A stretch of DNA of 36,911 nt from an uncultured Bacteroidota bacterium (GTDB lineage: Bacteria > Bacteroidota > Bacteroidia > AKYH767-A > 2013-40CM-41-45), in the NCBI GenBank assembly GCA_937871435.1, contig CALMQM010000070.1, forward strand, positions 1-36,911, written 5' to 3'. Positions 1-36,911 of the stretch are shown piece after piece. How positions within the stretch are numbered: position 1 is the first letter of the stretch; the number at the start of each line of letters is the position of its first letter. The notes below the pieces were generated by a model, which saw only the letters and a program-made list of their open reading frames with translations, was not told the DNA's origin and made no database searches. The position numbers and the translations under genes were made by a program.

Positions 1-147
1 AATACCTAATACCTAATACCTAATACCTAATACCTAATACCTAATACCCAATACCCAATACCCAATACCCAATACCCAACACCTAATACCTAATACCCAA
101 TACCCAATACCTAATACCCAATACCCAATACCTAATTCTTAATACGT
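1..147. repeat. Heptamer tandem repeat AATACC(T/C)
   Basis: Nineteen consecutive 7-base units fill positions 1-133. All but one read AATACC followed by T or C (the exception is AACACCT at 78-84). Two decayed units follow (AATTCTT, AATACGT). The last base of the unit switches between T and C in runs: six T units, then five C units, then a mix. The array starts at the window edge, so its true length is unknown. It ends 21 bases before the thioesterase start. The unit length is not a multiple of three and no reading frame uses it. Confidence 0.95.
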
Positions 148-168
148 CCACTCCAAACTACAAATACC

Positions 169-597
169 ATGTTCAAACACAAATCACCACTTCACATCAG
201 ATTCTCGGATGTAGACGCATTCGGACATGTGAATAATGCATGCTATCTTACCTATATCGAAGAAGCACGTGTGAGATATTTCGATGAAATTGTTGATTGG
301 TCTTATGATTGGTCCAGCAAAGGAATAATATTGGCAAAAGCTGAAATTGATTTCATATTACCGATTCATTTCAAAGATGAAATTTTTGTGTATACTCGTT
401 GTTCAAGAATTGGCACAAAAAGTTTCGATCTCGAATATCAACTTTCGCGCTTTAAAGAAGGAAAAGAAATAATCGTTGCCGATGCCTGTACAGTAATGGT
501 GGCTTTTGATTACACAACTAAAAAATCCATTGAAGTTCCGCCAGCCTGGCGCGAAGCGTTGCGAGCGTATGAGGGCGAAGACGTGCTTATGCAATGA
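169..597 (+). CDS. Acyl-CoA thioesterase, 4-hydroxybenzoyl-CoA thioesterase (hotdog) family
   Basis: 142 residues, the usual length of a single-hotdog YbgC/FadM-type thioesterase. These enzymes hydrolyse acyl-CoA thioesters in the cytoplasm. The family signature is near the N-terminus: FSDVDAFGHVNNACYL at residues 12-27, with D16 as the expected catalytic aspartate and the conserved G-H-V-N-N after it. The E-x-A-R motif follows at about 32-34. The substrate cannot be told from sequence. The gene stands alone, between the AATACCY array upstream and a CGTCCCN run downstream, with the opposite-strand miaE-like gene 123 bases away. Confidence 0.88.
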   Translation: MFKHKSPLHIRFSDVDAFGHVNNACYLTYIEEARVRYFDEIVDWSYDWSSKGIILAKAEIDFILPIHFKDEIFVYTRCSRIGTKSFDLEYQLSRFKEGKEIIVADACTVMVAFDYTTKKSIEVPPAWREALRAYEGEDVLMQ

Positions 598-635
598 TCA
601 AATTGCGTGTCTTTCGACTATATTCTTGAGAAAAT

Positions 636-664
636 CGTCCCTTCGTCCCACGTCCCCCGTCCCA
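636..664. repeat. Short CGTCCCN heptamer run
   Basis: Between the thioesterase stop and the miaE-like stop lie four CGTCCC cores. The last three are in exact 7-base register (644, 651, 658); the first (636) is offset by one base. This is a second heptamer array next to the same gene, with a different unit from the array at 1-147. Confidence 0.8.
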
Positions 665-720
665 CTTACTAAACAACGATCAAAAAAGAAAAACACTACC
701 TAAAATAAATGCCCCATACT

Positions 721-1314
721 CTACCCGTGAATCGTCTCCTTCTTCCCGTATTTTGAAATAATCTGCGCTTCATAGTCAAGATACTCTTTCCAACGCTGGT
801 CCACGTCTACACCTTCCGCATATTTTTTTGCGAAACCCAGAAACAAAGTATAATGATTCGCTTCACTGATCATGAGGTCGCGGTAAAATGCTTTGAGATC
901 GGGATCATTAATATTATCCGATAATACTTTGAATCGTTCACAACTTCTCGCTTCTACCAAAGCTGAAAAGAGCAGTTTATCCACCAGTACAATATTTTTA
1001 GTGTGCCCTTTCCGGATAAAATTATTCAGTTCAAAAACATATTCATCCCGCCTTTCCTTTCCAAGAGTATATCCTCTTTCCATTATTTTCTTATGCACTT
1101 GTTGAAAGTGCTGCAGTTCTTCACGAGCCAGTTCAAGCAATGCATCCACCAGGTCAGGGTATTCAGGAAATTGAATCACGATATTGATCGCATTGGTCGC
1201 GGCTTTCTGTTCACAATACGCATGATCCGTAAGAATTTCACTAATATTTGTCTCAACAATATTGACCCAACGTGGATCTGTAGGTAATTTTAGTCCTAAC
1301 ATTTGTCTATGCAT
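721..1314 (-). CDS. miaE: tRNA-(ms2io6A)-hydroxylase-like di-iron protein (MiaE family)
   Basis: About 197 residues from the ATG at 1314; a GTG at 1329 would add five. MiaE is a ferritin-like di-iron monooxygenase that hydroxylates the isopentenyl group of modified A37 in tRNAs reading U-starting codons. The ligand pattern is complete (numbering from the GTG): E40, the E71-x-x-H74 pair in EELQHF, E126, and E156-x-x-H159 in SEANHYTLF. The N-terminal LKLPTDPRW stretch is typical of the family. The ATG is preferred because a -7-like box (TATTTTCG on the minus strand, 1329-1336) would overlap the GTG. It is divergent from the next gene. Whether the substrate is ms2i6A or i6A is not visible. Confidence 0.82.
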   Translation of the reverse strand: MHRQMLGLKLPTDPRWVNIVETNISEILTDHAYCEQKAATNAINIVIQFPEYPDLVDALLELAREELQHFQQVHKKIMERGYTLGKERRDEYVFELNNFIRKGHTKNIVLVDKLLFSALVEARSCERFKVLSDNINDPDLKAFYRDLMISEANHYTLFLGFAKKYAEGVDVDQRWKEYLDYEAQIISKYGKKETIHG

Positions 1315-1405
1315 TAAAATCAAGTCCACGAAAATACCAGAAAAATGTAAGATTCAGGCTGACGAAGAAATAATCCTGAACACAAACAGAGTAACAAAAT
1401 CATTG

Positions 1406-1413
1406 TATTTTTG
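1406..1413 (+). promoter_or_regulatory. -7 promoter box TATTTTTG for the gene at 1429
   Basis: Perfect match to the Bacteroidota -7 consensus TAnnTTTG, 15 bases before the start codon. No TTTG is seen at the -33 spacing, so only half of the promoter is supported. Confidence 0.4.
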
Positions 1414-1428
1414 TAATAAGTACTGAAT

Positions 1429-1905
1429 ATGCCTCCGATCGTATTATATGGCGACAAACTGAGTGTGAAGATCACACGTGAATTCAAGCAGCTGGTGAAC
1501 ATCTCCATTGCTGCCGGTAAATTCATTTTGTTACACCCTGATTATGACCTCATTCGGGAGGCCATGCGTCTGGAAATGTTCGAAGATGAACGCCTTGAAG
1601 ATTTTGAAGTGCACAACTGGCAATTTGAAATTGATGAGGTAATCACTTACGATCAGAAAGAAATCATGTTCTTTTATGCGTTACTGGAGCTTAGCTGCAG
1701 AATATTTCTCTGTGAAATTGGTGACGACTTGAAAAAAATGGCCATCGAAAGCGGAGAAACCAACGAAGAAGAGTTCATTCGTGTGCGCAGTTTTTTCCTC
1801 ACCCAGGCTCAGGAATTTATCCAAAAGATTCGTGGCTGCTATCAGGATGACGAACACTTCCAGGAATTGCTGGCAAAAATTGATCAGTTGAATTCACTCG
1901 CCTGA
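1429..1905 (+). CDS. Conserved-looking hypothetical protein, soluble and acidic
   Basis: 158 residues, not recognised. It has no signal peptide and no membrane segment. It looks mostly alpha-helical and acidic, with many Glu/Asp and aromatic residues (for example FEDERLEDFEVHNWQFEIDE at about 50-69) and an amphipathic C-terminal helix (LLAKIDQLNSL). No catalytic motif or metal-binding cluster is apparent. Coding is supported by the length, a good -7 box, and a clean arrangement between divergent miaE and a convergent glycosyltransferase gene 45 bases downstream. No function is proposed. Confidence 0.7.
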   Translation: MPPIVLYGDKLSVKITREFKQLVNISIAAGKFILLHPDYDLIREAMRLEMFEDERLEDFEVHNWQFEIDEVITYDQKEIMFFYALLELSCRIFLCEIGDDLKKMAIESGETNEEEFIRVRSFFLTQAQEFIQKIRGCYQDDEHFQELLAKIDQLNSLA

Positions 1906-1950
1906 TTTCATTTTTTTCAAAAGACGAAAAACAGATTTTTCCCGGAGGAA

Positions 1951-3885
1951 TTAATTCTCTACGTCATCATCTTCTGCAGGTAGTGTGTCTGACGGAACTA
2001 CCATTTCCCTTGCTGGTCCTTTCAATTCCACAACCGGAACAAGAGCATCATGTTCCTCCTGAGTAATCAAATTCTTTCTGAGCAAAAAATTGGAAACCAC
2101 CCGATAATAATCGGCAAAGTATGGTTTCAGCTGTCCTTGTGTATCAAAACTGTAACGGAACCATTTCGGATGAGGAAGCAAACTGGCAAGGAAAATACTC
2201 TCTCTCAAATTTAACTCAGAAGGTTTTTTCGAAAAATAAAACGGTGCCGCCTCTCCTATCCCATAAATACCGGGTCCAAGTTCGATGATGTTCAGATAAA
2301 CCTCATACATCCTTTCTTTTGAACACAAACGGTTGCTTTCTATCAACCAAACAATCAATGCTTCTTCTGCTTTGCGTGCAACTGTTTTTTTACGTGTGAG
2401 ATATACATTTTTCACCAACTGCATACTGATTGTACTCCCGCCACGCACAAATTTTCCTGCTTTAAAATTCGTCGCGATCGATTTTCGAAATGCTTCTTCA
2501 TTGAATCCATTGTGATAAAAGAAGCTGCCATCTTCGGAAGTCATCACAGCATTCCGGAAATATACTGAGATCTGATCCAAAGGTGTAAATGCCGGATTTT
2601 CCGGACCCACCGGAAATGAACGTACAAAGCGATCGTGTTCATAGACAGAATGAATAAAATCTCCGTTAATTTTTAACAGATAGCTGTCGCCATATTTTCT
2701 TATTCTGAATTTTTCTTTCCTGAGAGAAGCATCGAATAATAAACTGTCAGGTTTTGAGGAATCAAGCTTAAAATCCAACGCAAATTTTAATGTTCCATCT
2801 GCTTCTATTCCTCTTACTACATCAAACATTCCCTCCGGAAGAGAACGGAAAAAATCAGTCGCCGGAGTTTTTGCCGTTTGAATTTTCAATGTATAAACTC
2901 TGCTACTCTCATTGCTGATATTCACATAGGGTGTGATTGACATTTTATCCAGAACCATTCCGGATGTACTGTCAAGAGACAAATAATTTTTACCAACAGA
3001 AACATGATAGTCAAAAGTTGCATGCGGAACCCGTACCGTGTCATCCGCTATTTTTTTGTTGTGGATGCAAAAATTTTCCATCGAAAAATGTCCATCCACT
3101 GCAAGTAAACCACTGCCATAATGCATCGAATACAAGGCCAGATGCAGTGTATCAAAACTGCAGGAGGTGTTTAACAATGGACGCAAAAATGGCAAAGGTT
3201 GTGTCTGTTCCATCAGAGGATAAAACTCCACATCAAATGTTTCTTCACGCTGGGAAAAATGTCCACTCCACTTCCACTGGAACAAAGTAGAATCATCTCT
3301 TAAGATTCCTTCAAGTGACTTGCTTGAAGAAACAAAGGATGGAATCGTCACCGATTGTTCAGTCGTATCATTGCTGAACGACAATTGAATATTTTTCAGT
3401 TCTGCCTGCTGTGGAGCAAGATTAAATGCCTGTCTTAATACTCTGTTCAGAAAAGCTGCATAATTTTTTTCAGAGCGAATGGTGTCATGATCTTCCTTTT
3501 TGTGTTTCAAAAAATTGGAATAATTGCAGGTACCGTCGTGACAGCGAATACTCAACTCGACATTTTCTGTATAGAGGGATTTAATCCTGACATTCCCGGT
3601 AATCAGGGAAGAAAAAGAAGGTTCAGCCCAAACTGAATCCAAATGTAAAAGTGTATCGCCTCCGGCAGGATACAAATTTACTCCTCGCATCATCACACCT
3701 GTCATTCCTCTGAAACCGGATTCCTCTATAGTCAGAGTCATCTGAAACTCGCTTTCAAGGCGATGTGTGATCTTTGTCAACAAACTATGTAGTACAAGAT
3801 TTCTGAACAGGAAATAGCCCAGAACCATGACGAACAAAATACTTGTTAACACAATTGCGGAGCGGTAGAGGAATTTTCGGTTCAT
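1951..3885 (-). CDS. Monofunctional peptidoglycan glycosyltransferase (GT51) with AsmA-like N-terminal region
   Basis: About 644 residues from the ATG at 3885; an upstream in-frame ATG at 3951 adds 22. The inner ATG is chosen because it puts the membrane anchor (about residues 9-27) at the N-terminus. GT51 enzymes polymerise lipid II into glycan strands on the outer face of the inner membrane. All family motifs are in the C-terminal part: SEDGSFFYHNGF with catalytic E451, GGSTISMQLVKN, the RKAEE motif, and EVYLNIIELGPGIYGIGEAA as in MtgA. No transpeptidase domain follows. Residues about 30-400 resemble the AsmA-type extended beta region (a repeating 'deposit/layer' pattern such as VRIKSLYTENVELSI). 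That makes the protein far longer than typical MtgA (about 240). The last residues are acidic and low in complexity. It is convergent with the preceding gene. Confidence 0.88.
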   Translation of the reverse strand: MNRKFLYRSAIVLTSILFVMVLGYFLFRNLVLHSLLTKITHRLESEFQMTLTIEESGFRGMTGVMMRGVNLYPAGGDTLLHLDSVWAEPSFSSLITGNVRIKSLYTENVELSIRCHDGTCNYSNFLKHKKEDHDTIRSEKNYAAFLNRVLRQAFNLAPQQAELKNIQLSFSNDTTEQSVTIPSFVSSSKSLEGILRDDSTLFQWKWSGHFSQREETFDVEFYPLMEQTQPLPFLRPLLNTSCSFDTLHLALYSMHYGSGLLAVDGHFSMENFCIHNKKIADDTVRVPHATFDYHVSVGKNYLSLDSTSGMVLDKMSITPYVNISNESSRVYTLKIQTAKTPATDFFRSLPEGMFDVVRGIEADGTLKFALDFKLDSSKPDSLLFDASLRKEKFRIRKYGDSYLLKINGDFIHSVYEHDRFVRSFPVGPENPAFTPLDQISVYFRNAVMTSEDGSFFYHNGFNEEAFRKSIATNFKAGKFVRGGSTISMQLVKNVYLTRKKTVARKAEEALIVWLIESNRLCSKERMYEVYLNIIELGPGIYGIGEAAPFYFSKKPSELNLRESIFLASLLPHPKWFRYSFDTQGQLKPYFADYYRVVSNFLLRKNLITQEEHDALVPVVELKGPAREMVVPSDTLPAEDDDVEN

Positions 3886-4032
3886 GTGTCCAATCAGACA
3901 CCTAAAATGAGGAAAGTTTAGATAGAATTCAAGAGGAATATTCATACACATCCCTTCGTTAATAATTTTTTCCTCAGGGGGCAGATCGCACTCAGCAACT
4001 GCCTAATTTGTAACACTCTTTGATTTCTCGCT

Positions 4033-5301
4033 ATGCAATGTCACCACCATTTCCAATCGACCGGAATTCGGAATTGGATTTTTCTGTTCCTCTTGCTGCC
4101 ACTGCTTTTGCAGGCACAATCCCCCGCACCTTCTTCCCGGGTATTGAGTGATCCTGCAGACCAGAATACTCTGAATACTTACAGGAGTAAAGCTGAAAAT
4201 TACCTACTCAAAAACCTCAACCGTTTTGGTTTGGAACAGCTACAGGCATACGACCGCGTGTTGGATACACTATTTGAAAAGGAGAAAAAGGACACACTGG
4301 ATCTGATGGAAAAAAATTTCCAGAAGGAATCTTCAGATAGAAAAAACCTGCTGGCAGCAGAACAAAAACACATTTCTGAACTTACAAGCAGCAAGGATAC
4401 CTCACTTGAACGTTACCATGGTCTTCTACGGAAAGCCGCGATAGCTTTCGCAGCGTGGATAATACTTGTATTGATTCTGATGCAATTCCGTAAGCGGAAA
4501 TTAAAAAGTGCTACTACCCGACTGGATGCTACTTTGATCCAACTGCAAAACAGTGAGAAAAGAGCTGAGAATGGAAAGAAGATGATTCAATGGGCGCAAC
4601 AAAGACAGGAAAAAGTCAAACTTCTTTCTACGCTTGGTACAGATTTCTCAGCTGCCATGAAGTTAGCTGATGATCAGTTGCCTGCCGGACATCCATTTGT
4701 AGAAGCAATGAGTGGCTGGGTAAAAAAATCCGATGGCTTACAAATGGCAACTCTGAGAGAATTGCGTTTTAATGAAGCCATCCTGAGTCAGGAAAGAGAT
4801 GCGGGTGAAGAAAAAGTTGCCACCAATATCAACCAATTGTGTGAGCAATACCTTGAAGTAGCACAAAGGGGATATTTGTCGACCGATGGTTCTTACACTA
4901 TTCAGGTTACAAAAGACCTCGAAAAAAATCTTCCTGCAATCAAAATCATCCCTGAAGCTGTCGGAAGTTTGCTTCTGAATGTATTGAACAATGCATTTCA
5001 GGCTGTGATTGAAAAACAAAACAAAGGAATCAAAGGCTACCAGCCAAAAGTTACTGTAAGCACACGCATTCTTCCCCGTTTCCTGCAAATTCGTGTGAAA
5101 GATAACGGTGATGGAATGAATGATGCCGACCTCACCCGTTCAACGGAGGAATATGTAAGCATGAAAGCGCTCGAACAAGGTGTCGGATTAGGATTGAGTG
5201 ACAGTCTGCACATCATGACGGCAATTCACAAAGGTGAACTAAAGCTTGAAAGCCAGACCGGAAACGGAACTGATGTGTACATCAAATTCTATTTATCATG
5301 A
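4033..5301 (+). CDS. Membrane sensor ATPase of histidine-kinase type, degenerate phosphoacceptor region
   Basis: 422 residues. A signal peptide (about 14-29, ending in LLLQAQ) is followed by a helical extracytoplasmic region (about 30-130). Next come a membrane segment (about 134-152), a coiled-coil linker, and a C-terminal HATPase_c domain (about 300-422). The ATP-binding boxes are present: the N box around LLLNVLNNAFQAV, G1 DNGDGM, and G2 GVGLGLSDS with a final GNGTDVYIKF. The dimerisation segment keeps an LG step (LLSTLGTDFSAAMKLADD), but the H-E-x-x-N-P phosphoacceptor motif expected right after it is missing. Autophosphorylation in the usual way is therefore doubtful. The stop overlaps the next start by 4 bases (ATGA), so the two proteins are probably co-translated. 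It heads the set with psuK-psuG. No response regulator is adjacent. Confidence 0.75.
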   Translation: MQCHHHFQSTGIRNWIFLFLLLPLLLQAQSPAPSSRVLSDPADQNTLNTYRSKAENYLLKNLNRFGLEQLQAYDRVLDTLFEKEKKDTLDLMEKNFQKESSDRKNLLAAEQKHISELTSSKDTSLERYHGLLRKAAIAFAAWIILVLILMQFRKRKLKSATTRLDATLIQLQNSEKRAENGKKMIQWAQQRQEKVKLLSTLGTDFSAAMKLADDQLPAGHPFVEAMSGWVKKSDGLQMATLRELRFNEAILSQERDAGEEKVATNINQLCEQYLEVAQRGYLSTDGSYTIQVTKDLEKNLPAIKIIPEAVGSLLLNVLNNAFQAVIEKQNKGIKGYQPKVTVSTRILPRFLQIRVKDNGDGMNDADLTRSTEEYVSMKALEQGVGLGLSDSLHIMTAIHKGELKLESQTGNGTDVYIKFYLS

Positions 5302-6074
5302 AAAGAAATCTTCTGACATATTCAGGCTTCATTCTTCTTGGTTTGATGGTTTTCTCATTTGAAACAAAATCACAAACAGCAGAAGAATTGCAACAGATTA
5401 ATGCCGGGGCAAAAGTCATTTACGTAAAAGCTGAATCACTTGATCAGCTGATGATTCGTTTGCGTCCGTTTGAAAACAATTTACCTGCCGGTCAGGAAAG
5501 CCTGATGATGGATACGTACAGAACTATCGCCAATGGGTATGCCGTGAACAATCATTTCAAGCAGGCATATGAAGTATATAAACGTTATCTTTCTTTTAAA
5601 GAAAATTATTATCTGAAAATCAAATCTGACGCCATCCAATCCGCACAGGCTTCCATTCATACCCGTAAAGATGCCGATGAAAAGCTGGTGATGGATTTGC
5701 AGAATCAGGTATCTCAGTTACAAATTGAAAATGATCAGTTGATCAGCAAACGTTCCAATTTTAAAAAATATTTCTCGGCAGGACTTATTGCACTCAGTGC
5801 TTTGTTCGCTTCACTTCTCGTGGGTTCCGGGATTAAACTTAATTCCATTCGCGTTAAACTGAAACAAAGCAGGGAACGGATGAAAGAAATTCACAGGATC
5901 GCCGCTTTAGGTGCTGCTCCGAATGTGTTTTCCAATACACTGAGCCATCTCAATCAGATTTCTACAGATGCGCAGGAAATCAGCAGTGCAGTGAAGGAAC
6001 TTCAACCCGCGGGAAATACAATTGCGGGACTCACTAAAAAAATAAAAGACTGTATTGAACAGTTGCGCAAATAA
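5298..6074 (+). CDS. Membrane protein with TPR-like sensor part and a kinase-dimerisation-like tail, no ATPase domain
   Basis: 258 residues. A signal peptide (about 1-25) precedes a helical extracytoplasmic region with a TPR-like look (YRTIANGYAVNNHFKQAYEV), a coiled coil (about 125-150), one membrane segment (about 156-178) and a cytoplasmic coiled-coil tail. The tail contains IHRIAALGAAPNVFSNTLSH, which resembles the A-x-LG start of a histidine-kinase dimerisation helix, with H217 nearby. The protein ends before any ATP-binding domain. Its order of parts matches the upstream ATPase, with which it overlaps by 4 bases, so it may be a shortened paralogue that pairs with it. It lies 12 bases before psuK. 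The family is not recognised. Confidence 0.7.
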   Translation: MKRNLLTYSGFILLGLMVFSFETKSQTAEELQQINAGAKVIYVKAESLDQLMIRLRPFENNLPAGQESLMMDTYRTIANGYAVNNHFKQAYEVYKRYLSFKENYYLKIKSDAIQSAQASIHTRKDADEKLVMDLQNQVSQLQIENDQLISKRSNFKKYFSAGLIALSALFASLLVGSGIKLNSIRVKLKQSRERMKEIHRIAALGAAPNVFSNTLSHLNQISTDAQEISSAVKELQPAGNTIAGLTKKIKDCIEQLRK

Positions 6075-6086
6075 ATTTCTTTTTGA

Positions 6087-7025
6087 ATGAAGAGTGACGT
6101 TCCCGGGAAGATTGACGTAGTATGTGTAGGAGCCTCCTTAGTGGACCTGACCTTTCAATGCAAAGCTCCTCCGATTCAACATACTTCTAATCCGGCTGTA
6201 TTACATAAAAGTCCGGGCGGCGTAATGCGCAATATCGCACATCATCTGGCACAACTGGATTGTTCAGTTGAACTTATTACCGCTTTTGGAAATGATCCGG
6301 ATGGTAAATGGCTGGAGCAAGTTTGTACAGACGCAGGAATCGGACTCAATCATATTCACAAAACGGAGAGTCCAACCGGAACCTATTCTTCCATACTGAA
6401 TCCTGATGGAGATTTATTTGTTGGTGTCGCTGCATCTTCAACAGAAGAGAGTATCACGATCGATGTTCTTGCAAAGAGAATTGATGTTTTACGGAAAGCA
6501 AAAGTTCTGCTTGCTGATTGCAATCTCAGTTTCGAAACACTTCGATGGCTGATGTCGTTTTGCGAAACTGAAAACATTCCACTGATAATTGAAACCGTTT
6601 CTGTTCCGAAAGCAATCCGCCTCGAAAAAGCTCTGCCGGGAAAAGTTTTATTGATTAAACCCAATCGTGATGAGCTCGAAGTATTTGGTGGAGATACAAA
6701 TGCGTATTATTCAAGCGACGAAAGGATCACCTGGCTGCATTCAAGAGGTGTTCAGTATGTCTGGATGAGTGCATTTGAAAATGGCTCTGTGTTTTCTGAT
6801 GGCAACAAACAAGTCAGCATTCCGGCACCTAAAATTAATGTACGCGATACAACAGGTGCAGGTGATGCAGCTCTTGCAGGTTGGATCTGGGCTTATCTGC
6901 AAGGTCTTCCTCCGTTGATATGTATTCAGTATGGTCATGCGGCTGCAGGAGCAATACTCGAAACAAATGGAGCAATACGTCCGGATTTTAGCATTTCCGT
7001 TTTAAAACAATATCTGAATCCATGA
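6087..7025 (+). CDS. psuK: Pseudouridine kinase (PfkB family)
   Basis: 312 residues, a normal PfkB length. PsuK phosphorylates pseudouridine to pseudouridine 5'-phosphate in the cytoplasm. Family marks are the N-terminal GASLVDLTF, the sugar-binding GGVMRNIAHHLAQL (like the PfkB GG-x-x-x-N-x-A), and signature 2 DTTGAGDAALAGW with D254 and catalytic base D260. The substrate call comes mainly from context: the stop overlaps the psuG start by 4 bases (ATGA), as in known psuK-psuG pairs. Without that, another nucleoside or sugar would be possible. Confidence 0.88.
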   Translation: MKSDVPGKIDVVCVGASLVDLTFQCKAPPIQHTSNPAVLHKSPGGVMRNIAHHLAQLDCSVELITAFGNDPDGKWLEQVCTDAGIGLNHIHKTESPTGTYSSILNPDGDLFVGVAASSTEESITIDVLAKRIDVLRKAKVLLADCNLSFETLRWLMSFCETENIPLIIETVSVPKAIRLEKALPGKVLLIKPNRDELEVFGGDTNAYYSSDERITWLHSRGVQYVWMSAFENGSVFSDGNKQVSIPAPKINVRDTTGAGDAALAGWIWAYLQGLPPLICIQYGHAAAGAILETNGAIRPDFSISVLKQYLNP

Positions 7026-7927
7026 ACGCTTATCCTATTCACTTTTCTGAAGAAGTAAAAAGTGCACTTTCCAAACGTCTACCGATTGTAGCTCTTGAAT
7101 CAACGATCATCGCTCACGGAATGCCTTTTCCTCAAAATGTAAATACTGCTGTGGAAGTGGAAAATATTATACGGGATGCAGGTGCAGTACCGGCAACTAT
7201 TGCGATTTTGAACGGTGAATTATGTGTTGGATTAAATGATGAACAACTCAACACTCTCGGACAGAACAAAGATGTCTGGAAAGTAAGTCTGCGAGATCTT
7301 CCCTACGTTGTTTCCAAAAAACTCAACGGCGCGAGTACTGTTGCTGCTACCATGCGGATCGCATCCATGGCTGGCATCAAAATTTTTGTCACCGGAGGAA
7401 TTGGTGGTGTGCATCGCGGAGCTGAAACTACTTTTGATATTTCCGCTGACCTCACCGAGATGTCACAAACAAATGTTGCTGTTATCAGCGCGGGAATTAA
7501 ATCAATTCTGGATATCACGCTTACACTGGAAACTATGGAAACACTCGGTATTCCTGTAGTAACCTTCGGAAGCGATGAATTCCCAAGTTTTTATTCGCGA
7601 ATAAGCGGACACAAAACTCCGTTGAGGCTGGATACCCCAAAAGAAATTGCAGCATTACTGAATAGCAAGTGGGCAATGGGAATTAACGGTTCGGTACTCG
7701 TTGCCAATCCCATTCCGGAGGACAAAGAAGTTCCACATAAATTGATGGAAAAGTATATTCATCAGGCTCTGATCCTCGCAGATCAAAAAGGTATCCGCGG
7801 AAAAGAAATCACCCCATTCCTGCTAAAATCTATCGCTGATGCGACCGGTGGTGAGAGTCTCGAAGCCAATATTGAATTGGTAAAAAACAATGCAAGATTG
7901 GGAGCAAAAATTGCCTCCGCTCTTTGA
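7022..7927 (+). CDS. psuG: Pseudouridine-5'-phosphate glycosidase
   Basis: 301 residues, the normal length. PsuG breaks the C-C glycosidic bond of pseudouridine 5'-phosphate, giving uracil and ribose 5-phosphate. The active-site landmarks are easy to see: ALESTIIAHGMPFPQN with E26, KLNGASTVAATM with the conserved lysine, AETTFDISADL with the metal-binding aspartate, and ISAGIKSILD with the Schiff-base lysine. The C-terminal NGSVLVANPIPEDKEVP is also typical. It is the last gene of the 4033-7927 set and is followed by a hairpin terminator. Confidence 0.96.
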   Translation: MNAYPIHFSEEVKSALSKRLPIVALESTIIAHGMPFPQNVNTAVEVENIIRDAGAVPATIAILNGELCVGLNDEQLNTLGQNKDVWKVSLRDLPYVVSKKLNGASTVAATMRIASMAGIKIFVTGGIGGVHRGAETTFDISADLTEMSQTNVAVISAGIKSILDITLTLETMETLGIPVVTFGSDEFPSFYSRISGHKTPLRLDTPKEIAALLNSKWAMGINGSVLVANPIPEDKEVPHKLMEKYIHQALILADQKGIRGKEITPFLLKSIADATGGESLEANIELVKNNARLGAKIASAL

Positions 7928-8016
7928 TGGTGTAAGAATTCACCCTGCAACATGATCAGATTCAATTCTCCCTATATCGAGAGGTTTCCGAAATTAATCA
8001 TCACCAACAGAACAAG

Positions 8017-8041
8017 AAAAATCCGCCGGGCCAGGATTTTT
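8017..8041. terminator. Bidirectional terminator between psuG and rocD
   Basis: AAAAATCC and GGATTTTT form a perfect 8-base inverted repeat around GCCGGGCCA. The A run on one side and T run on the other let it act on both strands, which suits the convergent psuG and rocD genes on either side. Confidence 0.65.
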
Positions 8042-8078
8042 GTATGAATGAATTTGAAATTTTCCGCTTAAAAAAAAA

Positions 8079-9311
8079 TTAAAAATTCTGAATCACATTC
8101 CGGATGATCGCTATGCATTCTCTTAACTGTTCCTCATTGATAACCAACGGAGGAGCAAACCGGATAATGTCACCATGTGTTGGTTTAGCAAGCAAACCGG
8201 CATCCTTCAACGCGATACATACATCCCAGGCATCTTTGCCTTTGTAAGGTTTAATCACCATCGCACAAAACAATCCTTTACCACGAACCAGTTGAATCAT
8301 CTCATGCTTGATGGATTGAAGTTCCTCCAGTAATATTTTTCCCAATCGCGCAGCATTTTCTGCCAGCTTCTCTTCACGCAAAACTTCCAGAGCGGCAATT
8401 GCCACCTTCGCTGCTAATGGATTTCCGCCATAGGTACTGCCATGCTGACCGGGCTTGATGCACAACATAATTTCATCATTGGCAAGAATTGCGGATACCG
8501 GCAATAAACCACCGGACAATGCTTTTCCAAGTATGAGAATATCCGGATGAATCGCTTCGTGATCACATGCAAGCATCTTCCCGGTACGTCCCAGTCCGCT
8601 TTGAATTTCATCAGCAATAAACAACACATTTTTTTCCTTACATGCATCATATGCTTTTCTAAGGTAACCATCATGCGGTATAACAACACCGGCTTCTCCC
8701 TGAATAGGTTCAACCAAAAAGCCTGCAACATCCGGATCTTTCAAAGCATTCTTCAAAGCATCCACATCGTCATAAGGAACTTTTATAAACCCCGGAGTAA
8801 AGGGACCAAATTTTCCATACGAATCCGGATCTGTACTCGCGGAAATAATACTGATTGTTCTTCCATGAAAGTTTCCTTCACACACAATGATTTTAGCACG
8901 GTTCTCTTCTACTCCTTTCTTCACATACGCCCATCTCCTTGCAAGCTTAATTGCCGTTTCCACACCTTCCGCGCCTGTGTTCATTGGTAACACTTTATCA
9001 AAACCAAAATAATTGGTGATGAACTCTTCATATTCACCCAAAACATTATTGTAAAATGCTCTGGAGGTCAAACTGAGTTTTTGAACCTGATCTGTCAGCG
9101 CTTTCACAATTTTTGGATGATTGTGACCCTGATTTAATGCGGAATACGCGCTTAAAAAATCAAAGTATTGCCGGCCTTCTACATCCCATACGTATATTCC
9201 TTCTCCGCGTTCAAGAACAACCGGCAATGGATGGTAATTGTGAGCTCCAAAGCGATCTTCACGATCCATCGCTTGTTCACTGAGACTTTTATCGGCAACA
9301 ACTATTTTCAT
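8079..9311 (-). CDS. rocD: Ornithine aminotransferase
   Basis: 410 residues. This class-III PLP aminotransferase moves the delta-amino group of ornithine to 2-oxoglutarate, giving glutamate-5-semialdehyde. Diagnostic parts are [20 protein letters not shown] at about 22-41, the substrate-site [12 protein letters not shown], the PLP-phosphate region [28 protein letters not shown] with the cofactor aspartate, and LGKALSGG with Schiff-base K263. The NYHPLPVV and YSALNQGH elements separate it from acetylornithine or GABA aminotransferases. It is monocistronic, with a -7 box 17 bases upstream and a terminator beyond its stop. Confidence 0.95.
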
Positions 9312-9328
9312 AAAATTGGATTATTCTG

Positions 9329-9336
9329 CAAATGTA
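9329..9336 (-). promoter_or_regulatory. -7 promoter box for rocD
   Basis: The minus strand reads TACATTTG, a perfect TAnnTTTG, 17 bases before the rocD start. A TTTG lies further upstream but at too long a spacing (25 bases), so only the -7 half is convincing. Confidence 0.4.
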
Positions 9337-9429
9337 CGGAATTAGCCCGCTGAATGCCAGTCAAAATAGCTGAAAACAATGCAAAATCAGCTCCTGAAAA
9401 TCAATTTTCAATGCTAATTTCGCAGCCAT

Positions 9430-10854
9430 ATGGAAGAACCAATCAATAAAGGAAGCCGGCTGGAGAATCTGAAGGTAATCGATGCTTCCTCCGACGGCCA
9501 ATCTGTGGCACGTATTGACAATGCAGTTGTATTCATAGAAGGCGGAGTGCCCGGCGATGTAGTTGATGTTGAAGTTTACCGTAAAAAGAAAAAGTTTTTT
9601 GAAGCAAGGATAGTTGCATTCAAAGAAAAGTCTCCCGATCGTATCGAACCTATTTGTTCTCATTTTAGTATTTGTGGCGGCTGCAAATGGCAGCATATGA
9701 GTTATTCCAAGCAATTGCATTACAAACAGGAGCAGGTTGAACAAGCTTTGGTTCGCATTGGAAAAATTGAAATCCCTTCTCTCCTACCAATTGTCGGATC
9801 CAGAAAAACCGAGTATTACAGAAACAGACTTGAATTCACATTTTCCAACAAACGCTGGCTCACCAGAGAAGAAATTGGAACAGATGCTTCTGCATCCGAA
9901 GATGTTCTGGGTTTTCATGTACCGGGAAGGTTTGACAAAATTCTGGATGTAAAAACCTGTTACCTTCAGGATGATCTGTCCAATGCTATTCGTAATTCAG
10001 TGAAAGATTTTTGCAAAGAACATGGCTTTGCTTTTTTTGATGTGATCGCTCTGGAAGGATTTATGCGAAACCTGATTATTCGCTCCACTTCTACAGGCGA
10101 ATGGATGGTCACCGTTGTATTTCATGAAGACAAAGTAAAAGAGAGAAATTTGTTGATGAATCATCTCAAAACACAATTCCCTCAGATTACTTCACTACAG
10201 TATATCATCAATACAAAACGTAACGATACCGTATTCGATCTTCCTGTACATTTGTTTTCCGGTCGCGATTATATTCTGGAGGAAATGGAAGGATTAAAAT
10301 TTAAAATCTCGGCCAAATCATTTTACCAGACAAACTCCGAACAAGCTTACGAATTGTATAAAATCACACGTGAATTTGCAGGACTAAACGGTAAGGAATT
10401 GGTCTACGATTTATACACCGGTACCGGAACTATCGCTAACTTTATTGCTCGTAAGGCACATCATGTTGTCGGAATAGAAAACGTTCCTGTGGCCATTGAA
10501 GATGCCAAACAGAACGCGAAAGAAAATTCATTACAAAACACGACGTTTATTGCAGGTGATATTAAGGATACATTGACGGATGAATTTGTAAAAATTCATG
10601 GAAAACCGGATGTTATCATTACTGATCCACCGCGTGCCGGCATGCATCCGGATGTTGTGCAAAAAATGATAGAATTAAATCCCGAAAAAATCGTTTATGT
10701 AAGTTGTAATCCTTCCACCCAGGCGCGGGATCTCGCTTTGCTGAATGATCAGTACAAAGTTTGTAAGGTACAACCGGTGGATATGTTTCCCCATACAACA
10801 CATGTGGAAAATGTAGTTTTACTCAAAAGAAGATCAGATTCGGATGCCTTATAA
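9430..10854 (+). CDS. rlmD: 23S rRNA (uracil-C5)-methyltransferase, RlmD/RumA family
   Basis: 474 residues. The enzyme uses S-adenosylmethionine to make m5U in 23S rRNA. An N-terminal TRAM RNA-binding domain (about 10-65) is followed by the iron-sulfur cysteines C76, C82 and C85 (CSHFSICGGCKWQH) and C177. The methyltransferase core holds YDLYTGTGTIANF (SAM site), TDPPRAGMHPDV and VYVSCNPSTQARDL with nucleophile C426. Several paralogues exist in Bacteroidota, so the exact uridine (U1939 or U747) is not certain. The stop lies inside the start of the next gene. Confidence 0.93.
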   Translation: MEEPINKGSRLENLKVIDASSDGQSVARIDNAVVFIEGGVPGDVVDVEVYRKKKKFFEARIVAFKEKSPDRIEPICSHFSICGGCKWQHMSYSKQLHYKQEQVEQALVRIGKIEIPSLLPIVGSRKTEYYRNRLEFTFSNKRWLTREEIGTDASASEDVLGFHVPGRFDKILDVKTCYLQDDLSNAIRNSVKDFCKEHGFAFFDVIALEGFMRNLIIRSTSTGEWMVTVVFHEDKVKERNLLMNHLKTQFPQITSLQYIINTKRNDTVFDLPVHLFSGRDYILEEMEGLKFKISAKSFYQTNSEQAYELYKITREFAGLNGKELVYDLYTGTGTIANFIARKAHHVVGIENVPVAIEDAKQNAKENSLQNTTFIAGDIKDTLTDEFVKIHGKPDVIITDPPRAGMHPDVVQKMIELNPEKIVYVSCNPSTQARDLALLNDQYKVCKVQPVDMFPHTTHVENVVLLKRRSDSDAL

Positions 10855-11392
10855 AATGAAATCTTTTCTCATTCTTACTCTGTTATTATTCGCATCATTC
10901 TCATCAATGCTTGCACAGGAGTCCTTTAATACTGAACAGCAGAATGATCAGGATCCGGAACAACAGCAGTTGGAATGGTGTTTCACCTATTCTAACTTGC
11001 TTGGTTATGATATTGATTACATCATTAATCCAAGATTGTTTCAATCAATCGGAGAATGGATCGGAACGCCCTATAAATACTCAGGAGAAACTGAAAAAGG
11101 AATCGATTGTTCTGGATTTGTATGCAGGATGATGAAGGATTCTTACCATATTTTATTACTTGGAAGTGCCAGAGACATTTATAAAAAAACCAATCCGGTG
11201 AAGAAATCTGAACTTCGCGAAGGAGATCTGGTTTTTTTCAAAATAAAGAAAAGCAGAATTTCTCATGTCGGAATTTACCTGGGACAAAATAAATTTGCAC
11301 ACGCAAGCACCCAGCTTGGTGTCACCATCAGTGATCTTACTGAACCCTATTACCAAAAATATTTTTACCAGGCCGGTCGGATAAAATCCTGA
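10844..11392 (+). CDS. Secreted NlpC/P60 (C40) peptidoglycan endopeptidase
   Basis: 182 residues from the first ATG, which overlaps rlmD by 11 bases. The ATG at 10856 (residue 5) avoids the overlap and may be the true start. A signal peptide (about 5-25, ending SMLAQ) exports it. The C40 domain covers about 65-180: TPYKYSGETEKGIDCSGFVC with nucleophile C89, the LREGDLVFF turn, and HVGIYLGQNKFAHAS with H141 as the base. These enzymes cut D-Glu to diamino-acid bonds in peptidoglycan stems. There is no SH3 or LysM domain, so it is a minimal enzyme. Confidence 0.9.
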   Translation: MPYKMKSFLILTLLLFASFSSMLAQESFNTEQQNDQDPEQQQLEWCFTYSNLLGYDIDYIINPRLFQSIGEWIGTPYKYSGETEKGIDCSGFVCRMMKDSYHILLLGSARDIYKKTNPVKKSELREGDLVFFKIKKSRISHVGIYLGQNKFAHASTQLGVTISDLTEPYYQKYFYQAGRIKS

Positions 11393-11412
11393 ATTTAGTA
11401 GCTTCACACCAT

Positions 11413-11919
11413 ATGGAACTTTTGCATACAACACTTTTGACCAACAAACAATGTGAACAACGTATTAATCGCATTGCATATCAAATTTACGAAGACAACG
11501 CAGAGGAGTCTTCCATCATTGTAGCAGGAATTAAATCGACGGGCTTCCAGGTTGCGGAACTCTTAACAGCAGCACTAAAAAAAATAGCTCCCTTCGAAGT
11601 AAAGCTGATTGATGTTCAACTCGACAAACACAGTCAGACTCTCAGTGAAATTAAGATATCAATTCCCGAAAAGGAGTTGCATGGAAAAGTAATCATCCTG
11701 GTGGATGATGTTTTGAATTCAGGAAAAACTATGATGTATGCTCTGAAGCCATTTCTGGCTGCGGACATTAAGAAAATCCGGACCGTGGTATTGGTTGACA
11801 GAAACCATCGTCGCTACCCTATCGCTGCGGATTATGTCGGTTTAAGTCTTGCTACAACTTTACAAGAGCATGTCACAGTTGAACTCGAAAACGGAAAAGT
11901 AACCGCGCTCCTAAGTTGA
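11413..11919 (+). CDS. Phosphoribosyltransferase (PyrR-like type I PRT fold)
   Basis: 168 residues, a small PRTase. The PRPP-binding motif is clear: VIILVDDVLNSGKTMMYAL (about 94-112), with the D98-D99 pair. An N-terminal IIVAGIKSTGFQVAELL resembles the PPi loop region of PyrR/Hpt-type proteins. The substrate base cannot be assigned; PyrR homologues also act as RNA-binding regulators of pyr operons. It follows the NlpC/P60 gene by 20 bases. Its last 9 bases overlap the 3' end of aroK on the other strand. Confidence 0.82.
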   Translation: MELLHTTLLTNKQCEQRINRIAYQIYEDNAEESSIIVAGIKSTGFQVAELLTAALKKIAPFEVKLIDVQLDKHSQTLSEIKISIPEKELHGKVIILVDDVLNSGKTMMYALKPFLAADIKKIRTVVLVDRNHRRYPIAADYVGLSLATTLQEHVTVELENGKVTALLS

Positions 11920-12432
11920 TTTTTCTTCCTGCAGATTTTTTATTTTCTCCGTCAATCCTTTTACATCCAGACTGGCTGCATTCACTTTAATTTGTGCCTG
12001 AGCATAGATCGGAACTCTGTCCATCAGATGATTTTGAATCTGATCCATCAGATCCACGTCTGAAATATTCTCTATTAACGGTCGGCCAGTGCGATTTCTT
12101 ACCAACCTGTGAAACAACAGACCTGCATTGGCTTCAAGATACACTGTGATACCATTCTTGTTCATCCAGTCCATGTTATCAAAATAACAAGGCAAACCAC
12201 CACCTGTAGAGATAACCTGATTTGTTTTTTCTGTTAATTTCCGGATGAGATTTTTCTCCATTAATCGGAATTCTTCAGGTCCGGGAGCATAAAACAGATC
12301 ACGGATACTTTTCCCGGTTTGTTGTTCGATCAATTGATCTGTATCCAGAAAAGAAAATGCCAGTGCTTTTGCCAGAGCTTCTCCGGTTTTGGATTTTCCG
12401 CTTCCCATGTATCCAATCAGAAAAATATTCAT
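11911..12432 (-). CDS. aroK: Shikimate kinase
   Basis: 173 residues, the standard length. It phosphorylates shikimate at the 3-OH in the chorismate pathway. Visible motifs are the Walker A GYMGSGKS (residues 7-14), the DTDQLIE segment with D30 and D32, the FRLMEKNLI arginine, STGGGLPC, and the lid RNRTGRPLI. It is the last gene of a minus-strand series with the antiporter (8-base gap) and a universal stress protein. Its tail overlaps the convergent phosphoribosyltransferase gene by 9 bases. Confidence 0.94.
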   Translation of the reverse strand: MNIFLIGYMGSGKSKTGEALAKALAFSFLDTDQLIEQQTGKSIRDLFYAPGPEEFRLMEKNLIRKLTEKTNQVISTGGGLPCYFDNMDWMNKNGITVYLEANAGLLFHRLVRNRTGRPLIENISDVDLMDQIQNHLMDRVPIYAQAQIKVNAASLDVKGLTEKIKNLQEEKST

Positions 12433-12440
12433 ACAAAATT

Positions 12441-13676
12441 TTATGAACGAGCCAATATTCTTTTGATAGCCGGACCGCTGGCTAAACTGGTTACCAATGC
12501 CATCACTACGAGAGCTACAAATAATTCCACCTGTATAATTCCTGCTCTGAATGCCAGAGTTCCCAAAATAATTTCCATCGCTCCTCTCGCATTCATTCCC
12601 ATTCCAACAGCAGTTGCTTCACGTAAATTTAATCCGCCGGCATAGGCTCCTGCAGATGCACCAACTATCTTTCCGACACAGGCAAGTAAGAGGACAATGG
12701 CAATCAGACTCAAATCGAAATGTTCTATGAAATTTACATGCAATCCGATACTTACCATAAATAAGGGAGCAAAAATATTGGTCACAAACTGATGAATGAT
12801 TTCACGGGCTCGCTCATGCAGGTGTACGCTGTCTCCAAGAGCAATCCCCATGATGAACGCGCCAAGAATGGCATGAATCCCGATACTTTCAGTGAAGGCC
12901 GCGGCAAGGAAACACAAGCCCAATCCGATACTCAACACACCTCCCGGCCAACTGAACTTTGTTTGTATGAACGGTAATATGCGGTTCAATATTTTCCTTC
13001 CAATTGTTAACATAAGAATTCCAAAAATCAGAATATACAAAATGGTTAAGCCGAGATCGGTCCCGACACCTTTATTCTCCACCAGGGCGAGTACAACAGA
13101 AAATATCAGCCAACCAACAAGATCATTGAACATTGCTGAAGCCATGATCAGCATCCCGATTTTTGTTTTATACATATTCAGATCCATCAGAATCCGGGCG
13201 ATAACAGGCAAGGCGGTAATGGCAAGGGCAGTTCCAAAAAACAACGAAAATACAAGTGGCTGGACATGAGCTTCTCTTAAAAACATTTCAGGCCAATGCC
13301 AGGAAATCCAGAATCCAAGACTGAAAGGAACGATCATACTCGTGAGACTGGTGGAAAGTGCGAGTCTTCCCTGTCGAAGCATCACCGGCAATTGAACTTC
13401 CATTCCCGCCACAAAAAGCAGCATTACTACACTCAATCGTACTATGGCTTGTAATGATATCGCGACAGGACCGGTGGATGGAAACAGGCTGTTAAATAAA
13501 TCAGGAGCGAAAAATCCAAAGACAGTTGGTCCTAACAGAATACCAACAATCATTTCTCCCATGACAACAGGAAGAGAAAATCGTCTGCCTAATTCCGCAA
13601 GCAAACGGGAAGAAAGTAAGAGGATTCCGATAGAGAGAAATAACACCACTACTTCATGGTGAGAAAGTTCAGCCAT
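12441..13676 (-). CDS. Cation:proton antiporter, CPA2 (KefB/NapA-like) family
   Basis: 411 residues with about 12 predicted membrane helices, starting VVVLFLSIGILLLSSRLLAE. Family marks are GEMIVGILLGPTVFGFF in helix 2, the MLLFVAGMEVQL segment, MFNDLVGWLIF with the ion-binding aspartate region, and GMGMNARGAMEIILG near the end. It probably exchanges Na+ or K+ for H+ across the inner membrane. It has no C-terminal TrkA-N regulatory domain. It lies 2 bases after the universal stress protein stop and 8 bases before aroK, a common antiporter plus Usp pairing. Confidence 0.92.
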   Translation of the reverse strand: MAELSHHEVVVLFLSIGILLLSSRLLAELGRRFSLPVVMGEMIVGILLGPTVFGFFAPDLFNSLFPSTGPVAISLQAIVRLSVVMLLFVAGMEVQLPVMLRQGRLALSTSLTSMIVPFSLGFWISWHWPEMFLREAHVQPLVFSLFFGTALAITALPVIARILMDLNMYKTKIGMLIMASAMFNDLVGWLIFSVVLALVENKGVGTDLGLTILYILIFGILMLTIGRKILNRILPFIQTKFSWPGGVLSIGLGLCFLAAAFTESIGIHAILGAFIMGIALGDSVHLHERAREIIHQFVTNIFAPLFMVSIGLHVNFIEHFDLSLIAIVLLLACVGKIVGASAGAYAGGLNLREATAVGMGMNARGAMEIILGTLAFRAGIIQVELFVALVVMALVTSLASGPAIKRILARS

Positions 13677-13678
13677 GA

Positions 13679-14548
13679 TTACTCTACGTTCCGGGTGTGC
13701 ACAATTAACATGTTGCAGGGCATATCCGCGAGCATGTATTCGATATCATGAGTGAAAATACGATCAAAGATGCTGAGTGTGTGATCCGGTGAATTCACTA
13801 CCAATAAATCAGCCTCCTGTTCCATTGCGAATTTAGCAATGGTATGGCCCGCTCGGCCGCTGATTATACGATGATGAACATGTACATTTCCGTGATCAAC
13901 TTCCTTGAGTATTTTCTGAATTCGATTTTGTTCATCTGAAATGAACTCATTTTTTATCTGATGTCCTTCCGGCTCTGTACTGTCTTCAGCCATACTCATG
14001 GACAAAGCAGGAATATCCACTTCGTCAACAATAATTATTTCGTTTGCCTTTTCCTGTTTGGCAAAATGAATAGCAGTTTTTAGTGTGTTCAGCGTTTTTG
14101 GATGTTCATGGCCATTCACCACAAATTTTTGAAACGGCCGGGGTTGAACTGAAGGTTTGGTAAGCATGAGCACACAACATTTTGCTTTGCGGCTGATTTC
14201 ACGAGAAATGGAACCCATGTAATACGTGATCACATTTTCTTTTTGGAGAGCACCGATGATGAGAAGATCAACAATTTCTCTTTTACATACTGCCAGAATC
14301 ACTTCAACAGGATCTCCTTGTTCCCATGCAATAATGGAATTGGAATCATTGAAACCATAATTGTTCAACAGTGATGTAAGCTGTCTTTGCTTATCGGAAG
14401 TCTTTTTACCTACATGAATAAAAACAGCCTTCGCCTTATGTGTTTCTGTGAGGCGTTTTGTTTCCGCAATCAATTGTTCCAGTCTTGGTGAAAATGCGAC
14501 AGCCAATGCAATCTTGTCGAATGGATAGGATGGTTTTCCTTTGATCAT
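13679..14548 (-). CDS. Universal stress protein with two Usp domains
   Basis: 289 residues in two tandem Usp domains (about 1-140 and 150-289). The first has KIALAVAFSPRLEQLIAET and DLLIIGALQKENVITYYMGS. The second has ADLLVVNSPDHTLSIF. The G-2x-G-9x-G(S/T) ATP motif is partly kept in the first half (GALQK..MGSISREISRKAKC) and poor in the second. It opens the minus-strand unit with the CPA2 antiporter (2-base gap) and aroK, so it probably tunes or senses stress for the transporter. A near-ideal promoter lies just upstream. Confidence 0.88.
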   Translation of the reverse strand: MIKGKPSYPFDKIALAVAFSPRLEQLIAETKRLTETHKAKAVFIHVGKKTSDKQRQLTSLLNNYGFNDSNSIIAWEQGDPVEVILAVCKREIVDLLIIGALQKENVITYYMGSISREISRKAKCCVLMLTKPSVQPRPFQKFVVNGHEHPKTLNTLKTAIHFAKQEKANEIIIVDEVDIPALSMSMAEDSTEPEGHQIKNEFISDEQNRIQKILKEVDHGNVHVHHRIISGRAGHTIAKFAMEQEADLLVVNSPDHTLSIFDRIFTHDIEYMLADMPCNMLIVHTRNVE

Positions 14549-14573
14549 AGACAGACTGGATTAAGGGGTTGTA

Positions 14574-14604
14574 CAAATCTAGCATTATTTGGCTGATTTC
14601 CAAA
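14574..14604 (-). promoter_or_regulatory. Full Bacteroidota promoter TTTG-N19-TAnnTTTG for the Usp-antiporter-aroK unit
   Basis: On the minus strand, TTTG (14604-14601), a 19-base spacer, then TAGATTTG (14581-14574) match the phylum's sigma-ABfr consensus exactly. The start codon is 26 bases beyond the -7 box, giving a short leader. The -33 end and spacer contain TTTGG-N7-CCAAA, a small inverted repeat that could be a binding site. Confidence 0.7.
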
Positions 14605-14729
14605 TATGAGCTTTGAAAGTCTTTCAGGAAATACCAACAAGCCCTGGCATTAAAAAGTAATAAATCCTGAATAAATGCCTGATCGCCTCTCCGGCAAATA
14701 TGACGCAGCCGGATAGGTCTGTCTAACTA

Positions 14730-15470
14730 TTAAAGTGACTGATGGTTCAGTCTTCGAAGGCGAATATTTAACAGCTCCACAATCAACGAAAAAGCCATAG
14801 CAACATACATGTAGCTTTTATCCACATGTACATGAAGGCCTTCAAGGATCAACAGGATTCCAATGCAAACAAGGAATGCCAATGCAAGCATTTTGAGTGT
14901 AGGAAATTTGTTGATGAAATTGCTCACATGAGGTGCAAATAACAACATCACAAACATCGAGATAATCACCGCGGTAATCATTACTACAATGTCGCGACTC
15001 AAACCTACCGCTGTTAAAATGCTATCGAAAGAAAAAATGATATCAATGATAGTGATTTGTAAAATAGCCTGTGTCACTGTGAGTTTTCTCTCCTTCCCTG
15101 CATCCGGTCCATGATCTCTGCCTTTTAACTTGTGATAAATTTCTTTGACAGTTTTGTAAACAAGAAAAACACCTCCGCTAAACAAGATTAGATCCCTTCC
15201 ACTTGGCCCGAAGGAACCAATATAAAACAAAGGTTCAACGAGATGTACCAGCCATGAAATTCCCATCAACAGCAACACACGAAAAACCATAGCCAACATC
15301 AATCCGATGGTTCTGGCTTTCTGTTGATCTTTTTTAGGCAGATAACTGCATAAAATGGCAATGAAAATAATGTTATCAATTCCCAATACAATCTCCAGCA
15401 ACACCAAAGTCACCAATCCGATCATTCCATCGATCGAAAACAAATTCAAAAACATGGAGAGTAACATCAT
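14730..15470 (-). CDS. TerC family integral membrane protein
   Basis: 246 residues with about seven membrane helices. The TerC family signature is plain: VLLEIVLGIDNIIFIAILCS at the start and IIDIIFSFDSILTAVGLSRD in the middle. The two acidic E/D-N and D-S motifs are thought to bind metal ions. Members are linked to metal-ion export and tellurite resistance (TerC, Alx, MeeF/MeeY), and in some species supply Mn to secreted enzymes. There is no CBS or CorC domain, and no other ter genes are nearby. Start choice is ambiguous between M1, M2 and M6. It is separated from the Usp unit by 181 bases. Confidence 0.92.
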   Translation of the reverse strand: MMLLSMFLNLFSIDGMIGLVTLVLLEIVLGIDNIIFIAILCSYLPKKDQQKARTIGLMLAMVFRVLLLMGISWLVHLVEPLFYIGSFGPSGRDLILFSGGVFLVYKTVKEIYHKLKGRDHGPDAGKERKLTVTQAILQITIIDIIFSFDSILTAVGLSRDIVVMITAVIISMFVMLLFAPHVSNFINKFPTLKMLALAFLVCIGILLILEGLHVHVDKSYMYVAMAFSLIVELLNIRLRRLNHQSL

Positions 15471-15588
15471 TACTTAAGATAGTATCCTGTTTAAATTAAT
15501 AAAGGTTTGATGACTGATGTGATCAGTTTGGAATTGGCTTTTAAGGCAATCGATTCAAACTCTGACATCAACCTGCAAACCCTCTTAG

Positions 15589-15662
15589 TCGGGGTGGCGG
15601 GATTCGAACCCACGGCCTCCAGCACCCCATGCTGGCGCGCTACCAGGCTACGCTACACCCCG
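15589..15662 (-). tRNA. tRNA-Pro(GGG)
   Basis: 74 bases on the minus strand, including the discriminator A. Acceptor arm CGGGGTG pairs with CACCCCG. The D arm holds AGCCTGGTAGC. The anticodon stem CCAGC/GCTGG closes the 7-base loop ATGGGGT, giving anticodon GGG. The T arm holds GTGGG TTCGAAT CCCGC. The following bases are CTA, so CCA is not encoded and must be added after transcription. A perfect palindrome TGGAAATTTCCA lies 20 bases upstream of its 5' end (15682-15693). Confidence 0.97.
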
Positions 15663-16116
15663 ATTCTATGCGAAATTTTCCTGGAAATTTCCAAAGACTC
15701 AACTCGACTTTTTAAGAAGAAAAACGAATCGGAAAAAGGTTTCCATTCCCGTTTTTTTTCAAAAAAATTGAGGTGCAAATGTATCAAAATCCTGAAAAAA
15801 TAAAGAGGGTCAAAGTGTAATTTATTCAATCATTGCAGGTTTTTAATTTGAAAACTAATCCTTCTCAAAAATCTATACCTTTTTCTTGCATCAATTTTTT
15901 GGGTTAAAAATCGGCTTTCATTTTTCAGACTCGCTTTTTAATATAAAAGTCAAACATCTGAGTGTACTTCATGTATTCAATTCGATAAATCTTACAAGTG
16001 ATTGTTGATGAACGCATTCAACAACTTCTGCTCAAGCATTAGAATAGTTTTAAGGTGTAGAAAAAGTGGTGCTTCCAAAGGCCATGCCCCCTAACCTTTA
16101 GAACCCACAAAATTCG
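15663..16116. other. 454-base AT-rich intergenic region before the giant adhesin
   Basis: No convincing gene. It holds the upstream side of the tRNA-Pro gene and, at 16002-16024, a perfect 7-base inverted repeat (TTGTTGA / TCAACAA, 9-base loop), about 95 bases before the giant gene's start. Homopolymer T and A runs are frequent. No full TTTG-N19-TAnnTTTG promoter was found for the plus strand. Confidence 0.6.
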
Positions 16117-19100
16117 ATGAGCATGAAACGAAAATTACAAACGAAAATCCTGGTAATTTTTGCGTTGTTGGCAGGCCTCCTTTCGGCCGAAACTTCTCAA
16201 GCCAGTCATACGATGGGTGCCGACCTGACGTATGAATGTCTGGGTGGAAATACCTATAAGATCACCCTTTCATTTTACCGTGACTGTATTGGAATTGCAG
16301 CACCGGCAAATCCATTTGTAACTATCAATTCATCCACATGCGGTCAAAGTCTTGGTGTTACCTGTTATCCCCGCGCCGGAACCGGACAGGAAGTAACTCC
16401 TGCCTGCTCCACTTCTGTTACTACATGTAATGGAGGATCGTTCACAGGTATTCAGGAATGGGTGTACGATGGAATTGTAACACTTCCTGCACAATGTGCC
16501 GATTGGACTTTCAGCTATTCATTGTGTTGCCGAAATGCAGCCATTACTACAATCACAACTCCGGGTTCAAGTACATTCTATATATATGCAACCCTGAACA
16601 ACCTGATTACTCCTTGTAACAGTTCACCTACTTTTTCCAACAAGCCTGTACCATTTATTTGTCGTGGTCAGCAGTATTGTTTCAACCATGGTGCATATGA
16701 TACAGACGGTGACTCCCTGGTATATCAGTTGATAACTCCAAAACAGACTGCAGCAACTACAGTCAATTATATTGCTCCTTACAATGCGAGCAATCCTTTG
16801 AACTCGCTTCCGGCTACAAGCTTTAATTCTGCAACCGGTGATATTTGCATGACACCACAAGCACTGGAAGTCACTGTCATGGCAGTGAACGTTCTGGAAT
16901 ACAGAAATGGTGTGCTTATCGGTAGTGTAGAACGTGACTTGCAGATTACAGTAATGAATTGCATGAACACTCTGCCAACACTTACCGGTATTAATGGTAC
17001 GAATAATTTCTCCATCACTGTTTGTGCAAATCAGCAAACCTGCTTCAACATCTTCTCCAATGATGTGGATGCAGGACAACAACTGACAGTAACCTGGGAC
17101 AATGGTATTCCCGGAGGAACATTTACAACTGATACCGCTTTACATCCTACAGGAACATTTTGCTGGACTCCAACTTCCGCTGACATTGGAAACTCCTACT
17201 CTTTTACAGTAAGAGTTGCCGACGATGCCTGTCCTTATGTCGGAAGTCAGATCTATTCCTACACAGTCAATGTCATGGGACTGAATGTTAGTGCCGGTCC
17301 TGATCAGCAAATTGCATGTAGCGACTTAGCAACACTCAATGCAAATGCTTCTGGTGGTAGTGGTACCTATACTTATCATTGGAATAATGGTTCTACTATG
17401 CAAGCAATAACAGTAGGTGCCGGCACCTGGTGGGTGACTGCCAGTGATGGTACATGTACTGCAACTGATACAGTAGTGGTAACAATGCCATATATCCCGA
17501 CTGCTGCTTTTAATTACTCTCCGACTTCATGTGTCAATAACCCGATACATTTTACAGATCAGTCCACTACTCCCGGAGGAATCATCTGGTCATGGCATTG
17601 GGATTTTGGTGATGGAAGTATTTCTACAATCCAAAATCCAATCCATCAGTATCCGAATCCGGGAACATATGATGTTTCTTTAATCATTGAAAATACTCTC
17701 GGTTGTCAGGATACAATCGTTCAGCAAATCGTTATCAGTCCTCCTCCTGTTGCGGAATTTGCGTCGGCCAACTCTTGTGTAAACACAACAGTTGCATTTA
17801 CCGATCAGACAAATCCTCCGGTTACTACATGGAATTGGGATTTTGGTGATGGTAACACATCTACAATTCAAAATCCAAGTAATGTGTATGATACAGCAGG
17901 TACATATACTGTAACGTTAATTTCAGGTGATGCTTCAGGTTGTATCGATACGGTACAGCACCAGATCACCATTTATCCATTGCCGGTTGCCAATGCCGGA
18001 GCAAATCAGACTATTTGTAGTGGATCTTCTACTACTCTGAATGCAAGCGGTGGCGGTACTTATAGCTGGCAGCCCGGAGGAAGCAGCGGCTCCTCAGTTG
18101 TTGTTTCCCCGGGTGGATCCACTTCATATGTAGTTACAGTAACTGATGCAAACGGTTGTATTGCACGTGATACGGTAAATGTAAATGTGAACCCACTTCC
18201 GACTGTTTCAGCAGGTGCCGACAGATTTCTGTGTGCAGGTGGTACTGTAAACCTTACTGCAAGTGGTGCATTGAATTATACATGGATGCCGGGTGGATAT
18301 ACAACTCAAACGATTACTGTTGACCCTGCAACCAGTACAACCTTTACTGTTATTGGTACAGATGGAAACGGATGTACATTCTCCGATATGGTAGATGTAA
18401 ATGTTGGCCAATTGCCTGTTGTAAACATTGGTCCGGATGTGGATATCTGTGCAGGTGCAAGTACAACACTCAATGCTTCAGGTGGTGTTACATACACATG
18501 GAGCCCTACCGGTGGTGCGAATTCCGGTATCACTGTAACTCCATCCGCTTCTACAAATTATACAGTGGTCGCATCCGATGCGGTAGGATGTACAGCCTCT
18601 GCAACAGTGAATGTAAATGTGCATGATCCTCTCCCTGTAAATCTGCAATCAATATTCCTTTGTGCAGGATCTGTTGCCACACTGGATGCCGGACCGGGAG
18701 GAACATCATACCAGTGGTTGCCAAATGGTGAAACCACACAAGTCATCAACATTACCACCGGTGGCGCATATTCTGTACAAGTGACAGATGCATACGGTTG
18801 CAGTACCACTGCATCATGCAATGTCAATACCGGTTCATCGATCACTATCAATCTTGGAAATGTGTCCTTCTGCCAGGGAGACAGCGCAGTTCTTGATGCC
18901 GGTTATTCCGGTATGAATTATAGTTGGACAAATGGCGCGACAACACAAACCATTGTTGTGAATACTGCCGGAACTTATGGTGTGACTGTTACTGACACTT
19001 CCGGTTGCAGTGGAGCAATCACTGTAACAGCTCAGGTAAATCTTCTCCCGGTTGTAAACTTCAGCGCATCGTCTGTTTGTATTGGCGCCTCTACCCAGTT

Positions 19101-22100
19101 TACAGACGCTTCTTCAGTTGCCGGTGGATCCATCGCTTCATGGAATTGGGATTTTGGTGACACAACAACTTCAAATCAACAAAATCCATCTCATACGTAT
19201 ACCAATCCGGGTACTTATACTGCCACACTTACTACAGTAAGTGCGGCGGGCTGTTCCGGTTCAGCTACACAAACGGTAACAGTTAATCCGCTTCCTGTTG
19301 CTGATTTCAGTGCAAGCAATGCCTGTACAAATACAGCCATTGCATTCAATGATCTTTCTTCCGTGAGCACAGGAAATATCACCGGATTCAACTGGAATTT
19401 CGGAGATGGTTCAACAGCATCTACACAAAATCCTTCGCATGCCTATTCAACTGCCGGTAACTACACTGTGTCGTTACAGGTAACAACAGCCGGAGGTTGC
19501 AGCAGCAGCATTACACATCCTGTAACGATACACCCGTCTCCGGTTGCTGCCTTCACTACAACTCCTGTATGTCTTGGAAGTCCTACAACATTTCTGAATA
19601 ACTCATCTATAAGCACCGGATCAATTGCATCACACTTCTGGGACTTTAGTGATACATATACATCTACTCAATCCGCTCCTTCTCATACATTCGCAGGAGC
19701 CGGAACCTATCAGGTTAATTTAATTGTGACTTCCGGAAATGGATGTTCTGATACAGTGACTCAGGCTGTAACTATTAATCCGTTGCCTGTTGCAAATGCT
19801 GGTACTGACCAATCTTTGTGTAGCGGTAACTCAGCCACTCTTACTGCAAGTGGTGGTACATCCTATGTATGGGCTCCGGGTGGTCAAACCGGTGCAGGCA
19901 TTACTGTTTCACCTTCAACCAACTCAACTTACACTGTTACTGTAACAGATGCGAACGGTTGTACTGCAAGCGATCAGGTAAATGTGCTTGTGAACAGCTT
20001 GCCGGTTGTAATTGCCGGTCCGGATAAAAATATTTGTATTGGTGCAAATACTACACTTACTGCAGGCACTACTGCAACTTGTGTTTGGAATCCCGGCAAT
20101 TTCACAGGTCTCTCCTATTCAGTCAACCCGACATCTACTACTTCATATATAGTGACAGGCACTGACATCAATGGTTGTATTAATCGCGATACGGTAACTG
20201 TCACTGTGAATCCTTTGCCTTCAGTTTCTGCAGGTCCGGATCAAAGCATTTGTATTGGTTCTACGATTTCATTTACAGCAACAGGAGCAAGTACCTATCA
20301 ATGGAATCCGATTGGAAATACCGGTGCCAGCGTATTGATTACTCCATCTGCTAATTCTACATATACTGTCATTGGAACGGATGCAAATGGTTGTGTGAAC
20401 AGTGATATCGTTTCTGTAACTGTAAATCCAATTCCGGTTGTAAATCTGTATCCGGCATTTTTGTGCCCGGGATTCAGCACAACATTGGATGCGGGAAATA
20501 CCGGTTCAACATTCTCATGGTCAACAGGAGAATTTACTCAGGCTATTACAGTGACTGATTCAGGAAATTACACTGTTGTAGTCACAAGTCCGAACGGTTG
20601 TTCTGCTCTGGGTTCCACCCAGGTGACAGTAGGTGGTGGTTTAAACGCCGTTCCTTCTACCACTGCGGTTTGTGCCGGACAATCAGCTACCCTGAATGCA
20701 GGAAATCCTGGCTGTACCTATTCATGGTCAACGGGAGACTCAACTCAAACTATCACAACCAATACTGCAGGAACATATTATGTGACAATTACAGATCCGA
20801 ACGGTTGCAGCGGTTCTGTTGTACACAACGTAGTCGTCAATCCATTACCGGTTCCCGCATTTACTGCTACCCTCAATTGTTTAGGTACCGGTACAACATT
20901 CACCAACCAAAGTACAATCAGTTCCGGTTCAATAGCTTCATATAACTGGAGCTTTGGAGACTCATATTCTGCTGCTACAGCGAATGCGAGTCATACCTAT
21001 GCGTCAGATGGATCTTATACAACAACCCTGAATCTAACTTCGAATGCGGGCTGTACAGCAAGTGTCGCTCAATCAGTACAGGTGTATCCTTTACCGGTTG
21101 CTTCATTCAGTGCAAACACTGTGTGTCGACTAAACCCAACAACATTCACAAATACAAGTTCAATTTCTTCAGGATCTATTACTAACTGGTCATGGAATTT
21201 TGGTGACAATGGAACTTCAAGCGTGCAGTCACCTACACATACCTATGTGATCACAAATTCTTACACAACCACTTTGATTGTAACATCTGATCATGGTTGT
21301 CAGGATACAGTTTCGAACAGTGTTTCTATCAATGGTATTCCTCACGCCGCCTTTACGGTTCCTGATGTTTGCGCCCAATCGACTACACAATTTTCAAATG
21401 CCAGTACCACAAATACCGCGACCATGGCCGGGTATCAATGGAATTTTGGTGATGGAAATGTGTCAACAGCTAACAATCCAAGTTATAGTTATGTTGCAGA
21501 AGGTACATTCACAGTACAATTGATCGCAACAACAACCGCAGGATGTACGGATACTGCAACCGGAACTGTCACTATACATCCATTACCGGAAGCTGATTTC
21601 AGTGTAACTCCTGCCTGTGCAAACAGTCCGGTTGGAATACTGAACTCCAGTTCTGTTGTCAGTGGATCAATAGCAAATAATTACTGGGTATTCGGAGACA
21701 ACTCTACTTCAAGTCAGAATGCTCCTTCACATGCGTATGCAAATGATGGTAACTTCACCATTACACTGATCAGTACAACTGACTTCGGTTGTCGTGATAC
21801 AGTGCAACGCACAGTGGATGTATATCCTTTACCGGTTGCTAATTTCGTTGCACAACCTGTTTGTCAGGGTGCCGAAGTTGAATTCCTCGATGGTTCTACA
21901 ATTTCATCCGGTAGCGTAGTAAGTTGGACATGGGATTTTGCAGACCAGACAGCTTCTACTCTGGAAGAACCTGTACACATTTATTCCAACTCAGGAACAT
22001 ACCCGGTACAGCTTACTGTTACATCGAACAATGGATGTACAAGTGTTTCTTCTAATAATGTAAATATCTTTCCGAATCCGGTGGCGAGTTATTCTACAAA

Positions 22101-23835
22101 TAACGTTTGTTTTGGAAGTGCCAACCAGTTCGTAAATCAATCTACAGTTAGTGGCGGTATTGCATATACAAGTTCATGGGATTTCAGTGACGGTATAACT
22201 TCGACACTGGATAATCCATCTCATAGCTTCCAGAATCCGGGTAACTACAACGTTAACCTTGTAATCACAACAGCCAACGGTTGTACAGATCAGGTAACTC
22301 AAAGTCTGGCTGTTTACATCGGACCTACACCTTATTGGACAGCAAACGATGTATGTATTGGTTTGCCTACTCAGTTTACTGATCAGACTATATCTCAGGA
22401 CGGAGCAATCGCTGCATGGAACTGGACATTTGGTGACGGCGGAGTTTCTACAGAACGCAACCCAAGTCACCAGTACACAAATGCCGGAAATTATACCGTC
22501 TCATTGACTACTACTACAACTTACGGATGTTATGATGACATGCAGGGTGATGTGGAAATTTTCAGATCCATTGCCCCTTCCATTCAAAGCAGCAATGCTT
22601 GTGAAGGAGCTCCTGTTCAGTTTGTCAACAATACTTTAAACACAACCGGCGGAACAGTTAATTACCTCTGGGATCTTGGAAACGGAGTGAGTTCATCCGA
22701 TTCACTCTTCAATTATGTATTCACTACGCCAGGAGTGTATGATGTAACATTGGTAGCTACCACTGATCATGGATGTTCATCCACAGACTTACGTCGTGTG
22801 ACGATCTATGAAAAACCTGCGGTTGATTTCAGCGGAATGGATGTTTGCCAGGGAACTGCAACTGCATTCCATAATCAAAGTACCATCAATAACGGAACGA
22901 TTAGCAGTTATGCGTGGAATTTCGGAGATGCTCAGGCAAGTACCCAGGCTAATCCTTCACACACATACTCAACTCCGGGTCAATATCAGGTATTTCTCTC
23001 TGCTGTATCTAATCAGGGATGTACAAACATTGATTCAACTACGGTGCGGGTAAATCCGAATCCGGCTGTAACTTTTGCCGGAGGATTCCAGGGATGCGCT
23101 CCTTTGGGAGCAATCTTCCACGATAATTCTGTAGTCACTTCAGGAAGTATCGACGGATGGCTTTGGAATTTCGGTGATGGAAATGTTTCAACAGATCAGC
23201 ATCCTACACATTATTATCAGGATGGCGGACAATACAATGTAACACTTACTGTTGTTTCGGATCAGGGTTGTCAGGCCTCTTATACACAAGCGAATGCCAT
23301 TCGTGTGTATGGCCGTCCATTGGCTGATTTCACAATTGATCAGGTGGTTGTAGACAATTTAAATCCGACCGTTCAATTTACCAATTTGTCACAAGGATTT
23401 ACTTCTTATCAATGGCAATTTGGTGATGGTAGTTTCACAAGCTCTACATTGAATCCAATTCATACATTCCAGGATACAGGTTCTTATTCAGCATTGCTGA
23501 TTACTGTAAACTCATATGGATGCCGTGATACAGTACAAAAGACAATTGAAGTTCGTCCGCATTCAACCTTGTTTGTTCCGAACTGCTTCACTCCGAATGG
23601 AGATGGTAAAAATGACGACTTCCGTCCGTACTACACACAAATGAAAGATATTCAAGTGTGGATCTTTGACAGATGGGGATTGTTGCTCACCAGTTGGGAA
23701 GGCCTCAATGGATCATGGGACGGATATTACCAGGGTAAAAAATGTCAGTCTGACACCTATGTATACAAAATCAAAGGATGGGGAGTAGACGGTAAATACT
23801 CCGAATGGGTCGGACACGTGAGTATCGTGTATTAA
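16117..23835 (+). CDS. Giant secreted PKD/Ig-repeat protein with T9SS type B (gliding-associated) sorting domain
   Basis: 2572 residues; a second ATG lies at residue 3. A signal peptide (to about 29, before SHTMGADL) is followed by an N-terminal domain (about 30-285, cysteine-rich, with ITLSFYRDC) and a cadherin-like segment (to about 390). Repeats fill the rest: one Ig-like, two PKD, five Ig-like (622-976), three PKD (977-1222), five Ig-like (1223-1576), eleven PKD (1577-2481). PKD repeats are 81-85 residues and centre on WNWDFGDG or a variant, ending in N-P-S-H-x-Y. Ig-like repeats are about 70 residues with TDxNGC. Nearly every repeat has one cysteine near residue 10 and a GC near residue 70 (60 in Ig-like), probably a disulfide. 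The final 90 residues are the gliding-motility-associated domain (VPNCFTPNGDGKND, WDGYYQG). It is probably exported by T9SS and anchored as a surface adhesin. No catalytic domain is seen. Confidence 0.93.
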   Translation: MSMKRKLQTKILVIFALLAGLLSAETSQASHTMGADLTYECLGGNTYKITLSFYRDCIGIAAPANPFVTINSSTCGQSLGVTCYPRAGTGQEVTPACSTSVTTCNGGSFTGIQEWVYDGIVTLPAQCADWTFSYSLCCRNAAITTITTPGSSTFYIYATLNNLITPCNSSPTFSNKPVPFICRGQQYCFNHGAYDTDGDSLVYQLITPKQTAATTVNYIAPYNASNPLNSLPATSFNSATGDICMTPQALEVTVMAVNVLEYRNGVLIGSVERDLQITVMNCMNTLPTLTGINGTNNFSITVCANQQTCFNIFSNDVDAGQQLTVTWDNGIPGGTFTTDTALHPTGTFCWTPTSADIGNSYSFTVRVADDACPYVGSQIYSYTVNVMGLNVSAGPDQQIACSDLATLNANASGGSGTYTYHWNNGSTMQAITVGAGTWWVTASDGTCTATDTVVVTMPYIPTAAFNYSPTSCVNNPIHFTDQSTTPGGIIWSWHWDFGDGSISTIQNPIHQYPNPGTYDVSLIIENTLGCQDTIVQQIVISPPPVAEFASANSCVNTTVAFTDQTNPPVTTWNWDFGDGNTSTIQNPSNVYDTAGTYTVTLISGDASGCIDTVQHQITIYPLPVANAGANQTICSGSSTTLNASGGGTYSWQPGGSSGSSVVVSPGGSTSYVVTVTDANGCIARDTVNVNVNPLPTVSAGADRFLCAGGTVNLTASGALNYTWMPGGYTTQTITVDPATSTTFTVIGTDGNGCTFSDMVDVNVGQLPVVNIGPDVDICAGASTTLNASGGVTYTWSPTGGANSGITVTPSASTNYTVVASDAVGCTASATVNVNVHDPLPVNLQSIFLCAGSVATLDAGPGGTSYQWLPNGETTQVINITTGGAYSVQVTDAYGCSTTASCNVNTGSSITINLGNVSFCQGDSAVLDAGYSGMNYSWTNGATTQTIVVNTAGTYGVTVTDTSGCSGAITVTAQVNLLPVVNFSASSVCIGASTQFTDASSVAGGSIASWNWDFGDTTTSNQQNPSHTYTNPGTYTATLTTVSAAGCSGSATQTVTVNPLPVADFSASNACTNTAIAFNDLSSVSTGNITGFNWNFGDGSTASTQNPSHAYSTAGNYTVSLQVTTAGGCSSSITHPVTIHPSPVAAFTTTPVCLGSPTTFLNNSSISTGSIASHFWDFSDTYTSTQSAPSHTFAGAGTYQVNLIVTSGNGCSDTVTQAVTINPLPVANAGTDQSLCSGNSATLTASGGTSYVWAPGGQTGAGITVSPSTNSTYTVTVTDANGCTASDQVNVLVNSLPVVIAGPDKNICIGANTTLTAGTTATCVWNPGNFTGLSYSVNPTSTTSYIVTGTDINGCINRDTVTVTVNPLPSVSAGPDQSICIGSTISFTATGASTYQWNPIGNTGASVLITPSANSTYTVIGTDANGCVNSDIVSVTVNPIPVVNLYPAFLCPGFSTTLDAGNTGSTFSWSTGEFTQAITVTDSGNYTVVVTSPNGCSALGSTQVTVGGGLNAVPSTTAVCAGQSATLNAGNPGCTYSWSTGDSTQTITTNTAGTYYVTITDPNGCSGSVVHNVVVNPLPVPAFTATLNCLGTGTTFTNQSTISSGSIASYNWSFGDSYSAATANASHTYASDGSYTTTLNLTSNAGCTASVAQSVQVYPLPVASFSANTVCRLNPTTFTNTSSISSGSITNWSWNFGDNGTSSVQSPTHTYVITNSYTTTLIVTSDHGCQDTVSNSVSINGIPHAAFTVPDVCAQSTTQFSNASTTNTATMAGYQWNFGDGNVSTANNPSYSYVAEGTFTVQLIATTTAGCTDTATGTVTIHPLPEADFSVTPACANSPVGILNSSSVVSGSIANNYWVFGDNSTSSQNAPSHAYANDGNFTITLISTTDFGCRDTVQRTVDVYPLPVANFVAQPVCQGAEVEFLDGSTISSGSVVSWTWDFADQTASTLEEPVHIYSNSGTYPVQLTVTSNNGCTSVSSNNVNIFPNPVASYSTNNVCFGSANQFVNQSTVSGGIAYTSSWDFSDGITSTLDNPSHSFQNPGNYNVNLVITTANGCTDQVTQSLAVYIGPTPYWTANDVCIGLPTQFTDQTISQDGAIAAWNWTFGDGGVSTERNPSHQYTNAGNYTVSLTTTTTYGCYDDMQGDVEIFRSIAPSIQSSNACEGAPVQFVNNTLNTTGGTVNYLWDLGNGVSSSDSLFNYVFTTPGVYDVTLVATTDHGCSSTDLRRVTIYEKPAVDFSGMDVCQGTATAFHNQSTINNGTISSYAWNFGDAQASTQANPSHTYSTPGQYQVFLSAVSNQGCTNIDSTTVRVNPNPAVTFAGGFQGCAPLGAIFHDNSVVTSGSIDGWLWNFGDGNVSTDQHPTHYYQDGGQYNVTLTVVSDQGCQASYTQANAIRVYGRPLADFTIDQVVVDNLNPTVQFTNLSQGFTSYQWQFGDGSFTSSTLNPIHTFQDTGSYSALLITVNSYGCRDTVQKTIEVRPHSTLFVPNCFTPNGDGKNDDFRPYYTQMKDIQVWIFDRWGLLLTSWEGLNGSWDGYYQGKKCQSDTYVYKIKGWGVDGKYSEWVGHVSIVY
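17980..19044 (+). repeat. Five-domain Ig block, copy 1 (inside the giant gene)
   Basis: Residues 622-976. Five Ig-like repeats in order: three long ones opening LPVANAG, LPTVSAG and LPVVNIG, then two short ones with FLCAGSVATLDAG and FCQGDSAVLDAG. The same order and length pattern recurs in copy 2. Confidence 0.8.
19783..20844 (+). repeat. Five-domain Ig block, copy 2 (inside the giant gene)
   Basis: Residues 1223-1576, 354 residues against 355 in copy 1. Repeats open LPVANAG, LPVVIAG and LPSVSAG, then two short ones with FLCPGFSTTLDAG and VCAGQSATLNAG. The position-by-position match of domain type suggests a block duplication with its flanking PKD repeats. Confidence 0.8.
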
Positions 23836-23867
23836 AGACAGTGCGTTTGGTTTTTCATGGTGTGTTT

Positions 23868-23908
23868 GAAAGGCCTCCGGCATCGCAACCGGGGGTCCTT
23901 TCTTTTTC
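23868..23908 (+). terminator. Terminator of the giant adhesin gene
   Basis: GAAAGGCCTCCGG and CCGGGGGTCCTTTC form a near-perfect 13-base stem with one wobble and one bulge, around CATCGCAA. A TTTCTTTTTC tract follows. It starts 33 bases after the stop codon. Confidence 0.8.
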
Positions 23909-23928
23909 ACCCCACGCCGGTAACTTTT

Positions 23929-24117
23929 TTATTTGTACTGCCATCCCGGAGGATATACTGTACGTGTAAATTTTCTTGTCCTTACGACTGATCTGAGATA
24001 GGCAAATTTGTGTGGTGTACCGAATATACTCCGGAGTCTTTTGAAGTCTTCAAATAAATTTTGTTGCTGATCATCTTTAGGTAAAAATTCCTGTGTATAA
24101 AACTCGTTTTGTCCCAT
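23929..24117 (-). CDS. Possible small hypothetical protein
   Basis: 62 residues from the ATG at 24117; a TTG start at 24138 would add seven. The product is basic and rich in Phe/Tyr, ending RTVYPPGWQYK. Its codons look like those of the neighbouring genes, which is the only positive sign. There is no recognised family, no promoter and no partner gene, and it lies beyond a minus-strand terminator. It may be a remnant or chance. Confidence 0.22.
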   Translation of the reverse strand: MGQNEFYTQEFLPKDDQQQNLFEDFKRLRSIFGTPHKFAYLRSVVRTRKFTRTVYPPGWQYK

Positions 24118-24279
24118 AATTCTGTTTTGATGAATCAATAATAGTCCACCTTGTCCCGGAATTCAATTTTATTTGGTTTTCTGTAAAGTTGATAAGGTGA
24201 GTGGATTCTTCTTCTGGGTGAATTGTAAGTTCTGTTGAAACCCGAATAAAATAAAAATTATCTGCCCTAATTAAAGCCC

Positions 24280-24303
24280 AAAACCCTCCCGCGAACGGAA
24301 GGG
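24280..24303 (-). terminator. Minus-strand terminator with UUCG tetraloop
   Basis: Read on the minus strand, CCCTTCCG-TTCG-CGGGAGGG forms an 8-base stem (one G-U pair) closed by a UUCG loop, followed by TTTT. On the plus strand the same stem has a C-A mismatch and no T run, so the minus orientation is favoured. No minus-strand gene ends here. The nearest structure upstream on that strand is the nested hairpin at 24357-24415. Confidence 0.6.
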
Positions 24304-24356
24304 CTTTGAACATATTCACCTAAACAAAACTAACAATTCAACAAAGGCAGGTATGG

Positions 24357-24415
24357 GGTAACGGCTGACGAAAAGACAAGTTGGAAACACGAGGACTTGT
24401 GCACCAGCCGTTACC
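24357..24415. other. 59-base nested inverted repeat, possible structured RNA
   Basis: Outer arms GGTAACGGCTG and CAGCCGTTACC (11 bases, perfect) enclose inner arms ACAAGT and ACTTGT (6 bases, perfect). The internal loops are asymmetric (8 and 4 bases), with a 13-base end loop. The GC-rich outer arms stand out in an AT-rich gap. The ends do not match the attC consensus. On the minus strand the UUCG terminator follows 53 bases later, so a short non-coding transcript is possible. Confidence 0.45.
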
Positions 24416-24729
24416 AAAAAATCCCGGGCAATTTGAGGGATGAGGGATCACTTTATACCCGAAACTTTCCTGCATTATTCAGAGCAGTGAAAATCATTTT
24501 AACTGCATCAATGAACGTAATTCAGGGGTAAAAATACCGAGATGGTCCTTTTCAAAAACCTGTTTTTTTGTCAATTATCCCTTTTCAGAGGTCAATGATA
24601 CTTTTTGAATGGTGAATATTCTGGGCATTCAGTATCCCAAAGGAATTTCCTATTTTTCAGCCAAAATTCAACGCATTTATTCTGTTTAACCAATCCAATT
24701 AGCTCTTCCAAACAAAGACAAATCACACG

Positions 24730-26856
24730 ATGATTAAATTGACGACTTTGAGTGCGCTCCTTTGTATTTCTGTACAATTGAGTCTTGCACAAACATTCAC
24801 GTATCCTTCCACCAGAAAAACTGATCAGGTAGATGATTACTTCGGCACAAAAGTGGCGGATCCATACCGATGGCTGGAAAATGATAAATCAGCTGAAACA
24901 GCCGAATGGGTTAAAGCAGAAAATACAGTAACATTTGATTACCTCAGTAAGATTCCTTTTCGTGCTAAGCTGAAGGATCGCCTCACCAAACTCTGGAATT
25001 TTCCTAAACAAAGCGCTCCCTTTAAAGGTGGCGGAAATTATTTTATGTACATGAATGATGGTTTACAAAACCAATATGTACTAAACATTCTGCGTGGTAA
25101 GTTCAATGCACAACCGGAACCTTTTCTGGATCCGAATAAAATGGCCACAGACGGTACAGTAAACATCGGAAATGTTTCAGTTTCCAAAGACGGAACTTGG
25201 CTGGCCTACGAAATCTCAAAAGGTGGTTCCGACTGGAGTGAAATACACATTAAAAACACCTGGTCCGGAAAAGAAAGTCCGGAAAAAATTGAATGGGTGA
25301 AATTCTCAGGCATTTCCTGGGAAGGAAACGGTTTTTATTATTCACGTTACGATGCACCGGATTCTGCGAATATCCTCAAAGGAAAAAACGAATTTCATAA
25401 AGTCTATTATCACAAAGTTGGTACAGATCAGCGCATGGACAAACTTGTGTACATGGATAAAGAACATGCTCTGAGAAATTACGGCGCAGGTACTACCGAA
25501 GATGAAATGTATCTGCTCCTCAGCGCGAGTGAAGCTTCATCCGGCAATAGCCTGATGATTAAAAACCTCAAAAACAAAAGTGCAGAATGGAAAACTGTGG
25601 TTGCTGATTTTGAAAATGAATACAGTGTAGTCGACAACGACAGCAACATCATTTACATGCTTACTAATAAGGGAGCTTCCAATTACAAACTGGTGAAATT
25701 TGATGCTGAAAATCCTTCAACCGCATGGCAGGATGTAATTCCGGAATCTTCTGATGTACTCGAAGAAGTGGTGGTAGGATTTAATCGCTTCATCGCACGA
25801 TACATGAAAGATGCTCATAGCCTGCTGAAAGTTTTCGATAAAAATGGTCAATTTATGTATGACATTCCGATGGAAACTGTCGGTACTGTTGATCAGCTCA
25901 GTGCTTCCAAAAAAGATCCCTATATTTTCTATTCGCTCAATACTTTTATTGCTCCTTCAACTTTGTATCAGTTCAATCTTTCAACGAAACTGTACACCAT
26001 CTTTTTCAGACCCAAACTCAGTTACAATCCTTCAGATTATGAAACCAAACAGGTTTTCTTCAACAGTAAGGATGGCACCAAAGTTCCGATGTTTATTACT
26101 TACAAAAAGGGAATTGTATTAAATGGTAAAAATCCAACCTTATTGTACGGGTACGGTGGCTTTAACCTTCCACAAACTCCGATCTTTAAAGTAGAACGGA
26201 TGGTCTTTATGGAAAATGGTGGAGTGTTCGCCATGGCAAATATTCGCGGAGGAAGTGAGTATGGAGAAAAATGGCATGAAGCCGGGACCAAGCTTCAAAA
26301 GCAAAATGTCTTCAATGATTTTATAGCAGCAGCTGAATTTTTGATCTCGGAAAAATATACAAGTCCTGAAAAGCTTGGCATCAATGGTCGTTCCAATGGA
26401 GGATTGTTGGTTGGCGCTGTTATGACTCAACGACCGGATCTCTTTAAAGTTGCCATTCCTATGGTTGGAGTGATGGATATGCTCCGCTATCACACATTTA
26501 CAATCGGCTGGGCATGGAAGGGTGATTATGGTTCCAGTGAAGATGAAGCCAATTTTAAAAACCTTCTCTCCTATTCCCCTCTGCATAACATCAGAGAGAA
26601 TGTGAACTATCCTGCTACATTGGTCACAACCGGTGATCATGACGACCGTGTTGTTCCTGCCCATTCTTTCAAATTTATTTCAACTCTACAGGAGAAATAC
26701 AAAGGCCCCAATCCCGCATTGATTCGGATTGATGTCAATGCCGGTCACGCCGGAACCACAGTCTTGGGTTCCAGCAAACCTATCGCGAAACAAATAGAAG
26801 AACAAACAGATATCTTCTCATTCCTCATGTACAATTTAGGCATGACAATGCAGTGA
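24730..26856 (+). CDS. Prolyl oligopeptidase (S9A serine peptidase), exported
   Basis: 708 residues, matching the usual 700-710 of prolyl endopeptidase. A signal peptide (about 1-20, ending LSLAQ) suggests a periplasmic enzyme that cuts after proline in short peptides. The N-terminal seven-bladed propeller (about 85-430) opens with YPSTRKTDQVDDYFGTKVAD and YRWLEN. The alpha/beta hydrolase part carries the triad S555 (NGRSNGGLLVG), D638 (GDHDDRV, with R640) and H673 (NAGHAG). The GGSEYGEKWHEAG block is also typical. It has its own terminator. Confidence 0.95.
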   Translation: MIKLTTLSALLCISVQLSLAQTFTYPSTRKTDQVDDYFGTKVADPYRWLENDKSAETAEWVKAENTVTFDYLSKIPFRAKLKDRLTKLWNFPKQSAPFKGGGNYFMYMNDGLQNQYVLNILRGKFNAQPEPFLDPNKMATDGTVNIGNVSVSKDGTWLAYEISKGGSDWSEIHIKNTWSGKESPEKIEWVKFSGISWEGNGFYYSRYDAPDSANILKGKNEFHKVYYHKVGTDQRMDKLVYMDKEHALRNYGAGTTEDEMYLLLSASEASSGNSLMIKNLKNKSAEWKTVVADFENEYSVVDNDSNIIYMLTNKGASNYKLVKFDAENPSTAWQDVIPESSDVLEEVVVGFNRFIARYMKDAHSLLKVFDKNGQFMYDIPMETVGTVDQLSASKKDPYIFYSLNTFIAPSTLYQFNLSTKLYTIFFRPKLSYNPSDYETKQVFFNSKDGTKVPMFITYKKGIVLNGKNPTLLYGYGGFNLPQTPIFKVERMVFMENGGVFAMANIRGGSEYGEKWHEAGTKLQKQNVFNDFIAAAEFLISEKYTSPEKLGINGRSNGGLLVGAVMTQRPDLFKVAIPMVGVMDMLRYHTFTIGWAWKGDYGSSEDEANFKNLLSYSPLHNIRENVNYPATLVTTGDHDDRVVPAHSFKFISTLQEKYKGPNPALIRIDVNAGHAGTTVLGSSKPIAKQIEEQTDIFSFLMYNLGMTMQ

Positions 26857-26883
26857 TACTTTTGAACAACTGAATTTGAAAAG

Positions 26884-26917
26884 TCGGGGTGCGGGATGAT
26901 TCCTTCACCCCGATTTT
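26884..26917 (+). terminator. Terminator after prolyl oligopeptidase
   Basis: TCGGGGTG and CACCCCGA are a perfect 8-base inverted repeat with a 14-base loop, followed by TTTT. Extra A-T and G-U pairs outside lengthen the stem. It separates the peptidase gene from the ligase gene. Confidence 0.75.
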
Positions 26918-26919
26918 AT

Positions 26920-26927
26920 TAACTTTG
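26920..26927 (+). promoter_or_regulatory. -7 promoter box TAACTTTG for the tandem ligase gene
   Basis: Perfect TAnnTTTG 28 bases before the start codon and immediately after the preceding terminator. No TTTG at the -33 position. Confidence 0.4.
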
Positions 26928-26955
26928 TGACTCGGGAAAATCACCCGTTTCATCC

Positions 26956-29664
26956 ATGAAATTAAAAATCGGAATCGTATTCGGCGGATTCTCACGTGAG
27001 CGGGAAATTTCTTTTGCCGGAGGCCGTACTGTTTACGACAATCTTAACAAGTCACTTTTCGAAGCTGTGCCTTTGTTTGTTGACAGTTTCGGAAATTTCA
27101 TTTTGCTGGACTGGGAATATATCTACAAAGGAAGTATCCGTGATTTTTACCCACCTGTAGATCGACTCCCTCATTCTATTCACGAGTATCAGGTATATGC
27201 GGAGAGTCTTGGTGATCTGTCAGCATCTGAACAGGAAAATTTAATCCATTCTCTGGGTAAAAAAATTTCGCCGGATGCACTGAAAGAAATAATTGATTTC
27301 GCCTTCTTGTGTCTCCATGGTCCATTTGGTGAGGATGGACGAATTCAGGGCCTCTTTGAGTACCTTGGAATTCCTTACTCCGGTTCCGGCATTTTTTCAT
27401 CTGCCATTGGTATCAACAAAGCCATTCAAAAACATTTGATGCAGGAAGCAGGTTTTCCCAGTCCTGCATTTTTCACTATTCAACGAAATGAATGGACAGA
27501 CACTGAATTGAGGAGAAATATTTTCGCCAAAGTAAAAGAGGAAATCGGTTTTCCCTGTGTCATCAAAGCTGCTAATCAGGGATCTTCTATCGGAGTGAGT
27601 ATTTTGATTGAAGCAAATGAACAGAAACTACTGGATGCTGTTCAACAGGCTTTTTTCATTCGAACTATTGATGCAAGCCAATGGAACAAACTGGATGAAA
27701 CGAAACAGGTAGAATTTATCCGTACGCTCACTGATATCCGTGAAGGAATCGGGATTCCGGTTTTACTGAAGAGTCGTTCACCGGAAGATGTTGTTTATCA
27801 TCCTGAACATTTGCTCGATAAAATCAAATCCTGTTTTTCAAATGGGGAAGAAAAAATTCAACTGGAAAGTCTGGATGCGGAGAGCGAAGTTCTCATCGAA
27901 GGATTTATTTCCGGAAAAGAATTTTCATGCATTGTGATACGGAATGAAAATGGTCTGCCTGTGGCTTTACCTCCGACTGAAATCAGAAAAGGAAAAGAAC
28001 TTTTCGATTACCGTTCAAAATATTTGCCCGGACTCTCCAGGAAAATAACTCCCATTCATCTTCCGTATGAACACATTCAACAAATTCGTAAGGACTGTGA
28101 ACGATTATTTTTATCCTTAGGATTTAATGTCTATGCTCGTATCGACGGATTTATCAATGAAGAAGGAAAAGTATTTTTGAATGATCCGAATACTACCTCC
28201 GGAATGATGCCTTCCTCCTTTTTCTTTCATCAGGCTGCCGAAATCGGTTTGAATCCTTCGCAGTTTCTCACCTACATCATCCGCACTTCTCTTTGGGAAA
28301 GAAAAAAGGACATGAAAAATATTGTCCGTATTCCAAAACTATTGAAGCAATTGGATGAAGATATATTATCTCTCAGATCCGCAGGCAAAACAAAAATCAG
28401 AGCCGCGGTCATTATGGGTGGTTACTCATCTGAAAGACATATTTCTGTTGAAAGCGGAAGAAATATCTATGAAAAATTATCCTCTTCTGAAAAATACGAA
28501 GCCATTCCGATTTTTTTGAGCGGGAATAACGAGCATCATCAGCTAAATCAGATTCCTGTGAACCTCATGTTGAAAGACAATGCGGATGATATTCGTGAAA
28601 AAGCAATGCATTATGAAGTTCATGAAGTCATTCAGGAAATCATGGATCAGTGCGAGAACATTACGTCCAAATACACGGATGCCGACAATGTTCTTCAGCC
28701 ACGTCAGATTTCCTATGCTGAACTTGCTGAACTCTGTGATGTCGTGTTTATCGCTTTGCACGGCAGACCGGGTGAAGACGGTGAAGTGCAACGTCATCTT
28801 GAATCTGTTGGTTTGCCTTACAATGGCTCCGGTGTTGACTCTTCAAAAGTTACCATCAACAAATACGAAACAAACGAAATTTTACAACGCAACGGATTTT
28901 CCATTGCAAAACATGCTTTGGTAAATATTGCAGATTGGAATCTGGATAAAAATGCGTTTGTAAAAAATATTCTTCAACGCTTCTCGTTTCCTTTCATTGC
29001 AAAACCTGTTGATGATGGATGCAGCAGCGCAGTCAAAAAGATCCGCAATGAAGAAGAACTAATAGCTTTTTCTGATTTAATATTTCGTCAGCAGGAAGAA
29101 CTTATTGCCGCTGATGCGCAGATTCTTCATCTGAAAATGAAAGAAGAATTTCCAAGAAAGCAACAATATCTGATTGAAGAATTAATCGAGAAAAAAGGTG
29201 CCACTCACTTTCTGGAAATCACCGGCGGTATGCTCACTCACCTGAATGACAAAGGCGAACGAAGCTATGAAGTATTCGAAGCGTCTGAAGCACTTTCGGA
29301 AGGCGATGTCTTGTCGCTGGAAGAAAAATTTCTTGCAGGAGAAGGACAAAATATCACGCCTGCCCGATACGCGAAGAATCCGGATGAACGCAAAAGAATC
29401 TCCGATGAAGTGCGTATGCAGTTGAAAAAAGCCGCGATCGTTCTCAATATCGAAGGTTACGCACGTATTGATGCATTTGTACGAATATTCTCTGACGGAA
29501 AAGTAGAAGTAATTTTCATCGAAGTAAATTCGCTCCCGGGAATGACCCCGGCTACTTGTATATTTCATCAAAGTGCAATAGCCGGATACAAACCTTATGA
29601 ATTCATTGATGGAATTCTTGAATATGGAATGCAAAAGAAAAAATTACCTGTCCGCATAGACTGA
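26956..29664 (+). CDS. Double D-alanine-D-alanine-ligase-like protein (two fused ATP-grasp ligases)
   Basis: 902 residues, more than twice a normal Ddl (about 300-370). Half 1 (1 to about 465) starts with IGIVFGGFSREREIS and E15. Its ATP loop is intact (K204, GSSIGV at 209-214), but the metal-binding end reads NDPNTTSG: D410 replaces the usual Glu, N412 is kept and the P-G is lost. It also has an insertion between the loop and the grasp region (about 220-310). Half 2 (about 480-902) starts AAVIMGGYSSERHIS with E493. It has a changed loop (K683, DDGCSS) but an intact end: D839, E856-V-N858 and LPGM. Each half keeps what the other has lost. Ddl makes D-Ala-D-Ala for peptidoglycan; here the substrate is uncertain. 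It lies 11 bases before the PASTA gene. Confidence 0.85.
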   Translation: MKLKIGIVFGGFSREREISFAGGRTVYDNLNKSLFEAVPLFVDSFGNFILLDWEYIYKGSIRDFYPPVDRLPHSIHEYQVYAESLGDLSASEQENLIHSLGKKISPDALKEIIDFAFLCLHGPFGEDGRIQGLFEYLGIPYSGSGIFSSAIGINKAIQKHLMQEAGFPSPAFFTIQRNEWTDTELRRNIFAKVKEEIGFPCVIKAANQGSSIGVSILIEANEQKLLDAVQQAFFIRTIDASQWNKLDETKQVEFIRTLTDIREGIGIPVLLKSRSPEDVVYHPEHLLDKIKSCFSNGEEKIQLESLDAESEVLIEGFISGKEFSCIVIRNENGLPVALPPTEIRKGKELFDYRSKYLPGLSRKITPIHLPYEHIQQIRKDCERLFLSLGFNVYARIDGFINEEGKVFLNDPNTTSGMMPSSFFFHQAAEIGLNPSQFLTYIIRTSLWERKKDMKNIVRIPKLLKQLDEDILSLRSAGKTKIRAAVIMGGYSSERHISVESGRNIYEKLSSSEKYEAIPIFLSGNNEHHQLNQIPVNLMLKDNADDIREKAMHYEVHEVIQEIMDQCENITSKYTDADNVLQPRQISYAELAELCDVVFIALHGRPGEDGEVQRHLESVGLPYNGSGVDSSKVTINKYETNEILQRNGFSIAKHALVNIADWNLDKNAFVKNILQRFSFPFIAKPVDDGCSSAVKKIRNEEELIAFSDLIFRQQEELIAADAQILHLKMKEEFPRKQQYLIEELIEKKGATHFLEITGGMLTHLNDKGERSYEVFEASEALSEGDVLSLEEKFLAGEGQNITPARYAKNPDERKRISDEVRMQLKKAAIVLNIEGYARIDAFVRIFSDGKVEVIFIEVNSLPGMTPATCIFHQSAIAGYKPYEFIDGILEYGMQKKKLPVRID

Positions 29665-29675
29665 CCCCGGCCATT

Positions 29676-30437
29676 ATGTTTTCCACTCTCATACAGTTTA
29701 TTAAAAGTCGGATATTTTTCATCAACCTGTTAGCCGCAGTTACAGTCATGGGTGGATTGTTTCTCGGAATTTATTTCTGGCTTGGCAATTTCACTCATCA
29801 TGGAGAAAGCATTACAGTTCCCGATTTACGTGGATTGAAAATGGAAAAACTGGAAAGCTTTCTTAGTGACAAACATTTGCGCTATAAAATTGTCGACTCC
29901 CTGTATCAGGTAAATTCCAGTCCGGGTACCATCATCGAACAGGATCCTGCACCGGATTCTAAAGTAAAAGAAGACAGAACAATTTATCTGACCGTCAATT
30001 CTTCCAAACCTCCGAAAGTGAAAATGCCCAATCTGGTGGATGTTTCCTACAGACAGGCAGAAGCAATTTTGGAATCATTTGGTCTCAAGGTAGGCCAGCT
30101 TATTTACAAACCTGATCTTGCAAGAAATGCAGTCCTCGATCAGTTGTACAAAGGATCATCTATTCATCCGGGAAAAGAAATCTACAAAGGCTCTGTGATT
30201 GACCTTGTATTAGGAGACGGCATGGGCAATACGGAAGTACCTGTACCGGATTTGAACGGATTAACACGAGGAGAAGCCTTATTTGTATTGAAAGGTTCAT
30301 CTCTTACAATAGGAACAGTACATGTTGACCCGGGAGTACGCGATTCTACTACGGCAACGGTTTACAAACAAAGTCCGGAAGCCTCTGAAAATGCAACCAT
30401 AAATCAGGGAGAAGCAGTGGATATTTACCTGCATTAA
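29676..30437 (+). CDS. Membrane-anchored protein with three PASTA domains
   Basis: 253 residues. A short cytoplasmic N-terminus and one membrane helix (about 14-36) are followed by three PASTA repeats (about 47-107, 113-184, 189-253). They open VPDLRGLKMEKLESFL, MPNLVDVSYRQAEAIL and VPDLNGLTRGEALFVL. PASTA domains bind peptidoglycan or muropeptides and usually sit on PBPs or Ser/Thr kinases; here they stand alone. The start is 11 bases after the ligase stop, so the two are probably one transcript and both concern the cell wall. Confidence 0.92.
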   Translation: MFSTLIQFIKSRIFFINLLAAVTVMGGLFLGIYFWLGNFTHHGESITVPDLRGLKMEKLESFLSDKHLRYKIVDSLYQVNSSPGTIIEQDPAPDSKVKEDRTIYLTVNSSKPPKVKMPNLVDVSYRQAEAILESFGLKVGQLIYKPDLARNAVLDQLYKGSSIHPGKEIYKGSVIDLVLGDGMGNTEVPVPDLNGLTRGEALFVLKGSSLTIGTVHVDPGVRDSTTATVYKQSPEASENATINQGEAVDIYLH

Positions 30438-30638
30438 TATCCATTTTCCATTCCTGACGATCCATTCAGTTCTTGCATAGATGCGAGGCTCTATAGAGGT
30501 TTATAAATACATCTGGATCTTTATCCTTTCCTGTTAAAATCAGCATCTTCAGTATTTTAAAAACGCTGCCGAAAGCCATTCTTTATTTGTATTTTCGCCT
30601 CTTATTCCCTGAAAATTTCAGGTAAATAAATTGACTCT
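30438..30638. other. Intergenic region between PASTA and T9SS genes
   Basis: 201 bases with a perfect palindrome CTCTATAGAG at 30489-30498. A -7-like TATTTTCG (one mismatch) at 30590-30597 lies 41 bases before the next start. No terminator with a T run was seen. Confidence 0.4.
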
Positions 30639-32519
30639 ATGTTCAGTTCAAAAGTTATTTTTCAATCCGTCCTTTTCCGAATGATTGTGTTGATTTTGCC
30701 TCTCAGCAGTTTCGCACAGGAAATACTTGTTCCTCTCGGCTCCAATGCTGATATCCATTCTTATTTAATTGAGCATCCGGGCGCGACAAAAAGGGTTGCA
30801 ACAATTCAGGACACATTGATTCTTCCTTTCATTGATGATTTTTCGAGAAAAGGAATTTACCCTTTTGATAGTCTTTGGGAAGATCAGGATGTTTTCATCA
30901 ACAACACGTTCGCTGATTCACCTCCTACAATCGGTGTGGCTACCTTTGACGGGCTTAATTCTCTTGGCCAACCTCACGACAGCACCAGCAGCGCGGAAGG
31001 CATTGCTGATTATCTTACCTCTCGACCGATTGACCTGCACATTACCGGACCGGATACATCTTCTGTTTGGTTGAGCTTTTTTTACCAGCCGCAGGGATTG
31101 GGAGATATTCCTGAAACCGACGACTCTCTTGTTGTTCAGTTTAAGACCAAGCAAAATGACTGGATTAATATGTGGTCTGTTCCCGGAAGATCAGATACCG
31201 CTTTTCAACGTGCCAATATCCAGGTAAGAGATACAACTTTTCTCTACAAAGGATTTCAATTCAGATTTTATAATATCGCCACTGTGAATGGCAACAGAGA
31301 TCATTGGAATATTGATTATGTGATTTTGAATAAACAAACAGCACCGAATGATTCTATTCGTGATAATGCACTGATTACCTCTCATTCTACTTTGCTCTCG
31401 GAGTTTACTTCTATGCCTTATACACATTATAAAGCATTGTCTTCTCCACTTGCAGCTATGCAGACTGTAGTAAATGACACAACACACAATCTTAACCGTG
31501 GACAATATTCATTCACTCCGGGAATTAAAATTTACAATGAAACCGGCACTGAAATTTATTCATTTGATATCGGGAGCACCAGTTCAGTTTCTTCCAATTC
31601 TTATACAGGTTACGGAGTGCCACTGAATAGTTTTTCATATCCTTCTGTTGCAGCTGACAGCGCCAAGTTTTTTGTAGTCTCATCCTTTGAACGAGATATT
31701 ATCGGAACTGTTAATCCTTACAATGATTCCAGTTTCTTCACACAGAAATTCTTTAACTATTACTCCTACGATGACGGAAGTGCAGAAATCGGTTATGGGG
31801 TATCAGGAAATACTGATTTAAAAATCGCCTACAAGTTTGATGTTAAAAAACCGGATACTCTGCGAGGTATACAGATTTACTTCAACCCGGTTGGATTAAA
31901 TGTACATAACAAATTATTTCAACTGGCATACTGGAACAGCGTGGATGTTGCAGGAAATACCGACCATCTGGTCTATAAAATGATCAACCAGAAACCTGCC
32001 AATATTGACGTGATAAATGGTTTCGCTACTTATCTCTTTGATACATTGCTGGTAGTTCCACAAGGATCTGCCTGGGTTGGTCTGATTCAGAATGAACCAC
32101 AGACATTGTATGGAATTGGTCTGGACAGAAACACAGACTCTCATCAAAAAATGAATTACCACCTTGATGGATTCTGGTATACATCGCAAGTGCATGGTTC
32201 CTGGATGATTCGTCCGCTCTTCGGTGACACACTCAATCGTGGTATGCTGATTGGTATTGATGATCCGACATCACCAACGATGGATATCAGAATGTATCCG
32301 AATCCGGTTCAGCATGAATTTACTCTTGACTTCATCATGAAGGCCGGAGAAAAATACACCTGTTCCATTTTCGATCTGAGCGGTCAGCTTATAAAAAGTG
32401 AAGAGGCTGTTTCAGGAAACAAGATTTCATGCCAGGATCTTTCTCCCGGATTCTATTTCCTGCGAATCAATTCTGCGGATAAAACGGAAGCGGGTACAAT
32501 TAAATTCATAGTCAATTAA
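30639..32519 (+). CDS. Secreted protein with T9SS type A sorting domain, function unknown
   Basis: 626 residues. A signal peptide (about 10-27, ending SSFAQ) leads into a beta-rich, Ser/Thr/Asn-rich body with FIDDFSRKGIYPFDSLWED and a region resembling a jelly-roll or MAM-like fold (VWLSFFYQPQGLGD). The last 80 residues are the type A sorting signal: MYPNPVQHEFTLDF, a YTCSIFDLSGQLI strand and LSPGFYFLRI. It should cross the outer membrane by T9SS and be attached to the surface or released. No catalytic motif is seen. Its place between the PASTA and pseudouridine synthase genes suggests a surface protein, not an imported one. Confidence 0.88.
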   Translation: MFSSKVIFQSVLFRMIVLILPLSSFAQEILVPLGSNADIHSYLIEHPGATKRVATIQDTLILPFIDDFSRKGIYPFDSLWEDQDVFINNTFADSPPTIGVATFDGLNSLGQPHDSTSSAEGIADYLTSRPIDLHITGPDTSSVWLSFFYQPQGLGDIPETDDSLVVQFKTKQNDWINMWSVPGRSDTAFQRANIQVRDTTFLYKGFQFRFYNIATVNGNRDHWNIDYVILNKQTAPNDSIRDNALITSHSTLLSEFTSMPYTHYKALSSPLAAMQTVVNDTTHNLNRGQYSFTPGIKIYNETGTEIYSFDIGSTSSVSSNSYTGYGVPLNSFSYPSVAADSAKFFVVSSFERDIIGTVNPYNDSSFFTQKFFNYYSYDDGSAEIGYGVSGNTDLKIAYKFDVKKPDTLRGIQIYFNPVGLNVHNKLFQLAYWNSVDVAGNTDHLVYKMINQKPANIDVINGFATYLFDTLLVVPQGSAWVGLIQNEPQTLYGIGLDRNTDSHQKMNYHLDGFWYTSQVHGSWMIRPLFGDTLNRGMLIGIDDPTSPTMDIRMYPNPVQHEFTLDFIMKAGEKYTCSIFDLSGQLIKSEEAVSGNKISCQDLSPGFYFLRINSADKTEAGTIKFIVN

Positions 32520-32524
32520 ATTTA

Positions 32525-32556
32525 TCTATTTCATTTTTTTTCAAATAGAATGAAAT
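32525..32556 (+). promoter_or_regulatory. Two mutually exclusive AT-rich hairpins before the pseudouridine synthase gene
   Basis: TCTATTT (32525-32531) pairs with AAATAGA (32543-32549). ATTTCATT (32528-32535) pairs with AATGAAAT (32549-32556). The arms overlap, so only one hairpin can form at a time. A run of eight or more T lies inside. This could be a weak terminator of the T9SS gene or an attenuator; the stems are AT-rich and weak. Confidence 0.3.
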
Positions 32557-32610
32557 GCTGATCGCGGCTTTTCGCATGGATTCGCTGCTGAATTTGTCAT
32601 ACTACACACA

Positions 32611-33645
32611 ATGCAAAACGAAGAGGGAGAAGTAATAGAACAGGATGAATTGTTCGAACATTATCGATTTACAGTCGATAAAGGACAATCCCTTTTACGC
32701 ATTGACAAATTCCTGATGAATCGTCTGGAACACAGTTCCAGAAATAAAATTCAGCAAGCCTGTGATGCCGATTGTATTCTTGTAAATGGCAAAGCCGTAA
32801 AATCAAGTTACAAGGTAAAACCGATGGATGAAATTCAGGTTGTGTTACCTGAACCTGTCCGTGACATTGAACTGATCCCTCAGGATATTCCGATTGATAT
32901 AGTATATGAAGATGATGATCTGGTAGTCATCAATAAACCCGCTGGAATGGTGGTTCATCCGGCTTACGGAAATTACAGTGGAACCTTGATGAACGCACTG
33001 GTTTTTCATTTTCAAAATCTGCCGCAAAATGAAAGTAACCGAAGCAGACCCGGACTGGTACACCGCATCGACAAAAATACTTCTGGTTTATTGGTGATTG
33101 CAAAGAGTGAAAACGCCATGACTGCACTGGCCAAAGAATTTTTCGACCGGACCATAGAAAGAAAATATTCCGCTCTTGTGTGGGGAGATTTTAAAGAAGA
33201 CGAAGGAACCATTATTGGAAATGTCGGACGCAGTCTGAAAGACAGAAAGATCATGGATGTATTTCCATCAGGAGAACATGGCAAACATGCGGTTACCCAT
33301 TACAAAGTGGTAGAGCGTTTTGGCTACGTTACTTTGATTGAATGTAAACTCGAAACCGGACGTACTCATCAGATTCGAGTGCACATGAAATTTGCAGGTC
33401 ATCCGCTTTTCAACGATGAAACTTACGGAGGAAACAGAATCCTGAAAGGCACCACATTTACGCGCTACAAACAATTCATCGACAATTGCTTTGAATTGCT
33501 GCCAAGACAAGCACTGCACGCGCAAACACTTGGATTTATTCATCCGACAACAAAAGAAAAAATGTTTTTTGAATGTCCTTTGCCGGAAGATTTTTCCAAC
33601 GTTATAGAAAAGTGGAGAAATTACGTGAAGTACGTAAAAGAATAA
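32611..33645 (+). CDS. rluD: RluA/RluD-family ribosomal pseudouridine synthase
   Basis: 344 residues. An N-terminal S4 RNA-binding domain (about 28-88, with RIDKFLMNRL and VNGKAVKSSYKV) is followed by the RluA catalytic domain: LVVINKPAGMVVHPAYGN, GLVHRIDKNTSGLLVIAK with catalytic D154, ERKYSALVWG and LETGRTHQIRVHM. RluD converts U1911, U1915 and U1917 of 23S rRNA; the length, S4 domain and HRIDK motif fit RluD best, but RluC-like specificity is possible. It converges on mqnE 15 bases away. Confidence 0.9.
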   Translation: MQNEEGEVIEQDELFEHYRFTVDKGQSLLRIDKFLMNRLEHSSRNKIQQACDADCILVNGKAVKSSYKVKPMDEIQVVLPEPVRDIELIPQDIPIDIVYEDDDLVVINKPAGMVVHPAYGNYSGTLMNALVFHFQNLPQNESNRSRPGLVHRIDKNTSGLLVIAKSENAMTALAKEFFDRTIERKYSALVWGDFKEDEGTIIGNVGRSLKDRKIMDVFPSGEHGKHAVTHYKVVERFGYVTLIECKLETGRTHQIRVHMKFAGHPLFNDETYGGNRILKGTTFTRYKQFIDNCFELLPRQALHAQTLGFIHPTTKEKMFFECPLPEDFSNVIEKWRNYVKYVKE

Positions 33646-33660
33646 ACTTCTTTTCTCTCC

Positions 33661-34833
33661 TTAATTCATCATCATTCCACTTTCAGCAGCGAAATCAAAA
33701 TTGCTGTAATCTCTCACGACATGGTACAAAGTATCACGCTCTACAGGAGTCCGTCCGCTCTGACGGATAAGATCAACCAGTTGCGCTGTACTGAGTGAAG
33801 GATTTTGTTCTTCTGCTCCTGCCATAGAATAAATTCGCGTGGTATCATCGATCGTACCATCCAGATCATCCACACCAAATGCCTGTGATAATTGCGCTGT
33901 ACTTCTGCCGATCATCGGCCAGTATGCTTTCACATGAGCAAAATTATCCAGGAAAATTCTTGATACGGCATAATTTCTCAGGTCTTCCACCACACTCACT
34001 TCTGGTATATGTGCCATGTCATTTCCCTGATTACGAAATTTCAGAGGAATGAATGTGTTAAATCCCCCTGTTCTGTCCTGCAACTCGCGCAAACGATTCA
34101 TGTGTTCTATCCGATGATAAAAACTTTCTACATGACCGTATAACATTGTCGCGTTACTGTGCATTCCTAATCGGTGAGCAGTTTCATGAATCTGCAACCA
34201 CTCATCGGAAGAACATTTGTCATTACAAATTTCCGCTCTCACTTTCTCATTAAAAATCTCAGCTCCACCTCCCGGAATTGAATCCAGTCCCGCCTCCTGC
34301 ATTTTTCTCAGTCCTTCTTCCACACCAACTTTAGCTTTACGGAACATATAATCCAGTTCAACTGCTGTAAATCCTTTAATATGTAATTCCGGACGATGCT
34401 GTTTGATCTGTCTCAACAAGTCCAGAAAAAAATCAAGATTCATTTTTGGATGAACGCCACCAACAATGTGCACTTCCGTTACTTCCTGTCCATCATACTT
34501 TCTTACAATATCCATCATCTGCTCTATACTCAGCTCCCATCCTTCTTCTTTATGTTTCAACAGACGGGAGTAAGAACAAAAATTACAGGTAAAGACACAT
34601 ATGTTCGTCGGCTCGATATGAAAATTCCGATTGAAAAAAGTTGAATTGCCATTCTTCGTTTCTCGCACATGATTCGCAAGTGCTCCTAAAAAACCAAGCT
34701 CAGCATGCTCATAAAGATGAACTCCATCTTCAATACTTATCCTTTCCTGATTTAATACTTTATCAGAAATTCTTTTTAAGTCATCCGGTAAAGAATGTGT
34801 GCCCAGATAATTTTGAATGCTTTTAATTTGCAT
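33661..34833 (-). CDS. mqnE: Aminofutalosine synthase (radical SAM), futalosine menaquinone pathway
   Basis: 390 residues. MqnE joins chorismate-derived 3-(1-carboxyvinyloxy)benzoate to SAM, making aminofutalosine. The radical-SAM iron-sulfur motif is C79-x3-C83-x2-C86 (NICVFTCNFC). Other marks are VGGVHPKMNLDF, IPGGGAEIFNEKVRAEIC and TAHRLGMHSNATMLYGHVES. The NATMLYGH wording favours MqnE over its relative MqnC (cyclic dehypoxanthinyl futalosine synthase). No other mqn gene is in the window. A -7 box lies just upstream. Confidence 0.9.
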   Translation of the reverse strand: MQIKSIQNYLGTHSLPDDLKRISDKVLNQERISIEDGVHLYEHAELGFLGALANHVRETKNGNSTFFNRNFHIEPTNICVFTCNFCSYSRLLKHKEEGWELSIEQMMDIVRKYDGQEVTEVHIVGGVHPKMNLDFFLDLLRQIKQHRPELHIKGFTAVELDYMFRKAKVGVEEGLRKMQEAGLDSIPGGGAEIFNEKVRAEICNDKCSSDEWLQIHETAHRLGMHSNATMLYGHVESFYHRIEHMNRLRELQDRTGGFNTFIPLKFRNQGNDMAHIPEVSVVEDLRNYAVSRIFLDNFAHVKAYWPMIGRSTAQLSQAFGVDDLDGTIDDTTRIYSMAGAEEQNPSLSTAQLVDLIRQSGRTPVERDTLYHVVRDYSNFDFAAESGMMMN

Positions 34834-34852
34834 AGATGATCCAAATAAAGCT

Positions 34853-34860
34853 CAAAAATA
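34853..34860 (-). promoter_or_regulatory. -7 promoter box for mqnE
   Basis: The minus strand reads TATTTTTG, a perfect TAnnTTTG, 19 bases before the mqnE start codon. The -33 half is not evident. Confidence 0.4.
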
Positions 34861-35111
34861 CACATTACATCCTGATTTACCCCGACATTCGTCATATTCC
34901 GTTGCAGTTAAACACTAAATTTTTACATGGAAAGATTCTTCATTCAGGATTCAGCTGAGTCCTTCCCGGATATAATGCCCCAAACTGAAACACAGACCGA
35001 TTGCGCTTTCTCAACAGTACGGATTCATGCTCAAACGAAATCTTGCGAAAATCTGACAATTGCGATTCACAATTCATTTAGTTTACACATAATTTGACTG
35101 CAGGCTGACCT

Positions 35112-35141
35112 TTTGTTTGCAGCAGGAGTATTGTATATTTA
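35112..35141 (+). promoter_or_regulatory. Promoter of the response regulator gene
   Basis: TTTG (35112-35115), an 18-base spacer, then TATATTTA (35134-35141), which differs from TAnnTTTG only in the last base. It lies 19 bases before the start codon. Confidence 0.45.
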
Positions 35142-35160
35142 TTCTTTAAACCCTTAACCT

Positions 35161-35856
35161 ATGATTCGGATACTATTAGTCGAAGACGAAGAACACCTGC
35201 AGGAGGCAATAAAGCTCAATCTGGAGCTGGAAGGATACAAAGTAGTTGCTGCCAGTACAGGTACCGAAGCTGTAAAAATTTTCAAAGCAGAACGTTTCAA
35301 CCTGGTTGTTCTGGATGTGATGCTTCCTGAAATGGATGGCTTTGCTGTTTGTGAAGCGATTCGTTTGCACAATGGCACAGTACCTATTCTTTTTCTTTCA
35401 GCAAAGAATGCTTCAGAAGACAAGATCATGGGATTGAAGCGGGGAGCAGATGACTACATGACCAAACCATTTAATCTGGAAGAATTTCTTTTACGTGTAA
35501 ATGTCCTCGTAAAACGAAGTATGAGTCAGGATGAAAAGAAAGAAATCAATGACATTTTCCGTTTTGGTGGTAATGAAGTGAATTTCAAAACCTATGAAAT
35601 ACTTGGGAAAGAAAAAGAAAAGATTCGTCTGACAAAGAAAGAAATCGCCTTACTTAAACTCCTGATAGAACGAAAGAATGAAGTGGTATCAAGAGAACAG
35701 ATTCTGGAGACTGTCTGGGGTTATGACATCTATCCATCCACACGAACTGTAGATAATTTCATCCTTGCTTTTAGAAAATACTTTGAAGTGGATCCCAAGG
35801 AACCCCGCTACTTTTACTCTATTCGTGGGGTTGGTTACAAATTCATGACAGAATAG
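35161..35856 (+). CDS. OmpR/PhoB-family response regulator
   Basis: 231 residues, the standard two-domain length. The receiver domain (1 to about 118) has the acidic pocket E8-D9, phosphoacceptor D52 in LVVLDVMLPEMDGF, LFLSAKNA with the switch serine, and the KPF lysine. The winged-helix DNA-binding domain (about 132-229) shows LTKKEIALLKLLIERKNEVV, REQILETVWGYD, STRTVDNFILAFRKYF and the final IRGVGYKF. No histidine kinase gene adjoins it in this window, so its partner is elsewhere; the ATPase gene at 4033 is 31 kb away and lacks a normal phosphoacceptor. Confidence 0.95.
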   Translation: MIRILLVEDEEHLQEAIKLNLELEGYKVVAASTGTEAVKIFKAERFNLVVLDVMLPEMDGFAVCEAIRLHNGTVPILFLSAKNASEDKIMGLKRGADDYMTKPFNLEEFLLRVNVLVKRSMSQDEKKEINDIFRFGGNEVNFKTYEILGKEKEKIRLTKKEIALLKLLIERKNEVVSREQILETVWGYDIYPSTRTVDNFILAFRKYFEVDPKEPRYFYSIRGVGYKFMTE

Positions 35857-35871
35857 GTGAAATATCGGTGA

Positions 35872-35892
35872 ATACCCAAGAAATGAGGGTAT
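35872..35892 (+). terminator. Weak hairpin after the response regulator gene
   Basis: ATACCC and GGGTAT form a 6-base stem around AAGAAATGA, starting 16 bases past the stop codon. No T run follows, so termination here is only possible. Confidence 0.3.
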
Positions 35893-35923
35893 AAACTGTA
35901 ATATTCTGTGTTAAAATTCATCT

Positions 35924-35951
35924 TTTGCACCAAAATTCTGCCCTATCATTG
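35924..35951 (+). promoter_or_regulatory. Possible promoter of the M43 protease gene
   Basis: TTTG (35924-35927), a 16-base spacer, then TATCATTG (35944-35951), one mismatch from TAnnTTTG. The spacer is three bases shorter than ideal. The start codon is 29 bases further on. Confidence 0.3.
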
Positions 35952-35980
35952 GGCTTGCTAACTAAAATAAATCAGAACGA

Positions 35981-36911
35981 ATGAAAAAACAGCTATTGGC
36001 TTTGTTTTCGGTCATTACTTTGACCTTTACGGCGATTGCCGGGAACATTCAGAACCATCGTAACTGCGGAACGATGGAGAATCTGGACAGATTAAAAAGA
36101 GAAGATCCTGCACTTGCCGACAGGATGCAACAAATCGAGCGTCAAACCGCTTCTTATGTAGCCGCACAATCCAGTAAAGGACAGAATTCTGCGGACATGG
36201 TAATTACCATTCCGGTTGTTTTCCACATCATCTATAACACCGCTGCACAAAACATCAGTGATGCACAATGTATCGCCCAGTTGAATCAGTTGAATCTTGA
36301 CTATGCACGTCAGAATTCCGATGCAGGAAATACTCCTGCAGCTTTCCAGAGCGCAGCCGCGAATACAAACATTCAGTTTTGTCTTGCACAAAGAACTCCA
36401 ACCGGAGCCGCAACAACTGGTATCGAGCGTCGTCAGCTTAGTTCTAACGTTTCATTCAGTACGAATGACAATATGAAACATGCATCTTCTAACGGTATGG
36501 ATGCATGGAACAGCGCGAACTACCTGAACATTTGGGTTTGTAATCTGTCAGGTGGTGTATTAGGTTACGCTCAATTCCCCGGTGGATCTGCCGCAACTGA
36601 TGGTGTGGTGTTAATGTATTACAGTGTTGGAAGTATTGCATCTCCCGGTTTAAGTTCTGGTTCACCCTATAACCTTGGCCGTACGGCAACTCACGAAGTT
36701 GGTCACTGGCTAAACCTGATTCATATCTGGGGAGATGATGGTAGTGCATGTACAGGTTCTGACCAGGTAAGTGACACTCCTAACCAATCCAGCGAAAATT
36801 ACGGAGCTCCTGCATATCCTCATACAGATGCCTGTTCTCCTTCATCTCCCGGTGTAATGTTCATGAACTACATGGACTATACCGATGACAACGCGATGAA
36901 CATGTTCACCA
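35981..36911 (+). CDS. Secreted M43 (pappalysin/cytophagalysin) zinc metalloprotease, 5' part
   Basis: 310 complete codons, open at the window end, so the C-terminus is missing. A signal peptide (about 1-20) is followed by a propeptide-like stretch (to about 80). Then comes the M43 domain, opening with TIPVVFHIIYNTAAQNIS. Zinc site: H238-E-V-G-H242-W-L-N-L-I-H248, followed by IWGDD. The Met-turn is VMFMNYMDY (292-300). Conserved cysteines flank the site (GSACTGS, DACSPSS). Such proteases in this phylum often end in a T9SS sorting domain, which would lie beyond the window. There is no internal stop, so the gene looks intact. Confidence 0.9.
   Translation, partial: MKKQLLALFSVITLTFTAIAGNIQNHRNCGTMENLDRLKREDPALADRMQQIERQTASYVAAQSSKGQNSADMVITIPVVFHIIYNTAAQNISDAQCIAQLNQLNLDYARQNSDAGNTPAAFQSAAANTNIQFCLAQRTPTGAATTGIERRQLSSNVSFSTNDNMKHASSNGMDAWNSANYLNIWVCNLSGGVLGYAQFPGGSAATDGVVLMYYSVGSIASPGLSSGSPYNLGRTATHEVGHWLNLIHIWGDDGSACTGSDQVSDTPNQSSENYGAPAYPHTDACSPSSPGVMFMNYMDYTDDNAMNMFT

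Follow-up and report, generated by a model that had tools for sequence, protein, structure and literature searches.

Canonical histidine kinases pass phosphate from ATP, bound in the CA domain, to the histidine of the H-box, with a neighbouring acid acting as base. To our knowledge, bacterial pseudo-histidine kinases have been met mostly singly, as in the case of DivL. For DivL of Caulobacter, PMC4211667 describes a histidine kinase fold without the histidine in a single protein that binds DivK and has a low affinity for ATP. According to PMC3591291, CheA3 and CheA4 of Rhodobacter sphaeroides carry the ATP-binding part and its partner on two proteins, with a phosphorylatable P1 domain on CheA3, the CheA proteins belong to a cytoplasmic chemotaxis cluster, and 1556 of 42417 HisKA proteins are without an ATPase domain. 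FasB and FasC of group A Streptococcus, as presented in PMC12675982, are two sensor-kinase-like proteins that are reported to heterodimerise; both have a putative ATPase domain, FasC retains a needed histidine (H246), and the response regulator FasA is encoded in the locus.

The two adjacent genes analyzed here, A and B, resemble the TPR-type HisKA/HATPase_c sensor kinases of the Bacteroidia in their outer TPR-like helices, coil, transmembrane (TM) segment and hairpin, and A has an ATPase domain of the same type. They differ from these kinases in that the H-box, which reads ASLGQLTAGIAHEIQNPLNF in the H-box region of canonical TPR-type relatives in the same genomes, is lost from both proteins, B has no ATPase domain and the function is spread over two genes. 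Like CheA3/CheA4, A and B place the ATP-binding part and its partner on two proteins, but B has no conserved acceptor to compare with the P1 domain of CheA3, and both are membrane proteins. Given the count in PMC3591291, ATPase-less partners are not rare; what is unusual is that B is also without the HisKA histidine. The pair shares with FasB/FasC the presence of two sensor-kinase-like proteins, whereas the retained histidine, the second putative ATPase domain and the response regulator in the locus, as given in PMC12675982, set the streptococcal system apart. Unlike DivL, A and B are two paralogues in one operon, with the ATP boxes intact. In the literature searched, whose coverage excluded subscription journals and preprints, and, for the longest lists of results, among the 12 titles listed of each, no published description of the A-B pair was found.

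The A-B locus

The window, which is the whole stretch of 36,911 nucleotides that was analyzed, is one contig of a 4.36-Mb genome. It contains the following features of the pair.

4033 to 5301, plus strand: gene A, encoding a 422-aa membrane-anchored pseudo-histidine kinase with an intact HATPase_c domain and no H-box
4423 to 4482, plus strand: TM segment of A, residues about 131-150 (hydropathy; at the matching place in 15/15 orthologues)
4573 to 4797, plus strand: degenerate DHp-like hairpin of A, residues about 181-255 (AlphaFold helices; 13% mean pairwise identity)
4798 to 5298, plus strand: histidine kinase-type ATP-binding (CA) domain of A, residues about 256-422 (PF02518, invariant columns, VIA-align Z 20-22 to histidine kinase CA domains)
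5062 to 5094, plus strand: A-specific motif T-R-x-L-P-R-F-x-Q-x-R, residues 344-354 (beta hairpin before the DNGxG box)
5298 to 5301, plus strand: overlap ATGA of A stop and B start (4 bases; the same overlap in 8/16 pairs)
5298 to 6074, plus strand: gene B, encoding a 258-aa membrane-anchored paralogue of A without the ATPase domain
5379 to 5612, plus strand: extracytoplasmic TPR-like helical part of B, residues about 28-105 (AlphaFold helices, class-wide profile matches)
5778 to 5834, plus strand: TM segment of B, residues about 161-179 (hydropathy)
5910 to 6071, plus strand: cytoplasmic degenerate DHp-like hairpin of B, residues about 205-258 (AlphaFold, hhalign, identity)
5946 to 5948, plus strand: codon of H217 of B, proposed as phosphoacceptor (histidine in 1/16, not conserved)

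The sequence-only reading of this DNA had described two open reading frames overlapping by four bases, and these were found exactly as described; A and B are probably co-translated. Each protein has a signal-like N-terminal hydrophobic stretch followed by one further TM segment, although this stretch in the window's A fell below the 1.5 cut-off of the hydropathy script, yet is plain by eye.

Distribution and gene order

Ten of the 11 family genomes contain B, in open frames that span 262-302 codons, and the best matches of A lay in the same 10 genomes, adjoining B. Among the 42 genomes of the order, 16 gave a match to B at E 1e-3 or better. A search with a profile built from A orthologues (A1) returned 16 of the 42 at E 1.9e-83 or better, the next matches (1.0e-61) being long kinases. 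The two sets of 16 genomes are identical and neither gene is present in the remaining 26, with the reservation that the joint loss of adjacent genes is not independent evidence of association. A precedes B on the same strand in all 16 loci, directly adjacent, with the 4-base overlap in eight and gaps of 1-4 bases in seven; in the remaining locus (L018) the gap is 40 or 67 bases, depending on the start codon chosen. Co-occurrence of the two genes, on which the earlier proposal of a joint function depended, is thus borne out. Identity among orthologues of the pair is about 17-47% across the 16 genomes, and frame lengths range from 404 to 430 aa for A, one copy of which is cut by a contig end, and from 248 to 298 aa for B.

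Profiles were also run against 395 genomes from the class, scoring the best six candidates per genome for B and the best four for A. Ten genomes, each of them within the order, were matched by the B profile at E 2e-68 or better, and the next match was at 4e-13; the A profile matched ten genomes at 3.4e-123 or better, followed by 2.1e-66. The A-B unit is thus order-specific among the genomes examined. A further 13 confirmed contig loci, which overlap the loci of the genome search and do not form an independent sample, all contained both genes and came from Bacteroidetes, Bacteroidota or Bacteroidia (12 of the 13 from a MAG and one labelled 'uncultured'). The A-B pair is real and old.

Homology of the two proteins

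Comparison of 15 A with 16 B orthologues by hhalign gave a probability of 98.1% and E 1.2e-13 over 200 columns (A 40-242, B 66-258), a span that runs from the outer helices through the TM segment into the hairpin. Long coils can inflate such scores; the TM segment and the outer helix of A and B are nonetheless in register. Judged from their sequences, A and B are paralogues from outer helix to hairpin. The shared layout that had been noticed from the window therefore reflects true homology, except for the 'A/T-LG step' that had been listed as part of it. While 'AALG' of B (202-205) lies at the homologous place, 'TLG' of A (200-202) does not correspond to the canonical A-S-L-G, whose place in the alignment with canonical kinases is around G181.

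In a midpoint-rooted tree of ATPase domains the 15 A proteins formed one clade (100/99) beside canonical kinases; the H-box of A thus seems to have been lost once, long ago, and the frames have stayed open since. The weaker matches of the B profile belong to long sensor-kinase frames of the TPR type (as read for two of them, L064 and L067), and in the class-wide search this profile also picked up one A protein, in G003, with E 1.8e-9.

ATPase domain of A and loss of the H-box

Pfam HATPase_c (PF02518) matched A at residues 310-419 with E 3.5e-12 and 47.2 bits (cut-off 26.4). The domain was recognized in 15/15 A orthologues and HisKA in 0/15, these and the following counts being out of 15 because the A of one locus (L044) is cut by the contig end. 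The ATP boxes consist of N320, D357-N358-G359-x-G361 and G385-x-G387, and N320, D357, N358, G359, G361, G385 and G387 are invariant in all 15 A as well as in the 31 canonical kinases aligned with them. N, G1 and G2 boxes are present in A only, B having no such domain. A has a degenerate F-box (PFFTTK), so its affinity for ATP may be low, as PMC4211667 reports for DivL. Mean pairwise identity is 45% in the ATPase domain and 13% in the hairpin.

The canonical histidine column corresponds to residue 189 of A, which is Gln in the window and reads Q G K G S E H S D A K A N Q A across the 15 orthologues. Its single histidine (L015) lies outside any H-box pattern. The E, N and P of the H-box are scattered without any E/N/P pattern in the 15 sequences, whereas the glycine preceding the H-box position is still glycine in 9/15. 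A full ATPase domain without H-E-x-x-N-P, as first read from the window, was in this way confirmed by the Pfam matches and the H column, and the phosphoacceptor H-box (H-E-x-x-N/T-P) is found in neither A nor B. It had also been considered that a conserved histidine elsewhere in A might act in the normal manner. None was found, the best-conserved column being H399 (11/15), which is part of the 'H-x-G' of the ATPase domain common to the 31 canonical kinases.

The 31 canonical kinases used for alignment and tree were picked because they carry this subtype of H-box, and the set leaves out two frames, L008 and L119, that also have an H-box; the presence of the H-box in 31 of 31 is therefore true by construction, and the unselected count is the one to use. 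That survey comprised 52 frames in the loci that show ATPase-like motifs. Fourteen of these are A and 0/14 have an H-box, one is a methyltransferase and a false match, and all 37 other histidine-kinase ATPase frames have it (33 by motif and four as a variant). Similarly, an H-box is present in each of the best 30 of the 50 HATPase_c matches in the window's own genome (by motif in 28, by eye in two), with A ranking 34th.

Family-specific residues and predicted structure of A

Residues D295, E297, K298, K334, G335, Y336, R345, L347, P348, R349, F350, Q352, R354, E402, E406 and D414 are conserved in A only. Within this group R345, L347, P348, F350 and Q352 are present in 15/15 A and not conserved in the 31 canonical kinases. 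In the AlphaFold model the segment R345-x-L-P-R-F-x-Q-x-R forms two strands (339-346 and 350-357) just before DNGxG. By the hydrophobic pattern of canonical kinases, eight of nine A-specific strand residues point outward, towards the open side of the sheet; with a permutation p of 0.12, the idea of a binding face here is weak and suggestive only.

The A model, built from 15 sequences, had a mean pLDDT of 84.5 and a pTM of 0.60, and consists of helices 63-215 and 223-252 (pLDDT mostly >80) followed by an alpha/beta domain; a DHp-type helical hairpin is thus present in A, while that of B was modelled at low confidence. Foldseek against the PDB returned 322 matches at E 0.001 or better, with ZraS as the best (1.3e-16) and HK853, YycG, KinB, PDK and BCKDK further among them. 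With VIA-align, A matched 4u7o_A (a histidine kinase with ATP) at Z 22.1, YycG at 22.0 and ZraS at 21.8. DivL (4q20_B; Z 21.2, rmsd 1.6, 144 aligned) was also among the best structural matches, and the ATPase domain of A matched PDK3 (1y8p_A) at Z 21.6, rmsd 2.0, with 159 aligned. A thus combines the histidine kinase fold with a missing phosphoacceptor, as in a pseudo-histidine kinase, and as such would act by binding and lack autokinase activity.

Protein B and its histidines

A Pfam scan of B gave no match above cut-off. The AlphaFold model (pLDDT 82.2, pTM 0.43) shows outer helices (28-38, 45-60, 67-83 and 87 onward), a long TM helix and two short cytoplasmic helices (210-235 and 240-257) of low confidence (pLDDT 58-77). 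A Foldseek search of the PDB with this model returned no match at E 0.001 (best E 0.52), so the TPR-like nature of B rests on sequence and helix pattern. The outer TPR-like part is the best-conserved region of B, with 30% mean pairwise identity compared with 15% in the hairpin, and B may possibly be the signal-input half of the pair.

The sequence-only reading had B end after one dimerisation-like helix with H217 and suggested that B may supply the histidine or the signal input. H217 is present in the window, and the two cytoplasmic helices of the model, albeit of low confidence, indicate a whole short hairpin rather than a single helix. As a phosphoacceptor, H217 was rejected; it is histidine in 1/16 B orthologues, the window's own, which counts against the mechanism proposed earlier. 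No cytoplasmic histidine is conserved across the 16 B, and no conserved phosphoacceptor borne by the partner, as in a split kinase, was found. The best-conserved histidines are H86 in the outer part (12/16) and then H199 (window 5892-5894; 8/16). The latter, just before the 'RIAxLG' step, is histidine in 8/10 B of family f1 and 0/6 of family f5. The canonical site is histidine in 1/16. In this one B (L010; 1441-2217, plus strand) the histidine stands where canonical kinases have it, at +8 from LG, but E-x-x-N does not follow; it is perhaps the last trace of an ancestral H-box.

Gene neighbourhood

Downstream of the pair the window contains a pfkB kinase and an Indigoidine_A protein, which by their family names presumably belong to a pseudouridine pathway; both are found in 3/13 loci. 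Upstream lies a divergent transglycosylase (1951-3951, minus strand; PF00912 at residues 450-599), whose long N-terminal region has a weak DUF748 match under the cut-off. It adjoins the pair on A's side in 6/13 loci, and in one f5 locus it lies beyond a DUF456 gene. A functional link was rejected, the transglycosylase being present in 37/42 order genomes whether or not they have the pair, so that the neighbourhood looks like plain synteny. In G001, the f1 genome without the pair, the transglycosylase is in another setting, and no trace of A or B was seen around it.

A phmmer search of the 13 loci with the window's OmpR-type regulator (E 1e-5) revealed no response regulator next to the pair, and no response regulator family was among the 25 of 80 Pfam families listed for 48 neighbour proteins; a regulator may be encoded elsewhere. 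The OmpR-type regulator itself (35161-35856, plus strand) is about 29 kb from the pair, has no adjoining kinase gene within the contig and is an apparent orphan. Elsewhere on the contig, a 902-aa ORF (26956-29664, plus strand) contains two D-Ala-D-Ala ligase units in frame, a fused tandem Ddl with the N domain in two stretches and the C domain in four, and in a 2572-aa protein (16117-23835, plus strand) PKD domains are numerous and accompanied by a CHU_C type IX secretion signal domain.

Proposed function and alternative explanations

With moderate confidence, we consider A and B to be tandem paralogues, derived from TPR-type histidine kinases of the Bacteroidia, that form a two-subunit membrane signalling unit without histidine autophosphorylation and with nucleotide-dependent binding as output. 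Since the acceptor histidine and the adjacent acid are missing from both proteins, neither A nor B is likely to autophosphorylate on histidine, nor is A likely to phosphorylate B in this manner, and the pair probably signals by a route other than a phosphorylated histidine. Selection has preserved the ATP-binding site, both outer parts and TM helices, as well as a new surface on A, and we therefore regard a heteromeric receptor as the most likely reading; an A-B heterodimer is plausible. A and B would pair through TM helix, coil and hairpin, and their outer parts would sense a signal in the envelope. This signal would alter the binding or hydrolysis of ATP in the single ATPase domain of A and through it the conformation of the domain. 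The output would be the nucleotide-dependent binding of a target, which might be a response regulator, a further kinase or some effector and be contacted perhaps through the A-specific hairpin R345-LPRF-Q352-R354 together with E402, E406 and D414; the analysis found no such partner.

An unlikely alternative is that A phosphorylates the histidine of a canonical kinase in mixed dimers, B being a modulator that holds A at the membrane. The intact ATP site would allow this, and the nearest relatives of A in the tree are canonical H-box kinases, several copies of which are present in its own genome. The residues common to canonical dimers are gone from the hairpin of A, however, and A is conserved together with B in the same 16/42 genomes and not, as far as was seen, with any one kinase.

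That the pair is a true split histidine kinase, in which a histidine of B, be it H217, H199 or a different one, is phosphorylated by A and the phosphate then handed on from B to a response regulator, we regard as very unlikely. Layout and pairing fit this earlier proposal, natural examples exist in CheA3/CheA4 (PMC3591291), H199 is histidine in 8/16 B, all of family f1, and in the B of L010 the canonical position (+8) is occupied by histidine. Against these stand the single occurrences of H217 and of a canonical-site histidine among 16 B without a conserved cytoplasmic histidine, and 13 loci in which no response regulator was found adjoining the pair. Split kinases are defined by an acceptor on the partner, and since B bears no conserved one, A-B is not of that class; on our preferred reading the unit would work more like a pseudokinase receptor, perhaps as DivL and other pseudokinases do.

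It is likewise highly doubtful that A is a serine/threonine kinase with a histidine kinase fold and a Ser/Thr target, in the manner of PDK/BCKDK or RsbW, even though structures of PDK and BCKDK score as high as histidine kinases against its ATPase domain. In kinases of the PDK/BCKDK and RsbW types, an acidic residue four positions ahead of the N-box Asn serves as general base. This position (316) is acidic in 1/15 A (Asp, L013) and otherwise N, F, H, S or C, and no STAS or anti-sigma family was among the 25 of 80 Pfam families listed for 48 neighbour proteins.

A relic, that is a decaying kinase operon whose function is gone, would agree with hairpins near 13-15% mean pairwise identity in both proteins and with the lack of the pair in 26/42 order genomes, but is extremely improbable, as the frames are open, full length and in the same order in 16/16 loci, save one A at a contig end, and the ATP boxes and the new motif are invariant across two families.

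Implications

Domain scans that name A a 'sensor histidine kinase' would mislead. Returning to the two-subunit receptor without autophosphorylation, we tentatively suggest that A and B represent a duplicated-kinase receptor family with one ATP-binding subunit, in which phosphate transfer was lost from both proteins and which, in two families of an order of Bacteroidia represented here by environmental genomes only, may act as a transmembrane nucleotide switch that needs no phosphorelay and whose new hairpin, T-R-x-L-P-R-F-x-Q-x-R, binds the output partner. The conserved operon is a natural test of what use the ATPase half of a histidine kinase has without autophosphorylation.
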